Source: a virus. Taken from it: a stretch of DNA of 60,572 nt. Below the pieces are notes generated by a model, which worked only from the letters and a program-made list of their open reading frames with translations, was not told where the DNA came from and did no database searches. This document shows positions 1 through 60,572 of this stretch, in pieces. The stretch lies in IMG/VR virus record IMGVR_UViG_3300025647_000036, positions 1 to 60,572 of that record; one strand, written 5' to 3'. The position numbers were made by a program, and so were the translations under genes. Position 1 is the stretch's first letter; the number at the start of each line of letters is the position of its first letter.

Positions 1-1
1 T

Positions 2-271
2 GATGGTGTTGTTGAAGTAGAAAAGATAGTTGAGGTACCTGTAGAAAAGATAGTTGAGGTACCTGTAGAAAAAATAGTTGAGGTACCTGTAGAAAAGATA
101 GTTGAGGTACCTGTAGAAAAGATAGTTGAGGTACCTGTAGAAAAAATAGTTGAGGTACCTGTAGAAAAAATTGTTGAAATAGAAAAGATAGTTGAGGTAC
201 CAGTTTATGAAACAACCACAACTACAACAACTGATGACGGTATTAAAAGATTGAGTTATGTAAAATCATAA
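2..271 (+). CDS. C-terminal part of a VEKIVEVP-repeat protein (5' truncated by window edge)
   Basis: The open frame enters from the left edge and stops with TAA at 269-271. It reads about seven near-perfect copies of the octapeptide V-E-K-I-V-E-V-P, then a threonine run and the tail [12 protein letters not shown]. The alternating charged/hydrophobic repeat suggests an elongated linker or fibrous segment. Because the amidase follows 30 bases downstream, a virion or lysis role is possible. No folded domain is visible in this fragment, so the function is unknown. Confidence 0.8.
17..202 (+). repeat. 24-bp tandem repeat coding VEKIVEVP
   Basis: In-frame 24-base units begin at 17, 41, 65, 89, 113, 137 and 161; the seventh is cut short and a last degenerate unit follows at 179-202. 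The copies differ almost only at the third base of the lysine codon (AAG or AAA). That near-identity points to recent expansion by slippage or unequal recombination, and the copy number may vary between isolates or be mis-assembled. Confidence 0.95.
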
Positions 272-301
272 TTACCTGATAAAATCTATATCCATTAATT
301 A

Positions 302-907
302 ATGGTTGACATTGTAAAATACGGAGAATTTAAACCATCAGGTAAGCAAAAGAAAAAAAATCAAATTATATTAACCCACACCTCAAGAGAAAAATTACAA
401 TATCTCGCATCATTAAAATACAGGTATAATGGGGAATATAATAAAATACCTAATTATTTGGTTACTAGAGATGGGTTAGTGTTACAACTATTAGGTAACA
501 CAGAACACACAAATTACTTTAAAGAACCTAATATTAATAGGAACTCCATTATAATTGCTTTAGAAAATTTAGGTTGGTTACAAAAAGAACCACTAAAAGA
601 TTATTACGTTAACTGGATTGGTGATATTTATAAAGGTAAAGTGTTTGAAAAAAAGTGGCGTGAGTATTACTTTTGGCAACCTTATACAGAAATTCAGGTT
701 AAAAAAACCGAAGAATTATGTTTAATGTTGTTTGAGGAGACTAAAATAAAACCACAGTTAATCAGACATAATACTAAAATAAATGGAATAGAAAAATATG
801 AAGGTGTGGTTAGTAGAAGTAATTTTGATACAATTTTTACTGATGTTAATCCATCATTTAACTTTAATGAATTTTTAAAAAATATAGAAGATGAACAACT
901 CACATGA
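302..907 (+). CDS. N-acetylmuramoyl-L-alanine amidase-like endolysin
   Basis: 201 residues with the layout of the amidase_2/PGRP fold: an early histidine in ILTHTS (about residue 26), a YLVTRDGLVLQL strand pair like the family's 'hFvIdrdG', the NSIIIALENLGWL segment, a late histidine in LIRHNT and a closing DVNPSFNF segment matching the 'DPGPxF' zinc-side motif. It would cleave the amide bond between muramic acid and the peptide stem to lyse the host. It sits just upstream of two spanin-like genes, which supports a lysis cassette. Sequence divergence is high, so the call rests on motif order. It overlaps the next gene by 17 bases. Confidence 0.6.
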   Translation: MVDIVKYGEFKPSGKQKKKNQIILTHTSREKLQYLASLKYRYNGEYNKIPNYLVTRDGLVLQLLGNTEHTNYFKEPNINRNSIIIALENLGWLQKEPLKDYYVNWIGDIYKGKVFEKKWREYYFWQPYTEIQVKKTEELCLMLFEETKIKPQLIRHNTKINGIEKYEGVVSRSNFDTIFTDVNPSFNFNEFLKNIEDEQLT

Positions 908-1496
908 TGAAATTAAAAAATTGTTAAGTGCATCTAGAAAAATGTTAACTAGTTCAGTTATGGCTGAAGATTATAGGAACATTAAAAGTCAATATGGTTT
1001 ATTGATTGAGCAAGGTGTTGATTTAACTAATGATAATGTAACAAAAAAAGTTAACATAACTAAATCTGTTGAAGACACTATTGAGGATGAAACAGAATCA
1101 AATGATGATAAAAAACAAGGTTATAGAATATCTGGTGGGGTTTTAGTCTTACATGGTAAAGACCAAACAGAATTAGAGTTAACCACTGATGAAAAATTAG
1201 CGTTTCAGGAGACGATGGATGAGTTTGTTGAGGAAGTTTCTGATTTAGTGGACTTTAATAATTTAAATGTATACCCAAATAATGTTGAGTGGTCAGGTAA
1301 AATAATAGATTTTGATGTTGAATTCTTTTACTCTATTGGTGAAGACAATGGTATCTACATTAATGGTGATATGATTAAAACTGATGAAAAGTTTTTAGAA
1401 ATGGTTGAAAAACTTAAAAGTTATTATGAAAAGTTTAAATCAAAATGGGCTAAAATTTTAGCATCACGCAAAAAAACTAAAAATGTTGAAGATTAA
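891..1496 (+). CDS. Acidic protein with SQYGLLIEQ leader, probable virion cargo
   Basis: 201 residues, no recognised domain. Near the N-terminus is NIKSQYGLLIEQ, ending in an L-I-E site and strikingly like NILNQYGLLVEE in the unrelated protein at 49485. Residues about 55-80 are acidic and low-complexity. The C-terminal half alternates predicted strands and helices (a VEWSGKIIDFDVEFFYSIGED stretch is compact and globular-looking) and ends in a lysine-rich helix. It lies inside the lysis region and shares 17 bases with the amidase gene. Packaging into the head is inferred from the leader only. Confidence 0.7.
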   Translation: MNNSHDEIKKLLSASRKMLTSSVMAEDYRNIKSQYGLLIEQGVDLTNDNVTKKVNITKSVEDTIEDETESNDDKKQGYRISGGVLVLHGKDQTELELTTDEKLAFQETMDEFVEEVSDLVDFNNLNVYPNNVEWSGKIIDFDVEFFYSIGEDNGIYINGDMIKTDEKFLEMVEKLKSYYEKFKSKWAKILASRKKTKNVED

Positions 1497-1501
1497 TTAT
1501 T

Positions 1502-1843
1502 ATGAAAATAACTAAAGAGTTTATATTATTACTAATCGTTACAATTTTATTAATAGTTAATTTATTTAATTTAAATTCAGTTAACACAAATGTTAAAAAT
1601 TATGAAAGTAAAATAAAAAAAGTTCAGATTGAAATTGACTCATTAGATAAAATTAATACTAGAATCTATAAAAAAATTGATAGTGTAAACGCTGAGGTTA
1701 ATTATATAACTAATAAAATTGAAAAAGTTGATAAAACAATAACAATAGTTAAAAATAATACAAATGAAAAAATTAATAATGTTAACAATTTTGGCCTTAA
1801 CGAGCTTGAATTGTTTTTCGCAAACAGATACGGTAAGAATTAA
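1502..1843 (+). CDS. Inner-membrane coiled-coil protein, i-spanin-like
   Basis: 113 residues: one N-terminal membrane helix (about residues 7-25, FILLLIVTILLIVNLFNL) followed by a long coiled coil with regular hydrophobic spacing (KIKKVQIEIDSLDKI). This is the topology of an Rz-type inner-membrane spanin. Its 3' end overlaps the next gene by 80 bases in another frame, the nested arrangement typical of Rz/Rz1. The assignment rests on topology and position after the lysin, not on similarity. Confidence 0.6.
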   Translation: MKITKEFILLLIVTILLIVNLFNLNSVNTNVKNYESKIKKVQIEIDSLDKINTRIYKKIDSVNAEVNYITNKIEKVDKTITIVKNNTNEKINNVNNFGLNELELFFANRYGKN

Positions 1844-2192
1844 AACTGATACCACAAAAGTGGTTTTAAGTCAAGATGTTGCCAAACAAGTCGTTAAAGA
1901 TTTAATTAGGTTGGATGGGTGCGAGGAAGAATTAAAGTTAACTCAAGATAAAGTAGAACTATTAAAAGAAAGAGAGTCTGAAAAAGATAGTATCATTCAA
2001 TTACTAACTATGAAAGATAGTAACAGCCAAAGTATCATTTTAATGAAAAATGAACAATTAGAAATTTCTAAAGAATTAACAGAAAGCCTATCCAAAGAAC
2101 TGAAGAAAAAGAAAACTGAAAATTTTTTATATAAAATAGGTTCTTTTATTGGAATAATATCAACAACAATATTAATCATAACATGGCCTTAA
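1764..2192 (+). CDS. Secreted coiled-coil protein with C-terminal membrane helix, spanin-like
   Basis: 142 residues. It starts with a signal peptide (MKKLIMLTILALTSLNCFSQ) whose cysteine might be lipidated, although the box before it is poor. A central coiled coil (about residues 55-115) leads to a C-terminal membrane helix (IGSFIGIISTTILIITW). An outer-membrane-type N-terminus plus an inner-membrane C-terminal anchor is the topology of unimolecular spanins such as phage T1 gp11. The signal peptide is encoded inside the 3' end of the preceding coiled-coil gene in a different frame. An ordinary secreted membrane protein is the alternative. Confidence 0.55.
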   Translation: MKKLIMLTILALTSLNCFSQTDTVRIKTDTTKVVLSQDVAKQVVKDLIRLDGCEEELKLTQDKVELLKERESEKDSIIQLLTMKDSNSQSIILMKNEQLEISKELTESLSKELKKKKTENFLYKIGSFIGIISTTILIITWP

Positions 2193-2428
2193 CAGATACT
2201 GATAAAAGACAGATTGAAACTATTGTTAGAAAAGAAATCAAAGATTTCCTTGGCTCACAAACTATGAGACAACACGAACAAAAAATGGTGGAATTAATCG
2301 CTCAAGAAATAAAGAGAGGTAAATTAAATGGTGATATTAAAGACATAACCATAAAAGTTTTCCGAGAGTTTTATAATTTTATGTGGACTCAAAGAAGTTA
2401 TTGGGAACCAAGATTGAAAAATGCGTAA
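2183..2428 (+). CDS. Small conserved-looking phage protein, function unknown
   Basis: 81 residues, highly charged and helical (RQIETIVRKEIKDFL), ending in an aromatic segment (FREFYNFMWTQRSYWEP). No domain is recognised. It overlaps both the previous gene (10 bases) and the next (8 bases), so it is probably co-translated with the neighbouring lysis and virion genes. Confidence 0.65.
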   Translation: MALTDTDKRQIETIVRKEIKDFLGSQTMRQHEQKMVELIAQEIKRGKLNGDIKDITIKVFREFYNFMWTQRSYWEPRLKNA

Positions 2429-3503
2429 ATTAATTGAAAATAATATGTCAGACAAAATAAAAAATGCATTCTCTAATGAAATGAGTAATAGTGGTGCGTT
2501 AAGTAGAGGTTCTGACGCGGTAATGGCGGCAAACGACATGGTTAGAGCCATATCCTCAACAAATGAAGAGGAAGATAATGAACAAATAATTAGAAAACCT
2601 TTTAAAAAAATGAAAACTGACAAATTGATTGGTAAAAAAAATATGAAAAAACCTATAGGTAAAATCACTATGATGAGGCCTATAATGGGTGAAAACGAGG
2701 AGACCAATGAAAAATGGAGTGAAAAATATAAAAATAGTATTGATTGTAACAATCCAAAAGGATTTAGTCAAAAAGCTCATTGTCAGGGTAAAAAGAAAAA
2801 AACAGAACCTAAAGAAGCGACTGGCTCAGGTGCTGCTGGTGGATTTGAATCACCTTTATTCTCAGAACCAAAAAGAATGGATAGTATGTTTAAAGATGAA
2901 CAACCAAAGAAAAAAGTTAAAGGTGGGTTTGTTTATGAGGAATCTTTAAAAGGTGGTAAAGCGGACAACCTATCTATTGAGGATATTGCTAAAAAACATG
3001 TTGGTAAAGAAAAAAATGAGTCAACTAGAAGAGAAAAAGTTGATAAAATGATTTTACAATTAAAAAAACAATTAACTAAAGGTATTAAAACTGAAATGGA
3101 ACACACCAAAAGTAGAAGTAAGGCTAAAGAAATTGCCATGGACCATCTATCAGAAACCCCAAATTACTATGATAAGTTAAAAAAAGTTGAAACTAAAGAA
3201 GCGACAACTTCATCATCTTCAGGGCAATACTCAACACCCAAAATGTGGGCCAAATCAACAAATAAAAAAGATTGGAGAGGTGCGTCAAAACCTTTAATAC
3301 CTGGCGGCAAATTCGTCCAAGTTAAGAAAAAGTGTAAAAAATTTCCATATTGTAATCAGGGAGATATTAAATCATTAAAAATATTTGAAAACGAAACAGT
3401 CAGAAAAGTTATAACCAAGGTAAGTAAGGAACATAACATAAGCGAAAATGTTATTAAAACAATTCTGTCTTATGAATATGAAAAAATTAAAAACAATAAA
3501 TAA
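2421..3503 (+). CDS. Lys-rich protein with DUF5661-like segment, probable head-internal protein
   Basis: 360 residues, strongly basic. It begins MRKLIEN, with an L-I-E site. A motif is repeated: KEAT-GSGAAGGFESP (about 131-145) and KEAT-TSSSSGQYSTP (about 260-273). Between them, residues about 205-255 read QLTKGIKTEMEHT and AKEIAMDHLSETPNYYDKL, the pattern of the small DUF5661 family (a GIKxExEHT helix followed by an AxEIAxDHLxExPxYY helix). The tail has a cysteine cluster (KKCKKFPYC). A DNA-binding core or cargo protein of the head is a reasonable inference from charge and context. Confidence 0.7.
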   Translation: MRKLIENNMSDKIKNAFSNEMSNSGALSRGSDAVMAANDMVRAISSTNEEEDNEQIIRKPFKKMKTDKLIGKKNMKKPIGKITMMRPIMGENEETNEKWSEKYKNSIDCNNPKGFSQKAHCQGKKKKTEPKEATGSGAAGGFESPLFSEPKRMDSMFKDEQPKKKVKGGFVYEESLKGGKADNLSIEDIAKKHVGKEKNESTRREKVDKMILQLKKQLTKGIKTEMEHTKSRSKAKEIAMDHLSETPNYYDKLKKVETKEATTSSSSGQYSTPKMWAKSTNKKDWRGASKPLIPGGKFVQVKKKCKKFPYCNQGDIKSLKIFENETVRKVITKVSKEHNISENVIKTILSYEYEKIKNNK

Positions 3504-3518
3504 ACTGAAATATTTGGA

Positions 3519-3526
3519 TATTTATA
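3519..3526 (+). promoter_or_regulatory. TATTTATA element, candidate late promoter
   Basis: TATTTATA, 13 bases before the ATG at 3540. It is one of more than 20 matching elements placed just upstream of start codons in this window. Confidence 0.6.
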
Positions 3527-3539
3527 AATAAAAATCAAA

Positions 3540-5135
3540 ATGAAAAAATTGAATCAGACTTATATAGATAATTTAATCGGTAAGGTTATCAATGAGACTA
3601 TTGAAGAAAAAGCCGACAACTTAGCTAAACGTATTAAAGATATGGAACATAAAGAACGTGGTCATCGTAGAAGTGTTGCTAAAATGAGTGATGAAGAAAT
3701 TGAAGCATTAATGAGTTCTGATTTATTAGATGATAGTGATATTGAAATTGAAACTGATTGGACCCAATTAGAAGAAGGTGAAACATGTGAACAATGTGGG
3801 AAACCAATGGCTATGGAAGGTGAAGTGTACGAAGAAGGTGAAACTTGTGAATGTGGTAATATGTACGAATCAGATATGGTTGGTGATTTAGAAAATCCAG
3901 GGTCATCATTTGATTATGTTGAAGAAGATAATACTGAAGATGAAACTGATTTAGAACTTTTAGGTGCGGACGACGATGGTGACCCATTAGATAGGGTTAA
4001 TAGATTTTGTGATAGTAAAAGCGATGAATACAATGAAGAGTCTTGTAAGTACCATAAAAAACTTAGTCGTGAAATAACAGAAAAACTTCATGGTGGTCAA
4101 AGAAAATTAGATAAAAATCGTAATGGTAGAATAGATTCTGAAGATTTTAAGATGTTAAGAAAACGTGAAGAGAAAGAAGGTAACGCGTTCACAGGGGCTT
4201 TGGCTAAGGCAAAGGCTAGTGGTGAAGACGAGTTCCAAGTTGACGGTAAAAAATATGACGTTACAGAATCGGATAAAAAGTGGATTCAAGATATTGACAT
4301 GAAAAAAGGTGGATTAAAATCTTTTTGTAATGGAAAAGTAACTTGTGATTGTGTTGAAAAAGCTATGAAAAGTAAAAAACATAAAAAACAAGCTCAGTTA
4401 TATCTAAACATGAATTCTGATAAGTGTAAAGACTTACAAGAATCTAAAAAACACAATAACTTAAGATTAAGTGAAGAACAAATTATTGATTTAATTGAAA
4501 AAATCATAAAAGAAGAAAAAGAAGTTAGAAATAACATAAAAATGGGAAATCCTAAGGGTCTTGAAAAATATAAACAAGTTCACGCTAAAGATGGTAAAGA
4601 AAATGATGACTATTTAAAATCTGTTGTTAAAAAAATGAAAGACTATCTTAAAGACGGTTCTATGGGTGATTATGATATGAATCCTGACATCTTCCCAAAA
4701 GGTAATGGTGAATTAGGTAAAATGAAGAAGAAAGCATATATACCATCAGGAGCTGTTGAAGATTATATTGATAACTTTACTGCGGCTGGTTTAGAAAACT
4801 TAGATTATGACGGTATAAACCCAAATGAAGAATGGGTAACAGCAAACATTGAAGGGTCGTCTAAAACAGGAAATAACCCTGATTGGGCAAACACTGGTAA
4901 ATCAGACGTTAATAAAAAACGTAATAAAATTAGAAAAGATAATTTATTAGCTAAAATTAAAAGAAAGGCTTACAATAAAGCCCCTCAACCTGTTATTAAC
5001 GACAACGCTGGTGAGGACGAAGGTAGTAAAATCATGACTAAGTTAGAGTCAATTGAACCTAAAGGTGGTAAGAAGTTAAATGAGGAGTTTGACAGAATGA
5101 AGTCTTTAATAGGTTACAATCAAAAGACACAATAA
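3540..5135 (+). CDS. Mosaic acidic protein: EF-hand-like loop, Cys pairs, three leader-type motifs
   Basis: 531 residues, rich in K, E and D. In order: N-terminal leader NLIGKVINET; two CxxC-like pairs (CEQCGKP about 83-89, CECG about 103-106) suggesting a zinc ribbon; an EF-hand-like calcium loop DKNRNGRIDSEDF (191-203); a second leader-type motif inside the chain, LRLSEEQIIDLIEKIIKEE (308-326); and a C-terminal LNEEFDRMKSLIGYNQ that matches the N-terminus of the protein at 59462. Several (L/I)-x-E sites make it a candidate for multi-site processing by a prohead protease, i.e. a scaffold, core or fused-cargo protein. Function not established. Confidence 0.7.
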   Translation: MKKLNQTYIDNLIGKVINETIEEKADNLAKRIKDMEHKERGHRRSVAKMSDEEIEALMSSDLLDDSDIEIETDWTQLEEGETCEQCGKPMAMEGEVYEEGETCECGNMYESDMVGDLENPGSSFDYVEEDNTEDETDLELLGADDDGDPLDRVNRFCDSKSDEYNEESCKYHKKLSREITEKLHGGQRKLDKNRNGRIDSEDFKMLRKREEKEGNAFTGALAKAKASGEDEFQVDGKKYDVTESDKKWIQDIDMKKGGLKSFCNGKVTCDCVEKAMKSKKHKKQAQLYLNMNSDKCKDLQESKKHNNLRLSEEQIIDLIEKIIKEEKEVRNNIKMGNPKGLEKYKQVHAKDGKENDDYLKSVVKKMKDYLKDGSMGDYDMNPDIFPKGNGELGKMKKKAYIPSGAVEDYIDNFTAAGLENLDYDGINPNEEWVTANIEGSSKTGNNPDWANTGKSDVNKKRNKIRKDNLLAKIKRKAYNKAPQPVINDNAGEDEGSKIMTKLESIEPKGGKKLNEEFDRMKSLIGYNQKTQ

Positions 5136-5182
5136 TTTACAATAAAATATTATCAATTATAATTTCTCTATAGACCAAATCT

Positions 5183-5650
5183 ATGGAGAATTTTTTTAAT
5201 TATATAACCAAACCTTTAAATCCTGAGGATGTTGATATATGGTTTAGGGTTAATAACATTATACCTGAAAAACTGGAATTGTTTTCAGATTTTTCACATT
5301 CATTAAATATAATTGTTGTACAGACTTATTTAGGTGAAAATAACATGCCTAATGAGACTAAAATAAATATGAGTGATGAGGATAATAAAAAACACTTTGA
5401 ATGGTGTTGGAATAAGGTGATTGATAATTTCAAAAAAGAAGACATCACTTTTAAACCTAAAGGTGAACATTATGAATATTTTGAATCTTTTTTTAATAAT
5501 ATATTTTACAATCAAAAAGAACAAAATGTTAGAAACTCTATCGGTAATTTTTTTAACGATTTATTTGATGTTAAAAAACCATTCACTAAATCTGATTTAG
5601 ATATGATATCCACAGTATATAAAGTTTTAGACAGAAGTCTTAAAATTTAA
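5183..5650 (+). CDS. Unknown protein
   Basis: 155 residues, acidic, aromatic-rich (FNYITKPL, WFRVNNI, HFEWCWNKVIDNF). No recognised domain, signal peptide or leader motif. It is preceded by an AT-rich 45-base gap without a clear promoter. It is supported by its length and normal amino-acid composition. Confidence 0.7.
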   Translation: MENFFNYITKPLNPEDVDIWFRVNNIIPEKLELFSDFSHSLNIIVVQTYLGENNMPNETKINMSDEDNKKHFEWCWNKVIDNFKKEDITFKPKGEHYEYFESFFNNIFYNQKEQNVRNSIGNFFNDLFDVKKPFTKSDLDMISTVYKVLDRSLKI

Positions 5651-5726
5651 AAAATCCTTTATAGTGTTTACTATAACCCAAAAAAAATTATGTTTAACAT
5701 TAAAGATAAATCAATAAAAAAGAAAA

Positions 5727-5903
5727 ATGGAAACTTTAGAAAAAATCAAAACAATGACTGAAGAATTATCGGTTGATGCAACAAAATTCTTCAAAGGAAA
5801 CAAAAGTGCGGGTACTAGAGCTAGAAAAACTGCACAGGAGTTGAAAGCGTTACTACAACAATTAAGAGGTGAAATTCTTGAGGAGAAAAAAACAAATAAC
5901 TAA
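5727..5903 (+). CDS. Histone H1-like Hc1-family protein
   Basis: 58 residues beginning METLEKIKTMTEELSVDATK, then GNKSAGTRARKTAQELKALL and QQLRGEIL. This is the whole short Hc1-type domain common in Bacteroidota (an acidic helix, then an invariant-looking 'GNxxAGTRARK' and a second helix). Such proteins bind and bundle DNA and are regarded as nucleoid-associated. A phage copy could compact genomic DNA for packaging or act on the host nucleoid. Its stop overlaps the start of the next gene (TAATG). Confidence 0.8.
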   Translation: METLEKIKTMTEELSVDATKFFKGNKSAGTRARKTAQELKALLQQLRGEILEEKKTNN

Positions 5904-6091
5904 TGTATAGTATTGAAAGTATATATTTATTTGTCTTTATATTTTCATTATTAAATGTTTGTAGAACATTTTTTAGGTTTATAAGTGCCCTATTACAAAA
6001 CCCTCCCACAAGATTAGTTCTTAATGGGAGGGAACTTATATTTTTTGGTTTATCATTATCATATATTATAACCTATATAATTAAAGTTTAA
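5903..6091 (+). CDS. Small membrane protein with two hydrophobic helices
   Basis: 62 residues with two hydrophobic stretches (about 7-29, YLFVFIFSLLNVCRTFFRF, and about 45-60, IFFGLSLSYIITYII). The start ATG overlaps the stop of the histone-like gene and the stop is one base from the next start, which supports a real gene. A holin or inner-membrane protein is possible; nothing specific is recognisable. Confidence 0.6.
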   Translation: MYSIESIYLFVFIFSLLNVCRTFFRFISALLQNPPTRLVLNGRELIFFGLSLSYIITYIIKV

Positions 6092-6092
6092 A

Positions 6093-6530
6093 ATGAGTTT
6101 ATATAAAGAATTTTCCGAATTATTACCTTACATACAATCAGTAAGAAAAATAAAAAATTATTTAAGTTTTGACATTGCGTTCCCAACAACTTGGAAGTTA
6201 CCTAAAAAGTACATTGTTGAAGATAAAATTGTTGAACAAGAGTCAACGTTACAAAACCATAGAATGTTTTCTTTTGTTAGTGAGATTGAAGAAAAAGAAA
6301 TCGAATTAACATCATCCAATATTAAAGGAATTATAAAATATAATTTAGAAAGAGAAGAGAAAGAAAAACTATTCCAAAATAAAGTTGAGGAGTTAAAATC
6401 AATTTTTGAAAAACAAAATTTAACAAAACTAAAAGGTCTACAATTTGAAATAAAAGATAGTAAAATAAAATTAGATGACAGAGAAGACGAACTTGAAGGA
6501 ATTAGAATGGTTGGAGAAGGAGAAGATTAA
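6093..6530 (+). CDS. Unknown charged coiled-coil protein
   Basis: 145 residues. The N-terminal half looks globular (SFDIAFPTTWKLPKKYI); the C-terminal half is a charged coiled coil (LEREEKEKLFQNKVEELKSIFEKQ). The last 19 codons overlap, in another frame, the following 63-residue reading frame, whose coiled-coil character continues smoothly. A frameshift (natural or sequencing error) that fuses the two is therefore possible. Confidence 0.65.
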   Translation: MSLYKEFSELLPYIQSVRKIKNYLSFDIAFPTTWKLPKKYIVEDKIVEQESTLQNHRMFSFVSEIEEKEIELTSSNIKGIIKYNLEREEKEKLFQNKVEELKSIFEKQNLTKLKGLQFEIKDSKIKLDDREDELEGIRMVGEGED

Positions 6531-6666
6531 AGACAAAATACAGTTAGAACGAGAAAAAGAAGATTTTATTAAACAAATAAAACAATTCAAAAAAGAAGAA
6601 ATCTTACCTAAACAACCTGAAAAAATATCATTATGGAAGAGAATCAAAAAAGTATTGATGGGATAA
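6475..6666 (+). CDS. Short charged coiled-coil frame, separate gene or frameshifted extension
   Basis: 63 residues, K/E-rich helix (LEWLEKEKIKDKIQLERE) ending KISLWKRIKKVLMG. It overlaps the upstream gene by 56 bases and the downstream gene by 34. Its composition matches the C-terminal half of the upstream protein, so it may be that protein's true C-terminus reached by a frameshift between about 6475 and 6530. It may equally be a separately translated gene. Confidence 0.5.
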   Translation: MTEKTNLKELEWLEKEKIKDKIQLEREKEDFIKQIKQFKKEEILPKQPEKISLWKRIKKVLMG

Positions 6667-6935
6667 TTGAAAAATTAGCTTTAATTACTGACGGTATAGA
6701 CCAACTATTCCCTACATCAAAAACCGCCGTGGCAATTGAATTAGGCGTTGATGATTTTAAAAAAGTTCAGAGTAATTTTAGAACTATCGACCATCACCAC
6801 AAACAATTTGCAATTGAAATATCAAACACTAGATTTATGTTTTTGATGGATGAGTCGTTGACTGACGAACAAGGTAAGACTTTGAAAAGCCTTTCTCAGA
6901 AAGAAGTTGGTAAAGATACTTCCTCTGCTGAGTAG
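6633..6935 (+). CDS. Unknown small protein
   Basis: 100 residues: SIDGIIEKLALITDGIDQLFP, then ELGVDDFKKVQSNFRTIDHHHKQFAIEIS and an acidic tail. No domain recognised. Its last 101 bases run antisense to the 3' end of the convergent gene on the minus strand. Confidence 0.65.
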   Translation: MEENQKSIDGIIEKLALITDGIDQLFPTSKTAVAIELGVDDFKKVQSNFRTIDHHHKQFAIEISNTRFMFLMDESLTDEQGKTLKSLSQKEVGKDTSSAE

Positions 6936-7488
6936 TATAATCTTTAACAAACATACAATCAGACCTACCCAACTCCATAAAATAGTTTGATAGTGAATCC
7001 AAAAATCTGGACGAGTCATCATTATTTTTCAACGTAAATAGATTAAATTGGTCGTCATTTTGTACAATAACCTTATTATTTAGTTTTGAGATAAGTTTAA
7101 AACCTATAGGGTCTAAATAAGTTTTGATAAACTCAGAGACTGAAATTTTTTTAGAATTACTGTAATCAAGAATATATTCTTCCTCGTTATACCCTTCAAT
7201 TTTAATGATTGTGTAATCACTATCGTCCAATTCAATTTTGACCTGTCTACCAAATTCGTCTTTTAAAAACATAGGTAGTAACGTTCCCGAAGTCCTCTCT
7301 AATAAAGCTATTTCAAATTTAGATTTAAAGCCATTTTCGTATTCTTTATTAAACACGACTTGATTACTTTGATTAACCAATCTATCAAAAAATTCTTTGG
7401 CTCTTTTATGAGTTTTAAATTTGTTGATTATTTTCTTTTTTGTTTTATTTTTAAAAAGAACTATGAGAAATCTTTCTTTAGTTTCCAT
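6835..7488 (-). CDS. Unknown protein, start METKERFLIV
   Basis: The longest open frame begins upstream, but the extra residues are compositionally odd and would cross the divergent DnaJ start. ATG at 7488 (METKERFLIVLFKNK) is preferred, giving 217 residues. The sequence alternates strands and helices (KTHKRAKEFFDRLVNQ, IELDDSDYTIIKIEGYNEEEY, LDPIGFKLISKLN). No family recognised. It is transcribed divergently from dnaJ across a 39-base gap and overlaps the plus-strand gene at its tail. Confidence 0.65.
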   Translation of the reverse strand: METKERFLIVLFKNKTKKKIINKFKTHKRAKEFFDRLVNQSNQVVFNKEYENGFKSKFEIALLERTSGTLLPMFLKDEFGRQVKIELDDSDYTIIKIEGYNEEEYILDYSNSKKISVSEFIKTYLDPIGFKLISKLNNKVIVQNDDQFNLFTLKNNDDSSRFLDSLSNYFMELGRSDCMFVKDYTTQQRKYLYQLLSEKGFSKSYLVRQSTTHPSKT

Positions 7489-7527
7489 TACTAAAATATA
7501 ATATAATCTATATCTAAATAAATATTG
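7489..7527. promoter_or_regulatory. Divergent intergenic promoter region
   Basis: A 39-base, almost purely A/T gap between divergent starts (minus gene at 7488, dnaJ at 7528). It must hold promoters for both. TATAAT-like and TAAATA words are present, but no single element stands out. Confidence 0.35.
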
Positions 7528-8442
7528 ATGAGTAATCAGAATAATTTTTATAATATACTTGGGGTCAGCGAATCGGCGACACAAGATGAAATTAAAAAAG
7601 CTTATAGAAAATTGGCGGTTGAACATCATCCTGATAAAGGAGGTTCTGAAGATAAATTTAAACAAATATCTGAGGCTTATGACACTTTAAGTAATGATGA
7701 TAAAAAAAGACAATACGACGCCAGAAGAAATAACCCATTCGCATCCTCAGGATTTAATCCATTCGAAGATTTATTTAATGGAGGATATTCACAAAGAAAA
7801 CGAGCAGTACCTGATAAAATAATTGAAATTATTGTTGGTGCGGTTGATTCATTTTTGGGTGGTGATAGAATTATCACGTATGATAGAGAACATCAGTGTA
7901 ATGGGTGTAATGGTGGTGGTGGTGATAGAGTGACTTGTCAAGTTTGTAATGGACAGGGATTTACAATTCATAAAATAGGTGGTAGTATGTTTAATCAAGT
8001 TGTTAGACAGGCTTGTAATAATTGTAGAGGTGCTGGTTATGTTTATACAAAGACTTGTGGTACTTGTCATGGTAAAACAACAAAAACAATGACAGAAACG
8101 ATTAAAATTAAATTACCTCATGGAATTGATGACGGTCAATTCTTGAAATTACAAGGTAAAGGTGATTACCATGACGGCATGTACGGTAATTTAGTAATTA
8201 GAGTTAGGACAACTCAACAAAATAACTTTGAAAAGATTGGTGATGATTTAGTATATAACGCTTACTTTAGTAAAGAAGATTTGGAAAAAGATGATGTCGA
8301 AATACCACACCCACAAGGTAGTATATCAGTAAAACTACCAAAAACTTTTGACACGTCTAAACCCTTACGAGTCAAGGGTAAAGGGTACTCCAATATTGGG
8401 GATTTGTTTGTTAAATTGTTTGTTAGATTTGATAGACCTTAA
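7528..8442 (+). CDS. dnaJ: DnaJ-type co-chaperone with J domain and four zinc-finger motifs
   Basis: 304 residues from the ATG at 7528 (an in-frame TTG lies one codon earlier). J domain about residues 5-70 with YNILGVSESATQDEIKKAYR, the HHPDKGG catalytic HPD loop and FKQISEAYDTLSN. A short G/F region follows (FASSGFNPFEDLFNGG). The zinc-finger region has four CxxC motifs: CNGCNGGG, CQVCNGQG, CNNCRGAG, CGTCHGK. The C-terminal client-binding domain includes LPHGIDDGQFLKLQGKG. It is a little shorter than cellular type I DnaJ (about 370). It would recruit host DnaK for virion assembly or protein folding. Confidence 0.93.
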   Translation: MSNQNNFYNILGVSESATQDEIKKAYRKLAVEHHPDKGGSEDKFKQISEAYDTLSNDDKKRQYDARRNNPFASSGFNPFEDLFNGGYSQRKRAVPDKIIEIIVGAVDSFLGGDRIITYDREHQCNGCNGGGGDRVTCQVCNGQGFTIHKIGGSMFNQVVRQACNNCRGAGYVYTKTCGTCHGKTTKTMTETIKIKLPHGIDDGQFLKLQGKGDYHDGMYGNLVIRVRTTQQNNFEKIGDDLVYNAYFSKEDLEKDDVEIPHPQGSISVKLPKTFDTSKPLRVKGKGYSNIGDLFVKLFVRFDRP

Positions 8443-8589
8443 TTAAAATAAGGCTGATAGTTCTTTAATTAGTTTTATTGTACCATATACGGCTGCAAAT
8501 AAAACATAAAAAGAAAGGACTATCATAGACCAATGAGTTGTTGTAAATTTTTTACAAGTTTTACAATTTTTCTTTTCTGTAGTTTCCAT
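8443..8589 (-). CDS. 48-residue membrane protein with CKTC motif
   Basis: METTEKKNCKTCKKF, a TTTHWSM segment, then a single membrane helix (IVLSFYVLFAAVYGTI) and a short basic/polar tail. The stop abuts the dnaJ stop tail to tail without a gap. The paired cysteines before the membrane helix suggest a metal- or partner-binding cytoplasmic tip. The compact organisation and fit of the frame make it a believable gene despite its size. Confidence 0.6.
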   Translation of the reverse strand: METTEKKNCKTCKKFTTTHWSMIVLSFYVLFAAVYGTIKLIKELSALF

Positions 8590-8733
8590 AATAACTTTTT
8601 ATTTAAATATATACTAAAACTAATATAATGTAAAATATTGTGTCATGTTAACATAAGGTTATTTTATGGTTATCATATTTTTTTATTGATGTTTAATTGA
8701 ATTTCATATCTATATATTGTTAAAAAATATATT

Positions 8734-9885
8734 ATGAAAAAAATTTTAGTTCTTTTTGCATCGTCAGTATTAATGATGTTTAGCTCTTGTGATAAAGAGA
8801 TAATTACCCCTAACAATAAAACCTATATTATCAGTGAAACTGTTATTAATGGTGTAACCTATAATAAGGTTGAGGGTACCATCAATGAAAATTTAACATT
8901 TAGTTCAGATAAAAATTGGTTGTTATCTGGTGGTGTTTTTATTGATGATAACACAAAATTAACCATAAACGGTGGTCAAACAATTTATGCTGATATAAAT
9001 GTAACCACGTTTTTATCTATCAAGCAAGGTGGTAAAATTATGGCTGAAGGTTCTAACACTAATCCTATTGTTTTCACGCCCTTAAAAGATAACCCAACAT
9101 ACGGTGATTGGGGAGGTATTATCATAAATGGTAAGGCTAAATTAAATACTGGGTTAACCGCAGAGGGTGAAGGTGGTACAGGTATTTACGGTGGTAATAA
9201 TGACGAAGATAATTCAGGTGTTTTAAGATATGTTAGAGTTGAATATGCAGGTAAAATATTAGGTACAGATAATGAATTAAATGGATTCTCATTTAATGGT
9301 GTTGGTTCGGGTACCGTCGTTGAATATATCCAAGCGTATAAAGGCTCTGATGATGGTATTGAATTTTTTGGTGGAACTGTGAATGTAAGATATGCGGTTT
9401 CAACACATAACCAAGATGACGCATTCGATTGGACTCATGGTTGGAGAGGAAAAGGACAATACTGGTACGTTCAACAAGGTGTTGACGGTGGAGATAGAGG
9501 TATCGAAGCTGATAACAACTCTGATGATAATACATTAGCGCCATATTCAAATCCAACATTGGCTAACATCACATTAAATGGTGTTGATGATGGGGATGGG
9601 TTGAATACTGGTATGAGATTAAGAGAAGGTACTAAAGGTCAAATCTATTACGCATATGTTACAGGTTTCCCAAAGTACGGAGTTCGTGTATCGGAAGAAA
9701 CATCATTGAACCACGTAGTTAATGGTGAGTTGTTTGTAGCTAACTCTACAATTACTGGTAACGGTACAAATTTTAAAGATTGTTCTTCATTTGATGGGTT
9801 GATAATGACATTGAATGATGGTTGGTTTATACCTGATACAACAATTGGTTCAGGAAGTGAATGGATGAATGGCTGGACACGATGA
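8734..9885 (+). CDS. Surface lipoprotein, parallel beta-helix type
   Basis: 383 residues with a lipoprotein signal (MKKILVLFASSVLMMFSSC, lipobox ending at the cysteine, then DKE). The body is rich in G, N and D and repeats short strand-turn units with right-handed beta-helix character: LTINGGQTIYAD, GDWGGIIINGKAKLN, LRYVRVEYAG, VEYIQAYKGSDDGIEFFGGTVNVRYA. It resembles Bacteroidota cell-surface lipoproteins encoded next to TonB receptors, and its stop overlaps the receptor's start (ATGA). Probably works with the receptor in capturing a ligand. A bacterial-type gene, unexpected in a phage. Confidence 0.75.
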   Translation: MKKILVLFASSVLMMFSSCDKEIITPNNKTYIISETVINGVTYNKVEGTINENLTFSSDKNWLLSGGVFIDDNTKLTINGGQTIYADINVTTFLSIKQGGKIMAEGSNTNPIVFTPLKDNPTYGDWGGIIINGKAKLNTGLTAEGEGGTGIYGGNNDEDNSGVLRYVRVEYAGKILGTDNELNGFSFNGVGSGTVVEYIQAYKGSDDGIEFFGGTVNVRYAVSTHNQDDAFDWTHGWRGKGQYWYVQQGVDGGDRGIEADNNSDDNTLAPYSNPTLANITLNGVDDGDGLNTGMRLREGTKGQIYYAYVTGFPKYGVRVSEETSLNHVVNGELFVANSTITGNGTNFKDCSSFDGLIMTLNDGWFIPDTTIGSGSEWMNGWTR

Positions 9886-12326
9886 TTAAAAAACTTTTAT
9901 ATATGGTGGTGTGTGTATTATTCACACACACCACATTAGCCCAAACATTAACAGGTAAGGTAGTGGATGAAACAAATCAACCACTACCTTACGTTCATGT
10001 TAAATCAGAACAAGGTAATACTTTAACTAATTATAATGGTGAATACGGTCTTAATATTACTGATAGTTGTACGATAACATTTAGTTTTATTGGTTTTAAA
10101 AAACAAACAATCAAAACTGGTAAAGGTGTATTAAATGTTGTAATGGTTACTGAAGCCCAAACAATTGGGGAAGTTACTGTTAAAAGTAAAAAAAATAATG
10201 CAAGTGAAACTGTATTATTACTCGAAAGAAAAAAACTTGTGGGTATCGAATCTTCAATTGGGGGGATGGAGATGTCAAAAAAAGGAATCTCAAACGCTGA
10301 GGACGGGTTAAAAAAGCTAACAAGTATAACCTTTTCAAATAGCAGATTAAATGTTAGAGGTTTAGACGATAGATATAATCAAATAACATTAAACGGTATC
10401 CCAATCCCGTCAAATAATTCCGATAGAAAAAACATTGACTTATCAATATTACCTTTAAGTGTTATTGATAATATTAAAGTTAAAAAAACATACTCCTCAG
10501 AACAATGGAGTAATGTCGCTGGAGCACAAATAAACATTACCACACCTAATGTTAGAAAACATTTCACGGTTAATTATAAAGGTTCTTTTAATACTTTAAC
10601 ACCAACACCTAATAGTAGTTTAAACATTAGTTTTGGTAATAATAAATTAAAAAAGTTCGGACTTTTAGTTAATTTTAATTTAAACCAAGATAATCAAAAC
10701 ACTAATGGTGTTATTAGATTGGCCAATAAACAAGGGAATAGTATTTTAGATTATAATTTTACTGAAAAACTTCAACAACTTACACCATCAGCGATAATGG
10801 TTTTAGATTTTAATCATAAAGATTTAGAAGTTAGTAACACTACATTATTTATTAATCAAAACTCAAAATCTTATAGAACAACTTTAGGTTCTCATTTTGA
10901 TTATAATACTGATTTATTCACTATAAGAATTACACCAACAAACCATAATTTATTTACAGAACAAATTAAATTTGAATTAAAAAAAGATAAATTTGAAATC
11001 CGTGGTATTGGTGGACTATCATTGGTCAATAGTGGTGAAAACGGTAGAAACCAATTTGTTTACCTATATGATGGTAATTATCAATTCAATAACGTTGATA
11101 AATTGGATAATCATTTCTTTTGGAGTCAGAATAAAGAAAGTCGTATTAATTTAGGTTTGACTGGTAAATACCATATAAGAAAAACATTACACGAATTTGG
11201 TTATTCCTATATGATTACCAATAACTACTTTAATTATCAACAGGAGTATTACGACTTATTAGGTGTTAATAATGAAAACGTTAGTGTTGACCCTAACAAC
11301 CCGTTCATGTTCATTAATGGTGAAAATAGTGAAAGTTTTTGGGTTAATAATCCTGCTTCAGAAGTTAATGGGGTGATTAGAAATCATAGTGGGTATTATA
11401 AAAGTGATTTTAATAATGATAAAATAGATTTAAGTTTTGGGTCTAGATTTGAAAAAATATATCAATTAGTTGAATATAAAGACCAGTTATCACCTGTATT
11501 CACAAAATATAGTATATTGGATAATTTTGAAATATTACCTTATTTGAATGTAAAATATAAAATTACAAATAAATTGCAATTAAGAGGTAGTGGTGCGGTT
11601 ACAACAATAAGACCTAGATTTCGTGAAATGACTCCGTTCATATATACCGAGGTGTTTGCGGGTTCAAAAATACAAGGTAATCCTAATTTAATAAATTCTA
11701 CCGTATATAATGGAGATTTAAATTTAGAATTTTATCCATCTAAAACTGAGATAGTTAGTTTTACTATGTACTATAAATTAATAAAGAATCCTATTGAAAA
11801 AGTTAATGTTGCTACGGCAAGTGGTCGATTAGAGACGTATCAAAATAGTTTACAATCTATGGTATATGGAGGTGAATTCGATTTTAAAAAAAGTATTAAG
11901 AATTTTAAATTTGATTTTAATTCATCTTACCTATATTCAAATATTACTACATCAGAAAACACTTCATCATCTGTCGTTGTTACTAATATTAACAGACCAT
12001 TACAAGGGTCATCAAAATTTATGACTAATTTTGATGTATTTTACATGATTAATAAAAATAATAATATTGGTATAGTTTATAATTATGTTGGTACTAAGTT
12101 AAACTCTGTTGGTGTATTTGGATTGGGGGATATTTACCAAACACCACAACATTTTGTGAATATGGTTTATAATATTAATAAAGATAAATTTGTAATGTCT
12201 TTTAGAATTAACAATTTATTTAACACTGAATACAAACTACAACAAATGACCGATATTGGACTAATTACAACTAATAGTTATAGAACAGGTCAAGAATTTT
12301 CGGTTAGATTTGGATATAAATTATAA
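9882..12326 (+). CDS. TonB-dependent outer-membrane receptor with N-terminal CarboxypepD_reg-like domain
   Basis: 814 residues from ATG 9882; the upstream in-frame start would break the signal peptide. Signal peptide MIKKLLYMVVCVLFTHTTLAQ; then a carboxypeptidase-regulatory-like domain (LTGKVVDETNQPLPYVHV, FSFIGFKKQTI); a plug domain about 115-230 with LNVRGLDDRYNQITLNGIPIP and VIDNIKVKKTYSSEQWS; then a beta-barrel of alternating aromatic strands ending RTGQEFSVRFGYKL. This is a SusC-like receptor powered by host TonB-ExbBD. It appears intact. In a phage it could import a scarce nutrient during infection, or remodel the host surface. Confidence 0.88.
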   Translation: MIKKLLYMVVCVLFTHTTLAQTLTGKVVDETNQPLPYVHVKSEQGNTLTNYNGEYGLNITDSCTITFSFIGFKKQTIKTGKGVLNVVMVTEAQTIGEVTVKSKKNNASETVLLLERKKLVGIESSIGGMEMSKKGISNAEDGLKKLTSITFSNSRLNVRGLDDRYNQITLNGIPIPSNNSDRKNIDLSILPLSVIDNIKVKKTYSSEQWSNVAGAQINITTPNVRKHFTVNYKGSFNTLTPTPNSSLNISFGNNKLKKFGLLVNFNLNQDNQNTNGVIRLANKQGNSILDYNFTEKLQQLTPSAIMVLDFNHKDLEVSNTTLFINQNSKSYRTTLGSHFDYNTDLFTIRITPTNHNLFTEQIKFELKKDKFEIRGIGGLSLVNSGENGRNQFVYLYDGNYQFNNVDKLDNHFFWSQNKESRINLGLTGKYHIRKTLHEFGYSYMITNNYFNYQQEYYDLLGVNNENVSVDPNNPFMFINGENSESFWVNNPASEVNGVIRNHSGYYKSDFNNDKIDLSFGSRFEKIYQLVEYKDQLSPVFTKYSILDNFEILPYLNVKYKITNKLQLRGSGAVTTIRPRFREMTPFIYTEVFAGSKIQGNPNLINSTVYNGDLNLEFYPSKTEIVSFTMYYKLIKNPIEKVNVATASGRLETYQNSLQSMVYGGEFDFKKSIKNFKFDFNSSYLYSNITTSENTSSSVVVTNINRPLQGSSKFMTNFDVFYMINKNNNIGIVYNYVGTKLNSVGVFGLGDIYQTPQHFVNMVYNINKDKFVMSFRINNLFNTEYKLQQMTDIGLITTNSYRTGQEFSVRFGYKL

Positions 12327-12380
12327 AATCCATTTGCCTTTTACCTTTTTTTTTCTTATACTTAAACAAAATCATTTTTT

Positions 12381-13220
12381 ATGTTGAGTTATATAGGAGG
12401 TAAAAGTAAAATTGGTAAGTGGATTGTTCCGCATTACCCTACAGATATGGAAACGTATGTTGAGACATTCGGAGGAATGTTCTGGTGTTTCTTTAATATG
12501 GATTTGTCAAAATACCCTAACCTAAAGAGGGTGGTTTACAATGACTTCAATCCGTTGAATTACAATTTATTTATGTGTTTACAGAATCCTGACGTTTTGT
12601 TAAACGCGGTAAACCGTATTCCGTGTCAAGAACGAGATGTTGAGGTCACTCCACCTATTTACAAAGAACAATTCAAAGAGTTTCAGTCTGAGTTATATGG
12701 TGAGGGATTCACAATCAATTACCCCGATTATGATGTTGCGGCTAAGTATGCTTACATCCTAACACAGGTATTCAGTGGGTCTAAACCTGAGACATCTAAC
12801 TTTATTGACCTTAAAGGTAAGTACAAATCAAAGTATCTTACATTCCGAGACAAACTTTCTAAACCTGACTGGCTTGACCATTTCAAAAAGATTTCTCATT
12901 TTAGACTTGGTGACTTTGCAAATGTGATTCAGGAGTTCGATAGTCCAACAACATACTTCTATTTGGACCCACCGTATTGGAAGACTGAAAACTATTACTC
13001 TAACCACGACTTTGACCGAGATGACCACGAAAGACTGGCAAACGTATTGAGGAAAATTAATGGTAAATTTAGTTTATCTTACTATGATTTTGAACTATTA
13101 CATGAATGGTTTCCTGAAGACGAATATACTTGGGTTAAAAAAGAATTTGCTAAGGCGGCCGCAGCTAAAAAAGGTACCTCACAAAACATGGGTGAAGAGT
13201 TGTTGATTATGAATTATTAA
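12381..13220 (+). CDS. Dam-type DNA adenine-N6 methyltransferase
   Basis: 279 residues. Motif I-type AdoMet-binding start SYIGGKSKIGKWI, then YVETFGGMFWCF, then NDFNPLNYNLF, and catalytic motif IV YLDPPYW near residue 195. This order is that of the D12/Dam alpha class, which methylates N6 of adenine. No restriction partner is adjacent, so it is a solitary phage methylase that could protect the phage genome from host restriction. The recognition site cannot be read from the sequence. Confidence 0.85.
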   Translation: MLSYIGGKSKIGKWIVPHYPTDMETYVETFGGMFWCFFNMDLSKYPNLKRVVYNDFNPLNYNLFMCLQNPDVLLNAVNRIPCQERDVEVTPPIYKEQFKEFQSELYGEGFTINYPDYDVAAKYAYILTQVFSGSKPETSNFIDLKGKYKSKYLTFRDKLSKPDWLDHFKKISHFRLGDFANVIQEFDSPTTYFYLDPPYWKTENYYSNHDFDRDDHERLANVLRKINGKFSLSYYDFELLHEWFPEDEYTWVKKEFAKAAAAKKGTSQNMGEELLIMNY

Positions 13221-13246
13221 AATTTGGATATTTTCGCTTTATTTGA

Positions 13247-13253
13247 TATTTAT
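13247..13253 (+). promoter_or_regulatory. TATTTAT element, candidate late promoter
   Basis: TATTTAT, 17 bases before the ATG at 13271. Confidence 0.5.
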
Positions 13254-13270
13254 TTAATAAAAACATAGAA

Positions 13271-14653
13271 ATGAGATTTACTAACTTACTTTCAAAATTA
13301 ATTGTTGAGCAATCACGATTCCAAGTATTATATGACAAATTAGTTAAGCCATCACCTAAAGCTAAACCTGAACCAGGTAAAAAGGCTAAAGGTATTATGG
13401 ACTTTAATACCCTAAAAGAAATTATTTTCGCTGACCCTACAACCAAATCCCCTCAAGGTGTTGATGTTGAATCATTGAGTGTTCAGGATATGGAAAAAAT
13501 TAAAGTTGGTAAGTATACTCAGTGGTTATTGAAAAATTTTGTGTCACCTAAATTAAATGTTGGTCCTGACGTTGACCCAAGTTCGCCTCAATATAAATCA
13601 GCACTTGCTGAGTTCCAACGTTTGTTTATGGAGGACTTATATAAGGTAACAGGTGACTTACAGAAATACGAAAGATTTAAGAACCGTTTACCTCAAGAGT
13701 TTAGAGATATTAACAAATTGACTCCTGAGACTCTTTACGACCAAGTTAAAGACTTTAGTTTAGAGAAAACAAAAGCAACTAAAGAAGAGAAGAAAGAAGC
13801 TTCTAAAACATACGAACATCCTGGTGCTGAAATTGTATTCCGTGGTAGTGATTGGACTGTGGCTCGTATTTCTGACCAAGGTCAATTAGGTAAGGATGCA
13901 GCTCAATTCTACGGTGGTTCATACCAAGAACCATCAAAAGGTGAAACAAGATGGTGTACATCATCACCTGGTTTATCTTACTTTAACGGATATATCAAAG
14001 ACGGACCATTATATGTTATTATACCTAATACAGGTAAAAAATTTGAAACTGAGAAAGAATATGGTGATGTTTCAGGTCTACCAGCATTAAGATACCAATT
14101 CCATTTTCCATCTAATCAATACATGGACCCAAGAGACAGACAAATTAATTTAGTTGATTTCTTAAATAAAGAAGAAGAAGGGTTGAAAGAATATTTTAAG
14201 TTTGAATTTGCTAAAGGTTTAGTTAATAGAGGTGGTAAAAAGGTTGAAATTAATTACCCTGACAGTTCGGCAGGTAAATTTGTTGCTCTTTATGGGTTTG
14301 ATGAATTATTTGAATCATTACCTGAAGATATTGAACACTTATTAATTAATAATAAATCAAAAGAAGATATTGCGTTAACTGTACCTGAAACTTTAGGTAG
14401 ATTCAAAGATTTACAAGCGTTACTTTTCCAAAACATAGTTAAAAAATTACCCAATAGTATTGGTTCTTTACAAAATCTTAATTTCTTAGCTTTACCAAAC
14501 AACAAAAATTTGGAGTCATTACCTGAAAGTATTGCGGATATTCCTGGATTAGCATTCATTAATTTGAAAGACACTAATCCTAATGTTAAAATACCTGAAA
14601 GATTGAGAGAAAAACTTTCAGATGAGGGTGGTGGTTTTTACTATGTGAACTAA
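13271..14653 (+). CDS. Leucine-rich-repeat protein with RWCTS motif and cargo leader
   Basis: 460 residues. Leader MRFTNLLSKLIVEQ (L-x-x-L-I-V-E). A Pro/Lys linker precedes a helical part with KYTQWLLKNFVSP. A central domain has FRGSDWTVARISD, GETRWCTSSPG and GPLYVIIPN (about 195-260), a W-C-T pattern seen in PcfJ-like and other phage proteins. The C-terminus carries about four leucine-rich repeats (LPEDIEHLLINN, LPNSIGSLQNLNFLALPNN, LPESIADIPGLAFINL). LRR modules bind protein partners, as in injected bacterial effectors. A packaged host-targeting protein is inferred; the enzymatic role, if any, is unknown. Confidence 0.75.
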   Translation: MRFTNLLSKLIVEQSRFQVLYDKLVKPSPKAKPEPGKKAKGIMDFNTLKEIIFADPTTKSPQGVDVESLSVQDMEKIKVGKYTQWLLKNFVSPKLNVGPDVDPSSPQYKSALAEFQRLFMEDLYKVTGDLQKYERFKNRLPQEFRDINKLTPETLYDQVKDFSLEKTKATKEEKKEASKTYEHPGAEIVFRGSDWTVARISDQGQLGKDAAQFYGGSYQEPSKGETRWCTSSPGLSYFNGYIKDGPLYVIIPNTGKKFETEKEYGDVSGLPALRYQFHFPSNQYMDPRDRQINLVDFLNKEEEGLKEYFKFEFAKGLVNRGGKKVEINYPDSSAGKFVALYGFDELFESLPEDIEHLLINNKSKEDIALTVPETLGRFKDLQALLFQNIVKKLPNSIGSLQNLNFLALPNNKNLESLPESIADIPGLAFINLKDTNPNVKIPERLREKLSDEGGGFYYVN

Positions 14654-14681
14654 TTTTATTATTTTTAAAAAAAATAAGGTC

Positions 14682-14969
14682 ATGAATGTTGATGTTGAAA
14701 TATACCTTAACCAATTTAAAACATTTTTCGATAACAATCCTACCTCCCTAAAAGAACTTATAGGTGAAATAAATAAAGAACTTTTTTATAATAAAGTAAA
14801 AGAAGTTTGTTATTTAAATGATGAGAAGGGTGATGATGTGTCTTTAACTAGAACACAAATAATTGATATTGTTGTTAGTTTAATTGATGTGGTAAAAACT
14901 GATAATATTGAAACAAAAGTTAATGGTGTTTTTGAAAAGACAAAATTTGGTGATATTTGTATGAATTGA
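14682..14969 (+). CDS. Unknown small protein
   Basis: 95 residues, acidic and helical (LNQFKTFFDNNPTSLKELIGEINKELF), with no recognised motif or leader. It stands alone between the LRR gene and a host-type promoter. Confidence 0.6.
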   Translation: MNVDVEIYLNQFKTFFDNNPTSLKELIGEINKELFYNKVKEVCYLNDEKGDDVSLTRTQIIDIVVSLIDVVKTDNIETKVNGVFEKTKFGDICMN

Positions 14970-14970
14970 T

Positions 14971-15001
14971 TTGGTACTTTAAAAAATTATACATATCTTT
15001 G
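14971..15001 (+). promoter_or_regulatory. Bacteroidota-type promoter before DUF932 gene
   Basis: TTG at 14971-14973, 20 bases, then TATCTTTG at 14994-15001; this is the TTG/TAnnTTTG arrangement of the primary sigma factor of Bacteroidota. The start codon is 23 bases further on. Confidence 0.7.
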
Positions 15002-15024
15002 TGTTATAATTAAAACAAATTAAT

Positions 15025-15780
15025 ATGATTTATACACCCGAATTGATTAAAGAAGTTGCACCATCAGTATTTGCAACATCACCTTCACCTAAGTTATCTA
15101 ACCGATACGTATTTGTACCAACCAACGAGATTATGGAGAACTTCCAAATGGAAGGATGGAACTTGGCGTCTGTAAAACAGATGGGTCGCGGAAATCACGC
15201 ACTACACGAACTTCGTTTCCGTAACGGTGAGTTACCTAAGGTTGGTGACTCTTTGGTTGAAGCGATTATCCGTAATTCACACAATGGAATGGCGACATTT
15301 TCAGTAAGTGCGGGTCTACACAGATTGGTTTGTAGTAATGGTCTAACAGTTCCCACATCGCTATCTGAGGCGTTTAACCTACGTCACAGCCGATTTGACT
15401 TGGACGATGTAAAACGATTAACTGAGAGTTTTGCAGGTCGTCTTCCCAAGATTCAAAGCTCTGTAGACCGAATGATGAGTCGTGAGTTGAGTGAGGTTGA
15501 ACGTGTCAACTTTATTGAAAAAGCTGTTGATGTTCGTTGGAAAGCTGGCTCTGTACCATCGTCACTTGATGTTATGTCAATCCTTAACCCTATTAGGGAA
15601 GAAGATAAAGATAATACCTTATGGAATGTCTTTAACGTAGTCCAAGAAAAGTTTGTACGTGGTGGTGTTGAGTACAAATCGTCTCGAGGTCGCAAGACAG
15701 GGTTACGCGGGTTGAAAAACATCATGGCTGTGAACCAAGTGAATACTAAACTTTGGGAAATTGCTGAAGAGTTGTGTTAA
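15025..15780 (+). CDS. DUF932 family phage/plasmid protein
   Basis: 251 residues. NRYVFVPTNEIMENFQMEGW, then HALHELRFR, then FSVSAGLHRLVCSNGL and the later RWKAGS and LWNVFNVVQEKFVRGG follow the DUF932 pattern. The family is common on phages and plasmids; its biochemical role is not established. A strong host-type promoter and a strong terminator bracket it as a single-gene unit, suggesting high early expression. Codons are less AT-biased than those of its neighbours (for example CGT, GGT and ACC use). Confidence 0.85.
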   Translation: MIYTPELIKEVAPSVFATSPSPKLSNRYVFVPTNEIMENFQMEGWNLASVKQMGRGNHALHELRFRNGELPKVGDSLVEAIIRNSHNGMATFSVSAGLHRLVCSNGLTVPTSLSEAFNLRHSRFDLDDVKRLTESFAGRLPKIQSSVDRMMSRELSEVERVNFIEKAVDVRWKAGSVPSSLDVMSILNPIREEDKDNTLWNVFNVVQEKFVRGGVEYKSSRGRKTGLRGLKNIMAVNQVNTKLWEIAEELC

Positions 15781-15787
15781 TCACAGT

Positions 15788-15815
15788 GGGGGAGTTGAAA
15801 CTCCCCCTTTTTTTA
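15788..15815 (+). terminator. Rho-independent terminator after DUF932
   Basis: Perfect GGGGGAG / CTCCCCC stem with a six-base loop followed by seven T. Confidence 0.93.
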
Positions 15816-15829
15816 TTTAAATTTATACT

Positions 15830-17620
15830 ATGAGGGAAACTTTATATAAGAAAGTATTTGAACGTCATTACACTGGTCTCCATAAAGACACCAATGACTT
15901 TAACCCTGTTGTGGTTAAAAGAAACATTGATTTAAATAAAGATGATTTATTTGGGGATATTGTTGATTTAATAGGTGAACCTAAAGACCATCATCCAAAA
16001 TATCGTAAATTTGTTTTGGACCACGAGAAAAAAGACGAGGAAACCTTTTTAACCAACTACGGTAATCCATTAGCCACTGTGTTATACGAGAGGGTTATTG
16101 TTGTTGTTGAACGACAAGAAGGTAAGACTGCCCTTAAAGTATTCACTTACTCCAATATCAGAAAAGTCGGTAAGCCTTATTTTGTTAAACACACTGGTAT
16201 AAGATACGTGGGGTTTAATGAAAAGGAAGGTTCGGTTTACTATGGTCACATGACCAATTACCACAAGAAAAGAAAGTGTTCTAAGAGGATTGTTAAGAAC
16301 ACCTTTTATGGTGAACCGATGAATTGTATGAAAACCCATCTCAGAACTGTTCTATACTCTTATTTTATACCTGAAGGTAGAATCACCACCAAAGACCCTG
16401 GAAGTCTATCACAATTCGTTAATGAGGTTATCCAAACGTTCTTTAGTTATTTACCAATTAAAACATTGGAGACTAATCTTAATTCTGATGAGTTAATGTA
16501 TAAGTTGTACTTAGACCATAATGGTATTAAATATTCTAACAATTGGAAAATATTTAGAACTTCGTTTCCTGCTGTTACCAAAAAACATTTAAAGAAAACC
16601 AAATTTAAGTACATTGAGGCCTACATGAAACTTAATGGGATTAAAGGTGATAAGTTAAAAAGAATTTTGCATACTACAAAAACAACTAACTTAACTGGAT
16701 TATTCGATACTCAAAATGTTTTTGGCGAGAAGTTTATTTTGTCATTGGATGATGAAACAATCAAAAGTATTATCGACAATGATTTAGGTCACATTACATA
16801 TGGTGTTAATCCTGAGAGAATTAAGATATTACAAGAAAGACCTGTTGAACGTAAGAACGCGTTTGAAATACTTAAGTTAGTTATATCAGGTGATATTGCT
16901 CAATCAACATTCAATGACCACTTCAGGTTTTATACTAGATTACGAGATATTGAAAATGTTAAATGGAAATCTAATAATTACGACTCGTTCTTACAGGAAC
17001 ATATGGATTGGTCTGAAAAGATTGATTATTTAAATCAAGGGACGTTCCACAGAATTTATCCTCACAAGTTCAAAGAAGAAGTTGAGAGAGTTATTTTAGG
17101 TATTGATGAGGTTGCTCACCCAGTGTTACTTTTGAATAGTAGTCAGTATAATATGGAGTCCACACACCAGTCCAATTGCGTGAAGACATATATCAAGAGA
17201 GAGTCGTCAGTTATCATATCACTTAGAATGGGTGATGTTAATGGTAAAGAACGAGCCACCATTGAATATCAAATACGACATAATGGTGAAAAGATAGTTG
17301 AACTAAAGAGAGTTCAGAGTTTGGGTAGGTTTAATACCAGATTGGATGACATGTGGAATCCATATCTTACTATATTGGACCAAAGGGTTCAGAAGTTAGT
17401 TGATGACAAAATATTTGATTTACCTGAAGGTGTTTTGGAACATAATAAAAGACAAATTCACACCAAGATGGTTGTTGGTGAACCTATAATGTTATTACAT
17501 ATGGATAATATATATGATAGGGTGTTGAAACCAATGTATAGTGCCAGTTTAAATTGGGGTGAAGAAGTAAATGTAAATGAATATTTACAACTAGATGGTG
17601 GTGAATTACCTTTTATATAA
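15830..17620 (+). CDS. PcfJ-like protein
   Basis: 596 residues. The N-terminal two thirds are unfamiliar and basic. The last third carries MESTHQSNCVKTYIKRESSVI, then ISLRMGD, RATIEYQI, and VELKRVQSLGRFN. This resembles the PcfJ-like family, which has a His-x3-NCV-x2-Y start, a central I-S-L-R strand and a T-I-E strand. PcfJ-like proteins occur on conjugative plasmids and large phages; function unknown. The match is to the motif pattern only. The final stop is one base from the next start. Confidence 0.5.
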   Translation: MRETLYKKVFERHYTGLHKDTNDFNPVVVKRNIDLNKDDLFGDIVDLIGEPKDHHPKYRKFVLDHEKKDEETFLTNYGNPLATVLYERVIVVVERQEGKTALKVFTYSNIRKVGKPYFVKHTGIRYVGFNEKEGSVYYGHMTNYHKKRKCSKRIVKNTFYGEPMNCMKTHLRTVLYSYFIPEGRITTKDPGSLSQFVNEVIQTFFSYLPIKTLETNLNSDELMYKLYLDHNGIKYSNNWKIFRTSFPAVTKKHLKKTKFKYIEAYMKLNGIKGDKLKRILHTTKTTNLTGLFDTQNVFGEKFILSLDDETIKSIIDNDLGHITYGVNPERIKILQERPVERKNAFEILKLVISGDIAQSTFNDHFRFYTRLRDIENVKWKSNNYDSFLQEHMDWSEKIDYLNQGTFHRIYPHKFKEEVERVILGIDEVAHPVLLLNSSQYNMESTHQSNCVKTYIKRESSVIISLRMGDVNGKERATIEYQIRHNGEKIVELKRVQSLGRFNTRLDDMWNPYLTILDQRVQKLVDDKIFDLPEGVLEHNKRQIHTKMVVGEPIMLLHMDNIYDRVLKPMYSASLNWGEEVNVNEYLQLDGGELPFI

Positions 17621-17621
17621 T

Positions 17622-17939
17622 ATGAGAAACGAAATACCATTACATTGTATAGATAGTTTTATGAAAAAATTTGGTTCATATCCATCAATATGTTCTGTTG
17701 AACCACCATATACACCAGAAGATTTTATAGTTAAAACTATACAGAAGTACCATAAATTATGGGAAGTTAAAACCGTTAATGAGGAGGGTAATATTACGTA
17801 CTTAGACGTATTGTTAGAATATGACCCAACAGGTATTTTATTATATATTAAAGACAATTCCCACATATTTATATTAAGTGGGGTTGATAAATCTAATATA
17901 GTTGATTTTACAATTCATAATTTAAAAAAAAATAAGTAA
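17622..17939 (+). CDS. Unknown small protein
   Basis: 105 residues from the ATG at 17622 (an upstream in-frame start would overlap the previous gene). Reads MRNEIPLHCIDSFMKKFG, then an aromatic core and ILLYIKDNSHIFILSG near the C-terminus. No family recognised. It sits in a tight run from the PcfJ-like gene to thioredoxin. Confidence 0.6.
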   Translation: MRNEIPLHCIDSFMKKFGSYPSICSVEPPYTPEDFIVKTIQKYHKLWEVKTVNEEGNITYLDVLLEYDPTGILLYIKDNSHIFILSGVDKSNIVDFTIHNLKKNK

Positions 17940-17941
17940 AA

Positions 17942-18265
17942 ATGGAAATTACACAAGAAGTATTAAAAGAAAAAATTAGTAATGGTGAAAAAATTGTAGT
18001 TGATTTTTGGGCACCATGGTGCGGACCATGTAGAATGATGAAACCAATTTTTGAGAAAGTTGCTAATGAGATTAATTCAGATGATTCTGAAGTAAAAATG
18101 TACACATTAAATGTTGAAGAAAATAGAGAATTGGCATCTACTTTAGGTATTAGAGCTATACCGACCATTAAAGTCTTTAATAATGGTAATGAGTCTTTTT
18201 CTAAATCAGGTGTACTTATGGAAGCTCAGATAAAAGATGTTGTTAATGATGTTTTAAATGGATAA
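17942..18265 (+). CDS. trxA: Thioredoxin
   Basis: 107 residues, normal family length. VVDFWAPWCGPCRMMKPIF carries the WCGPC redox site; the cis-proline is in AIPTIKVF. Reduces protein disulfides in the cytoplasm, as an electron donor for ribonucleotide reductase or (by analogy to T7) a polymerase cofactor. It overlaps the glutaredoxin gene by 8 bases, so the two are co-translated. Confidence 0.95.
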   Translation: MEITQEVLKEKISNGEKIVVDFWAPWCGPCRMMKPIFEKVANEINSDDSEVKMYTLNVEENRELASTLGIRAIPTIKVFNNGNESFSKSGVLMEAQIKDVVNDVLNG

Positions 18266-18539
18266 AGTGTTAGTATTATTCACAATGGAGGGGTGCCCAT
18301 ATTGTGTTGAAATGAAAGAAAAATTAAACGAGGCTGGTATTGAATTCGTTGATAGGGATATTAATATTTATGAAGAGGAATATGATTTATTTGTTGAAGT
18401 TACGGAAAATGAATATGTCCCAGCGTTTATGATTATTGAATCACCTGAAGATAACCCAACAACTAAAACCTTCACACCTGACAGAGACTTTAATGAAATT
18501 GATGAAGGTGTTAATATAATTAAAGAACACTTTAAATAA
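18258..18539 (+). CDS. Glutaredoxin
   Basis: 93 residues. FTMEGCPYCVEMKEKL holds the CPYC dithiol site, and EYVPAFMII the TVP-type cis-proline region. The C-terminus is acidic. T4-like phages carry a glutaredoxin that reduces their ribonucleotide reductase; a similar role is likely here. It is last in the run and followed at once by a terminator. Confidence 0.88.
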   Translation: MDKVLVLFTMEGCPYCVEMKEKLNEAGIEFVDRDINIYEEEYDLFVEVTENEYVPAFMIIESPEDNPTTKTFTPDRDFNEIDEGVNIIKEHFK

Positions 18540-18540
18540 T

Positions 18541-18563
18541 AAAATCCCGTAAGGGATTTTTTT
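18541..18563 (+). terminator. Rho-independent terminator after glutaredoxin
   Basis: AAAATCCC / GGGATTTT stem with a four-base loop and a T run. Confidence 0.85.
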
Positions 18564-18580
18564 ATTAACAAAAATTTTAA

Positions 18581-18588
18581 TATATTTG
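18581..18588 (+). promoter_or_regulatory. TATATTTG host-type -7 element
   Basis: TATATTTG ends 4 bases before the ATG at 18593; no clear TTG upstream. The transcript would be almost leaderless. Confidence 0.55.
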
Positions 18589-18592
18589 TTAC

Positions 18593-19117
18593 ATGTCGTT
18601 ATCTTTTAAAAAAGATGGTGTAATTCATCATCCATTAAAAACTTGGGAATTATCTAATGGTGGATACATAAGTATTTATCAAGGTAGTCGTGGACATAAT
18701 CCAGAATTGGATTATATTGTTAAATACAAATCAAGTTCATCTAGATTGAGAGCCCCATCACACACTCATTGGATTGTTGACCTAATTCTTAAATGTGAAC
18801 ACGATAAAGATGATGTTAGTAAATTTATTAATGATTGGTTGGAATTGTATGACCGAATAGAACCTTTTAAATCTGTTGAGGAAAGGAATAACTATGAACT
18901 ACAATATACTGATTATTTTACCGACGTGTATTTTGGTTTGGATAATTTAGGAGCTTTCAGTATAGACTTTATTTCGATGATGATTGAGTTGTTTATTAAA
19001 TGTGAAAAACAAACTCCCAACGCCTTTATGTTTAAAACATTGTTAGAATTAGTTAAAGACTATTGTGGCGGTAAAAAAGATTTTTACCAAGTTGTTTCAT
19101 ATTCAAAACGAGTTTAA
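18593..19117 (+). CDS. Unknown protein
   Basis: 174 residues. IHHPLKTWELSNGGYISIYQG, LDYIVKYK, RLRAPSHTHWIVDLILKC and a helical C-terminal half. The look is of a conserved globular enzyme or binding protein, but no family can be named. It has its own host-type promoter, suggesting early expression. It converges on, and overlaps by 4 bases, the minus-strand gene downstream. Confidence 0.7.
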   Translation: MSLSFKKDGVIHHPLKTWELSNGGYISIYQGSRGHNPELDYIVKYKSSSSRLRAPSHTHWIVDLILKCEHDKDDVSKFINDWLELYDRIEPFKSVEERNNYELQYTDYFTDVYFGLDNLGAFSIDFISMMIELFIKCEKQTPNAFMFKTLLELVKDYCGGKKDFYQVVSYSKRV

Positions 19118-19938
19118 AACATTATAATGTTTTTTAACTGGTCTTTTTTTAACCAAGGTTTTTCAGATAGTGGTTTTGTTAAATCTTCTATATAATTGTA
19201 CTCTGAAATTAGTTTTTTAAATTTATGTAAGTCAAAATTAAAAACATCAAGTATTAGAGATTTTATTTTATCGTTTGAATAAATTGAATTAGTTAAAACT
19301 TCTATGTTTAAATCACCATCACTGTTTATTTTTGTTGAAGACCTAAAAGAAATTCTATTACACATTAATGTTGTGAATAGTTGATTGACAACGTATTCGG
19401 AATAATAGTAATGGTTTCTACCCATATTAAAACTATAACCATGAGGAAATTCAGATGAAATGGTCATCGGCGTGTAAGTAAAATAATTTAAACTGTTAGT
19501 ATTTTCCTCAGAGAAATCCAATTCAACATTTAAATTGTGACCATCCTCCAATTTTTGGTATTTTAGTTTACTTAAATCAGAGTTTAAAAAATTAATTATC
19601 TTGTCTGAAAATATTGGTCTATTAGTATTATAAAAATCAAACCAAAATTCTTCTTTCTTAATTAATTGATTATCATATATAACTAAATCAATAATATTAA
19701 AATTATCATAACCCAAACTATTAACCAAACTTTCATATTCAGTTTTAAACTTATTTAATAAGTCTGAAATATTTAATAAATCTTTTCTTGATGTCATACC
19801 ATTAATCACAAAAAATCTACCACAATCCGTTACCTCAATAATGGTATCATATTTATCCTTTTCACTAATCTCTATCATTATATAATCAGCGAGTAAATTA
19901 ACTAAACCTCTATTTGAATTTAAATTTATAAAACCCAT
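19114..19938 (-). CDS. Unknown protein
   Basis: 274 residues beginning MGFINLNSNRGLVNLLADYIMIEIS. Mixed alpha/beta composition, N- and D-rich, no signal, membrane helix or recognised motif. It converges with the plus-strand gene and overlaps it by 4 bases at the stop codons. Confidence 0.65.
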   Translation of the reverse strand: MGFINLNSNRGLVNLLADYIMIEISEKDKYDTIIEVTDCGRFFVINGMTSRKDLLNISDLLNKFKTEYESLVNSLGYDNFNIIDLVIYDNQLIKKEEFWFDFYNTNRPIFSDKIINFLNSDLSKLKYQKLEDGHNLNVELDFSEENTNSLNYFTYTPMTISSEFPHGYSFNMGRNHYYYSEYVVNQLFTTLMCNRISFRSSTKINSDGDLNIEVLTNSIYSNDKIKSLILDVFNFDLHKFKKLISEYNYIEDLTKPLSEKPWLKKDQLKNIIMF

Positions 19939-19990
19939 ATAACCTATTTTTAGTAATTAATAACCAAAAAAAAATAATATATAAATAGAA

Positions 19991-20010
19991 AAAGGAGGTA
20001 TTACCTCCTT
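19991..20010 (-). terminator. Bidirectional hairpin terminator
   Basis: AAAGGAGG TATT ACCTCCTT stem-loop. On the minus strand it follows the small gene 20040-20204 and is flanked by T. Almost the same hairpin recurs at 49084. Confidence 0.7.
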
Positions 20011-20039
20011 AAACTAAAAATTACTCAAAATACCACAAA

Positions 20040-20204
20040 TTACTTTTTGTTGTAGTATTTTTCAACAACTTTACGAATTGACTCTTGAATCGAAGCGTTG
20101 TTTGTTTGTTGTGCTTGAACCTGAGCCAAAGTTTGGTTTTGGCTTGGCTGTTGACTTGAAACACTTTGTGTTTGATTTGCTTTATTTTTACATCCGCAAC
20201 CCAT
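20040..20204 (-). CDS. 54-residue Cys/Gln-rich protein
   Basis: MGCGCKNK, then a Q/N/S-rich spacer (QTQSVSSQQPSQNQ) and a helical tail SIQESIRKVVEKYYNKK. The tail resembles the cargo leaders (ESIRKVVEKYY). A compact CxC cluster at the extreme N-terminus may bind metal. A terminator follows directly. It is a plausible real gene although very short. Confidence 0.6.
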   Translation of the reverse strand: MGCGCKNKANQTQSVSSQQPSQNQTLAQVQAQQTNNASIQESIRKVVEKYYNKK

Positions 20205-20301
20205 GGTATTAAAGTTTTAATTATTGGTTTATTATACTAATAAATAGTACTAACATCAAATTAAATGTAAATTATCCAATAAAATTATTTTATTTTTGTG
20301 G

Positions 20302-20309
20302 TATTTATA
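20302..20309 (+). promoter_or_regulatory. TATTTATA element, candidate late promoter
   Basis: TATTTATA only 3 bases before the ATG at 20313. Confidence 0.6.
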
Positions 20310-20312
20310 AGT

Positions 20313-21509
20313 ATGGGTAAAAAAGTTAGACTTAATGAGAGTGAGTTCCGTAATCTAATCAAACAATTGGTTGAACAAACCGAAGGTGAATATTATAAGA
20401 TTGGTGCGAATGAATATATGGAATTGATGAAACTTTCTGGTTATCACGGAAAAGGTATTTCTCGTTTACCAAGATTTGAAGGTAAACCTTTATGGATTGA
20501 AGGTGATGTTAACTTATCAAACACACCAACGGATTCACTTGGTAATGTTGCAAATATTAACGGTAGTTTAAGTATTAATAATACAAACATTAGTGATTTA
20601 GGTGATACGCAAGTTAGAGGTTATGTTAGCAAAATTAATACTCCTTTACAAAGAAAGATTGACGCTGAAATACTAAGAAGGAAAAGGGCTAGTGCTTATG
20701 ACAGAAGAGAAAATGAAGAATGGAGTATTGAAAACGCTGATGAGGTTGGGTTAAAAGCAAATGCTTTATTTACGTATTTGAATGAGGTGGGTGATATTGA
20801 TGATGAAGAATCTGATGTTTACGATGTCATTCCCGAGACTTACGCCCACTATGGTTTACAAGTTTTTGAATTTTTAGGTCAAAACGCATCGTATGCTGTT
20901 GGTGATGAAGATGAGATGGACGCTGCGGCATTAAGATATGCGGAAGACTATATTGAGGATGTTGGGTTAGATGGGTTTAGACAAGATTATATTGATAACT
21001 ATATTGATGGTGATTATGTTGCCGAATATTTTCAAGATTATTATGAAGATGATGTATGGAGTAATCCTGAAATTTACTTTGATGAAGATGATTACGAATT
21101 AACACCTAAACAAGAAAAAAGAATTAGTGAAATTGAATCTGAGATTGAAGATTATGAACGTCAACAACAAGAGTTAGATACCGAAGCCGAAGATTACGAT
21201 GAATTATATGATGACTTCCAAAACCTAATAGATGATTTAGAATCAGAGAAGGATGATATTACACCTGACGAAGTCACTCAAGACATGGTTGATAATAAAG
21301 TTGATGAATTAATACGTCTAGTTAAAAGAGACCCTGTTTATTACATTAGAGATTTTGGGTTGGAGTTACAAAATTTTGTTGATAAAGATGAATTAGCCAA
21401 AGGTTTAGTTGACGACGATGGTTGGGGTATTATGAATAGTTACGATGGTACTTACGATTCTGTAACAGGTGAGGACGGTGTCCTTTATTATGTGATGAGA
21501 GTTGAATAA
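20313..21509 (+). CDS. Cargo-leader protein with repeat segment and acidic C-terminus
   Basis: 398 residues from ATG 20313; an upstream GTG is rejected because it would lie before the TATTTATA element. The leader is the fullest in the window: VRLNESEFRNLIKQLVEQ, joining the LNES and LVEQ types in one peptide. Then a short repeat segment (IEGDVNLSNTPTDSLGNV, INGSLSINNTNISDLG) of the LRR or beta-solenoid kind, and a long very acidic part with a coiled coil (ISEIESEIEDYERQQQELD). Probably a packaged protein; activity unknown. Confidence 0.75.
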   Translation: MGKKVRLNESEFRNLIKQLVEQTEGEYYKIGANEYMELMKLSGYHGKGISRLPRFEGKPLWIEGDVNLSNTPTDSLGNVANINGSLSINNTNISDLGDTQVRGYVSKINTPLQRKIDAEILRRKRASAYDRRENEEWSIENADEVGLKANALFTYLNEVGDIDDEESDVYDVIPETYAHYGLQVFEFLGQNASYAVGDEDEMDAAALRYAEDYIEDVGLDGFRQDYIDNYIDGDYVAEYFQDYYEDDVWSNPEIYFDEDDYELTPKQEKRISEIESEIEDYERQQQELDTEAEDYDELYDDFQNLIDDLESEKDDITPDEVTQDMVDNKVDELIRLVKRDPVYYIRDFGLELQNFVDKDELAKGLVDDDGWGIMNSYDGTYDSVTGEDGVLYYVMRVE

Positions 21510-21550
21510 GACTACATAATTTAATAAACCTTTTTATATTTCTAATAAGG

Positions 21551-22333
21551 ATGGAAAAAAGAAAAAAAAATAAAAAGGTTGAGTTTTTAATGGATACTGA
21601 TTGGTTATTTGATGGTATATTAGATGCCGAACAAAAACAATACGTTTTATTAGATTATTTCCAAAAACTTAATAAACACTTAGAACGGATGGAAGTTTAT
21701 CCGATGTTTATTGAATTGTCTTTACATTTGGGTAATATCCAAACATTAATTAATCAAAATAAAATTTTATATACTGATAAAAAGTTTTTAACTAATGACG
21801 ATGAGTTATTAATTAGTGATTTAAAAGTTAAAGATATACCCGTATTGTCTGAGGATGAAATAGTTGAATATCATGAAATATTAAAAAATAGTCAACCACA
21901 ACTTCATGATTATTTTGGTTTCGCAAAATCAATATGGTCCGTTGTTTATAATGCTGTTGATGTTGTATTAAAGAAGAATAAAAATAATATTAAAAGTAAG
22001 TCTGGATTTTTTTATTACCGCAGTGAAGGTGGTTTGTATATTTGGAATTATAAAATAACTAAAGTTTATAAAACTAAAAACCAAAATAGAACAACCACAA
22101 AGTTAGTTTATTTTGGTGAGGAAAATGATTTATCGATTCACGAAATTATCTCCAAAGTTTCTAAAACTTACGAAAAGAATAATGAAAGTACTTACCCAAT
22201 ATTTGAAATTGAGTGTAAAGATATATTTCCAATAGACGAAACTTTATTACCAATCTCAAAAAGAAAAATTATGTCGTTTATTAATCAACAAAGTAGGGTA
22301 AAAACTATTGAAACTAAAAAATTTATTTCTTAA
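21551..22333 (+). CDS. Unknown protein
   Basis: 260 residues. A basic N-terminus (MEKRKKNKKVEF), helices (LLDYFQKLNKHLERME), and a central GFFYYRSEGGLYIWNYKITKVY segment. No known family. It lies between a packaged-type protein and a run of small genes leading to glutamine synthetase. Confidence 0.7.
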   Translation: MEKRKKNKKVEFLMDTDWLFDGILDAEQKQYVLLDYFQKLNKHLERMEVYPMFIELSLHLGNIQTLINQNKILYTDKKFLTNDDELLISDLKVKDIPVLSEDEIVEYHEILKNSQPQLHDYFGFAKSIWSVVYNAVDVVLKKNKNNIKSKSGFFYYRSEGGLYIWNYKITKVYKTKNQNRTTTKLVYFGEENDLSIHEIISKVSKTYEKNNESTYPIFEIECKDIFPIDETLLPISKRKIMSFINQQSRVKTIETKKFIS

Positions 22334-22342
22334 ATTTAGGTT

Positions 22343-22549
22343 ATGGGATTTCACAAAAGATTTGTTAGTATGGATACAATCAATAGATACCTTAATGAAG
22401 GTAGGTCTCTTGATGAGTTATTTAGAGCCGACGCTTTCATTTTTATGGATGGTTTAGCGTCAGATGTATATCATTGGTATGATAAAGGTTTAACTGATGA
22501 TGAGATTAAAAATAAACTAAATGAAAAGTATGACACCAAAACAGAATAA
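22343..22549 (+). CDS. Unknown small protein
   Basis: 68 residues, acidic and helical: FVSMDTINRYLNEGRSLDELF, then GLTDDEIKNKLNEKYD. No family recognised. It overlaps the next frame by 29 bases. Confidence 0.55.
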   Translation: MGFHKRFVSMDTINRYLNEGRSLDELFRADAFIFMDGLASDVYHWYDKGLTDDEIKNKLNEKYDTKTE

Positions 22550-22730
22550 ACTATTAATGTCTAAATTAAGACAACCTGTGCATATTTCATACATCTCAAA
22601 ATATATTTTGAGAGAAAGTGTTGAAGAGACACAAAAAATTTTAAATATACTAGTAAATGAAAACCAAATTGAAGAAAGCCAAATATCGGAAGGATACTAC
22701 GTGGTTAAAGTATCGAAGATTCAAGATTGA
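22521..22730 (+). CDS. Small winged-helix-like protein
   Basis: 69 residues (or 66 from a second ATG at 22530). ISYISKYILRESVEETQKIL followed by LVNENQIEESQ and GYYVVKVSK looks like a helix-turn-helix plus wing, as in small transcription regulators. Weak evidence based on the secondary-structure pattern only. It overlaps both neighbours. Confidence 0.45.
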   Translation: MKSMTPKQNKLLMSKLRQPVHISYISKYILRESVEETQKILNILVNENQIEESQISEGYYVVKVSKIQD

Positions 22731-22923
22731 TGGGTTAGGTACGCAAAAAATAATTACATTAGGTGATTACCATATTCTTATTGGTTATAATGAAAATATG
22801 TCATATATTAAATTTGGTGAGAATAAATGTGGATTAAAAATCACAACAACACAAAGTTTTTTAGAAAGAATTGGAAAAATAAAAACAATTAAAATAGGTA
22901 AATATTATATTTCAAAATTATGA
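22657..22923 (+). CDS. Unknown small basic protein
   Basis: 88 residues, basic (KLKKAKYRKDTTWLKYRRFKI), then a beta-rich C-terminus. It overlaps the previous frame by 74 bases, which is long, and the next start by 4 bases (ATGA), which supports it as coupled to glutamine synthetase. The true start may be internal. Confidence 0.45.
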   Translation: MKTKLKKAKYRKDTTWLKYRRFKIDGLGTQKIITLGDYHILIGYNENMSYIKFGENKCGLKITTTQSFLERIGKIKTIKIGKYYISKL

Positions 22924-24134
22924 TAAAATTAGAATATATTTGGCTTGATGGTTATACACCAGAACCAAATTTAAGGAGTAAAATTAAAGTTGTAGATAAA
23001 AATATTTTTTTTAAAGATATTAAATCGTTATTGGAGAATATACCAGAGTGGAATTTTGATGGTTCGTCAACACAACAAGCTGAAGGTCACGATTCTGACT
23101 GTATTTTAAAACCTGTCAGAATTTATAGAAATGACAATTTAGATAGGATTTATGTTTTTTGTGAAGTAATGAATCCTGATGGAACTCCACACCCATCAAA
23201 TCGTAGAGCTGTTATTAATGATGATTCAGACATTTGGTTTGGATTTGAACAAGAATATTTTATTAAAGAAGGGAAACAAGGTGTTATTTTAGGTCACACA
23301 TTTAATTCTGAACCTCAAGGTAAGTTCTATTGTGGTGTGGGTACAAATGTTGTTGGTAGAGATTTTGTTGAAAAACACTTAGAAATGTGTTTGAATTATG
23401 GTATTAACATAACTGGAATCAACGCTGAGGTTGCTTTAGGACAATGGGAATATCAAGTATTTTCTATGGGAAGTAAAAAGGCTGGTGATGATTTATGGGT
23501 GTCTAGATATTTTATGGAAAAATTATCCGAACAATATGGGTACCAAATTGAATACCACCCAAAACCATTTGGTAAATATGCGGATTGGAATGGTTCAGGA
23601 TTACATACCAACTTCTCGACTGAAAAAATGAGAGAAAAAGGTGGGGAAGACTACTTTAAAGCAATATTCCAATCTTTTGAAACAAGAAAAGACGCTCATA
23701 TTAAAGTGTACGGGTCTGATAATGATATGAGGTTAACTGGTAAACACGAAACTCAATCAATAGATAAATTTAGTTGGGGTATTGCCGACAGGGGTGCGTC
23801 AATTAGAGTCCCAAGGAATACTGCAAAAGAATGGAAAGGTTATTTAGAAGACAGAAGACCCGCTTCAAATGCTGACCCATATGAAATAATTAAAGAAATT
23901 ATTATTAGTTTAGAAATGGCTGACGAATTATCAGTTGCTCACCATAATATGTATACAAACGTCAGTACAAAAAATTTTGATGAGATTGCTTCAAAATATA
24001 ATGGGTTTTTAAATCCTGAAGAACTTTTAAAAGAGTACAGGGATGAAGATAATTATGAATTGACTGAAGAAATGATGAATTCTAAATCTAATATTGATTC
24101 TACCGAGATAAAGTTTGAAAATAATAAAAATTAA
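22920..24134 (+). CDS. glnII: Glutamine synthetase, type II (GSII)
   Basis: 404 residues. All main GSII motifs are present in order: EWNFDGSSTQQAEGHDSD, WFGFEQEYF, GKFYCGVG, GINAEVALGQWE, WNGSGLHTNFST, RLTGKHETQSID, WGIADRGASIRVPR and LEDRRPASNADPYE. It joins ammonia to glutamate at the cost of ATP. The catalytic core appears complete; the C-terminus is extended by about 50-60 residues of mostly charged sequence beyond the usual end. Rare in phages, it could supply glutamine for phage nucleotide synthesis under nitrogen limitation. Confidence 0.93.
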   Translation: MIKLEYIWLDGYTPEPNLRSKIKVVDKNIFFKDIKSLLENIPEWNFDGSSTQQAEGHDSDCILKPVRIYRNDNLDRIYVFCEVMNPDGTPHPSNRRAVINDDSDIWFGFEQEYFIKEGKQGVILGHTFNSEPQGKFYCGVGTNVVGRDFVEKHLEMCLNYGINITGINAEVALGQWEYQVFSMGSKKAGDDLWVSRYFMEKLSEQYGYQIEYHPKPFGKYADWNGSGLHTNFSTEKMREKGGEDYFKAIFQSFETRKDAHIKVYGSDNDMRLTGKHETQSIDKFSWGIADRGASIRVPRNTAKEWKGYLEDRRPASNADPYEIIKEIIISLEMADELSVAHHNMYTNVSTKNFDEIASKYNGFLNPEELLKEYRDEDNYELTEEMMNSKSNIDSTEIKFENNKN

Positions 24135-24135
24135 T

Positions 24136-24411
24136 ATGGGGATGGGTTGTGTATGTGAGGGTAAAGGACCCTGTCAATGTAATTCAAATATAAATGAACA
24201 AGTGAACCACCCACAACATTATGGCGGTGAAGGTAATGTATATGAAGTAATTAAAGTTATTGAGGCGACAAATTTGGATTTCCATCTTGGTAATGCTTAT
24301 AAGTATATTGCTAGAGCTGGTAAAAAAGGTAGTGATAAAGAAATACAAGACTTAAAAAAGGCTATTTGGTACATAGAAAGAAAAATTCAACTTATAGAAA
24401 ATGGAAAATAA
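24136..24411 (+). CDS. DUF3310 protein
   Basis: 91 residues from ATG 24136 (MGMGCVCEG), one base after the synthetase stop; an in-frame ATG at 24115 would overlap it. Core NHPQHYGGEG, YEVIKVIEA, DFHLGNAYKYIARAGKKG and LKKAIWYIERKI is the DUF3310 (SaV-like) pattern, widespread in phages and associated with nucleotide metabolism, precise role unsettled. The N-terminus has an extra CVCEGKGPCQC cluster. Confidence 0.88.
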   Translation: MGMGCVCEGKGPCQCNSNINEQVNHPQHYGGEGNVYEVIKVIEATNLDFHLGNAYKYIARAGKKGSDKEIQDLKKAIWYIERKIQLIENGK

Positions 24412-24640
24412 AGAATTATGGGATGACCCACAATTGTCTGACGGTGATATGGGTATTACAAAAGAGTCAAAATTTAAGGTTGGTGATAAAGCGGTTAAAC
24501 CAAAGGGGTATTCGTTTCCATGTACAATTGTTGGGGTCTTTAAAACAATTAAAGGTGATATCAGAGTGGTTGGTGAAATGGATGAATATGGATTATTACA
24601 CATTTTCAACGAAGACCAATTAGAACATGTTAAAAAATGA
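24401..24640 (+). CDS. Small phage protein with SH3-like barrel pattern
   Basis: 79 residues. KFKVGDKAVKPKGYSFPCTI, then VGVFKTIKGDIRVVGEMD and LLHIFNEDQLEHV. The 'F-x-VGDxVxxxKGY' start and strand-rich layout suggest a small beta-barrel common in phages. Start overlaps the DUF3310 stop; the end overlaps the next start by 4 bases. Confidence 0.65.
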   Translation: MENKELWDDPQLSDGDMGITKESKFKVGDKAVKPKGYSFPCTIVGVFKTIKGDIRVVGEMDEYGLLHIFNEDQLEHVKK

Positions 24641-24834
24641 ATAAAATGGAATGGAATAGAGAGGACTGGCAAGGTAAGTCAAAACAACAAGTTGATTTCT
24701 CACATAAGGTTGGGTTTTACTCAATGTTAATACTAACCATTTTGTTTGGTATTCTTTTTATAATGTCATTGGTTGGTTGTAAGTCAACTGAAAAAATTGA
24801 TTGTGATGCCTATGGCATGGTTGAATCTAAGTAA
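24637..24834 (+). CDS. Small membrane protein
   Basis: 65 residues with one hydrophobic helix (FYSMLILTILFGILFIMSLVG) ending at a cysteine followed by KSTEKIDC. It could be an internal-signal lipoprotein or a simple single-pass protein. Coupled to the upstream gene by an ATGA overlap. Confidence 0.55.
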   Translation: MNKMEWNREDWQGKSKQQVDFSHKVGFYSMLILTILFGILFIMSLVGCKSTEKIDCDAYGMVESK

Positions 24835-24864
24835 AAAATCATCTATACTTTTTAAAAATATTAT

Positions 24865-25728
24865 ATGATAGAGACTGGTAAAATTATTAATGGGGATTGT
24901 ATTGAGGTTATGAAAACACTCCCTGAGGGAAGTGTTGACCTTATTGTTACATCACCACCATACGGAGTTGGAATTGATTACGATGTTCACCAAGATGATA
25001 TGTTGGTTGAAGAATATTTTGAGTTTACTGAAAAGTGGATGAGTGAAGCCTTTAGAGTTTTAAAAGACGATGGACGTATCGCCTTAAACATTCCTTACGA
25101 GATTAACCGACAAGCCAAAGGTGGTCGTGTCTTCATAGTTAGTGAGGTTTGGCAGATTATGAAGAAAATTGGATATAAGTTCTTCGGGATTATTGACCTT
25201 GAAGAAGAATCACCACACAGAAGTCGTACTACGGCTTGGGGTTCTTGGATGAGTCCATCAGCACCATATATTTATAATCCAAAAGAATGTGTTGTATTAG
25301 CATATAAAAAGAATCATATTAAGAAAGTGAAAGGAACACCTGAATGGGTTGGTGAACTTGGTGAGGTTGAAGATAAGAATGGTAATATGAGAAACAAAAC
25401 ATTCTATACAGAAGCACAGAAACGAGAGTTCATTGATTTGGTGTTTGGACAATGGAATTATTTTGCAGACACGAAGACTTTAACTAAGGCAACTTTCTCA
25501 ATGGACATCCCAACAAAGGCAATCAAAATATTAACATATAAAAATGATGTTGTTTTAGACCCGTTCGCGGGTTCTGGTACTAGTTTGGTTGCTGCGGAAA
25601 CCTTAGACCGTAGATGGTTGGGAATAGAATTATCGCCAAATTACGTAGAAATTGCGAGAGCTCGAGTCCAACATTTTGTTAACGAGAAAAAACAAGTTAA
25701 GATTGAATTCACAGAAGAGGACAAATAA
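24865..25728 (+). CDS. DNA methyltransferase, N4-cytosine/N6-adenine class (TSPPY)
   Basis: 287 residues. Catalytic motif TSPPYG at about 29-34, and AdoMet motif DPFAGSGTSLVAAETLDRRW at about 230. The catalytic motif precedes the AdoMet motif, which is beta-class order. The serine in SPPY is common in N4-cytosine enzymes, but N6-adenine members exist. No cognate endonuclease is nearby. The gene ends inside its own terminator. Confidence 0.88.
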   Translation: MIETGKIINGDCIEVMKTLPEGSVDLIVTSPPYGVGIDYDVHQDDMLVEEYFEFTEKWMSEAFRVLKDDGRIALNIPYEINRQAKGGRVFIVSEVWQIMKKIGYKFFGIIDLEEESPHRSRTTAWGSWMSPSAPYIYNPKECVVLAYKKNHIKKVKGTPEWVGELGEVEDKNGNMRNKTFYTEAQKREFIDLVFGQWNYFADTKTLTKATFSMDIPTKAIKILTYKNDVVLDPFAGSGTSLVAAETLDRRWLGIELSPNYVEIARARVQHFVNEKKQVKIEFTEEDK

Positions 25729-25741
25729 AGTCCTCTTTTTT
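25715..25741 (+). terminator. Rho-independent terminator containing the stop codon
   Basis: AGAGGAC / GTCCTCT stem; the loop includes the methyltransferase stop codon (TAA 25726-25728); T run follows. Confidence 0.85.
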
Positions 25742-25751
25742 ATTTTCGTGA

Positions 25752-25759
25752 TATTTATA
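25752..25759 (+). promoter_or_regulatory. TATTTATA element, candidate late promoter
   Basis: TATTTATA, 14 bases before the ATG at 25774, directly after the terminator. Confidence 0.6.
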
Positions 25760-25773
25760 ATAAAAAATATCGT

Positions 25774-26913
25774 ATGGCAACTTTATTAAAAGAAAACGAA
25801 TTAAAAAATAAGATAATTGAAATATATAGGGAGGAATTTAACAACATATTGTCTGAAAAGTGGGAGAAACTATCTAATAAGGACAAAAGAATTGTTGTGG
25901 AAATGTTAAAAACCATTTATCCTAAAAAATCAAAATTAATTAATGAGTCTAAATGGTATAATACTGTTGGGGATATTGTTGGTATATTTGACCCAACGGG
26001 GGTTGTTGATTTAGTTAACGGTATTAGTTATTGGAGACAAGGTGATAAATTATTTGCAATTTTATCTTGGGTTTCTGTAATTCCTTATCTTGGTGATGTT
26101 GTTGCAAAACCTGTTGTTGGGGTGTTAAAAATTGGTGGAGGAGCCACTAAAGCGTTTAAATCGGCGGCATTAGCGGGTGACGCGGCTAAAATTGCGGAAA
26201 CCGCCAAAGTTGCTGGTGGTCCTATCGCTAAAATGGTTGAAAAGGCACCAAGTTGGGGTGGCAAATTAGTTGACCTACTTAAAAATTCTATAGGAAGAGT
26301 ACCTGGATTAGGTAGAGGACTAGTTAGGTCAGTAGAAGAATATGTAAATATATTTTCAAAGGCTAGTAAAGAGTTAAAATTACCATCTGAAGTTGTGAAA
26401 GGTGGTAAATTAGTGAATGTAGAAAAAGGATTAACTGCACTTGAAAAAGAAACTTTATTAAAACAAATGGCTAAAGACCAAGGTAAAATGTTTAGAGGTT
26501 ATAAAGATGTTGGTAATTCTTGGCTTAAGTTTATGAAATCAGACGCTACTTTAGGACAAAAATTTGCTGCTGGTGTACCAAGAATTTTTGGTGGAAATCC
26601 CGCGACAAGGTCATTGATGAGAAGAAGTAAATTTTACTTAGGGTTTTTAGATTGGTTAGGGTTAGGTAATTTTGTTGGTCCTGATGAGTTATTAACTTCA
26701 GTACCAAATGCTGATGAAAAGTACCAAGAATATCTAAAAACACAACAAGCACAACAATTATGGAACGATGAAATGGGCGGTTCGATACCCACTCAAACAG
26801 ACCAAAGTTTAACTGACCGAGCTGGTCAGTCAATTGGTAAAGGAGTTAAACAAGACTCAGCTATGTCATTAATTGGTTCATTGTTAGGTGGACCCGCAAA
26901 ATTTGTTGTTTAA
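25774..26913 (+). CDS. Hydrophobic pretoxin-like protein, probable virion cargo
   Basis: 379 residues. N-terminus MATLLKENELKNKII contains an L-K-E site. Residues about 65-120 read YNTVGDIVGIFDPTGVVDLV, GISYWRQGD and ILSWVSVIPYLGDVVAKP, which resembles the glycine/hydrophobic 'PxxGD' pretoxin-type segment found in front of secreted toxins. The middle is A/G/K-rich and amphipathic (GGGATKAFKSAALAGDAAKIA). A membrane-active or pilot-type role during DNA entry is possible. Its stop overlaps the start of the DHH gene (TAATG). Confidence 0.65.
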   Translation: MATLLKENELKNKIIEIYREEFNNILSEKWEKLSNKDKRIVVEMLKTIYPKKSKLINESKWYNTVGDIVGIFDPTGVVDLVNGISYWRQGDKLFAILSWVSVIPYLGDVVAKPVVGVLKIGGGATKAFKSAALAGDAAKIAETAKVAGGPIAKMVEKAPSWGGKLVDLLKNSIGRVPGLGRGLVRSVEEYVNIFSKASKELKLPSEVVKGGKLVNVEKGLTALEKETLLKQMAKDQGKMFRGYKDVGNSWLKFMKSDATLGQKFAAGVPRIFGGNPATRSLMRRSKFYLGFLDWLGLGNFVGPDELLTSVPNADEKYQEYLKTQQAQQLWNDEMGGSIPTQTDQSLTDRAGQSIGKGVKQDSAMSLIGSLLGGPAKFVV

Positions 26914-28316
26914 TGAAATTATTAAAAGAAAGTGGGTTAAGAGATATTAACAAATTAGCTAAAAGATACCCAAAAGCGGAAATATATTTTCACCAAGACT
27001 TGGATGGAGTAACAACCGCTTTAGCTATGAAAAAATATCTTGAAGATAATGGAATCAAAGTAGTCGACGCTCACGTCATCCAATACGGCGATAAAGAGTT
27101 TGCTATAAAAAAGAACGATGCTAAAGGAGATATAATGCCTGTGTTAGTTGACTTTGCACATGGTAAACCAATGTTTGTTATTCATACTGACCATCATGAT
27201 AGACAAGCTGGTGCTGAAGACACTAAGTCAACCTCTTTTAGAGCGTCACGTTCAAATGTCGAGACAATATCCCAAGTTGTTTCACCAAAAGATATTTTTA
27301 GCCCTGAAGATATACAATTAATATCCATGGTAGACTCTGCTAATTATGCGGCAAATGACGTTAGTGTTGATGAAGTAATTAATTATTTATTTAAATTAGA
27401 CAAAAACTCACCTGTCACTAAAAACAAAATGGCATTAGGTTTAGTAACCAACAAACTATTATTAGCATTTAAAAACAAACCAGGGTTTCTTGAAGAGTTG
27501 GTTATGAAGTCAACACCATCACTTTTGAATATTGTAATGAATATCAAAAGAATTATGATTGAAAAAGGTTATGCGGATGTTGAAGAATTACAAAAATATA
27601 GAGAGGGGTATATTGAACAAATGAAGTCACACCCTAATGTAAATGTCGTAGGAAATATTATTGTACAATATGGTGGTGGTTCTATGATGAAACCAGGTTC
27701 TTACGATAGATATACACCTTATAAAAATAACCCAGACGCTGACTTTTTAGTTATCGCTTGGCCATTAGGTTTGGTACAAGCGTCTTGTAACCCATTTAAA
27801 AAAGAAAGAGAATTAAAAGGTGTTAATTTAGGTGAAATTGCGCAAGAAGTTTTGGGTAAATGGGAATCACAATTAAAAGATAGACAAATACCACTTTCAA
27901 CAATTAAATGGATTTCTGAATCATCAAAAGGTTTTGGTGAAATGTCGGTTGGATTTACATTTAAAGATTTTGTTGCCTTATATGGTAATAGTTTTAAAAC
28001 CATCGATAATGGTAAAGAGATTTTAACTCATATTGGTAAAATTATGGATAAACCATTTACCGATTTAAGTGAAGATGAAAAAGAAATCTTGGACAAAGTA
28101 ACAATCAATGCTTGGGACTTAATACAGTCAAATAGTGGTGGACATAAGTGTATTACTAATATATCAGGACTTGGGTATTTAGGAAGGTCTAAAAGACCAC
28201 CTGAAGGTAAATATAAATACAACCCCGAAAGTGATGACTCACCATACGTAAAATTTACGAAAATGATTCAAAACGAGTTTGTTAAAGTATTACAGGATAA
28301 GATTAATGAAGGTTAA
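26913..28316 (+). CDS. DHH-superfamily phosphoesterase (RecJ/NrnA-like)
   Basis: 467 residues. Begins MKLLKESG (L-K-E). DHH motifs: IYFHQDLDGVTTALAM (motif I, about 27-42), VDFAHG, HTDHHDRQAG (the DHH motif, about 93-102), ISMVDSANYAAND. The C-terminal NSGGHKCITNISG matches the DHHA1 'GGH' loop. This class uses two metal ions to cleave phosphodiester bonds in single-stranded DNA, nanoRNA or cyclic dinucleotides. The substrate cannot be told. The leader-like N-terminus and the TAATG link to the pretoxin-like gene suggest both may be packaged. Confidence 0.75.
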   Translation: MKLLKESGLRDINKLAKRYPKAEIYFHQDLDGVTTALAMKKYLEDNGIKVVDAHVIQYGDKEFAIKKNDAKGDIMPVLVDFAHGKPMFVIHTDHHDRQAGAEDTKSTSFRASRSNVETISQVVSPKDIFSPEDIQLISMVDSANYAANDVSVDEVINYLFKLDKNSPVTKNKMALGLVTNKLLLAFKNKPGFLEELVMKSTPSLLNIVMNIKRIMIEKGYADVEELQKYREGYIEQMKSHPNVNVVGNIIVQYGGGSMMKPGSYDRYTPYKNNPDADFLVIAWPLGLVQASCNPFKKERELKGVNLGEIAQEVLGKWESQLKDRQIPLSTIKWISESSKGFGEMSVGFTFKDFVALYGNSFKTIDNGKEILTHIGKIMDKPFTDLSEDEKEILDKVTINAWDLIQSNSGGHKCITNISGLGYLGRSKRPPEGKYKYNPESDDSPYVKFTKMIQNEFVKVLQDKINEG

Positions 28317-28653
28317 AATATAAAGTATCACCTTCTTTTATACCTAAATCTTTACAGGTACCACCCTCTAATTCCAAAACTAAATCACCGTTTCCACAAT
28401 AATTTTCACATTCACTATCCATACAAGGTTTGCAGTTATGGTGTATTTTGGAAATTTTGTCTGATTTAATAAAAATAATATCTAAAGGTATTATACAATT
28501 CTTCATCCAAAAACAGTGGGTACCTTTATCCATTAAAAATAACATACCATTAAAGGTAGAATTAAATTTTCTACCCATCATCCCTGTTTGTACATCTTTT
28601 TCGGTAAAAACAGATTTTACTTTAAATGAGTTATTATTTATATTTATTATCAT
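28303..28653 (-). CDS. DUF192 family protein
   Basis: 116 residues from the ATG at 28653, chosen because it follows the TATTTATG element; longer in-frame starts exist. TGMMGRKF, GMLFLMDKG, FWMKNCIIPLDIIFIKSD, ISKIHHN and VLELEGGTCKDLGIKEGD follow the DUF192 pattern. Function unknown; usually exported in bacteria but this copy lacks a signal peptide. An insertion CMDSECENYC adds cysteines. The 3' end overlaps the DHH gene by 14 bases. Confidence 0.85.
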   Translation of the reverse strand: MIININNNSFKVKSVFTEKDVQTGMMGRKFNSTFNGMLFLMDKGTHCFWMKNCIIPLDIIFIKSDKISKIHHNCKPCMDSECENYCGNGDLVLELEGGTCKDLGIKEGDTLYFNLH

Positions 28654-28656
28654 AAA

Positions 28657-28664
28657 CATAAATA
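28657..28664 (-). promoter_or_regulatory. TATTTATG element (minus strand), candidate late promoter
   Basis: Reads TATTTATG on the minus strand, 3 bases before the DUF192 start codon. Confidence 0.5.
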
Positions 28665-28673
28665 TCAAAAAGA

Positions 28674-29099
28674 ATGAAAATAGTTAAAAGATATGTTGGT
28701 GTTCTTGTTAAGCATAATGATAGTGTTTTATTATGTAAAAGAAACAACGAGGGAATTTTACCAGGTGTTTGGTCCATACCTGCGGGTAAATTAGAAGATG
28801 GTGAATCACCAATGAATGGTGCAAAACGAGAGTTTTACGAAGAAACTAATCTCAAGTTAGAAAACAAGTTAAGTTTGGTTGGTTTTGTCACTAGAAGTAA
28901 TAGGGATGGCTCATACAATAAAGGGTTAATGTATGTGTTTCAAATGGACACGGACAAAAGGATTAACCCTGATTTAAAAAATGCATCTGACGGTGAAGAA
29001 CATACGGAATGCGGTTATTTTAATTTAGAAAATTTACCAATAGAGGATAAAAATGACCAACTTTACAAATTAATTGTGAAAATTTTAACCCAAAAGTAG
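28674..29099 (+). CDS. Nudix hydrolase
   Basis: 141 residues. VKRYVGVLVKHNDSVLLCKR, then the complete Nudix box: GKLEDGESPMNGAKREFYEE followed by TNL (G-x5-E-x7-REU-x-EE-x-GU spacing). It hydrolyses a nucleoside diphosphate linked to another group; the substrate is unknown. T4-like phages carry Nudix proteins for housekeeping or for removing RNA caps or NAD. Divergent from the DUF192 gene. Confidence 0.92.
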   Translation: MKIVKRYVGVLVKHNDSVLLCKRNNEGILPGVWSIPAGKLEDGESPMNGAKREFYEETNLKLENKLSLVGFVTRSNRDGSYNKGLMYVFQMDTDKRINPDLKNASDGEEHTECGYFNLENLPIEDKNDQLYKLIVKILTQK

Positions 29100-29170
29100 A
29101 CTTTTCAAAAAAACAGAATATTTATGTGATACACAGCCAAACCCCCTTTCTTTAATGGTTGGAAAACTTT

Positions 29171-29215
29171 AAACCCTAAAAAGTGTAGAAACTTTTTGGG
29201 GTTTTTTATTTTTTT
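29171..29215 (+). terminator. Rho-independent terminator
   Basis: AACCC-AAAAAGT / ACTTTTTGGGGTT stem with a long T run. The SmpB promoter begins within it. Confidence 0.8.
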
Positions 29216-29225
29216 ACTATATTTG
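29196..29225 (+). promoter_or_regulatory. Bacteroidota-type promoter of smpB
   Basis: TTG 29196-29198, 19 bases, TATATTTG 29218-29225. The ATG at 29230 follows 4 bases later. Confidence 0.7.
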
Positions 29226-29229
29226 CATT

Positions 29230-29667
29230 ATGAAATCCAAAGTCAACATAGTAAATCGTAAAGTGAGTCACGAATATTTCTTCGAGGATACTTTTACTGT
29301 TGGGATTCAATTAATGGGTTCTGAAGTTAAATCAATACGTGGTGGTAAAGTTTCATTGGTTGATGCGTATTGTTATTTTAATAATGGTGAACTTTTTGTG
29401 AAAGGAATGAACATTCCTGAATACAAACAATCCTATACTCACGAACCACTTCGTGAACGTAAACTCTTAATGAAGAAACGAGAGTTGGTTAAACTACAAA
29501 AAGAATTGGTAAAAGGTTTAACATTGGTACCCTATAAGATTTTTAGTACTGAAAGAGGTTTACTAAAGATGGAAATTGTGTTGGGTAAAGGTAAAAAACT
29601 TTACGATAAGAGGGAAAGTTTAAAAGAAAAGGATATTAAACGAGAAATTATGAGGCAAATTAAGTAA
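29230..29667 (+). CDS. smpB: SsrA-binding protein SmpB
   Basis: 145 residues, family length. NRKVSHEYFFEDTFTVGIQL, then MGSEVKSIRGGKVSLVDAYC, IPEYKQSYTHEP, RERKLLMKKREL, and a C-terminal GKGKKLYDKRESLKEKDIKR. SmpB binds tmRNA and occupies the A site of stalled ribosomes with its basic C-terminal helix to start trans-translation. The tail (EIMRQIK) is shorter and less arginine-rich than usual. No tmRNA gene was found in this window. Its own host-type promoter suggests early expression. Confidence 0.92.
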   Translation: MKSKVNIVNRKVSHEYFFEDTFTVGIQLMGSEVKSIRGGKVSLVDAYCYFNNGELFVKGMNIPEYKQSYTHEPLRERKLLMKKRELVKLQKELVKGLTLVPYKIFSTERGLLKMEIVLGKGKKLYDKRESLKEKDIKREIMRQIK

Positions 29668-29674
29668 TTTTTTA

Positions 29675-29682
29675 TATCTTTG
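29675..29682 (+). promoter_or_regulatory. TATCTTTG host-type -7 element
   Basis: TATCTTTG, 20 bases before the ATG at 29703; upstream TTG not clear. Confidence 0.6.
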
Positions 29683-29702
29683 TATTCACAAACACAGAGA
29701 AT

Positions 29703-30437
29703 ATGACCACAACCAATACAAATAAAGAAGTTCTTAAAAAAAGTTACGATAACGAAAAAAATCGTATGTTATTGGCGATAAAACGTCGTTCTGATGAGTA
29801 CAAGAAAAAAGAAGATGCTTTTGATTTGTATTTCTCTCACATGCAAAAAGTTTCAAATGACTTTGAATTAATTAAAAAAACAAGAACCGAAAAGTTTACC
29901 GTTTATGTTAATCAGTTTCCTGTTGAGGTTTTAGAATTACCATATAATGATTGTGAAATCATTTATGCTGGTAAACTTCCTGATAACACGTCAAGAACTA
30001 GTATTAGAATTGATGTGTCAGAACATTACGTATCTCCGAGAAACTCTTACCGTAGTCGTAATGAGGGTTATAAAGTTAGAACTCAAATAAATTATGAAGA
30101 TGGTCGTTACTGTAAAAATGGTGCGACTGTTGCTAAAAAAATTCTCGAATTTATTAATGGTAGGTTTGATGCTCAAAAAAGAGAAGAAGTACGAAAAAAC
30201 CTTAACAAACGTGCATACCAAGAATTGTGTAAACAATATCCATGGAACTATATCGAAACGGATTATCGTAACAATAGTAAGTTTACAATCCATAACGGTA
30301 ACGAAACCAGTGTTAAAGTTGGATTCATTCATAACCCTGAGAACGATACTTTTGTATTCGTTGTTGAAAAAGTTAACATCAAAACTGATGGAAATTTGAA
30401 AAATTTGGTGGAAGGATTAGGCAGAATCCAAAAATAG
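29703..30437 (+). CDS. Unknown protein, probable early gene
   Basis: 244 residues. MTTTNTNKEVLKKS start, helical N-terminus (RMLLAIKRRSDEYKKKEDAF), strand-rich middle (KFTVYVNQFPVEVLELPYNDCEIIYAG) and a basic helix (AQKREEVRKNLNKRAYQELCKQYPW). No family recognised. The MTTTNT start and host-type promoter are shared with the zinc-finger gene at 36943. Confidence 0.7.
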   Translation: MTTTNTNKEVLKKSYDNEKNRMLLAIKRRSDEYKKKEDAFDLYFSHMQKVSNDFELIKKTRTEKFTVYVNQFPVEVLELPYNDCEIIYAGKLPDNTSRTSIRIDVSEHYVSPRNSYRSRNEGYKVRTQINYEDGRYCKNGATVAKKILEFINGRFDAQKREEVRKNLNKRAYQELCKQYPWNYIETDYRNNSKFTIHNGNETSVKVGFIHNPENDTFVFVVEKVNIKTDGNLKNLVEGLGRIQK

Positions 30438-30440
30438 TTG

Positions 30441-30448
30441 TATCTTTG
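30441..30448 (+). promoter_or_regulatory. TATCTTTG host-type -7 element
   Basis: TATCTTTG, 17 bases before the ATG at 30466. Confidence 0.6.
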
Positions 30449-30465
30449 TATAAATAATCAGACAT

Positions 30466-30741
30466 ATGAACACAGTAGTATATAAAATCCGTATCGAGAA
30501 CGAAAAGTTTGGGACCCTTTTGAACGAGACCTTTGTTGATAACATACAATTCAAATTGTTTTTGAAGATGGTTCAAGGATGTTTAGAATTAAAAAACAAC
30601 TTAACTTTTTTTAATGGAACTGATTTCTTGGTTAATATTCCTTTTCGTTTCTTGGAAGATTCAATCATCGTAACCTCAACCAATGAGTACGAGTTGGCTG
30701 ACCACATGAAAAGTAAAATTGAGGCGTTGGTAACTAAATAA
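30466..30741 (+). CDS. Unknown small protein
   Basis: 91 residues: NTVVYKIRIENEKFGTLL, then FKLFLKMVQGCLE and FLVNIPFRFLEDSIIV. A compact alpha/beta pattern without recognised family. Expressed from its own host-type promoter. Confidence 0.65.
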   Translation: MNTVVYKIRIENEKFGTLLNETFVDNIQFKLFLKMVQGCLELKNNLTFFNGTDFLVNIPFRFLEDSIIVTSTNEYELADHMKSKIEALVTK

Positions 30742-30749
30742 TTTAAATT

Positions 30750-30974
30750 ATGGATATAGATAGTATGTTATTTGGGGTTTTAATATCAGTGATATTACTA
30801 ATTTATCTTTTTTTTAAGTTTTGGAAAAAAATAATTAAAGCGGTGTTTATTTTTTTGGTTATAACTTTTATTGTTGCGGGTGTAAAAGTCAAAGAATTTT
30901 ATAACTCTATTATTGATACAACACAAAAAAATGAAGTTTTAATCGATACGTTAACTAATAAAATATTAAAATAA
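30750..30974 (+). CDS. Small membrane protein
   Basis: 74 residues with two near-contiguous hydrophobic stretches (MLFGVLISVILLIYLFF and AVFIFLVITFIVAGV) split by KFWKKIIK, then a short coiled tail. Holin-like size and topology, but remote from the lysis genes. Function unknown. Confidence 0.6.
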   Translation: MDIDSMLFGVLISVILLIYLFFKFWKKIIKAVFIFLVITFIVAGVKVKEFYNSIIDTTQKNEVLIDTLTNKILK

Positions 30975-30975
30975 A

Positions 30976-31470
30976 ATGGGAACAAATTTTTACAGAATTC
31001 CAGCATCTAAAGAAATGATGGAAAGACATCAAAAGTTATGTGATAGAGTTTCTCGTTTAGACTGGTTTGATGTATCTCTAATTGGGCGTGGATTTGCGAC
31101 AATTAAAGATGAGTCTAGTGAATATGATTGGGATAGGTGTAATCCTTGGGATGAGTTTTTAAACGAGGTTAACATTCATTTAGGTAAACGAAGTATGGGT
31201 TGGAAGTTCTGTTGGAATTTCCATAATAACAAATACTACTCAAACAAAGAAGAGTTGTTAAAGTTTATTCGTTCAGGTCGAGTAATTGACGAATACGGAG
31301 AACTACAAGATACTGAAGAATTCATTGAAATGGCGTTAAGTTGGGACGGTATAATTGCCGATGAAGAGTACTTCAAAAATAATGAGAAACCAGCATGGCT
31401 TGATTGGAGAAAACATGTTGACAAACTTGTTGATGGTCTTCGAGTGTCAAGTAGTGTTGATTTTTCGTAG
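30976..31470 (+). CDS. Conserved-looking phage protein of unknown function
   Basis: 164 residues. MGTNFYRIPASKEMMERHQ; then LGKRSMGWKFCWNFHNNKYY and ELLKFIRSGRVIDEYGEL; a W-rich tail (PAWLDWRKHVDKLVDG). The first residues and the GWKFCWNFHNN centre look strongly constrained. No enzymatic motif can be named. A structured intergenic region and terminator follow. Confidence 0.65.
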   Translation: MGTNFYRIPASKEMMERHQKLCDRVSRLDWFDVSLIGRGFATIKDESSEYDWDRCNPWDEFLNEVNIHLGKRSMGWKFCWNFHNNKYYSNKEELLKFIRSGRVIDEYGELQDTEEFIEMALSWDGIIADEEYFKNNEKPAWLDWRKHVDKLVDGLRVSSSVDFS

Positions 31471-31480
31471 TGTGTGTTTT

Positions 31481-31557
31481 CCTTGTTTAGAAAAACAAGG
31501 TGGTGGAATCGACTAAATCTGGTCGGCCCTAAAGGAGACTTCGGTCTCCTTTTTTTA
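31481..31557 (+). ncRNA. Candidate structured 3' RNA or leader with terminator
   Basis: Three consecutive hairpins: CCTTGTTT/AAACAAGG (31481-31500, eight pairs, AGAA loop), CGAC/GTCG (31510-31525), and the terminator AAAGGAGAC-TTCG-GTCTCCTTT with T run (31531-31557). No promoter is visible, so it may be the stable 3' end of the upstream mRNA. Confidence 0.4.
31531..31557 (+). terminator. Rho-independent terminator with TTCG tetraloop
   Basis: AAAGGAGAC / GTCTCCTTT stem closed by a UUCG-type loop, followed by T7. Confidence 0.92.
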
Positions 31558-31564
31558 TTTTGTA

Positions 31565-31572
31565 TATTTATA
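31565..31572 (+). promoter_or_regulatory. TATTTATA element, candidate late promoter
   Basis: TATTTATA, 6 bases before the ATG at 31579 of the tail protein, as expected for a late structural gene. Confidence 0.6.
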
Positions 31573-31578
31573 TAACAT

Positions 31579-32955
31579 ATGGCAATTTCCGTAAAATATA
31601 ATAGTGGTGGTCAACTATCTGAGTCTTTAAAAATTGGTAATTTTTATTTAGGTGTTGGTGATGTCGGTAAAGGACCCACATCATCCACAGGTTATTATCA
31701 CGGAATAACACCGCCAACAAATGGTTATACGATATATATTAATAAGGTTAGTGGAGGACCTTCAATATATGTTGCAAATAACGATACTCAGTTGATTAGC
31801 CTTGTTAATCAAATAGAATTACAAAGTTTTACTACTGTCACTCAATGTTTGGCTTACTACGCAACATTATCTGATAGGTTTATAATTAATAATGAACCAG
31901 GACCATTAGTTACCGATGGTTTGATTCTTAATTTAGATGCTGGATTTACACCATCTTATCCGAGGAGTGGAACAACGTGGTATGATGTAAGTCCAAGTGG
32001 AAATAATGGAACATTAACTAATAGTCCGACATTTAATAGTAATGATGGAGGAAGTATTGTTTTTGATGGGGTTGATGATTATATCCAGTTAAATCAAACT
32101 ATAACATTAACAGGTGAATTCACTTTAAATTTATTTATATTACCAACAGCAACAAATGCTAAAGTCTTATTAGGTAATAATGGGGCAGACTATTTACAAA
32201 TAAACAATGCTTCCGCTTTAGGACTATTCTCATCAGCCCAATCTATAACATTAAATGGATATAGTTGGGATGTCTCTAAGCCCAGTATGGTTACAGTAAC
32301 TAGAAATAGTTCTAATATTATACAAACATATAAAAATAGTGTTAGTAGTGTAACAGGAAGTCTGACAGGAGATTTTAGAATAAGACAAATAGGGCAAAGA
32401 GGAGATTTAAGCAGATTTTATCAAGGTAGTATTTACATTATTCAAGTATACAATAGAGCACTATCAGAATACGAAATCTATCAAAATTATATCACAGCAT
32501 TAAACCCAAACATGGTTACTGATGGGAAATCATTAATCCAAAATTGGAATAGTTTATCAAATTTAACAAGTAGAACACCAAATGCTCTTATAGCACCAGA
32601 TGGTACTAGGTCCGCAACCCTATTTGAAAGGATATCAATTGATAAACCAGGCCATGGGCAAATAAGACAACAATTCCCTGTTATAGATTTATTACCTAGT
32701 ACAAGTTATGATGTTTCATTCTGGGCTAAAAGGGTTAATTTAACACAAAGAATAGATTTTGAATTTTCAGATACACCACAACAAATTATCACACTGACGG
32801 ATGATTGGAAATTTTATAGTTTTAGTTTAACAACAAACGCAACCTTTCCTGTTGGTAAATTTATTGATATAGGTAGTACCACCGTATCAGCTGGTTCGGT
32901 TTTAAATGAGCAATACTCCATTTGGAATTTGCATGTTAGTATTTCAAAAACTTAA
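31579..32955 (+). CDS. Tail/surface protein with LamG-like lectin domain
   Basis: 458 residues. N-terminal module about 1-105 (IGNFYLGVGDVGKGPTSS, SLVNQIELQSFTT) resembles that of the adhesin at 51963 and probably anchors to the virion. Then a LamG/concanavalin-like domain: GLILNLDAGFTPSYPRSGTT, WYDVSPSGNNGTLTN, IVFDGVDDYIQL, and YNRALSEYEIYQNY. The C-terminal about 140 residues form a jelly-roll, carbohydrate-binding-module-like segment (PSTSYDVSFWAKR, DDWKFYSFSL). Likely recognises host glycans. Confidence 0.75.
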   Translation: MAISVKYNSGGQLSESLKIGNFYLGVGDVGKGPTSSTGYYHGITPPTNGYTIYINKVSGGPSIYVANNDTQLISLVNQIELQSFTTVTQCLAYYATLSDRFIINNEPGPLVTDGLILNLDAGFTPSYPRSGTTWYDVSPSGNNGTLTNSPTFNSNDGGSIVFDGVDDYIQLNQTITLTGEFTLNLFILPTATNAKVLLGNNGADYLQINNASALGLFSSAQSITLNGYSWDVSKPSMVTVTRNSSNIIQTYKNSVSSVTGSLTGDFRIRQIGQRGDLSRFYQGSIYIIQVYNRALSEYEIYQNYITALNPNMVTDGKSLIQNWNSLSNLTSRTPNALIAPDGTRSATLFERISIDKPGHGQIRQQFPVIDLLPSTSYDVSFWAKRVNLTQRIDFEFSDTPQQIITLTDDWKFYSFSLTTNATFPVGKFIDIGSTTVSAGSVLNEQYSIWNLHVSISKT

Positions 32956-32982
32956 TTCGGGCTATAATGGCATTTCATCAAT

Positions 32983-33102
32983 ATGGATTTTGACGGAACT
33001 CGATGGTGGGTTGAGTACGAAGAAAACGAGGAGTATTTTAAAAATTACTATGAGACTGAGGAAGATGCTGATAATTTTTATGACACAATAATCAATAATT
33101 AA
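32983..33102 (+). CDS. 39-residue acidic protein
   Basis: MDFDGTRWWVEYEENEEYF followed by a D/E/Y-rich helix ending in DTIINN. A coherent, strongly biased peptide in the gap between two genes, and its stop lies within the following promoter-like element. Function unknown. Confidence 0.45.
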   Translation: MDFDGTRWWVEYEENEEYFKNYYETEEDADNFYDTIINN

Positions 33103-33109
33103 TATTTAT
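33103..33109 (+). promoter_or_regulatory. TATTTAT element, candidate late promoter
   Basis: TATTTATT, about 13 bases before the ATG at 33123. Confidence 0.55.
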
Positions 33110-33122
33110 TAATAAAATACTT

Positions 33123-33437
33123 ATGGGTAAAGATATTATTTTAACGGAAAAACAACTTGAGAATTTAGTAACAGGTTTAAAAACCAAAGTTAATGAAGCT
33201 AATGATAAAGGTTCATATATGGCTAAACAACAACTTTTTACAATTGCGGTTATGGCTTATAAAATGTGGCAACAAATGGAAGACGGTGAACAATTAGACG
33301 ATTGGATGGAATCTAAAATTGCTCAGTCAGAACAAAGTATTAGTTCGGTAGTAAAATCTTATTTATATGATGAACTAACGGATAGTGCTGATGGGATGGG
33401 TAAATTAAATTATAATGAGATTGTTATTGGTAAATAA
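33123..33437 (+). CDS. Small protein with IILTEKQ leader, probable virion cargo
   Basis: 104 residues. N-terminus MGKDIILTEKQLENLVTGL has the L-T-E site and the following amphipathic helix. The rest is helical with a compact YMAKQQLFTIAVMAYKMWQQ segment and an acidic C-terminus. No domain recognised. Confidence 0.7.
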   Translation: MGKDIILTEKQLENLVTGLKTKVNEANDKGSYMAKQQLFTIAVMAYKMWQQMEDGEQLDDWMESKIAQSEQSISSVVKSYLYDELTDSADGMGKLNYNEIVIGK

Positions 33438-33460
33438 CTGAAACAAATATTTTACAAATA

Positions 33461-33497
33461 AAAACCTTTGTACTATAATTTTACAAAGGTTTTTTTT
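33461..33497 (+). terminator. Terminator abutting the rmlB start codon
   Basis: AAAACCTTTGTA / TACAAAGGTTTT stem, loop rich in A/T, and a T run that ends directly at the ATG at 33498. It may attenuate or isolate rmlB. Confidence 0.7.
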
Positions 33498-34415
33498 ATG
33501 AGTAGAATTATTGTTACTGGTGGGCTTGGTTTTATTGGTTCACATTTTATTAATTATGTTAATGAAAACACAAATGATGAAGTTGTGTTGGTTGACAAAA
33601 TGACTTATGCTGCAAATCCGAATAACATTCGTAAGTCAGTTAAGTTTATATTAAAAGACATTTGTGATATTACTAGTGAGGATTTAGGGGAATATGATTA
33701 TATCGTAAATTTTGCTGCTGAGTCCCATGTCGATAATTCAATTAAAAACGGATTACCATTTGTTAAGTCAAATGTTCAAGGAACTTTTAATTTACTGGAA
33801 GTTGCAAGAAATAACCCAAAACTAAAGAAATTTTTACACATTTCAACAGACGAAGTTTACGGTGATTTAGATGACTTTGAAGGTCATGAGGCATCATTAG
33901 AAGACGATAAATTATTTCCTAGTTCTTATTATTCATCAACTAAGGCTTCTGCCGACTTATTGGTGATTTCAGCAAATAGAACTTTTGGTCTACCGTATTT
34001 AATTACTAGAACTTGTAATAACTATGGGGAAAACCAACATCCTGAAAAATTTATTCCTAAAATTATTAAAACTATTAATGAAGGTGGTCAAGTTCCTGTA
34101 TATGGTGATGGGGAACAAATTAGAGAATGGATTCATGCTGACGATAATTCAAGAGCAATATATAAGGTTTTAATATCTAATGAGGTTAATGGTATTTTTA
34201 ATATTGGAACTTATGAAACATATACTAATAATCAAATAGTCTCTATGATAGGTGAAATATTAGGTCGTGACATAAATTATAAATATGTTGAAGACAGATT
34301 GGGTCATGATAGAAGATATACTTTAGATAGTGGAAAGTTTAGAAATATATTTGGTAATATACAAACAATCGAACTAAAAGATTGGTTAAAAAAAATAATA
34401 AATAAAAATAAATAA
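33498..34415 (+). CDS. rmlB: dTDP-glucose 4,6-dehydratase
   Basis: 305 residues from ATG 33498; an earlier in-frame start would lie inside the terminator hairpin. Extended SDR: nucleotide-binding IIVTGGLGFIGSHFI (1-17), NFAAESHVDNSI, LHISTDEVYGD, and the catalytic YxxxK in SSYYSSTKAS (about 144-153), then RTCNNYGENQHPEKFIPK and GDGEQIREWIHADDN. Converts dTDP-glucose to the 4-keto-6-deoxy sugar. It works with the RmlC-like enzyme one gene downstream. Confidence 0.92.
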   Translation: MSRIIVTGGLGFIGSHFINYVNENTNDEVVLVDKMTYAANPNNIRKSVKFILKDICDITSEDLGEYDYIVNFAAESHVDNSIKNGLPFVKSNVQGTFNLLEVARNNPKLKKFLHISTDEVYGDLDDFEGHEASLEDDKLFPSSYYSSTKASADLLVISANRTFGLPYLITRTCNNYGENQHPEKFIPKIIKTINEGGQVPVYGDGEQIREWIHADDNSRAIYKVLISNEVNGIFNIGTYETYTNNQIVSMIGEILGRDINYKYVEDRLGHDRRYTLDSGKFRNIFGNIQTIELKDWLKKIINKNK

Positions 34416-34416
34416 A

Positions 34417-34632
34417 ATGGAAAATAACAGATTAATTAAAGCTTTAAACGCTAAGTACCACGCGGAAATGATGGACGCTATTGCGAGATTGGAAGTCTAC
34501 GCTAAAAACCCAGTTGCTATTGGGGAACACCCACAACACACTGAAGAAATGGATAAATTAGTTGAACAATATACCAATGCTCGTGATAAAGCGGAAGGTT
34601 TAATGGTGATGGTTACAGAATTAAATGCGTAA
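34417..34632 (+). CDS. Unknown small helical protein
   Basis: 71 residues: RLIKALNAKYHAEMMDAIARLE and an acidic second helix with a GEHPQHTEEMD turn. Lies between rmlB and rmlC, overlapping the rmlC start by one base. Possibly a small subunit or an unrelated insertion. Confidence 0.6.
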   Translation: MENNRLIKALNAKYHAEMMDAIARLEVYAKNPVAIGEHPQHTEEMDKLVEQYTNARDKAEGLMVMVTELNA

Positions 34633-35150
34633 TGGATTTGGGGGTTAAAATAACTAATAACGTGTTTAAGGACCATAGAGGTATTTTTGCACCATTATCT
34701 CTATCAACTTTAAATATTAAATGGATACAAAGTAATATTAGTGTTAATCCTAAAAAATCAACATTTAGAGGATTACACTTTCAGGTGGGTGAATACGCAC
34801 AATCAAAATTAATTAAAGTAATTACTGGTTCGATAATTGATTTTATAGTTGATATTAGACCTGAATCTGAGAGTTATCTTAAAACGTTTATATACTACTT
34901 ATTACCTGGTGATGAGTTATTAGTACCTAAAGGATTTGCTCACGGATTCTTAACTACAGAGGATAACACTGTAGTCCAATACTTGGTTGATAATGATTAC
35001 AGTCCAAATAACGAAGGTTCTATATATTGGAAAGAAGTCCATGAAGTTTTTGAAGTTATTCAAGAATACATGGATGGTGATTTAAATGAAGATGATATTA
35101 TCATATCAAAAAAAGACTTGATTACTAAAAACTTTGACGGATTTAGATAA
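34632..35150 (+). CDS. rmlC: dTDP-4-dehydrorhamnose 3,5-epimerase family protein
   Basis: 172 residues. FKDHRGIFAPL, then STFRGLHFQ with the catalytic His, KLIKVITGSIIDFIVDIRPE, and LVPKGFAHGFLT with the second His. Cupin fold enzyme that epimerises C3 and/or C5 of the dTDP-4-keto sugar made by RmlB. RmlA and RmlD are not in the window, so either the host supplies them or the product is another deoxysugar. Confidence 0.9.
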   Translation: MDLGVKITNNVFKDHRGIFAPLSLSTLNIKWIQSNISVNPKKSTFRGLHFQVGEYAQSKLIKVITGSIIDFIVDIRPESESYLKTFIYYLLPGDELLVPKGFAHGFLTTEDNTVVQYLVDNDYSPNNEGSIYWKEVHEVFEVIQEYMDGDLNEDDIIISKKDLITKNFDGFR

Positions 35151-35403
35151 CATAATTAAAATTAATCACGGTAAATTAATTACCGTTTCAATACCCAATC
35201 AAAAAAACTTACTGAAGATAAAATTGGTTGGGTATTCTATTGTGCAAAATAGTTATGATGTTTTAAATGTTGAAATAATTAATAGGGGTGAATTTAAAAT
35301 TTTTACAGATAAAATACTTAAACATTATATTATAAAAGAATTGAACATTATTCTAAAATATTATTCCATAGACCCTAATATGTTAAATTTTAAAATTGTA
35401 TGA
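35134..35403 (+). CDS. Unknown small protein
   Basis: 89 residues: IIKINHGKLITVSIPNQKNLLKI and strand-rich. Overlaps the rmlC stop by 17 bases. It might act with the sugar pathway, but no family is recognisable. Confidence 0.6.
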   Translation: MTDLDNIIKINHGKLITVSIPNQKNLLKIKLVGYSIVQNSYDVLNVEIINRGEFKIFTDKILKHYIIKELNIILKYYSIDPNMLNFKIV

Positions 35404-35411
35404 TATTTATA
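35404..35411 (+). promoter_or_regulatory. TATTTATA element, candidate late promoter
   Basis: TATTTATA, 11 bases before the ATG at 35423. Confidence 0.6.
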
Positions 35412-35422
35412 ATAAAAATACT

Positions 35423-35869
35423 ATGGACGACAAAATTTTAAAACAAAAATTATTTGAGGCGGTAAAACAAAAAAGTTTAATTACTGAACAAAACAATAGT
35501 GGTAAAAAAGATTTTATAGAAATGATGTCCCTGTTATTACATTCACAAACACAAGTACACGCATTTCATTTACAAACAAAATCATATGCGGAACACAAAG
35601 CTTTACAAGGTTATTACGAAGGTGTTGATAGTTTAGTGGATGGATTAGTAGAATCTTATCAAGGTAAGTATTCAATACTTAAAGGGTATAAACAATATCC
35701 TATTGAAGACTATAAAGATACAACAACAACTATTAATTATTTAAAAGACCTTTGTGAAAAGGTAACTGAATTAAGAGATTGTTGTAAAGACACATGGATT
35801 CAAAATCAGATTGATAATGTTTGTGAATTAATAAATTCTACGTTATACAAAATGAGGTTTTTAAAATAG
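35423..35869 (+). CDS. DUF5856-like ferritin-type helical protein with cargo leader
   Basis: 148 residues from ATG 35423. Leader KILKQKLFEAVKQKSLITEQ with L-F-E and I-T-E sites. Core MMSLLLHSQTQVHAFHLQTKS, YAEHKALQGYYEGVDSLVDG and LVESYQGKYSILKGY matches the DUF5856 pattern, a helical family reminiscent of Dps/ferritin (Q-x-H-x-F-H-x-QT, then an HxAL helix and an E). Metal binding is possible through H/E residues. It may be packaged, judging from the leader. Confidence 0.7.
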   Translation: MDDKILKQKLFEAVKQKSLITEQNNSGKKDFIEMMSLLLHSQTQVHAFHLQTKSYAEHKALQGYYEGVDSLVDGLVESYQGKYSILKGYKQYPIEDYKDTTTTINYLKDLCEKVTELRDCCKDTWIQNQIDNVCELINSTLYKMRFLK

Positions 35870-35884
35870 TAATATAAACTGTTC

Positions 35885-35916
35885 AAAAACCCTCACAGAA
35901 ATGTGGGGGTTTTTTG
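35885..35916 (+). terminator. Rho-independent terminator
   Basis: AAAACCCTCAC / GTGGGGGTTTT stem, loop AGAAAT, T run. Confidence 0.88.
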
Positions 35917-35925
35917 TTTACGTGA

Positions 35926-35933
35926 TATTTATT
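35926..35933 (+). promoter_or_regulatory. TATTTATT element, candidate late promoter
   Basis: TATTTATT ends 4 bases before the ATG at 35938, directly after a terminator. Confidence 0.6.
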
Positions 35934-35937
35934 ACTG

Positions 35938-36888
35938 ATGAAGGAATTGATATTACAAATATTAAAAGAACAACTTGAGGGTGGTGTGGACAAACCGTTG
36001 TCTGAGAAAGAGATTCGTTTATTCAAATACTTGAATAAACACAAAACGGAATACCCAACACAATCAAAGTTATTAGACTTCATCAAAACTATGATGCCTT
36101 TTGTTGGTAGACCTACCAGCGATGCAAGATTCTACTACGAGGTTTACACAGCAAACTACAGACCTGAAGGTGATTATGAGAACTTAGATAAATTAAGTTT
36201 CAAAGACTTCAGAAGTTTCAAACAAAGAAAGACACCAAACAATACCGCTTACGAATACACTTCGGCTAAAATTCCCTTCAAAGGTTCAAACTTAGAAGGT
36301 TACTGGGACGTTGATAATCATCACGACTGGCATTACATCGTTAGTTCATATTCGTGGTACCCAATCTTTTTATTTAAAGACAATAAGTGGTTTAGAGTTA
36401 GTGATAACTACTCAAGCTCAACCTCAAAACATTTATCAAACGCTAACCCTGTTAGATATAACTCAGGTCTCAATGCAAATGTTTATGATGTAACCAGAAA
36501 TGAGATGGATGCTTTAGTTCGTGGTAATAAAACATTTGATAAAATCAAAAAAGAAAGAGTTGAAGAATTTGGTAAATCAAGTGTTAACAAACCCCAAATC
36601 GGCAAACCAAGATGGATTAGTATGGGTTGGGGTCCTGACAAGAAAAAAGTTAACTTCACTGTTGACAAGATTAAAAAAGTTAGAGATAAAATCCAAATAG
36701 ATATTACTATTAATAAAGCAGGAAATGTGGAAGGTACAAACAGGTTAGTTGTTAATCCTGAGGGTTATATTGTACCAAGCCCATTCTCAGATGACATTGA
36801 AAAAGGTATTAAGTATCGTTTCATAAAAGATAACGACGTATACTTAAACGACGACAACACAATATTTAATTTCAATCACCCGAAATAA
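35938..36888 (+). CDS. Protein with LILQILKEQ leader, probable virion cargo
   Basis: 316 residues. Leader MKELILQILKEQ (L-K-E). A second LSEKEIRLFKYL follows. The middle is aromatic-rich with DVDNHHDWHYIVSSYSWYP and IFLFKDNKWFRVSDNYSS, and the C-terminus is strand-rich. The H/W/Y-rich centre looks like an enzyme or sugar-binding site, but no family is recognised. Confidence 0.72.
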   Translation: MKELILQILKEQLEGGVDKPLSEKEIRLFKYLNKHKTEYPTQSKLLDFIKTMMPFVGRPTSDARFYYEVYTANYRPEGDYENLDKLSFKDFRSFKQRKTPNNTAYEYTSAKIPFKGSNLEGYWDVDNHHDWHYIVSSYSWYPIFLFKDNKWFRVSDNYSSSTSKHLSNANPVRYNSGLNANVYDVTRNEMDALVRGNKTFDKIKKERVEEFGKSSVNKPQIGKPRWISMGWGPDKKKVNFTVDKIKKVRDKIQIDITINKAGNVEGTNRLVVNPEGYIVPSPFSDDIEKGIKYRFIKDNDVYLNDDNTIFNFNHPK

Positions 36889-36890
36889 AT

Positions 36891-36921
36891 TTGGTAAAGT
36901 CAAATATTCGCAGTATCTTTG
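36891..36921 (+). promoter_or_regulatory. Bacteroidota-type promoter
   Basis: TTG 36891-36893, 20 bases, TATCTTTG 36914-36921; ATG at 36943. Confidence 0.7.
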
Positions 36922-36942
36922 TATAACAAAATCAGAGATACT

Positions 36943-37680
36943 ATGACAACAACCAACACCACCACCCAAGTTCGTAACTACAAAGGAAACAACTCATTCA
37001 TCCTTAAGATGAAGGAGACCCTTAATAAGTGGGGTCGATTGACTCCAAAACAATCCGCAGCCGTAGAGAAAATTCTCTCAGCACCTGTTGAGGCAAAACA
37101 GGTTGAATTGACTGACGACATGAAGAAAGTTCAGTCTTACGAAGGTGAGAACTCTTTCGTTAAGGAACTACAAGGCAAACTTGAGAAGTACGGTAAATTG
37201 ACCGACAAACAAGTTTCCGCGGCTTTGAAACAAATCCAAAAAGAAGAAGACCAAAAAAAGACCCGTAACTTCAACATCAACCTCATCGGTGAGACTTTGA
37301 AAGTTGGTCGTAAAGTTGGTCAAGGAATGAAAGAGACTTACGGTCTTGAGTTCAATCCTGTTCTTCTTGACATCACTAAGTTGTTGGCTGTATCACCTAA
37401 AGCTGTGAAGTTCGCTGGTAAGATGACCGAGAAACGTGGTAACATCTGTGTATGTTGTGGTAAGACTTTGACTGACGAGTTCTCAATGTTGACTAAGATG
37501 GGTAAGACTTGTGCTAAACACATGAAGATTGATTACATCACTGACCGTAGTCAAGCAGAGCGTTTCCGTAACGACTACATGAAACGAGTTGAGGAAATTG
37601 GGGAACTACATTTTTGGGTTCCAAAGAGTCAAATCGTAAAGTGGGACGGTAAGACTGAAATCATCTTAAAGATGATTTAA
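36943..37680 (+). CDS. Zinc-finger protein, DUF6011-like, with duplicated helical N-terminus
   Basis: 245 residues from ATG 36943 (MTTTNTTTQ). Two copies of a helical unit: YKGNNSFILKMKETLNKWG with LTPKQSAAVEKIL, and YEGENSFVKELQGKLEKYG with LTDKQVSAALKQI. The C-terminal half has ICVCCGKTLTD and GKTCAKH, the DUF6011-type four-Cys/His zinc site. Codons are less AT-biased than in neighbouring genes, implying strong expression. Expressed from a strong host-type promoter and closed by a terminator, so likely an early single-gene unit. Confidence 0.7.
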   Translation: MTTTNTTTQVRNYKGNNSFILKMKETLNKWGRLTPKQSAAVEKILSAPVEAKQVELTDDMKKVQSYEGENSFVKELQGKLEKYGKLTDKQVSAALKQIQKEEDQKKTRNFNINLIGETLKVGRKVGQGMKETYGLEFNPVLLDITKLLAVSPKAVKFAGKMTEKRGNICVCCGKTLTDEFSMLTKMGKTCAKHMKIDYITDRSQAERFRNDYMKRVEEIGELHFWVPKSQIVKWDGKTEIILKMI

Positions 37681-37686
37681 TTTAAG

Positions 37687-37709
37687 AAGGGAGTTTGACT
37701 CCCTTTTTT
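37687..37709 (+). terminator. Rho-independent terminator
   Basis: AAGGGAG TTTGA CTCCCTT stem-loop with T run. Confidence 0.9.
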
Positions 37710-37728
37710 ATTTTACATACATTTATCT

Positions 37729-37821
37729 ATGATTTATTCTAAACGAGTAGAGACGTTCTTAAAAGAGGTATACGAAAGACGTGGGAGTGAGTTTAGATTG
37801 ATATTTCACGAGATATGGTAA
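37729..37821 (+). CDS. 30-residue basic peptide
   Basis: MIYSKRVETFLKEVYERRG then SEFRLIFHEIW. Short but with ordinary protein composition in an otherwise empty 190-base gap. It may be a real small gene or the remnant of one. Confidence 0.35.
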   Translation: MIYSKRVETFLKEVYERRGSEFRLIFHEIW

Positions 37822-37874
37822 TTGACTTTCCAAGTTTTGTTATTATAATTGTATAGAAGTTAAAAGAGAAAAAG

Positions 37875-38306
37875 ATGAATATTAAACAAGCATTGAAACT
37901 GAAAAACAAACTCGTCAAAGAGAACGCCGAGTACTTCAGTAGAGTTAGTTCTTATAACTCTGTTGAGGAAGGAACTACACGACCTTACAACCCGACTGAG
38001 ATGTTGGCTAAGTTTAACGAAGGTGTTAAACAACTTGTTGATTTGAAGACAAGAATTCATAGAGCAAACGCTCCCGTCTATGACAAAATCTTTAAATTGG
38101 CTGAGTTAAAGTCAATGGTTACAAAACTACGTAGCCTAAGTTGCTCGGAAGGTAAGACGAGTAGAGGATGGAGAGATAGTGAACCTGTTGTGATGGTTTC
38201 GGAAATTGGAATCGTATTAAGAGATGACATGATTAAATCACTGGAAGCTCAGATTGAAGAAATTCAAGATGAGTTGGATGTTCACAATTCAACCACTCAA
38301 ATCTAA
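37875..38306 (+). CDS. Helical protein, DIP1984-like
   Basis: 143 residues. MNIKQALKLKNKLVKENAEYF, RVSSYNSVEEGTTRPYNPTE, LVDLKTRIHRANAPVYDKIF and LAELKSMVTKLRSL. The 'L..RN..V...I...N' and 'IxxxN' helices resemble the DIP1984 (septicolysin-like) family. Function unknown. Followed by the candidate RNA. Confidence 0.6.
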   Translation: MNIKQALKLKNKLVKENAEYFSRVSSYNSVEEGTTRPYNPTEMLAKFNEGVKQLVDLKTRIHRANAPVYDKIFKLAELKSMVTKLRSLSCSEGKTSRGWRDSEPVVMVSEIGIVLRDDMIKSLEAQIEEIQDELDVHNSTTQI

Positions 38307-38520
38307 AGCCAGTCTTGGTGAAAAATGGGTAGACGTATGGTTATCCATACTTCAGTACATATTCTATAATAGGCTCGCACCTTGATGATACGATTTTGAT
38401 ATAGTACAGTCCTTTAGTCAAAATTTGCCAAATTCAAAATTCGCTCGTCAAAACGCAAACTTCCTTGAAACTTACTCATTTTAGCCAGACTGAAAAACCC
38501 CTCTTCGGAGGGGTTTTGTT
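38307..38520 (+). ncRNA. Candidate structured noncoding RNA with terminator
   Basis: 214 bases without a convincing frame. A perfect hairpin GTATGG-TTAT-CCATAC (38335-38350) lies near the 5' end. CAGTCT at 38310-38315 can pair with AGACTG at 38487-38492, closing a domain of about 180 bases. A strong terminator follows. Base composition is less AT-rich and less coding-like than the flanks. The RNA could be processed from the upstream mRNA; no promoter of its own is clear. Confidence 0.45.
38493..38520 (+). terminator. Rho-independent terminator
   Basis: AAAACCCCTC-TTCG-GAGGGGTTTT: ten-pair stem with UUCG-type loop and T run. Confidence 0.93.
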
Positions 38521-38525
38521 ATTTA

Positions 38526-39200
38526 TTAGAATTTGATTTGGAAGTCAATATCAGCACTGACGGTCTCTTCAGTGTTTTCACCAAAGTCTAGAAATACCGC
38601 TCTTTCACTAGGGTCAAAATTAAAACTGCCCTGTGAACCTTCATTAATCTCCCAACCACCATAGAAGTTTTCTAACCATGAATATAAAAAATTTAATACA
38701 TCGTTGGGAACATTAACACCATTGTGTGTTGTACTATCAATTTCACCTGAATCACCACCACCATTAAAATATATTTTATCACCATCTTTACTAATCTCAT
38801 TGAAGAAACTATCAATAGCTTTTTTTTCATCACCATCTAAATCATCATCATCGATGTATTTAGAATCCGACATTTCGTTTGTTCCTATAACATATTCATC
38901 ATATTCTGCCTCTAAAGTTCTCTCAACACAATCAATGAAAAGGGTCAAATTACCTATATTCTCACAATCATTACCTTGAGAATGTAATTCATTATTCTCA
39001 ATAATATCCTCTAAAGTTTTTCTTATTGCGTCATATAGTTCTGCGTGGCCACCATCACCATATGCGTTATCTGGCATATAACCCACACCACAATATTCAA
39101 TATTAACCTGCATTTCGGCTTTTTTAATACCGTGTGATTGTAGGTAATATGAAAATAATTTAAGCGATTTTAATTGTTCTTCTGTAACTACTGGTGTCAT
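38526..39200 (-). CDS. Acidic protein with VVTEEQ N-terminus
   Basis: 224 residues starting MTPVVTEEQLKSLKLFSYYL, a variant of the LTEsQ leader with V-T-E. The body is acidic (DDDDLDGDEKKAID) with a GYMPDNAYGDGGHAELYDAI segment and a GGGDSGEID turn that recalls a predicted binding loop. No family recognised. Confidence 0.7.
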   Translation of the reverse strand: MTPVVTEEQLKSLKLFSYYLQSHGIKKAEMQVNIEYCGVGYMPDNAYGDGGHAELYDAIRKTLEDIIENNELHSQGNDCENIGNLTLFIDCVERTLEAEYDEYVIGTNEMSDSKYIDDDDLDGDEKKAIDSFFNEISKDGDKIYFNGGGDSGEIDSTTHNGVNVPNDVLNFLYSWLENFYGGWEINEGSQGSFNFDPSERAVFLDFGENTEETVSADIDFQIKF

Positions 39201-39211
39201 AATTTTTTTAT

Positions 39212-39219
39212 TATAAATA
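39212..39219 (-). promoter_or_regulatory. TATTTATA element (minus strand), candidate late promoter
   Basis: Reads TATTTATA on the minus strand, 11 bases before the start codon whose first base is 39200. Confidence 0.55.
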
Positions 39220-39221
39220 CT

Positions 39222-39572
39222 TTAATCTACGTTTAATTCTAAAGTTCTCATCATCCACATTGGTCTTTCTTTTGATTCTAAAGCCATTAACCATTCTTTT
39301 GCTGACGGAAGGTGGTTATAACAATCTTCTTTTACGTGTTGTTCACCAACGTAACGAGTGTAAACAACTTTACCATCACTATTGGTGAAGTGACTTCCGA
39401 ATATCTTTTCCATTTCAAAGATACCCTCTGAATGATGACGAAACATTCTGTGGTTGGAATGACCATACCATCCTTTCGTTTCATCAAACCAGTTATGAAT
39501 ATCAATATATTCTTCCCATTTACCACCAAACTTTTTGGCGGAACTTTTTGCGTGAATTATTGGATGAGCCAT
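39222..39572 (-). CDS. DUF6915-like protein
   Basis: 116 residues. MAHPIIHAKSSAKKFGGKWEE, then IHNWFDETKGW, HRMFRHHSEGIFEMEKIFG, FTNSDGKVVYTRYVGEQHV and EDCYNHLPSAKEWL. This order of motifs matches the small DUF6915 family found in phages and bacteria; function unknown. Many conserved His residues suggest metal binding. Confidence 0.75.
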   Translation of the reverse strand: MAHPIIHAKSSAKKFGGKWEEYIDIHNWFDETKGWYGHSNHRMFRHHSEGIFEMEKIFGSHFTNSDGKVVYTRYVGEQHVKEDCYNHLPSAKEWLMALESKERPMWMMRTLELNVD

Positions 39573-39650
39573 ATCTTTTTCTTTAAATATAAATAAAAAT
39601 ACAACTTGATAAATGGGTTTTATTTTTTTATGATTGTAAAAACGTTATAT

Positions 39651-40631
39651 ATGGAAAATTTTAAAAACATTCAAAAACTTATGGAGGGATTGGAAAACGA
39701 TGAGGTTGCAACATACGACGGACCAATGAACGTAGTAGTGATTGAAGATGAAAAAGTTGATTCTGATATCCCCACTTGTTGGAGTATGTTAAAAGATGAG
39801 GAGTTCTCACCTTCTTATGTAACAACACCCCAAGTTCCTGCAGGTATTTACGAGATTGTTTGGAACCACCAATTACAAAATTACACGTTGAAGAAACAAC
39901 CATTCAAAACCGATGAGTTGTATCACTTACCTTCACCTGAGATTACGGACATCTTAGAAGACATTGATAGTTTTTGGAACCGAGTTGATGTGTATAAAAA
40001 ATACAACTTCATTCACAAACGAGGTATTTTGATGTATGGTGAACCAGGTTGCGGTAAGTCAGGTATCATTCAGTTGTTATCTAAACTTATTATGGATAAG
40101 AATGGTATTGTGATTAACATCAAAGACGAGGAAGATGTTGAATCATTCACTAAGTTCATACCAACGTTCCGTAAGATTGAACCTAACCGACCATTGGTTG
40201 TTATCTTGGAAGATATTGATTCAATTGCGGGTGAGAGTAGAAGTCAGACTAGCCGTTTGTTAAACATTTTGGACGGTGTTAAACAAATTGAGAATGTTGT
40301 ATACATCGCAACAACAAACTACCCTGAGAAATTGGAGGAACGTATCACCAATCGACCATCACGATTTGACCGTAGATATCGAGTTGAATTACCTAACGAC
40401 GAGATTCGTGAGGCATACATCAAACATAAATTGAATGATGATGACTTGGCTGAGATTAACGTCAGAGAGTGGATAAAACGAACTGAGGGTATGTCATTGT
40501 CTCACCTTAAAGAAGTTGTTGTATCAACCATCGTAATGGGTCGTAGTTTTGAAGAAACTATGGAGAACCTTGATGGTATGAAGAAACTACCAACGGCAAA
40601 ACCTAAGACAGATATTGGTTTTGGTAAGTAA
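39651..40631 (+). CDS. AAA+ ATPase (BCS1/FtsH-like ATPase domain)
   Basis: 326 residues from ATG 39651 (MENFKNIQKLMEG). Walker A GEPGCGKSGI near residue 130, Walker B VVILEDIDS near 183, sensor region ATTNYPEKLEERITNRPSRFD with the arginine finger area. A single AAA+ module with an N-terminal extension that may bind partners. Such ATPases remodel proteins or complexes. No protease domain follows. Codons are less AT-biased than those of flanking genes. Confidence 0.88.
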   Translation: MENFKNIQKLMEGLENDEVATYDGPMNVVVIEDEKVDSDIPTCWSMLKDEEFSPSYVTTPQVPAGIYEIVWNHQLQNYTLKKQPFKTDELYHLPSPEITDILEDIDSFWNRVDVYKKYNFIHKRGILMYGEPGCGKSGIIQLLSKLIMDKNGIVINIKDEEDVESFTKFIPTFRKIEPNRPLVVILEDIDSIAGESRSQTSRLLNILDGVKQIENVVYIATTNYPEKLEERITNRPSRFDRRYRVELPNDEIREAYIKHKLNDDDLAEINVREWIKRTEGMSLSHLKEVVVSTIVMGRSFEETMENLDGMKKLPTAKPKTDIGFGK

Positions 40632-40633
40632 CA

Positions 40634-40641
40634 TATTTATA
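40634..40641 (+). promoter_or_regulatory. TATTTATA element, candidate late promoter
   Basis: TATTTATA, 14 bases before the ATG at 40656. Confidence 0.55.
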
Positions 40642-40655
40642 ATTAAATTATATGT

Positions 40656-41366
40656 ATGTTAAATCCCGAGTATTCTAATCCCTTTGAGACTTTTAAAATA
40701 TTCACCGATAACATTAAAAATAATAAACATTTTTCGTTTGTACGTTTTAATGATGGTGAATTGGGTATGGTACTAAAACGTGACCCAGTATACTCTACGG
40801 TTTGTAAACGTTGGGGTAAACAAATGTCTGATGAATGTGAAAAACTATTAAACATTTTAAATAAACCTCTAAGATACTTTGTAGGTGTTGACTCGAAGTA
40901 TCTTAGAGGAATTGAAAGTGAATTCACCGAAATTATTAACCCTGGTCTTAATTTAGTTACGTCACACGCTTTTCACTATCAACCTAACGATAAATTCCTC
41001 GATTTTCTTAACTTATTAAAGGAAAAGAATACTATCATTGTGGGACCCGATTATTTAAAAGATTTAAATTTCCATAAAGAACACGTAATTACCCCAATTG
41101 AATTTGTTTGGAAATCTACCCAAACAATAAAAAAAGATATAATTGAACGGGTAAGTAAATATGATAATGTTATTATTGTATATTCCGCAAGTATTGCGAC
41201 CAACTACTTAATTGATGAAATTTATGATGAGTTAGGTGATAAGGTAACTCAAATTGATATTGGGTCGACATTAGACCCTTATTGTGGGGTTGCGTCACGA
41301 ACAGGACATTTTAAATTTATGGAAGATAATAATATTAAGGTTAAAACAATTATAACCAGAAAGTAG
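40656..41366 (+). CDS. GT-D fold glycosyltransferase-like protein
   Basis: 236 residues. HFSFVRFNDGELGMVL carries the 'RFxDGE' signature near the N-terminus of GT-D-type (DUF1792-like) glycosyltransferases, and DIGSTLDPYCGVASR is the matching C-terminal 'DxxxxxDPY' region. It would transfer a nucleotide sugar to a protein or glycan. The dTDP-sugar enzymes at 33.5-35.2 kb and the GT2 at 54566 could act in the same glycosylation pathway. Confidence 0.65.
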   Translation: MLNPEYSNPFETFKIFTDNIKNNKHFSFVRFNDGELGMVLKRDPVYSTVCKRWGKQMSDECEKLLNILNKPLRYFVGVDSKYLRGIESEFTEIINPGLNLVTSHAFHYQPNDKFLDFLNLLKEKNTIIVGPDYLKDLNFHKEHVITPIEFVWKSTQTIKKDIIERVSKYDNVIIVYSASIATNYLIDEIYDELGDKVTQIDIGSTLDPYCGVASRTGHFKFMEDNNIKVKTIITRK

Positions 41367-41369
41367 TTG

Positions 41370-41377
41370 TATTTATT
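41370..41377 (+). promoter_or_regulatory. TATTTATT element, candidate late promoter
   Basis: TATTTATT ends 3 bases before the ATG at 41381. Confidence 0.55.
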
Positions 41378-41380
41378 AGT

Positions 41381-41821
41381 ATGAGTGAGAAACATTTTGG
41401 ACGTAATGATTATCAGTTTGGTCATTGTCATTACTTTGCTAAGTACCTAATTAAAACATTCAAGGAGATATTACCTAATGAAGATATTAAATATCATTTA
41501 GTTTTGGCTGAAAGATATGATGATGATGACGAAGTTATTGACGAAGTATTGATTCATGCTTATTTAAAAGTTGGTGATTATCTTATTGATTCCGAAGGCG
41601 TACATTCAATTAAAACCGCTTCAGATAGAGCTCAAAGTTGGGCTGACGTTGAGAAAGACTTAACCCCCGATGGTTATGACTTTGAGGTTTGGGAAGAAGA
41701 AAGTGAAAATATTCCTGAAATATTCTTTAATCGATGGTGTTCTACTAAAGAATTAAAAGAAGACGTTATTGATTTTATTAAAAGACCTGATGTTCTTGAA
41801 ATTATAGATTCTTTAAAATAA
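41381..41821 (+). CDS. Possible papain-like fold protein (GHC...HAY...D)
   Basis: 146 residues. DYQFGHCHYFAKYLIKTFKE places a Cys at the start of a helix; later VLIHAYLKVGDYLIDSEG provides a His and Asp in strands. Cys-helix followed by His-strand-Asp is the layout of papain-like/NlpC cysteine peptidases and transglutaminases. The active-site reading is speculative. No cargo leader is seen, although a late-type element precedes it. Confidence 0.45.
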   Translation: MSEKHFGRNDYQFGHCHYFAKYLIKTFKEILPNEDIKYHLVLAERYDDDDEVIDEVLIHAYLKVGDYLIDSEGVHSIKTASDRAQSWADVEKDLTPDGYDFEVWEEESENIPEIFFNRWCSTKELKEDVIDFIKRPDVLEIIDSLK

Positions 41822-41827
41822 TTTATT

Positions 41828-41835
41828 TATATTTG
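41828..41835 (+). promoter_or_regulatory. TATATTTG host-type -7 element
   Basis: TATATTTG ends 4 bases before the ATG at 41840; it overlaps an ATTTATTTAT stretch. Confidence 0.5.
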
Positions 41836-41839
41836 CTTT

Positions 41840-42232
41840 ATGAAACATAGTGTTGAGAATGGTGATAAATCAAGAAATGGTAATAATTTAGAAAGTTATT
41901 TTACCGAACAAACAGGTTTAAAAAAATTCACTAAAAAACAAAAACCATCTTTTGTAAATTCTCATGGTGGAAAACAAATTATTGATTTTGATTTCCATAA
42001 AAATGTTAATGGTGTTGACATCTACATGGACTTAACAACAACATACCGAAGTGACAGATTAAAACAAAAAGCCTATAACGCTTTAATGTATAAGAATAAT
42101 TATGACACCCCATGTAAATTTTATATGGTTGTAGGTAAGTTAATTGAACATGGTAAAAAGAAAAATCCCGTATTAATCGAGGGAATTGATGGTGTTATAT
42201 TAGTTGAAGATGCAATAAATATGGTTAAGTAA
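41840..42232 (+). CDS. Possible PD-(D/E)xK-like nuclease
   Basis: 130 residues. IIDFDFHKNVNGVDIYMDLTTTYRSD followed closely by RLKQKAYNALMYK and KFYMVVGKL. A D, then x-D-L-T-T-T and a basic helix resembles the core of small restriction-type nucleases. Key residues are ambiguous. Host-type promoter suggests early expression. Confidence 0.4.
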   Translation: MKHSVENGDKSRNGNNLESYFTEQTGLKKFTKKQKPSFVNSHGGKQIIDFDFHKNVNGVDIYMDLTTTYRSDRLKQKAYNALMYKNNYDTPCKFYMVVGKLIEHGKKKNPVLIEGIDGVILVEDAINMVK

Positions 42233-42234
42233 TA

Positions 42235-42242
42235 TATTTATT
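42235..42242 (+). promoter_or_regulatory. TATTTATT element, candidate late promoter
   Basis: TATTTATT ends 3 bases before the ATG at 42246. Confidence 0.6.
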
Positions 42243-42245
42243 ATT

Positions 42246-42794
42246 ATGAAAGTAATCTTAACAGAATCACAGGCTAAAACCATACAAGAAAACCTACAAC
42301 ATAAAAAGATGTTTCAAAAATACTGGGAACGATTCGGACCTGGTGTTGATGAGAACTTTATTAATTTGTTTGGATTTAAACGAGGTAACCTTGATGGTAC
42401 CAACATTAGTAATGTTTATGCTCATCTTAGAGAGTTTTTAGGTTATGAAAACGCAATGAAGATGACTGAAGAACTAATCCTTAATAATCCACATAAGATT
42501 GGTGAAGGCGGTATGCCTTGTGGTAGTTATAATTTTACGTTTAATTTATCAATTAATAGTGATGATGATGTAATTTATTATGTTGATGTTGAGGTTTTAG
42601 CTGAAAATCCTGATGCTAATGTTACTTTAATTACAACAGGTGAAGTATTACAATTAGGTGAAGCATTAAATGATGAAGATTTTGGGTGGGAAGTTGAAAA
42701 TGAAATACAAGATTGTGTTAATGACTATTTAACTGAAATGATAATAAACAAAACTGGTGTTAATGTAACAATTTATTCTTTAGATTGTTATTAA
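42246..42794 (+). CDS. Protein with VILTESQ leader, probable virion cargo
   Basis: 182 residues. Leader MKVILTESQAKTIQENL (L-T-E). The body is acidic with GGMPCGSYNFTFNLSINSDDD and strand-rich; no family recognised. One of three genes here that start MK(V/L)I(L/I)TES and then diverge completely. Confidence 0.7.
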   Translation: MKVILTESQAKTIQENLQHKKMFQKYWERFGPGVDENFINLFGFKRGNLDGTNISNVYAHLREFLGYENAMKMTEELILNNPHKIGEGGMPCGSYNFTFNLSINSDDDVIYYVDVEVLAENPDANVTLITTGEVLQLGEALNDEDFGWEVENEIQDCVNDYLTEMIINKTGVNVTIYSLDCY

Positions 42795-42903
42795 AAAAAA
42801 TTGACCATATAAAAATAATTTATTATTTATATCTTATGGAAGATGAATATGATAACACTTTTGGTGACCACAGTATAACAAGTTTCTGAGTAAAATAAAT
42901 TTA

Positions 42904-43641
42904 ATGGGGAATAATCATTATATTGATAAAGTTGAAGAGGTTGTAAAAAAATTATTACCTAAGTTTATTGAGAAATATGAATCTCAATACGGTTTTGATT
43001 TACCTAAATTTAACATAATTGAAATTGATGGTTATGTCCAAAATATTTGGAAAATATTTGATGGGTCTGAGACAACACCAATTTTTAATTTTATTAATGT
43101 TAAAGTAGAAATAGAGACTAAAGATGGTAGAATAGGTAGAGTTAAAAAATTAATAAACTCTTTAGTTGAAAAAACTTTAGACAGTTTAGGTTATGAGTTT
43201 AATGAAATTTATGTACAGTTTATAAAGACTAGTGATTTTGAACAAGAAAAGATTGATAAGGTTAGGAGTACTATACATAAATTACTTTTATCTAATAGAC
43301 ATTTTAAAGGATGGTATACAATGCCATATACTGATAACGATGACAAAGTAGATTGGCATGTTAGTGTATACCCAAATACTATTGACATAACTCAGGCAAA
43401 ACCAAATCCTTTAAATGATGGTACTTGTATTTATGATGTTAAGATTGTTTTAATTCCTGATAAAATTTTAGTAGGATTTGAAGATACTAATGAGTGGGAA
43501 AAAGTGGATAAGATAAATTATTTACCTGAACGTTCTTTAGATGAAATCCAAGATAAAATTACTAATTTATTATCTGATTTTATGCCAAATATATGTGATG
43601 TTGAAATTGAATACAAGACCTTAAAAAATATGTTTAATTAA
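42904..43641 (+). CDS. Unknown protein
   Basis: 245 residues, mixed alpha/beta: EVVKKLLPKFIEKYES, FLNVKVEIE-like strands, HFKGWYTMPYTDNDD. No recognised domain or leader. Converges with the cysteine-rich minus-strand gene and overlaps its end by 4 bases. Confidence 0.65.
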   Translation: MGNNHYIDKVEEVVKKLLPKFIEKYESQYGFDLPKFNIIEIDGYVQNIWKIFDGSETTPIFNFINVKVEIETKDGRIGRVKKLINSLVEKTLDSLGYEFNEIYVQFIKTSDFEQEKIDKVRSTIHKLLLSNRHFKGWYTMPYTDNDDKVDWHVSVYPNTIDITQAKPNPLNDGTCIYDVKIVLIPDKILVGFEDTNEWEKVDKINYLPERSLDEIQDKITNLLSDFMPNICDVEIEYKTLKNMFN

Positions 43642-44540
43642 TAAACATTTAATTTCTTGTCAATTCTTAATGAAGTTTTAGGGTTTTCAGACATTTCATA
43701 AAAAACGTAATCACCAACCTCAAAATCATCGTATAATTCATCCGTAATTTCATCGTTTAATTGAATTAATATTGACAACTTGTCTTCGGTTATTTTGAAA
43801 TAAAAATCCTCACTAACTTTTGATTTTTCTTCTAAATCTATTAAACGATTTTTTAATTGGTTATTTATACTTAGGTATACATATTCCGATATTTCATTGT
43901 GACCTTCCTTTACTACGTCACCAGTACCCTCACATTCATTACAATCGTATTTACCCTCACCATTACAATAATCACATTCAAACTCACCATCACCATCACA
44001 ATAATCACATTCTACATTGATATAACCCTTACCATCACAGTCAGAACAATCGCGTTCACCATCACCATCACAGTTACCACAAGATTCACCTTCTTCCTCT
44101 TCACCACTTCCATTACAATCAGAACACTCAATAACACCTGTTGAACCACAATCATTACAGTCAAGTTCATTCATCCCGTTACCATCACAATTGTTACATG
44201 TTATATTTCCATTACCATAACATTCTTCACATTCCAATTCTCCAGAACCACCACATAAGTCACATTCTACTGAAGGGTTATCTGACTCAATATTTAGAAT
44301 AAAAAAACCAAAAAGACCCTTTAACATTTTTACAATCTCATCTACGGACATACCTTTGTTTTGTAAAAAAACTAAAAATATTAGATAAGTAAAATCTTTA
44401 CTATTTAATCTATTGTTTGAAAGTAATTCTGAAATAAATTTATTATTTCTCATTTCATTATAAACATACGTTGGATTATCGGCGTTTTTAAATAAACCTT
44501 TTAATTTTGTTGATAATATTATAACTCTTGAAATTTCCAT
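43638..44540 (-). CDS. Protein with ten DnaJ-type CxxCxGxG zinc-finger repeats
   Basis: 300 residues. After an unfamiliar N-terminal region of about 90 residues come ten CxxCxGxG-type repeats, including CDLCGGSG, CEECYGNG, CNNCDGNG, CNDCGSTG, CSDCNGSG, CGNCDGDG and CNECEGTG. In DnaJ four such motifs bind two zinc ions; here up to five could be bound. There is no J domain. The acidic inter-repeat residues (E/D) are unusual. The C-terminal about 80 residues are globular. Cotranscribed with the upstream gene (one-base overlap). Role unknown: perhaps a redox or unfolding chaperone. Confidence 0.75.
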   Translation of the reverse strand: MEISRVIILSTKLKGLFKNADNPTYVYNEMRNNKFISELLSNNRLNSKDFTYLIFLVFLQNKGMSVDEIVKMLKGLFGFFILNIESDNPSVECDLCGGSGELECEECYGNGNITCNNCDGNGMNELDCNDCGSTGVIECSDCNGSGEEEEGESCGNCDGDGERDCSDCDGKGYINVECDYCDGDGEFECDYCNGEGKYDCNECEGTGDVVKEGHNEISEYVYLSINNQLKNRLIDLEEKSKVSEDFYFKITEDKLSILIQLNDEITDELYDDFEVGDYVFYEMSENPKTSLRIDKKLNVY

Positions 44541-45034
44541 TATTTAATTTGTTTTAAAGACCTATGGTCGTAGTTAATATCGGTGGTTTCACCGTCAATA
44601 TAATCTCTATCACCTTCAGTACCATCATAGTAATCGAAATTACCATCATTTTGCATTCCTCGAACTGTTGGGAATACTAATGATTTACCATATGATGACA
44701 CCTCATGTGTGTAAGTTGTTCTAACTGTCTCAACCCTAATCTCATCAATATCAAATGAAAATAAGCCAACTTCAGGTCTTTTTATCATACCTAAAACTTT
44801 ATTTCCACTATAATCAAAACCTTTATTAAGTAACAAAGTTGATAAAATATAATTAAAATCAATATAACTTGATTCACCAATACCAACAATTTTACATGAA
44901 TTTTGACAAGCATCCATAAAATCATTTTCCTCAATAGAATCAGTATCTATCAGTTCATCATATTCTTCTATAACTCTCTTTAATACGAAGTACAGTTGAG
45001 TGTTACCAACATTTTCTAATTTAGACCTTTCCAT
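44540..45034 (-). CDS. Unknown protein
   Basis: 164 residues: MERSKLENVGNTQLYFVLKRV, then an acidic patch and GESSYIDFNYILSTLLLNKG. It is first of a two-gene operon with the zinc-finger protein and may be its partner. No family recognised. Confidence 0.65.
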   Translation of the reverse strand: MERSKLENVGNTQLYFVLKRVIEEYDELIDTDSIEENDFMDACQNSCKIVGIGESSYIDFNYILSTLLLNKGFDYSGNKVLGMIKRPEVGLFSFDIDEIRVETVRTTYTHEVSSYGKSLVFPTVRGMQNDGNFDYYDGTEGDRDYIDGETTDINYDHRSLKQIK

Positions 45035-45038
45035 ATTT

Positions 45039-45046
45039 GATAAATA
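45039..45046 (-). promoter_or_regulatory. TATTTATC element (minus strand), candidate late promoter
   Basis: Reads TATTTATC on the minus strand, 4 bases before the start codon whose first base is 45034. Confidence 0.5.
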
Positions 45047-45081
45047 TATTAATTATTAGTAATTTGAATGTGTTAAAATTG

Positions 45082-45465
45082 TTAACCAGCTTCAAAAGAA
45101 GATGCGTCAGTACCAAAGTAATCATTAATCCATTCTAAAATAAATTTAGGTGTTAAATCATTACCAAACATTTCTAATATAGGGTTAAAATCATAAGAAT
45201 TGTATTCTATTAGTGGGTATTGCATTGGATGGTAAGGTGAAACAACCCCTGAAATATCCTCATAGTCTTGAGGTGACTTGTAATATGTAAATAACCAATC
45301 AAACTCAGGCGAATCCTCCTCACCAAAATTAGATTCAATAAAAAACTCTCTTACATTATTATCATAACCCGACCTATGTTCTTGAGCTCTTTTAAATTCA
45401 GATTGACTATTCAAGTAATTAAATAATATTTTCTTGAATTTTGATTCATTAACCTTAACATCCAT
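45082..45465 (-). CDS. Small protein with VNESK N-terminus
   Basis: 127 residues beginning MDVKVNESKFKKILFNYL, a variant of the LTES leader. It is acidic and aromatic-rich (PEFDWLFTYYKSPQDYED) with no recognised fold. Shares a palindromic promoter region with the divergent metalloprotease-like gene. Confidence 0.65.
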   Translation of the reverse strand: MDVKVNESKFKKILFNYLNSQSEFKRAQEHRSGYDNNVREFFIESNFGEEDSPEFDWLFTYYKSPQDYEDISGVVSPYHPMQYPLIEYNSYDFNPILEMFGNDLTPKFILEWINDYFGTDASSFEAG

Positions 45466-45476
45466 ATTTATAAATA
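45465..45476. promoter_or_regulatory. Palindromic TATTTATAAATA, divergent candidate late promoter
   Basis: TATTTATA on plus (45465-45472) and, on minus, TATTTATA (45469-45476) share one 12-base palindrome. Starts lie 3 bases away on minus (45465) and 9-17 bases away on plus (45482 or 45494). Confidence 0.6.
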
Positions 45477-45493
45477 TAATAATGTTTAATAGT

Positions 45494-46552
45494 ATGATTA
45501 GAACTCACATTAAAAAAGTTTTAAGAGAGGCTTTAGGTGTACCTAAAAACCAAGTTGAAACTTCTGTAGAAATATATAAAAAGATAATGGAGATAATCCC
45601 TAAAAATTATGATATTGAAAAATTAGACGGATTTAAAAAAAAATTTACGGGAGTATTTGAAGTTGGTGATATAACTTTTAACCATGTCAACTTTGAAATT
45701 GATATTGAGGGGATTGGTAGTGAATTAGATTTGATTGGTATGGCCACTAGTGAAAAAAGTAGATTAAGTAACGATTTTAAGCTTGAAAAACTAACCACTG
45801 GGACCTTCAACATATCCTTTAGATATGGGGTTACAACAGAAACCACAGGTGAAGATTTAATTCGGGATATGATTACTGATAAATTAGAATATATTGGTAG
45901 TATATCTCATGAATTAAAACATTTTTATGATAATAGAAAAATTGGACCAACACCTTTAAAAAAGAGAATTAAATACGAAACGGCATCAAGTAGGGCGTTT
46001 GGTAATATAACACCTATAAATGAATTTATTCATTACATTTACTACGCAAATGCCATTGAAAGTTTAGTTAGACCATCTGAGTTTGCCGCATTAGTTAAAG
46101 CTGGTGAAATAGATAAAAAACAATTTTATAAATTCTTAATATCAACTAGAACATATGATAGGTTAAATAGAATGAAAAACTATTCTTACGATATACTAAG
46201 AGACGGTATTATAGAAGACATTCAAAAAGTTAAAGATTTGTTTGATAGAGTTGGTTTTGATTATGAAGGTAAAACTGATAGTGAGATTGCTGACAAAACA
46301 ATTACATTAATAGCGGTGAATTTTGGTAATTGGATGGGTGATAGATTGAAAAATAAATTAACAACTAATTTTATTGAGACTTTTTTAGGTTTTAGAGGTG
46401 ATAAAGAAAAATATTTTAATAAAATAGTTAAAGAAATTAATAAACAACGAGAAAATCCTGAAAAGTTTATTAAAAATGAAATAAAACTTATGAATTATGT
46501 TGGGAACAACATGATTAAAAAAATATCAAAACTATACGATTTAGCTAAATAA
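45494..46552 (+). CDS. Metalloprotease-like (HELKH) protein with IKKVLRE leader
   Basis: 352 residues from ATG 45494 (another ATG lies at 45482). Leader MIRTHIKKVLREA with L-R-E. A central IGSISHELKHFYDNRK has the HExxH zinc-peptidase signature with hydrophobic flanks; the third ligand is not certain, NAIESLVRPSEFAA (about 190-205) being the likely site of an E. The C-terminal half is helical and basic. If real, this would be a packaged zinc protease acting on a host protein. Confidence 0.65.
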   Translation: MIRTHIKKVLREALGVPKNQVETSVEIYKKIMEIIPKNYDIEKLDGFKKKFTGVFEVGDITFNHVNFEIDIEGIGSELDLIGMATSEKSRLSNDFKLEKLTTGTFNISFRYGVTTETTGEDLIRDMITDKLEYIGSISHELKHFYDNRKIGPTPLKKRIKYETASSRAFGNITPINEFIHYIYYANAIESLVRPSEFAALVKAGEIDKKQFYKFLISTRTYDRLNRMKNYSYDILRDGIIEDIQKVKDLFDRVGFDYEGKTDSEIADKTITLIAVNFGNWMGDRLKNKLTTNFIETFLGFRGDKEKYFNKIVKEINKQRENPEKFIKNEIKLMNYVGNNMIKKISKLYDLAK

Positions 46553-46556
46553 TTTA

Positions 46557-46579
46557 AAACCCTCACCTGAGGGTTTTTT
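46557..46579 (+). terminator. Rho-independent terminator
   Basis: AAAACCCTCACCTGAGGGTTTTTT: short stem with T run. Confidence 0.8.
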
Positions 46580-46596
46580 AATTCAAATATTTGTTG

Positions 46597-46604
46597 TATA
46601 TTTG
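46597..46604 (+). promoter_or_regulatory. TATATTTG host-type -7 element
   Basis: TATATTTG precedes a 12-codon frame (46609-46647) that stops early; this may be a leader peptide or the remnant of a gene. Confidence 0.45.
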
Positions 46605-46659
46605 TGTTATGTTTAAATTCTATGAAGTTGGTGGTTATGTGATGTAACCAAATTTGTAT

Positions 46660-46690
46660 TTGACAAGTTCCCTGAAAACATTTATTTTTG
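46660..46690 (+). promoter_or_regulatory. Bacteroidota-type promoter
   Basis: TTG 46660-46662, 20 bases, TATTTTTG 46683-46690; ATG at 46705. Confidence 0.6.
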
Positions 46691-46704
46691 TAAAAACAAT
46701 TAAT

Positions 46705-46851
46705 ATGAAATATTTTAGTATTGCATTAATTTATCTCGGGTTCTTTACCCTAATCGGAGTTGCTCTTTATGTGACCAACAACCCACATGTTCTTTGGGCT
46801 TTATTATTAACACCAACAATTAATTTTAATAAACAAAACGATGACAAATAA
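46705..46851 (+). CDS. 48-residue membrane protein
   Basis: MKYFSIALIYLGFFTLIGVA then LYVTNNPHVLWALLLTPTI: two hydrophobic segments and a short polar tail. Start chosen at 46705 after the promoter. Overlaps the next gene by 11 bases. Confidence 0.55.
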   Translation: MKYFSIALIYLGFFTLIGVALYVTNNPHVLWALLLTPTINFNKQNDDK

Positions 46852-47047
46852 TTTTATTAAGTTAACATCCGATAATAAAACTGTGATGTTAAATGCTATG
46901 TTTATTGAGGCTATTGAAGAACTTGAAAATGGTACTTGTATTAGTATGTCTTTAAACACTAACCGTGTATACCGAGTAGAGGAAACTGTTGCTCAGGTTA
47001 TGAAAAAAATTGATGAAACAGGTACATTTAAAACAATATTAAAATAA
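46841..47047 (+). CDS. Unknown small protein
   Basis: 68 residues: NFIKLTSDNKTVMLNAMFIEAI, ISMSLNTNRVYRVEETVAQV. Looks like a small beta-sandwich plus helix. No family recognised. One base separates it from the next gene. Confidence 0.6.
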   Translation: MTNNFIKLTSDNKTVMLNAMFIEAIEELENGTCISMSLNTNRVYRVEETVAQVMKKIDETGTFKTILK

Positions 47048-47048
47048 T

Positions 47049-47261
47049 ATGAATACGCAACATTATATTGATACTAAAAAATGGGTCGAAAAAGTAATAG
47101 ACTCTTGTAAAACATATCCTCAAACAAAAACGGCTGACAAATTAATTGATAATTTTTACAATCTTATGAAAACTCAAAATATTGATGTTAAAGTTAGATG
47201 TGATATTGAGAGAGATTTAAAATACAAACTGTTGCTGATTCAAAAAGAGCTAACTAATTAA
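47049..47261 (+). CDS. Unknown small helical protein
   Basis: 70 residues, K/D-rich and helical (TKKWVEKVIDSCKTYPQTK, RDLKYKLLLIQKEL). Third in a run of very small genes behind a host-type promoter, a typical layout for early host-interacting proteins. Confidence 0.6.
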   Translation: MNTQHYIDTKKWVEKVIDSCKTYPQTKTADKLIDNFYNLMKTQNIDVKVRCDIERDLKYKLLLIQKELTN

Positions 47262-47281
47262 TATTATATTTAAACACGGTA

Positions 47282-47289
47282 TATTTATA
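47282..47289 (+). promoter_or_regulatory. TATTTATA element, candidate late promoter
   Basis: TATTTATA, 16 bases before the ATG at 47306. Confidence 0.55.
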
Positions 47290-47305
47290 CTATATAATCT
47301 ATAGT

Positions 47306-48325
47306 ATGAGTAAAGCCGCAGCACAAAACGCATTAGACAAATTCAATGATGAAGGGTGGGAATCTATTGAACCATTCTTTCAAAGTTTTGAGGCATTTTA
47401 TAATTTTTTAGTTAAAAATGGTTTGGATGAGGAATTGGACTTTAAGAGCATTCCTGATGAGTACGAGAACATGTATATGTCCGTTATGTTAAACCACAAC
47501 CCACAAAAAACTTTAAAATATATAACCACTGAATTATTGACAGATGTTGATGAAGAAGGTGGTGAGTATTATTTACGATTAAGTGATAGAGAAGAATTAT
47601 CAAGATTATTCTACGAAAGTCGTAATGAAAGTGCTAGAAATGTCGCACAAGCCGTTTTAGGTGAAGACTATTGGGAACCATTTTGGGACACAACTGATAA
47701 TATTTATCGTGATGTTTATGAGGAACTTGTTCCCGAAAACAAAGAACGTTTGTATGTTGCCATTTTGGATGAGTTAAAAGGTCAAAAAATTGAACCTGAT
47801 ACCGAATTACTTGAGGAAGTTGCCGAAGAACAGGGTCACCCTGAATATGTTGAATTAACCATTGACGTATTACGTAATGTAATGGATGATGATGATACAG
47901 GTGAGTACATTCTAAAACAAACCGAAGATGTTGGACAAAGTTTAAGTCAACTACATTCAACGTCTTATAATGACGCATATGAGTCTGAAGTATGGGATGA
48001 TGTGTGGAGTGAATTAGGTAGATTCTTTGAGGGTAAAATTATTGAAACACCTAAACAAGTAAAAAGAGCTGACGGCTCTGAGATTACTCGTTATGATATA
48101 AAGATTAAGATTAAGGACTTTCCTGGTATTATGAGAACATACATGGATGAGTATGGTGATTCGGAATGGAATAACGATAGGTTAGGTTATGATTATTTTT
48201 TACCAACTTTGGAAAAGATGATGGATGATAGTGTATATGAATATCTTGATTTTAGAGTTCCTGATTATCCTGACTATAGAAAAGTTGACGAGAACATTAA
48301 CGAAATGTTTGGAGATTACATCTAA
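47306..48325 (+). CDS. Acidic protein of unknown function
   Basis: 339 residues, strongly acidic and helical: EEGGEYYLRLSDREELSRLF, EDYWEPFWDTTDNIYRDVYE. The C-terminal third is more globular with DIKIKIKDFPGIMRTYMDEYG. Late-type element upstream, but no clear (L/I)xE leader at the very N-terminus. Possibly a DNA-mimic or head-internal acidic protein. Confidence 0.65.
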   Translation: MSKAAAQNALDKFNDEGWESIEPFFQSFEAFYNFLVKNGLDEELDFKSIPDEYENMYMSVMLNHNPQKTLKYITTELLTDVDEEGGEYYLRLSDREELSRLFYESRNESARNVAQAVLGEDYWEPFWDTTDNIYRDVYEELVPENKERLYVAILDELKGQKIEPDTELLEEVAEEQGHPEYVELTIDVLRNVMDDDDTGEYILKQTEDVGQSLSQLHSTSYNDAYESEVWDDVWSELGRFFEGKIIETPKQVKRADGSEITRYDIKIKIKDFPGIMRTYMDEYGDSEWNNDRLGYDYFLPTLEKMMDDSVYEYLDFRVPDYPDYRKVDENINEMFGDYI

Positions 48326-48338
48326 GAAATTAATTGTT

Positions 48339-49070
48339 ATGAATGAATTAAACCCAAGATTGATAGGACTATTCAATAACTTTATGGTTAGTAAAGAACC
48401 TAAAGACTTTCATGGTATTCCTTACACTTCAGAACTTACAGAATCTGGTGATATACTTTTCTCATTTACAAACGATAATGATTTATCTTATAACCCGTAT
48501 TGTTTAGAGGACGTGGCATTTGATAAGGTAAATGATTTTGTAAATATGATTGGTGAAAGTGGTAGTTGGGGCCCAAACTCTATGTTTAGTAGATTATCAA
48601 GAAAAATTGAAATGTCTGTTGACGGTAATATAATACTGAATCCTAGTGAAACAAATATGAGAAACCGCAAAAACTACCAATTTTATCTAAATAAGAATGA
48701 TTTAAACACTTTTCGTAGAATTGCTAGAAAGACAACTCTGTTTGATGTTTCAGACTTTAGAAGTATGTGTGAGACAACATTTATGGACATTTATTTAGAG
48801 ACTGATGACCATGTTATGGTTGAACTACAGGTGGATTTTTATTCACCACAATATGAAGGGAAAGATATTGATGAGATGGGTCAGGTATCTGTAATATTAG
48901 GAAGTATTTTAGAAGATGATGACGAAGCTTTTGATTATACTAGAAGTAATTTTGCAGATGGAATCGTAGATGAAATTTGGAATAACCCACTAATGATTTC
49001 AAAAGAGTATATGATGGTGTCAAATAGCCTTGAATATTATTTTAGAGGTAAAAAAGTAAAACTATATTAA
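48339..49070 (+). CDS. Unknown protein
   Basis: 243 residues from ATG 48339 (MNELNPRLIGLFNNF). The longer open frame starts inside the previous gene and has a frame-shadow composition. Mixed alpha/beta, acidic, with GESGSWGPNSMFSRLSRKI and VMVELQVDFYSPQYEG. No family recognised. Stops just before a bidirectional terminator. Confidence 0.65.
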   Translation: MNELNPRLIGLFNNFMVSKEPKDFHGIPYTSELTESGDILFSFTNDNDLSYNPYCLEDVAFDKVNDFVNMIGESGSWGPNSMFSRLSRKIEMSVDGNIILNPSETNMRNRKNYQFYLNKNDLNTFRRIARKTTLFDVSDFRSMCETTFMDIYLETDDHVMVELQVDFYSPQYEGKDIDEMGQVSVILGSILEDDDEAFDYTRSNFADGIVDEIWNNPLMISKEYMMVSNSLEYYFRGKKVKLY

Positions 49071-49083
49071 TTTTAAAATAAAA

Positions 49084-49104
49084 AAAGGAGGTATAACCTC
49101 CTTT
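49084..49104. terminator. Bidirectional hairpin terminator
   Basis: AAAGGAGGT-ATA-ACCTCCTTT between convergent genes ending at 49070 and 49116; almost identical to the hairpin at 19991. Confidence 0.8.
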
Positions 49105-49115
49105 AATTTCTTTTA

Positions 49116-49409
49116 TTAGTCCCATGTGGGTGTAGGTACAAAACCGATAGTGTCGATGTGGTCAACTTTAAAATTGACGGTGTCAATAAATAATTTTTCA
49201 TTACGACTAATTATTTTAGTTTGACACATACCATTTGTATAGGTAATCAAATATTGAACATATAAAACTGAATCTTTTGATAAGTCTTCACAAGGCTGTG
49301 CAGTTTTATTTACAATTACGGGTTGACTTACTGGTGAGTTATTAATGTTACAAGATAACATTAAGAATAAAATACCGATTAGACTAATAGTTACGAATGA
49401 CTTTTTCAT
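49116..49409 (-). CDS. Small lipoprotein
   Basis: 97 residues with a lipoprotein signal peptide (MKKSFVTISLIGILFLMLSC, then NINN). The mature part is strand-rich with one further Cys pair (PCED, MCQTK). Possible superinfection-exclusion or lysis-related outer-membrane protein; nothing specific supports either. Confidence 0.7.
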   Translation of the reverse strand: MKKSFVTISLIGILFLMLSCNINNSPVSQPVIVNKTAQPCEDLSKDSVLYVQYLITYTNGMCQTKIISRNEKLFIDTVNFKVDHIDTIGFVPTPTWD

Positions 49410-49463
49410 GTTTGTTTTTATTTGTATATTACAAAGGTAATCAATTTAATTGGATTTCCAAAG

Positions 49464-49471
49464 TATTTATA
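49464..49471 (+). promoter_or_regulatory. TATTTATA element, candidate late promoter
   Basis: TATTTATA, 13 bases before the ATG at 49485. Confidence 0.6.
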
Positions 49472-49484
49472 AAAAAAAAATGAT

Positions 49485-50681
49485 ATGAGTTACAAAGAAA
49501 TTTTACTCTCGGAGATAGAAAAGAAAAATATTTTAAATCAATATGGATTATTAGTTGAAGAGACTCCAGCGCCAACTCCTGAGCCCACAACTAATGTAAC
49601 AGATACTTTAGTAGTTGATAAAAAAATAACTTTTAAAGGTGGTTATTATAGTGCATCATATGCGGATTTTAAAACAAATTTAGACCCCGATTTAAAAACT
49701 GTTCAAGAGTTTCTTACAAATGGCGCTGGTAAAGCGTTTATCGTTAGGGTTGGAATTGGGGCAGGTGAATCTAGAATACCAAATACTGATAATGAAAAGG
49801 GTGGTGTTCGTGTTGACCCTGGTTACTTATCTAATAAAAGAATGAACACTATTGATAAATATATAACTCAAAAATTAAAAAGTTTTGTAGGTAAAGGATT
49901 ACTTACTTTACCAACCATTCAAAAAATACCTGCAGACCCTTTAACTAAACCACCTGTTAGTGGACCTGCTTGGATAGGTCAACCATTCTGCCCTAAAGAC
50001 AAATTACCCGAAGATGATACACAAGGGTATGCGTGTGCTGGTGTGTCTTTTGTACCTGCACCTAATATAACTAACTGGAAAAAGGCAAAAACACTTAACC
50101 CAAATCCTTATGCGACACAACTTTCTGGTTATACCCAGGCTCAGTATATTAGAGTTAAATTAGAATTAAAAGAAATTCCTGCGGAAGTTAAACAATGTAT
50201 GGATAACATGGAAATACAAGTTAACTACACCGATTTAAAAAAACAACATAAATGCAATAGCTCTATTTATGAAATTAAGGTAAACGGTGTAAAATTAACT
50301 AGAAAAGATGGTAAAGATTACGCTAGCTTAAATAATGCGGGTGATGAATATGATAATAATCCAGGGACATGTAAAGGTGCCGCCTCGGCAGATACAACAT
50401 GTAGACGTTATAACACTTTTGTGGTTAGTCCCGAATTGGCTAACAAGATAATCGGCTCAACTAATTTTATTGCAGGCCAACAACCTAAATTCAGTATTAC
50501 CGCGACTTGTTTAAATCCTAATAATTATACCGCGTGGAATGGTGGGTGTCATGAAGGAGCTGGTAATATTGTCGTTAAAAATGGAAAAGGTGAGACAACA
50601 ACTTATGAGTCGCAAACACCTAACGCTAAAAATCAAACTGTAACATTAAAAAATATTAATGCTTGTGGTAAAGCAGTTTAA
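49485..50681 (+). CDS. Protein with QYGLLVEE leader, OmpA-like segment
   Basis: 398 residues. Leader MSYKEILLSEIEKKNILNQY then GLLVEE (L-S-E and L-V-E), followed by a PT-rich linker (TPAPTPEPTT), an arrangement expected for a cleaved leader. Residues about 75-125 (FIVRVGIGAGESRIPN, LSNKRMNTIDKYIT) faintly resemble the OmpA C-terminal peptidoglycan-binding fold. The C-terminal half has many Cys (CMDNM, KCNSS, TCKGAASADTTC, GGCHEG). The surface-protein look fits a virion component. Confidence 0.7.
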   Translation: MSYKEILLSEIEKKNILNQYGLLVEETPAPTPEPTTNVTDTLVVDKKITFKGGYYSASYADFKTNLDPDLKTVQEFLTNGAGKAFIVRVGIGAGESRIPNTDNEKGGVRVDPGYLSNKRMNTIDKYITQKLKSFVGKGLLTLPTIQKIPADPLTKPPVSGPAWIGQPFCPKDKLPEDDTQGYACAGVSFVPAPNITNWKKAKTLNPNPYATQLSGYTQAQYIRVKLELKEIPAEVKQCMDNMEIQVNYTDLKKQHKCNSSIYEIKVNGVKLTRKDGKDYASLNNAGDEYDNNPGTCKGAASADTTCRRYNTFVVSPELANKIIGSTNFIAGQQPKFSITATCLNPNNYTAWNGGCHEGAGNIVVKNGKGETTTYESQTPNAKNQTVTLKNINACGKAV

Positions 50682-50706
50682 TTAGTGAAAGTTAAATATT
50701 TTTAAA

Positions 50707-51078
50707 TTATATCATTACCGCCATTGATAATGCTTTAAATTCGGATGAGGCTTTACGTAAATCACAAATTATATTTGGTGTTTCATTTTTATCGTATCTT
50801 CTTTTTAAATCATTACAATCGTTTAACATATTGTATAATTTAATGATTCTTTTATCGTTTTTACCGTATTCCGTTTGTTTAATAACAATTCCTGTCAATT
50901 CCTTCATAGTTTTACAACTTTCATAAGGGAATTTATTAATCTCCAAATCTAAACTAGCTTGTAATAAAGTGTCTGATATTTCACCAAAAACATCATATAA
51001 CTTTTCTTTTCTGGTTATATCACCATAAAAGTAAGTATTAATTAGTTCTTTAGAATAATCGACAAATCTATCTAACAT
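50707..51078 (-). CDS. Unknown small helical protein
   Basis: 123 residues, all-helical appearance: DRFVDYSKELINTYF, EISDTLLQASLDLEIN, RIIKLYNMLNDCNDLKRRYD. No family recognised. Divergent from the zincin gene, with its own late-type element. Confidence 0.65.
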   Translation of the reverse strand: MLDRFVDYSKELINTYFYGDITRKEKLYDVFGEISDTLLQASLDLEINKFPYESCKTMKELTGIVIKQTEYGKNDKRIIKLYNMLNDCNDLKRRYDKNETPNIICDLRKASSEFKALSMAVMI

Positions 51079-51082
51079 ATGA

Positions 51083-51090
51083 TATAAATA
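51083..51090 (-). promoter_or_regulatory. TATTTATA element (minus strand), candidate late promoter
   Basis: Reads TATTTATA on the minus strand, 4 bases before the start codon at 51078. Confidence 0.55.
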
Positions 51091-51104
51091 TCATAATTTC
51101 GCGG

Positions 51105-51112
51105 TATTTATA
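51105..51112 (+). promoter_or_regulatory. TATTTATA element, candidate late promoter
   Basis: TATTTATA ends 3 bases before the ATG at 51116. Confidence 0.6.
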
Positions 51113-51115
51113 GGT

Positions 51116-51535
51116 ATGAACGAAAAAACCGACATATTTTCATATAAAAGCACATTTGACCCAAGGCTTAATATTAACTTAATTTTCAAAGAAAATCCTA
51201 ATTATGATAACATGAGGGATATTTTTGATGTTTATGGTTATGGTTTTGTTGCACCTGAATTTAAATCGATATTTATTGATGGTGAAATATTTTTAGGTGA
51301 GGATGGGTTTACATTAGACGATTTAAAGTTCATTGAAGCTCATGAAATATCACATATTTTATTAGGTCATAACGGACCAAGGTCTGAAAAAGATGAGTTA
51401 GAAGCTGATTTAGGTGCATATATTCTTCTTAAAAAATATAATATATCAACAGAAAGACTTGAAGACGAATTTGAATATAGACACGGAGTTCCTTTCTCAG
51501 AGGAACTATTAACTATGGTTGAAGATAAAATGTGA
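51116..51535 (+). CDS. Zincin metallopeptidase-like protein
   Basis: 139 residues. KFIEAHEISHILLGHNG holds HExxH and a further H; DELEADLGAYILLKKY gives the downstream E-x2-AD motif. This is the compact layout of ImmA/IrrE- or minimal M48-type zinc peptidases. The upstream strand region (FKSIFIDGEIFLGE) fits the zincin core. Its stop overlaps the start of the ADP-ribosyltransferase-like gene (TGATG), so they are co-translated. No (L/I)xE leader is obvious. Confidence 0.72.
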   Translation: MNEKTDIFSYKSTFDPRLNINLIFKENPNYDNMRDIFDVYGYGFVAPEFKSIFIDGEIFLGEDGFTLDDLKFIEAHEISHILLGHNGPRSEKDELEADLGAYILLKKYNISTERLEDEFEYRHGVPFSEELLTMVEDKM

Positions 51536-51963
51536 TGAGAGAAATTATTAAAAAAGTTTTAAAAGAGTTTACGGTAAATAAATCATCATTAATACATGAT
51601 TTACAAGTCATGGATTATGATTATGAAGATGCTCAAGAAGAATTAAAGAAACACATCGATTGGTTCAAGTCTTTACCAAAAGAAATGATGTTATACCGAA
51701 TTGTATATGTTGATGATGAATCGGATATTAATTTAAAAGAACCTGGTTCACACTATTCCTTAAATAAAGATGAGTTAGTTGAAAATCATCAATATGCGAT
51801 TGGTTATGGTGAATATAAATATTTAATAACGGTTACCGCAAAAAAATCATTGTTCGATGCCCAAGAAACCATTTCAAATAACATTCTTTACCCTAATGAA
51901 ATGGAAATTACGTTAAAAAATAAAGGTAAAGGTACTAAAGTAATTTCTATAGAAAAATTATAA
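51535..51963 (+). CDS. ADP-ribosyltransferase-like protein with IKKVLKE leader
   Basis: 142 residues from ATG 51535. Leader MREIIKKVLKEF with L-K-E. The domain reads PKEMMLYRIVYVDDESD (first-strand Arg), PGSHYSLNKDEL (S-x-x-S in place of the STS strand), then LITVTAKKSLFDA, and NEMEITLKNKGKG with an E-x-E-type pair. R...S-x-S...E-x-E is the signature of the R-S-E class of mono-ADP-ribosyltransferases. T4 Alt, of this class, is packaged in the head after leader cleavage and modifies host RNA polymerase. Shortness and divergence keep this a prediction. Confidence 0.55.
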   Translation: MREIIKKVLKEFTVNKSSLIHDLQVMDYDYEDAQEELKKHIDWFKSLPKEMMLYRIVYVDDESDINLKEPGSHYSLNKDELVENHQYAIGYGEYKYLITVTAKKSLFDAQETISNNILYPNEMEITLKNKGKGTKVISIEKL

Positions 51964-53096
51964 TGGCAATAGCTAGACCATTTGCATATAACACAGGTAG
52001 TACAATTTCTGGAACCGAACAAATTGGTTATATTGCTATTGGTGTTGACCAAATGGATTATTCTGAACAGCCTGGAGGTGTACAATGGTGGAATGGTCCT
52101 AATGAAGATTTGGGTTATGTAATTACCATACCTATCAGTGGGGGGACCCAACCTAATCAATTAGGAATTCCCGCATATGTCGGGTTCAAACGAAGTCAGG
52201 ACAAAACGGACGAATCGTTCATATCATTAGTTAATCAATTATATAATCAAACATTCACAACAGGTGACGAATGTAAAACTTATCTTAATAATAATGGTTA
52301 TTGGACAAGTTGGGTTAATCAAATTACACCCACAGTAACACCAACACCATCAGTTACGCCAACACCCACAGTAACTCCAACACCTACAAGTTCACCAACA
52401 CCTATTATTGAGTCCTTTACTACTGTTGGAACTACAACATGGACAGCACCTATTGGCGTAACATCTGTAGAATACCTTGTAGTCGGTGGTGGTGGAGGTG
52501 GTGGAAATGGATACGACACTGGCGGTGGTGGTGGAGGCGCTGGTGGTATGGTCTTAACAGGAACATTATCAGTTATACCTGGTAATTCATATACGGTTAT
52601 TGTTGGTAGTGGTGGAAATGGCGGTGATGGTTCAAGAGCTAATAATAATGGAACATCAGGGGGAGATTCAGTATTTGATTCAATAACGGCTTTAGGTGGT
52701 GATTTTGGTAATGGAAGTAGAACGGTACAAATTGCTGTTGGTAGAGGAGGTTCTGCTCAAGTAAGTAATACTACAACACCTACAGGTGGTGATGGTGGTG
52801 GAAACGCTGGAAGTGCTGTTGGCGGCTCGGGAGGTGGAGGCGGAGGTGCCACAGGAAATGGTGGTAATGGTTCTGCTTCTTCAGGAGGTAGTGGAGGTGC
52901 TGGTTTATCATCTTCTATTTCAGGGTCAGCAATTACTTATGGTATTGGCGGTAACGGTGCAAGAGGAAATGTTGCGACAACAGGTGCCAATGGAACTACA
53001 AATAGAGGAAATGGTGGTGGGGCAGGTGGATGTAGTAGTGGATGTGGTAGAGCTGGTGGTGATGGAGGTTCGGGTGTTGTAATACTCAAATATTAA
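51963..53096 (+). CDS. Glycine-rich tail adhesin
   Basis: 377 residues. N-terminal module about 1-115 (GYIAIGVDQMDYSEQPGG, SFISLVNQLYNQTFTTG) like that of the LamG protein at 31579. A PT-rich linker (TPTPTVTPTPTSSPTP) leads to a domain FTTVGTTTWTAPIGVTSVEY and a long glycine-rich region (VVGGGGGGGNG, GGSGGGGGGATGNGG) ending GGSGVVILKY. Glycine-rich, motif-repetitive tips occur in receptor-binding adhesins such as gp38 of T-even-like phages. Start overlaps the preceding stop (TAATG). Confidence 0.75.
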   Translation: MAIARPFAYNTGSTISGTEQIGYIAIGVDQMDYSEQPGGVQWWNGPNEDLGYVITIPISGGTQPNQLGIPAYVGFKRSQDKTDESFISLVNQLYNQTFTTGDECKTYLNNNGYWTSWVNQITPTVTPTPSVTPTPTVTPTPTSSPTPIIESFTTVGTTTWTAPIGVTSVEYLVVGGGGGGGNGYDTGGGGGGAGGMVLTGTLSVIPGNSYTVIVGSGGNGGDGSRANNNGTSGGDSVFDSITALGGDFGNGSRTVQIAVGRGGSAQVSNTTTPTGGDGGGNAGSAVGGSGGGGGGATGNGGNGSASSGGSGGAGLSSSISGSAITYGIGGNGARGNVATTGANGTTNRGNGGGAGGCSSGCGRAGGDGGSGVVILKY

Positions 53097-53122
53097 TATT
53101 TGTCAAAAATAAAATAAATTAT

Positions 53123-53153
53123 TTGATAATATCAAACTAAAGTAGTAACTTTG
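53123..53153 (+). promoter_or_regulatory. Bacteroidota-type promoter
   Basis: TTG 53123-53125, 20 bases, TAACTTTG 53146-53153; ATG at 53158. Confidence 0.6.
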
Positions 53154-53157
53154 AGGT

Positions 53158-53253
53158 ATGACAACTCCTTGGTTTATTTTAATATTTTTCATCGTATATA
53201 TGATGTTTAGAAACAACAAACGTGATTATAATGATAATGATGGGTGGGATTAA
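53158..53253 (+). CDS. 31-residue membrane protein
   Basis: MTTPWFILIFFIVYMMF then RNNKRDYNDNDGWD: one membrane helix and a charged tail. A well-formed host-type promoter sits directly upstream. Short, but the context supports a real gene. Confidence 0.5.
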   Translation: MTTPWFILIFFIVYMMFRNNKRDYNDNDGWD

Positions 53254-53267
53254 ATTCTATTTCAATA

Positions 53268-53275
53268 TATTTATG
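53268..53275 (+). promoter_or_regulatory. TATTTATG element, candidate late promoter
   Basis: TATTTATG ends 4 bases before the ATG at 53280. Confidence 0.55.
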
Positions 53276-53279
53276 ATAT

Positions 53280-53687
53280 ATGAGAGATTTAATCAAAAAG
53301 GTATTACGTGAGTCAGAGGAAGAAACTGCTGAAGAGTTCATTACTCGTTTTGAAAAGGACAAGAAACGAATTGAGAAAACAATACCTAAAATTGTTAATT
53401 TCTTAAAGTCAGGTTTTGATGAATATGGCCTTCTTGATATTAGTGTTGGTGAAACAAAAAAGGCTTACGGTTCCACATTCTATGTTGATGAAAACGGTAA
53501 ATACAAACCATTCACATCAACAATTCCGACAATACGAATGCGTTTTCTTGATTTAAAAGACAGCCAGAAACGAAAGGTTGGTAATATGATTTGGGACCAA
53601 CTCGAGAATATATTTGGCATTGACCTATCATTGTACGGAACACCACTAATATTAAAACTAATCAACTTAGAAGAAAAAGAATTTTAA
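53280..53687 (+). CDS. Small protein with LIKKVLRES leader, probable virion cargo
   Basis: 135 residues. Leader MRDLIKKVLRESEEE (L-R-E). Helical N-terminal part, strand-rich centre (YGLLDISVGETKKAYGSTFY) and a helical C-terminus (GNMIWDQLENIFGIDL). No fold recognised. It is followed by another leader protein with a TAATG overlap. Confidence 0.7.
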   Translation: MRDLIKKVLRESEEETAEEFITRFEKDKKRIEKTIPKIVNFLKSGFDEYGLLDISVGETKKAYGSTFYVDENGKYKPFTSTIPTIRMRFLDLKDSQKRKVGNMIWDQLENIFGIDLSLYGTPLILKLINLEEKEF

Positions 53688-54031
53688 TGAAAGTTATTAT
53701 TACAGAATCTAAGTTTGACAAAGCCGCACAATCTTATCTAACAATGTTATTTGATGGGATGCAATTGGAAAGGTCAACACCGTTTCCTGGTAGAGACGTT
53801 TATTTCTATAACGATATCACTGAACCTGTATTTGTACTGTTTCATAATAAAATTGGTGTTAAACAACTTTCTATACATGACATTTACCTAAACCAAATTG
53901 CGAGTATGTTCAGTATGAAAACTTGGGATGAAATTGAAGATATGGTATTAAAATGGTTTAGAAAACATTATAAAGTTAATGTAAATTATTTATACTCTTT
54001 TGATGACCCTGAGTACACGTATTCAATGTAA
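53687..54031 (+). CDS. Small protein with VIITESK leader, probable virion cargo
   Basis: 114 residues. Leader MKVIITESKFDKAAQSYL (I-T-E). The remainder (FPGRDVYFYNDITEPVFVLF, LKWFRKHYKVNVNYLYSFDD) is aromatic-rich with no known family. Two cargo-type genes in one transcript suggests parallel packaging. Confidence 0.7.
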   Translation: MKVIITESKFDKAAQSYLTMLFDGMQLERSTPFPGRDVYFYNDITEPVFVLFHNKIGVKQLSIHDIYLNQIASMFSMKTWDEIEDMVLKWFRKHYKVNVNYLYSFDDPEYTYSM

Positions 54032-54114
54032 AATAAATTTGACACGTATTAACTAATTTACAATACATATATCTTTAATATAGACATTTTATTTTTTTAT
54101 CATTAAATTTTACT

Positions 54115-54558
54115 ATGAAAAATAGTGAAAGGATTGATTTAAATAATTATAAAATAATAAAATATAGTTACCCATACTCAACAGAAGATATACGTAAATT
54201 AGTTTGGGAAAAATTGAGTAAATCAGATAAAGAGTTCGCATTACAAATTACTATTGACGGTGTTGGTGAATCTAATGATTCTAAAAAAGGTTCTTGGGAT
54301 TTGGTTTTAACTAATCCTGAAGTAGAAAATAGAATTACCAATATTCTAACCAAACATGGAATACCTCACGAAATTGATGATTATACAGAATTTTTGGGTG
54401 TCATTGAAAAACCTGAATTTAGTGAAAATTTTATTAATGATTTGGATGAATTTCTATATTCAAATTTAACAATCGATGATATACTAGATAAAATATTGGA
54501 GGTTGGTATTACTAATTTAAACATATTTGAAAAATATTTTTTAGACAAAAACAAATAA
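54115..54558 (+). CDS. Unknown small protein
   Basis: 147 residues, acidic: DLNNYKIIKYSYPYSTEDIR, LQITIDGVGESNDSKKGSWD. No leader and no family recognised. Seven bases separate it from the GT2 gene, so they may be one transcript. Confidence 0.65.
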   Translation: MKNSERIDLNNYKIIKYSYPYSTEDIRKLVWEKLSKSDKEFALQITIDGVGESNDSKKGSWDLVLTNPEVENRITNILTKHGIPHEIDDYTEFLGVIEKPEFSENFINDLDEFLYSNLTIDDILDKILEVGITNLNIFEKYFLDKNK

Positions 54559-54565
54559 ACATAAA

Positions 54566-55282
54566 ATGAATTTAAAAAATAAATTAACCATTATTATACC
54601 TTGTAAAAACGAAAAAGATATTATACAAAAAACTTTAGATTTATTAAATTACCAAAATAATATACAAGGTGTTAAAGTTGTTGTTTGTGATTCGTCAAAT
54701 GACGGCATAACTAAAACAGAGTTAATGGATAGGCTTGAAATCAATTCTGATATGTTTGATTTATATTTAATGGATGGTGGGTTACCATCTATAGCACGTA
54801 ATAACGGGTTTAAATTAGTCTCCACACCTTATGTTTTATTTATGGATGCTGATGTGTTTTTATTAGACCCAAAAACAATTACTAGAGCTTTTCTAAATAT
54901 CTTTAAAAAAGATTTAGATTTAGTGACTACAAAGTTTAGAAGTGATAATGGTAAATACAATTATATTTATAAAACTTTTGATATATTACAAGTAATATCA
55001 AAATGGTCAACACCTTTTTGTTTAGGTGGTTTTATGATGATAAAATCACAAACATTCAAAGATTTAAACGGGTTTGATGAGGATATTAAAGTTGCTGAAG
55101 ATTATCAGTTCTCAAAACAAATAAAACCTAACAAATTTGGTAGAATTAATAATGTAGTGTTCACACCACCAAGAAGATTTGAAAATAAAGGTTTGTACTA
55201 TATGGTCAAATTGTTTTTAGGTTCATTTTTCAATCACAATAATAAAGAATATTTCACTAAAGATAATAATTACTGGAATTAA
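54566..55282 (+). CDS. Glycosyltransferase family 2
   Basis: 238 residues, GT-A fold: LTIIIPCKNEKDIIQKTLDL, VKVVVCDSSNDG, PSIARNNGFKLV and the metal-binding DxD in LFMDADVFLLDP; then GGFMMIKSQTF and FDEDIKVAEDYQFS with the acceptor-side D/E. Transfers a sugar from a nucleotide donor. Could decorate phage DNA, a virion protein or the host surface. Confidence 0.88.
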   Translation: MNLKNKLTIIIPCKNEKDIIQKTLDLLNYQNNIQGVKVVVCDSSNDGITKTELMDRLEINSDMFDLYLMDGGLPSIARNNGFKLVSTPYVLFMDADVFLLDPKTITRAFLNIFKKDLDLVTTKFRSDNGKYNYIYKTFDILQVISKWSTPFCLGGFMMIKSQTFKDLNGFDEDIKVAEDYQFSKQIKPNKFGRINNVVFTPPRRFENKGLYYMVKLFLGSFFNHNNKEYFTKDNNYWN

Positions 55283-55297
55283 ATACGTATTTTACGT

Positions 55298-55305
55298 ATT
55301 TATTA
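55298..55305 (+). promoter_or_regulatory. TATTTATT element, candidate late promoter
   Basis: TATTTATT ends 2 bases before the GTG start at 55308. Confidence 0.5.
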
Positions 55306-55307
55306 TT

Positions 55308-55646
55308 GTGAGAAATAACCTAACACAAAGAGATATGAAATTGTTCACCAAAATGATGAACAAGTTGGTTGCACCAATATATCCTGTGATTACTGATATT
55401 GAGACTTATTTATCTGATTTACCTGATGACACTCAACATCTTATACTCAAAATCAACACAACAATACCTGAGGGAATAACCTCAAAAAATTATTGGACAT
55501 CAGAATATGCTGACATGGACTTCTCATACTTATCATATTATTATGTTGATGAGGTTTTAACATATCTTGGAATACCAAGAAATAGTGTCAAAATAAGAGA
55601 AACATATGCATTTAACATAAATGGAGATTTAATTGGTGATTTCTAA
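55308..55646 (+). CDS. Unknown small protein with GTG start
   Basis: 112 residues from GTG 55308 (MRNNLTQRDMKLFTKMMNKL); ATG at 55335 is the alternative. The GTG is preferred because of its position after the late-type element. An MRNN-helix start resembles other members of the leader set, but without a clean (L/I)xE. Remaining sequence acidic, aromatic-rich; no family. Confidence 0.6.
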   Translation: MRNNLTQRDMKLFTKMMNKLVAPIYPVITDIETYLSDLPDDTQHLILKINTTIPEGITSKNYWTSEYADMDFSYLSYYYVDEVLTYLGIPRNSVKIRETYAFNINGDLIGDF

Positions 55647-55678
55647 TTAAAACCTATTGTTAAAATAAAATTAAGGAG

Positions 55679-55686
55679 TATTTATA
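55679..55686 (+). promoter_or_regulatory. TATTTATA element, candidate late promoter
   Basis: TATTTATA ends 4 bases before the ATG at 55691; preceded by GGAG. Confidence 0.6.
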
Positions 55687-55690
55687 TTAT

Positions 55691-56299
55691 ATGAAACTTA
55701 TTTTAACAGAATCACAAATTGAATTAATATATGAAGATATCAAACCATCTAATGTTGCAATTAATAATATTTGTAAGGCTGAAAAATTTTGTAAAGCTCA
55801 AGGTAAAATAACATTTGGTCAGTTAAAGGCACTTGTTAATTCTGCAAAAAAAGAAAGGTTGTTAAAAGGAGTTGGGGAAGGAACATTTAAAGCCATGATT
55901 AGATTGGTACCTTGGTTTATCCCACAAGTTGTGGTGGCGGGTTTTATTGGCTCGGCTGCTAGAGCAATTAATAAAATATTAAGACCCACCATCACCGAAA
56001 CTCAAAGTTATAAGTCATGGTGGGGTAAAGCAATTATGAAGTCATTCGATTTAGCTGAAGGCGAATTAAGTATTGAAGACCCATTTTCACGAATATTTTT
56101 TATATCGGATGGTTTGATGACCATGATGGATGATAGATATAAATTAAAATTTGCTAATCATATTGCCGAACTAGCGTCATCAATGCCTGATGACCAAGAA
56201 GTTCCTGAATTTTTTGTGGAGAATGAATTGAGACATTGGATAAATGATAAATTTTTATTAGACCCACCAATACCATTTAAAACTTTCCAAAAAGATTAA
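55691..56299 (+). CDS. Protein with LILTESQ leader and hydrophobic helix, probable virion cargo
   Basis: 202 residues. Leader MKLILTESQIELIYEDI (L-T-E). A hydrophobic stretch MIRLVPWFIPQVVVAGFIGS (about 75-95) could insert in a membrane. The C-terminal half (FISDGLMTMMDDRYKLKF, VPEFFVENELRHWINDKF) looks well conserved and globular. A cargo or pilot protein that crosses or sits in the host membrane during entry is a plausible guess. Confidence 0.7.
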   Translation: MKLILTESQIELIYEDIKPSNVAINNICKAEKFCKAQGKITFGQLKALVNSAKKERLLKGVGEGTFKAMIRLVPWFIPQVVVAGFIGSAARAINKILRPTITETQSYKSWWGKAIMKSFDLAEGELSIEDPFSRIFFISDGLMTMMDDRYKLKFANHIAELASSMPDDQEVPEFFVENELRHWINDKFLLDPPIPFKTFQKD

Positions 56300-56339
56300 T
56301 TTTATCTTTTATTACATGTATTATTAAGTTATAATCCCA

Positions 56340-56347
56340 TATTTATT
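56340..56347 (+). promoter_or_regulatory. TATTTATT element, candidate late promoter
   Basis: TATTTATT ends 3 bases before the ATG at 56351. Confidence 0.6.
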
Positions 56348-56350
56348 AAT

Positions 56351-57391
56351 ATGAGTTTAAGAACCACCATTAAAAAGGTACTAAAAGAAGAACTTGATAA
56401 TAAAAAAGGTATTAATGATTTAGATGAATCAACCTTAATTACTTATCAAACTTTATTAAATAAAATTCTTAAGAAAAAATATGATTGGTTTAAAGGTATT
56501 AGACTTGATAAGGTTGGTATCAATGAAAAGGTGGATTATTTATATTTGAAAGGTGTTATATTTGTCGATGAAGATTGGGGTGGAAACCAATGGGTTGAAT
56601 ACAATTATACTAAACCAATTCCTGACTCAAAAGAAGATTTGTCATTTGGTGATATGATTAGTGGAGGTTTAAGTAAAGAAATTCAAAACAAAATTAAAAC
56701 AATATATTCAGTTATTTCTGGTGAAAAATTACCTCGTTATACATCATTTAGTTGGTTGGATGTTGAGTTGGTGCATGATGGAAAAATAAACGAACAAGAT
56801 GATTTTTTATTATCTTTAATGAAACAAATTATGGACACTAATAAGGAAAATAAAAATGAAACACCTACAGAATCAAAACCTTTAGGTATTGGTGTGGTTG
56901 GTTCAGGATGGAAATCATGTAAAGCTTGGAATAGTAAAGGTGGTTTATCTAAATGGGGTGATAAGATTCAAATGAGTAAATCAAGTAATAATTTCACAAT
57001 ATCGTACAAAGGTCCTAGTAGTGGTTTAAGTATCGCTCACGCCGCAGGTGGTGGTGACACTATACATCAGTTGTATAACGTTCTTATATGTGAAATAAAT
57101 CCTTTTTTAGCAACAACTAAAGCCAAACCAAACATTGACAACATTCAAGTCAGTGGTGGTAAAGAAGGTGGTAAATCTACTTTAAAAATCTCAGTTCCTC
57201 TTGAGAGTAGTGATGAACACTATCAGTTAGATAGAAGAGGCGGTTGGAATCACGACCCAGGTTCATCTAAGATGGATGAGAAATGTAAGAAAATCAAAAA
57301 CTCAGGTGGTAAATGTGAGGGTTCCGTAAGAAATGTTGCGTCAGGACCATTCGGTAAAATAACCGAATACTTTATCACTCACACAATGTAA
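56351..57391 (+). CDS. Protein with IKKVLKEE leader, probable virion cargo
   Basis: 346 residues. Leader MSLRTTIKKVLKEEL (L-K-E). A linker-like E/N/K region (about 165-180, TNKENKNETPTESKP) divides two parts. The C-terminal part (GSGWKSCKAWNSKGGLSKWG, GLSIAHAAGGGDTIHQLYNV, RRGGWNHDPGS) is G/S/W-rich with several Cys and His, suggesting an enzyme or binding domain not recognised here. Confidence 0.7.
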   Translation: MSLRTTIKKVLKEELDNKKGINDLDESTLITYQTLLNKILKKKYDWFKGIRLDKVGINEKVDYLYLKGVIFVDEDWGGNQWVEYNYTKPIPDSKEDLSFGDMISGGLSKEIQNKIKTIYSVISGEKLPRYTSFSWLDVELVHDGKINEQDDFLLSLMKQIMDTNKENKNETPTESKPLGIGVVGSGWKSCKAWNSKGGLSKWGDKIQMSKSSNNFTISYKGPSSGLSIAHAAGGGDTIHQLYNVLICEINPFLATTKAKPNIDNIQVSGGKEGGKSTLKISVPLESSDEHYQLDRRGGWNHDPGSSKMDEKCKKIKNSGGKCEGSVRNVASGPFGKITEYFITHTM

Positions 57392-57420
57392 TTCAATTAG
57401 ACATTCTAAAAACTTATTCG

Positions 57421-57428
57421 TATATTTG
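57421..57428 (+). promoter_or_regulatory. TATATTTG host-type -7 element
   Basis: TATATTTG overlaps the TTG start proposed at 57426; an initiation site within the element would be odd, so either the start or the element is wrong. Confidence 0.35.
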
Positions 57429-57548
57429 AAACATAATGGAATCTACGCCAGAATCAATAAAGGTATTGACACGGTTAGATTGAAGAAAGAGATTAATGAA
57501 TTTTTTACCTTTGACGAACTTTATGTTTATTATAAAATAATGGAATGA
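57426..57548 (+). CDS. Possible 40-residue protein or gene remnant
   Basis: From TTG 57426 the frame reads MKHNGIYARINKGIDTVRLK and KEINEFFTFDELYVYYKIME, a coherent charged/aromatic peptide. It ends in an ATGA overlap with the next gene, a sign of translational coupling. No ATG is present in frame except near the end, so it may be a truncated or decayed gene. Confidence 0.35.
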   Translation: MKHNGIYARINKGIDTVRLKKEINEFFTFDELYVYYKIME

Positions 57549-57880
57549 GAAATATTAGCGAAAGACCTGATGGATGGGTCGTAATTAAAATCACAAATAA
57601 AGGTGAAACCAATTACAAAGTATTTGGTGGATGGGGTGGTGGTTATCTTGATGGTGACCGATGGAAACTTAATAGTGGTATTAGTAAAGTTGAAGAAGAC
57701 GATACTAATTACTACTTCTATGGATATTCAGGTAGTTGTTACCAATGTGGTAAAGAACATTATGGACGACTAACCGCTTATTGTTACGGGACAATATCAT
57801 CAATTGTTGACAAAGGTAATTCTGCGGGTGCTGAGGTTGAAATAATGGATAAAGATACGAATTGGTTAGAGTTGGTGTGA
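57545..57880 (+). CDS. Unknown small protein
   Basis: 111 residues: RPDGWVVIKITNKGETNYKV, GGWGGGYLDGDRWKLNSGI, FYGYSGSCYQCGKEHYGRLT. Strand-rich, W/G/Y-rich with one CxxC; looks like a small beta-barrel. No family recognised. Confidence 0.6.
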   Translation: MRNISERPDGWVVIKITNKGETNYKVFGGWGGGYLDGDRWKLNSGISKVEEDDTNYYFYGYSGSCYQCGKEHYGRLTAYCYGTISSIVDKGNSAGAEVEIMDKDTNWLELV

Positions 57881-57960
57881 AGATAGATAGACAAAAGGTT
57901 TACGATAAGTGTTCATGACTTTGGTTTGATAGACGTTAAACCGAAAAGTGTTGTATTTTA

Positions 57961-58269
57961 TTACGAGACATTACCCAACGAACAATCAGGACTATAATTC
58001 ATAAGAACCAAAACTTGAGTTGGTATAAAGTCTGCAATATGTTTAGATAACTTATTTCTAAACTCAGTTGACATTGTTTGGTTAGTTAGGACAAGTAAAA
58101 TGTATTCTTCATTCACAGGCGACTTGACGGCAATTAAATCACAGACGATAGATTGGTCTGAGAAATAACCTAAAGCAATAGATTCGATAGCCTCACTATA
58201 CTTACCTAAGATTGAATCACCTCGGTCAAATATTTTTTTAATGGTAGAATCTTTTACTATTACATTCAT
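57961..58269 (-). CDS. Unknown small protein
   Basis: 102 residues from ATG 58269 (MNVIVKDSTIKKIFD); two codons earlier another ATG exists. SEAIESIALGYFSDQSIVCD and VNEEYILLVLTNQ suggest a small alpha/beta fold. Longer in-frame starts lie beyond the late-type element and are rejected. Confidence 0.6.
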   Translation of the reverse strand: MNVIVKDSTIKKIFDRGDSILGKYSEAIESIALGYFSDQSIVCDLIAVKSPVNEEYILLVLTNQTMSTEFRNKLSKHIADFIPTQVLVLMNYSPDCSLGNVS

Positions 58270-58272
58270 AAA

Positions 58273-58280
58273 CATAAATA
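58273..58280 (-). promoter_or_regulatory. TATTTATG element (minus strand), candidate late promoter
   Basis: Reads TATTTATG on the minus strand, 3 bases before the start codon at 58269. Confidence 0.5.
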
Positions 58281-58286
58281 TTAAAG

Positions 58287-58294
58287 TATTTATA
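58287..58294 (+). promoter_or_regulatory. TATTTATA element, candidate late promoter
   Basis: TATTTATA ends 4 bases before the ATG at 58299, divergent to the element at 58273. Confidence 0.6.
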
Positions 58295-58298
58295 AATA

Positions 58299-58829
58299 AT
58301 GAATCAGAAGGGTAAACAAAGTTTATTAAAGTTGTATCAAACACAGGGGTTGTATGACACCAGCAGAATTACTGGATTAAAAAGTTATGATATTATTAAC
58401 ATTTTAAATCAACCTTTAGACACTCAATTATCTTATGATTTGTTATTTGATATGTTGAGATATGATGTTTTACCAAAAAAATATAACGACATTGAATTTA
58501 CCATTGGTAATGACGGTGTTTGGTACCTTGACAAAACATTTGATATGGGTGGTGACACATATATGAAAGTATATTCAATGGCAACACCATTTTGGGACGG
58601 AAACGACGGATTACCTTTTGACACAACAAACTACACTATATTTGATAAATCAGATGATAAGAAAATATCCGAAGGGGACGTTGAGTTATACGACTTTGCT
58701 GAAGCCAGTGGAAACTTTGAAAATATAACTGAACTAATTAAGTGGTATAAAAACTTTTATTTACCTCACATTCAAAAGTTTTTTAATAAACATTATAATA
58801 GAATTTTAAAGTATGAATCTGAGGGATAA
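58299..58829 (+). CDS. Unknown protein
   Basis: 176 residues. MNQKGKQSLLKLYQTQGLYD, then ISRITGL-like helix, and FTIGNDGVWYLDKTFDMGGD. The C-terminal helix ends NKHYNRILKYESEG. No family. Its end overlaps the next, leader-bearing gene by 17 bases. Confidence 0.65.
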   Translation: MNQKGKQSLLKLYQTQGLYDTSRITGLKSYDIINILNQPLDTQLSYDLLFDMLRYDVLPKKYNDIEFTIGNDGVWYLDKTFDMGGDTYMKVYSMATPFWDGNDGLPFDTTNYTIFDKSDDKKISEGDVELYDFAEASGNFENITELIKWYKNFYLPHIQKFFNKHYNRILKYESEG

Positions 58830-59460
58830 TATAAAACAAATACTTAGAGAAGAAGTTACAAAACGTTTTGAAAGACCATCTCCTAACATGGAGAAACTAA
58901 TCTATAATTGGTTAGACAAATACGTTTCAAATAGCCAAATGTATCAAGAGAAATCTTGGGAAAGTAGAACAGATTTTACTTGGTGTAAAGATGGTAAAGA
59001 AATCATGCAGGTGATTCTATTTTTTAACACTGATGAAACCGTTTTTGATGACAAAAGAAAGACTGAAGAAAGAGATTTTGAAGAGGGTTCATTATGGATT
59101 CCAAAGGATATCATTAAAAGCATGTTAAGTTATTTACCCGTTAGACAAAATTATTTAAATTATTTAATTGAAGAATGGTTTGAGGATAAGTTTGGTTCTG
59201 AGATAAATACTAAAATGAATCGTGACGACATCTTTATTCATGAGTTTAAAGCTTATCCTGATACAGCAAGTGTTTGTGTTCCACCAATGAAAAAACCTGA
59301 AGATGTTACTGAGGAAGAAATGATAGAGTTTATTCTTAAAACTACATTATATAAAAGAAATGATTTATTAAGACATGAAGAAGAGGAACCTGGATTTATA
59401 GAAAAAACTTATCTACAGAAAATTCGTAATAAAAAGAAAGAAGAATTAGAAAACCAATAA
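58813..59460 (+). CDS. Protein with NIKQILREE leader, probable virion cargo
   Basis: 215 residues. Leader MNLRDNIKQILREEV (L-R-E). The rest is acidic: RTDFTWCKDGKEIMQVILFF, SLWIPKDIIKSMLSYLPVRQ and a C-terminal K/E helix. No family recognised. One base from the next gene. Confidence 0.7.
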   Translation: MNLRDNIKQILREEVTKRFERPSPNMEKLIYNWLDKYVSNSQMYQEKSWESRTDFTWCKDGKEIMQVILFFNTDETVFDDKRKTEERDFEEGSLWIPKDIIKSMLSYLPVRQNYLNYLIEEWFEDKFGSEINTKMNRDDIFIHEFKAYPDTASVCVPPMKKPEDVTEEEMIEFILKTTLYKRNDLLRHEEEEPGFIEKTYLQKIRNKKKEELENQ

Positions 59461-59461
59461 T

Positions 59462-60235
59462 ATGGGACTAAATGAACAAATATCAAGAATGAAATCAATG
59501 ATGGGATTGAATGAAGTAACAAACCCATACAAAGTTAATTGGGAAGAACCAACAAGAGAATATTTTGTTCAAGAATTAGATGAGTTATTGGGTAATGAGA
59601 TGAGGTTTTCAAAAGGAGAGTTTTTTCATCCTAATAATTATGACCTAATGTATAGTTTATTTCCATATACATTTAAAACAATCGCAGAACATGCAAAAGG
59701 TGAACCTATAGAAAGTGATGAAGAAATTAAAGAAATCTTATTAAACAAAGAAATACAAGACTTGATGGATGATTGGGGTGAATATAGACACGTCTTAAAA
59801 AAAGACCCAAGAGCACAAGAAGAAGGTTTAAACTTCTTCAACATGGGAAATATGAAAGTATGGAAAGGAACCGACACTAATACAGGGGAATATGTTGATA
59901 ATATTAATAACACTTTTTATATGGGAAAAGTTGGTTCATTTATGGAATGGAATCCTGAATACAAAGATACGACTTCATCAGGACTTGTAAAACAATTTGA
60001 AGACCCTGAGTACAAACCACAATTAAGAGGATATAAAGGAAATATAGAACAATATAAAGAGTTTGCAAAAAAAGGCGAAGAAAGAAGTTTACCAGCACCT
60101 TTTGTGATAAAACTACCAACAAATGATAGAGAAGAAAAAGAATATATATTAATTGGTGGACACAAAAGAAGTGCAATTGCGTTACAATTAGGTGTAGAAC
60201 CAATAAAAGTGTGGTTAATAGATTTAACGAAGTAA
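59462..60235 (+). CDS. ParB/sulfiredoxin-like domain protein with MKSMMGLNE leader
   Basis: 257 residues. Leader MGLNEQISRMKSMMGLNEV (two L-N-E sites). The C-terminal about 50 residues read PAPFVIKLPTNDREEKEYIL, IGGHKRSAIALQLG and PIKVWLIDL, the ParB/Srx-type nucleotide-binding pattern (strand, G-(G/E)-H-(K/R)-R-x2-A). In ParB this binds CTP; related domains act as kinases or nucleases. The N-terminal region is unknown. Probably packaged with the head proteins, given the leader. Confidence 0.7.
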   Translation: MGLNEQISRMKSMMGLNEVTNPYKVNWEEPTREYFVQELDELLGNEMRFSKGEFFHPNNYDLMYSLFPYTFKTIAEHAKGEPIESDEEIKEILLNKEIQDLMDDWGEYRHVLKKDPRAQEEGLNFFNMGNMKVWKGTDTNTGEYVDNINNTFYMGKVGSFMEWNPEYKDTTSSGLVKQFEDPEYKPQLRGYKGNIEQYKEFAKKGEERSLPAPFVIKLPTNDREEKEYILIGGHKRSAIALQLGVEPIKVWLIDLTK

Positions 60236-60336
60236 TGAACCTACACGAACAACTTGATAGTGAAATGATGGGTAAAATATTCGAAAAGTTATTCAAAAAG
60301 AAAGTTAGCTACGTCTATGGATATAGTCGTTTATAG
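60235..60336 (+). CDS. 33-residue protein
   Basis: MNLHEQLDSEMMGKIFEKLF then KKKVSYVYGYSRL. Linked to the previous gene by a TAATG overlap. Amphipathic helix with a basic/aromatic tail; function unknown. Confidence 0.5.
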   Translation: MNLHEQLDSEMMGKIFEKLFKKKVSYVYGYSRL

Positions 60337-60337
60337 A

Positions 60338-60572
60338 TTAATTATACTCCTCATTATCATACACTCTTTGAACACGAGATGGTTCAACAAAAGAACCTTC
60401 AGTCAACAAAGTTTCATAATGTTTAAGTTCTATCTTTTTGTTCTCCAAGTCCTCACGAGTATAGATAGGTTCAAATAATGGACGACTACGAAATGGAACA
60501 TTCTCACGATTATCCCAAGCATCGAGTTCCTCCTCAATTCGAGGGATTGAGTTTTTAAGGTAGGTATAATGT
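60338..60572 (-). CDS. C-terminal part of a minus-strand protein (5' truncated by window edge)
   Basis: The frame is open from the right edge to TAA at 60338-60340, about 77 residues: IEEELDAWDNRENVPFRSRP, LFEPIYTREDLENKKIELKH, GSFVEPSRVQRVYDNEEYN. Composition is that of a true gene. Not identifiable from this fragment. Confidence 0.65.
   Translation of the reverse strand, partial: HYTYLKNSIPRIEEELDAWDNRENVPFRSRPLFEPIYTREDLENKKIELKHYETLLTEGSFVEPSRVQRVYDNEEYN

What the first reader, a model, noticed from the sequence alone, without database searches (positions are those of the whole stretch)
51535..51963. Packaged ADP-ribosyltransferase candidate, a possible functional counterpart of T4 Alt
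The 142-residue protein combines an IKKVLKE leader with an R...S-x-x-S...E-x-E layout (LYRIVYV, GSHYS, NEMEITL). T4 Alt is a head-packaged ADP-ribosyltransferase injected to modify host RNA polymerase. The analogy covers both the leader and the fold, although the sequences are unrelated by eye.
Basis: partly seen in the sequence, partly recalled or inferred. Interest (0 to 1): 0.8.

Follow-up and report, generated by a model that had tools for sequence, protein, structure and literature searches.

The report
Tiny phage ADP-ribosyltransferase with packaging leader
A large phage, probably infecting Bacteroidota, encodes a small enzyme with the fold and key residues of ADP-ribosyltransferases behind a short detachable N-terminal tag of the kind that sends proteins into T4 phage heads, so it is probably carried in the virus particle and injected to modify a host molecule early in infection.

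Summary
The ORF is real: 142 codons at 51535-51963, with single-copy homologues in all 12 related records tested. No sequence library recognises it. Two AlphaFold2 models from members 40% identical (pLDDT 90) match ADP-ribosyltransferase (ART) folds almost exclusively. Arg55 and Glu122-x-Glu124 are invariant in 37 homologues, and the aligned ranges put them on the catalytic Arg and Glu of cholera and pertussis toxins.

The leader is also real. IKKVLKE-type peptides start five otherwise unrelated window proteins and occur nowhere else in the predicted proteins. ART homologues carry different leaders, most with L/I-x-E near the N-terminus, T4's prohead-protease motif. Of the 12 records, 9 encode a T4 gp21-type protease and 8 a gp23 capsid protein whose T4 cleavage site aligns with 'INE|A'.

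Best explanation: a head-packaged, injected mono-ART, analogous to T4 Alt in delivery and fold but not a detectable member of its family. Packaging, catalysis and target are inferred, not shown. The wider leader system (dozens of candidate payload proteins per phage) may matter more than the enzyme.

The parts
51535..51963 (+). 142-aa predicted mono-ADP-ribosyltransferase with N-terminal leader
51535..51567 (+). leader MREIIKKVLKE (residues 1-11); candidate capsid-targeting sequence ending in an L-x-E prohead-protease site; low pLDDT in residues 1-8
   Evidence: T4 rule L/I-X-E in PMC9026906
51697..51699 (+). Arg55 on strand 1 (LYR), predicted NAD-binding/catalytic Arg
   Evidence: invariant in 37 homologues; register with cholera Arg7 and pertussis Arg9 inferred
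51745..51759 (+). GSHYS (residues 71-75), strand-2 motif; G71 and H73 invariant, S72 and S75 variable
51898..51906 (+). Glu122-x-Glu124, predicted catalytic bi-glutamate
   Evidence: both Glu invariant, middle residue free; register with cholera 110/112 and pertussis Glu129 inferred
51116..51535 (+). upstream gene, 139 aa with HEISH: predicted metallopeptidase; stop overlaps the ART start; same pair in the nearest relative (L015)
   Evidence: (phrog_87 metallo-protease, E 1.2e-5)
45482..46552 (+). unrelated protein with the same leader type (HIKKVLREA); contains HELKH
53280..53687 (+). unrelated protein with the same leader type (MRDLIKKVLRES)
56351..57391 (+). unrelated protein with the same leader type (TIKKVLKEE)
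58813..59460 (+). unrelated protein with the same leader type (NIKQILREE)
55691..56299 (+). protein with the second leader type (MKLILTESQ); its homologues L061-L068 are fused to the ART domain
53687..54031 (+). protein with the second leader type (MKVIITESK)
42246..42794 (+). protein with the second leader type (MKVILTESQ)

Best explanation
The gene encodes a minimal mono-ADP-ribosyltransferase: an N-terminal two-helix segment plus a catalytic core of about 95 residues with R55, a GxH[YF]S strand and E122-x-E124. It sits behind a cleavable capsid-targeting leader. Proposed mechanism: the leader docks the protein to the prohead core; a T4 gp21-type protease cuts after L-K-E at residue 11 during head maturation; the freed enzyme stays in the head with the DNA, enters the host at infection, and uses host NAD+ to ADP-ribosylate a host component, most likely on arginine given E-x-E, before phage genes are expressed. 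Shown by computation: the ORF, family conservation, the predicted ART fold, the register of the catalytic residues (by end offsets), leader sharing and swapping, and gp21/gp23 genes in relatives. Inferred: catalysis, cleavage, packaging, injection, target.
For: Fold: AlphaFold2 pLDDT 90.7 and 90.0 for a homologue 40% identical. The VIA-align lists are filled almost entirely by the ART superfamily: TreX Z 6.8-6.9, TreTu 6.5, EcPltA 5.8-6.1, cholera A1 5.5-5.7, pertussis S1 5.5-5.8, Tpt1 5.5-5.6. The aligned range starts 49->1 and ends 142->130 on cholera A1, which places R55 on Arg7 and E122/E124 on 110/112. On pertussis S1 (48->2, 142->147) R55 falls on 9 and E124 on 129. The second model gives the same register. 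Conservation. Leader: strictly N-terminal and shared by unrelated proteins; homologues carry different leaders, most with L/I-x-E (MKILPILSE, MKLLHLLTEE, MRLISVLKEE, MKELIRKILKEE). In L061-L068 the ART is the C-terminal part of a longer protein with LDE|SYIRLSED or IKE|SYVRLTED at the junction, while standalone L057 reads ILKEE|SYIRLSED. Relatives have Peptidase_S77 (9 of 12) and Gp23 (8 of 12) with the catalytic His and Ser regions conserved, and T4 gp23 LTE65|A aligns with INE|A. T4 gp24 begins MAKINELLRES, ipIII MKTYQEFIAE and Alt MELITEL.
Against: No sequence-level link to any known ART. VIA Z of 5-7 is modest and Foldseek E-values against the PDB exceed 0.01. The classical STS serine is not invariant. 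Some homologues (L047, L052, L064, L070, L071) lack an L-x-E leader. The window itself is a fragment without head genes. No virion proteomics was available. The catalytic-residue register was read from alignment ends, not residue by residue.
Confidence: 0.62

Rival explanations
1. It is an active ART made inside the infected cell, like T4 ModA/ModB, and is not packaged. The leader does something else, such as docking to a phage complex or membrane.
For: Several homologues have no L-x-E leader. Jumbo phages of all kinds encode ARTs, mostly not known to be packaged (PMC7824862).
Against: The leader is shared with many unrelated proteins, matches the cleavage rule of a protease found in 9 of 12 records, and is disordered in the model.
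Confidence: 0.22
2. An ART-fold protein that binds NAD+ or ADP-ribose without transferring it (as suggested for IcmQ), or that only hydrolyses NAD+, for example as an NAD-depleting effector.
For: IcmQ is a top-5 fold match (Z 6.1-6.2) and the NADase toxins Tse6 and Tne2 are listed. The Ser motif is degenerate.
Against: R55 and both Glu of E-x-E are invariant with a free middle residue, which fits selection on transferase chemistry.
Confidence: 0.12
3. A Tpt1/KptA-like RNA 2'-phosphotransferase used in RNA repair.
For: Tpt1 structures are matched at Z 5.5-5.6, and some jumbo phages carry KptA-type ARTs (PMC7824862).
Against: As I know it, the Tpt1 active site has no E-x-E and uses several Arg/His not seen here. 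There is no Pfam match even at E 10.
Confidence: 0.03
4. Not an ART: the fold match is a common small alpha/beta arrangement and the motif is chance.
For: Z below 8 can be a shared arrangement (note). The loose motif occurs in 10 of 63 window proteins.
Against: Two independent models return almost only ART-superfamily structures, and the conserved residues fall on the known catalytic positions in cholera and pertussis toxins.
Confidence: 0.05

Closest known systems
T4 Alt (head-packaged RNA-polymerase ADP-ribosyltransferase)
   Same: Predicted ART with LYR and NEMEx[IL]L contexts like Alt's LYRSQ and NEMEVIL; short N-terminal peptide with an L/I-x-E site (Alt MELITEL); related phages have the T4 head protease.
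   Different: 142 aa against 682; no detectable homology (hhalign probability 3%; PF03496 absent in 9 records); GxH[YF]S instead of VSTS; target unknown; packaging not shown.
T4 internal proteins IPI-IPIII with capsid targeting sequences
   Same: About 10-residue N-terminal leader ending in L/I-x-E, shared by otherwise different proteins.
   Different: Leaders here are of several unrelated sequence types and occur on many more proteins; targeting not tested.
Rhs-borne ART toxins TreX/TreTu
   Same: Best fold matches; similar small size of the catalytic domain.
   Different: Delivered by bacterial Rhs proteins with immunity partners; none seen here; 11-16% identity.
Tenacibaculum phage PTm1 hypothetical protein (55398-55880; probably A0A5S9HX97)
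   Same: Fold match in the viral library (E 1.7e-4); starts MYKTLKYIAES and has a YRG motif.
   Different: No detectable sequence relation to this family.

Membership tests
ADP-ribosyltransferase superfamily (R-S-E type) | ART fold | tested here: met
   Two AlphaFold2 models; VIA lists almost wholly ART; still a prediction
ADP-ribosyltransferase superfamily (R-S-E type) | Arg on strand 1 | tested here: met
   R55 invariant, 37/37; aligned range puts it on cholera Arg7
ADP-ribosyltransferase superfamily (R-S-E type) | Ser-Thr-Ser motif on strand 2 | tested here: inconclusive
   GxH[YF]S: S75 is Ser in 32/37, Ala or Gly in 5; H73 invariant
ADP-ribosyltransferase superfamily (R-S-E type) | E-x-E with catalytic Glu | tested here: met
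   E122 and E124 37/37, middle residue variable
ADP-ribosyltransferase superfamily (R-S-E type) | NAD+-dependent transfer activity | not testable with these tools
   needs an assay
T4 Alt family (PF03496-like) | sequence homology to the Alt catalytic domain | tested here: not met
   no Pfam match at E 10; hhalign aligns only LPxxxxLYR, probability 3%
T4 Alt family (PF03496-like) | present in the virion and injected | not testable with these tools
   no virion proteomics found
T4-type capsid-targeted proteins | short N-terminal leader with L/I-x-E site | tested here: met
   MREIIKKVLKE; motif strictly N-terminal; rule from PMC9026906
T4-type capsid-targeted proteins | gp21-type prohead protease in the same phage | tested here: inconclusive
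   9 of 12 records, all carrying the ART family; the window is a fragment without head genes
T4-type capsid-targeted proteins | leader is cleaved and targets a cargo into heads | not testable with these tools
   needs an experiment
Tpt1/KptA | RNA 2'-phosphotransferase active site | not tested
   only fold similarity seen

The most novel reading that the evidence does not exclude
T4-related large phages of Bacteroidota load dozens of different enzymes into their heads. Each carries one of several interchangeable leaders (IKKVLKE, LTESDL..VKRVI.E, MK[IV]I[IL]TESQ, NLQENI.RI.E..G) or sits in a polyprotein cut by the prohead protease. This ART is one cargo of that injected arsenal, founding a new minimal ART family.
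Probability: 0.45. Interest if true: 0.78.

Novelty: new variant of a known kind. Interest (0 to 1): 0.57.

Why it matters
If true, head-packaged ADP-ribosyltransferases are not confined to the Alt lineage of T4-like phages but arose separately, with a different and much smaller enzyme, in large phages likely infecting Bacteroidota. The leader rule would let one read from sequence which of the hundreds of unknown proteins of such phages enter the host first. That makes a long-standing question (what do jumbo phages inject, and why?) directly testable by virion proteomics.

Tried and rejected
No match in Pfam, PHROGs, NCBIfam or PDB sequences above chance, for single proteins or profiles. No relative was found among the annotated phages by tblastn: one weak spurious hit. 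None was found in the one genome-contig scan. I tested whether the motif layout alone is significant: it is not. I tested Alt homology with a 9-sequence Alt profile: only a 25-column stretch around the Arg aligned. I tested a conserved partner gene: the metallopeptidase-ART pair is seen only in the window and L015, and other neighbourhoods vary. PTm1 and Flavobacterium phage immuto have no member of this family by profile. NNILYP conservation is partly a product of the search pattern used and was not used as evidence; E122 and E124 are outside the pattern NNILYPN, though both lie inside the second pattern (EMEIT[VL]K), which fetched a minority of loci. L011-L013 carry an in-frame stop and were left out. 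I did not find virion proteomics or a description of these leaders in the paper library.

Full report
Observation. The ORF at 51535-51963 (+) is real. Its ATG overlaps the stop of the upstream gene. All three named motifs are present. As a bare pattern, R..S-x-x-S..E-x-E means little: 10 of 63 window proteins of 100-400 aa match a loose form.

Family. A scan of viral contigs gave 70 relatives, one copy in each of the 12 records searched, and none in the genome-contig scan. Alignment A2 (37 sequences, 38-68% identical to the window protein) leaves Y54, R55, G71, H73, L81, E122, E124 and G131 invariant. The residue between the two Glu varies freely (Q, N, M, K, H, L).

Fold. AlphaFold2 with A2 gave pLDDT 90.7, with low confidence only in residues 1-8, the leader. 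Foldseek's PDB list starts with cholera toxin A1. VIA-align gave TreX Z 6.8, TreTu 6.5, IcmQ 6.1, LT-IIb 5.9, EcPltA 5.8, cholera A1 5.7, Tpt1 5.6 and pertussis S1 5.5, with rmsd about 3 A over 80-90 residues. A second model from a homologue 40% identical gave the same families (TreX 6.9, EcPltA 6.1, pertussis S1 5.8, ParT 5.2 and PARPs). These Z values are modest, but the lists hold almost nothing outside the ART superfamily.

Register of the active site. The aligned range begins at residue 49 on cholera residue 1 and ends at 142 on 130. Without gaps near the ends this puts R55 on Arg7 and E122/E124 on 110/112. On pertussis S1 (48 on 2, 142 on 147) R55 falls on 9 and E124 on 129. The second model gives the same. 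Arg7 and E129 are named as active-site mutants in entry titles in those lists; 110/112 and Arg9 rest on my knowledge. E-x-E, rather than Q-x-E, points to arginine as acceptor (general knowledge of mono-ARTs).

Leader. The motif I[KRQN][KRQN][IVL][LI][KRTSN]E occurs five times in the first 15 residues of window proteins and never elsewhere; in the 261-kb relative (G003) the counts are four and zero. In pairs of non-homologous proteins, N-terminal 24-mers score 35 or more in 12 window pairs (internal segments: 2, 0, 0) and in 88 G003 pairs (16, 5, 11). Some of the G003 pairs are signal peptides. Other leader types recur: [IV][RK]LTESDL.R[IL]VKRVI.E, MK[IV]I[IL][TS]ESQ and MNLQENI.RI.E. ART homologues swap leaders: MKILPILSE, MKLLHLLTEE, MRLISVLKEE, MKKIIEKILKEE; a few have none. 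In L061-L068 the ART follows a homologue of window gene 55691-56299 in one chain, with LDE|SYIRLSED or IKE|SYVRLTED at the junction, while the standalone L057 starts MKELIRKILKEESYIRLSED. This is what a proteolytically processed cargo would look like.

Why the leader may mean packaging. T4 gp21 cuts after L/I-X-E, Alt loses a short N-terminal peptide, and the first ten residues of IPIII suffice for head targeting (PMC9026906). Of the 12 records with this ART, 9 have a gp21-family protease above Pfam's cut-off and 8 a Gp23 capsid protein; the window and two others are fragments without head genes. The protease keeps T4's ELNHP and SSRG regions, and T4 gp23's LTE65|A aligns with INE|A in the relatives. 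T4 gp24 begins MAKINELLRES, close to MRDLIKKVLRES in the window. The isolated Tenacibaculum phage PTm1 has an unrelated-by-sequence protein that starts MYKTLKYIAES, has YRG, and probably corresponds to viral fold hit 4.

Working model and limits. Shown by computation: ORF, family, conservation, predicted fold, register, leader sharing, protease in relatives. Inferred: NAD+ chemistry (about 0.8 likely), cleavage and packaging (about 0.7), injection, and a host target such as RNA polymerase or the translation apparatus (open). Against: leaderless homologues, a degenerate Ser motif, and no experiment.

Comparison. It works like Alt in the model, but it is not a detectable member of Alt's family. 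Jumbo-phage ARTs are known in general (PMC7824862). I found no description of this family or of these leaders in the open library, which does not hold most subscription papers.

Noticed in passing
window 9861-12326: An 821-aa TonB-dependent receptor with carboxypeptidase-regulatory and Plug domains, next to a secreted lipoprotein-like gene (8734-9885): very unusual for a phage; could be a host-derived uptake or exclusion system, or a chimeric contig.
   Followed up: partly
window 51116-51535: Small HExxH metallopeptidase-like protein, translationally coupled to the ART gene; the pair is kept in L015. No L-x-E leader at its start.
   Followed up: partly
loci L084-L097 (261-kb relative): At least four recurrent N-terminal leader types on dozens of unrelated proteins, including about ten copies of [IV][RK]LTESDL.R[IL]VKRVI.E and five of MNLQENI.RI.E.
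   Followed up: partly
L011-L013, position about 6106: The ART gene carries an in-frame TAA in this lineage.
   Followed up: no
window 22920-24134: Glutamine synthetase gene in a phage (PF00120, E 1.7e-15), with thioredoxin, glutaredoxin, DnaJ, SmpB-like and nucleotide-sugar genes nearby.
   Followed up: no
window 43638-44540 (-): Long run of CxxCxGxG-like repeats (DnaJ zinc-finger style) in a 300-aa protein without a J domain.
   Followed up: no
window 55691-56299: This protein family is shared with 635-735 kb huge phages from metagenomes (LR756501, LR756502, LR745206; 32-35% identity).
   Followed up: no
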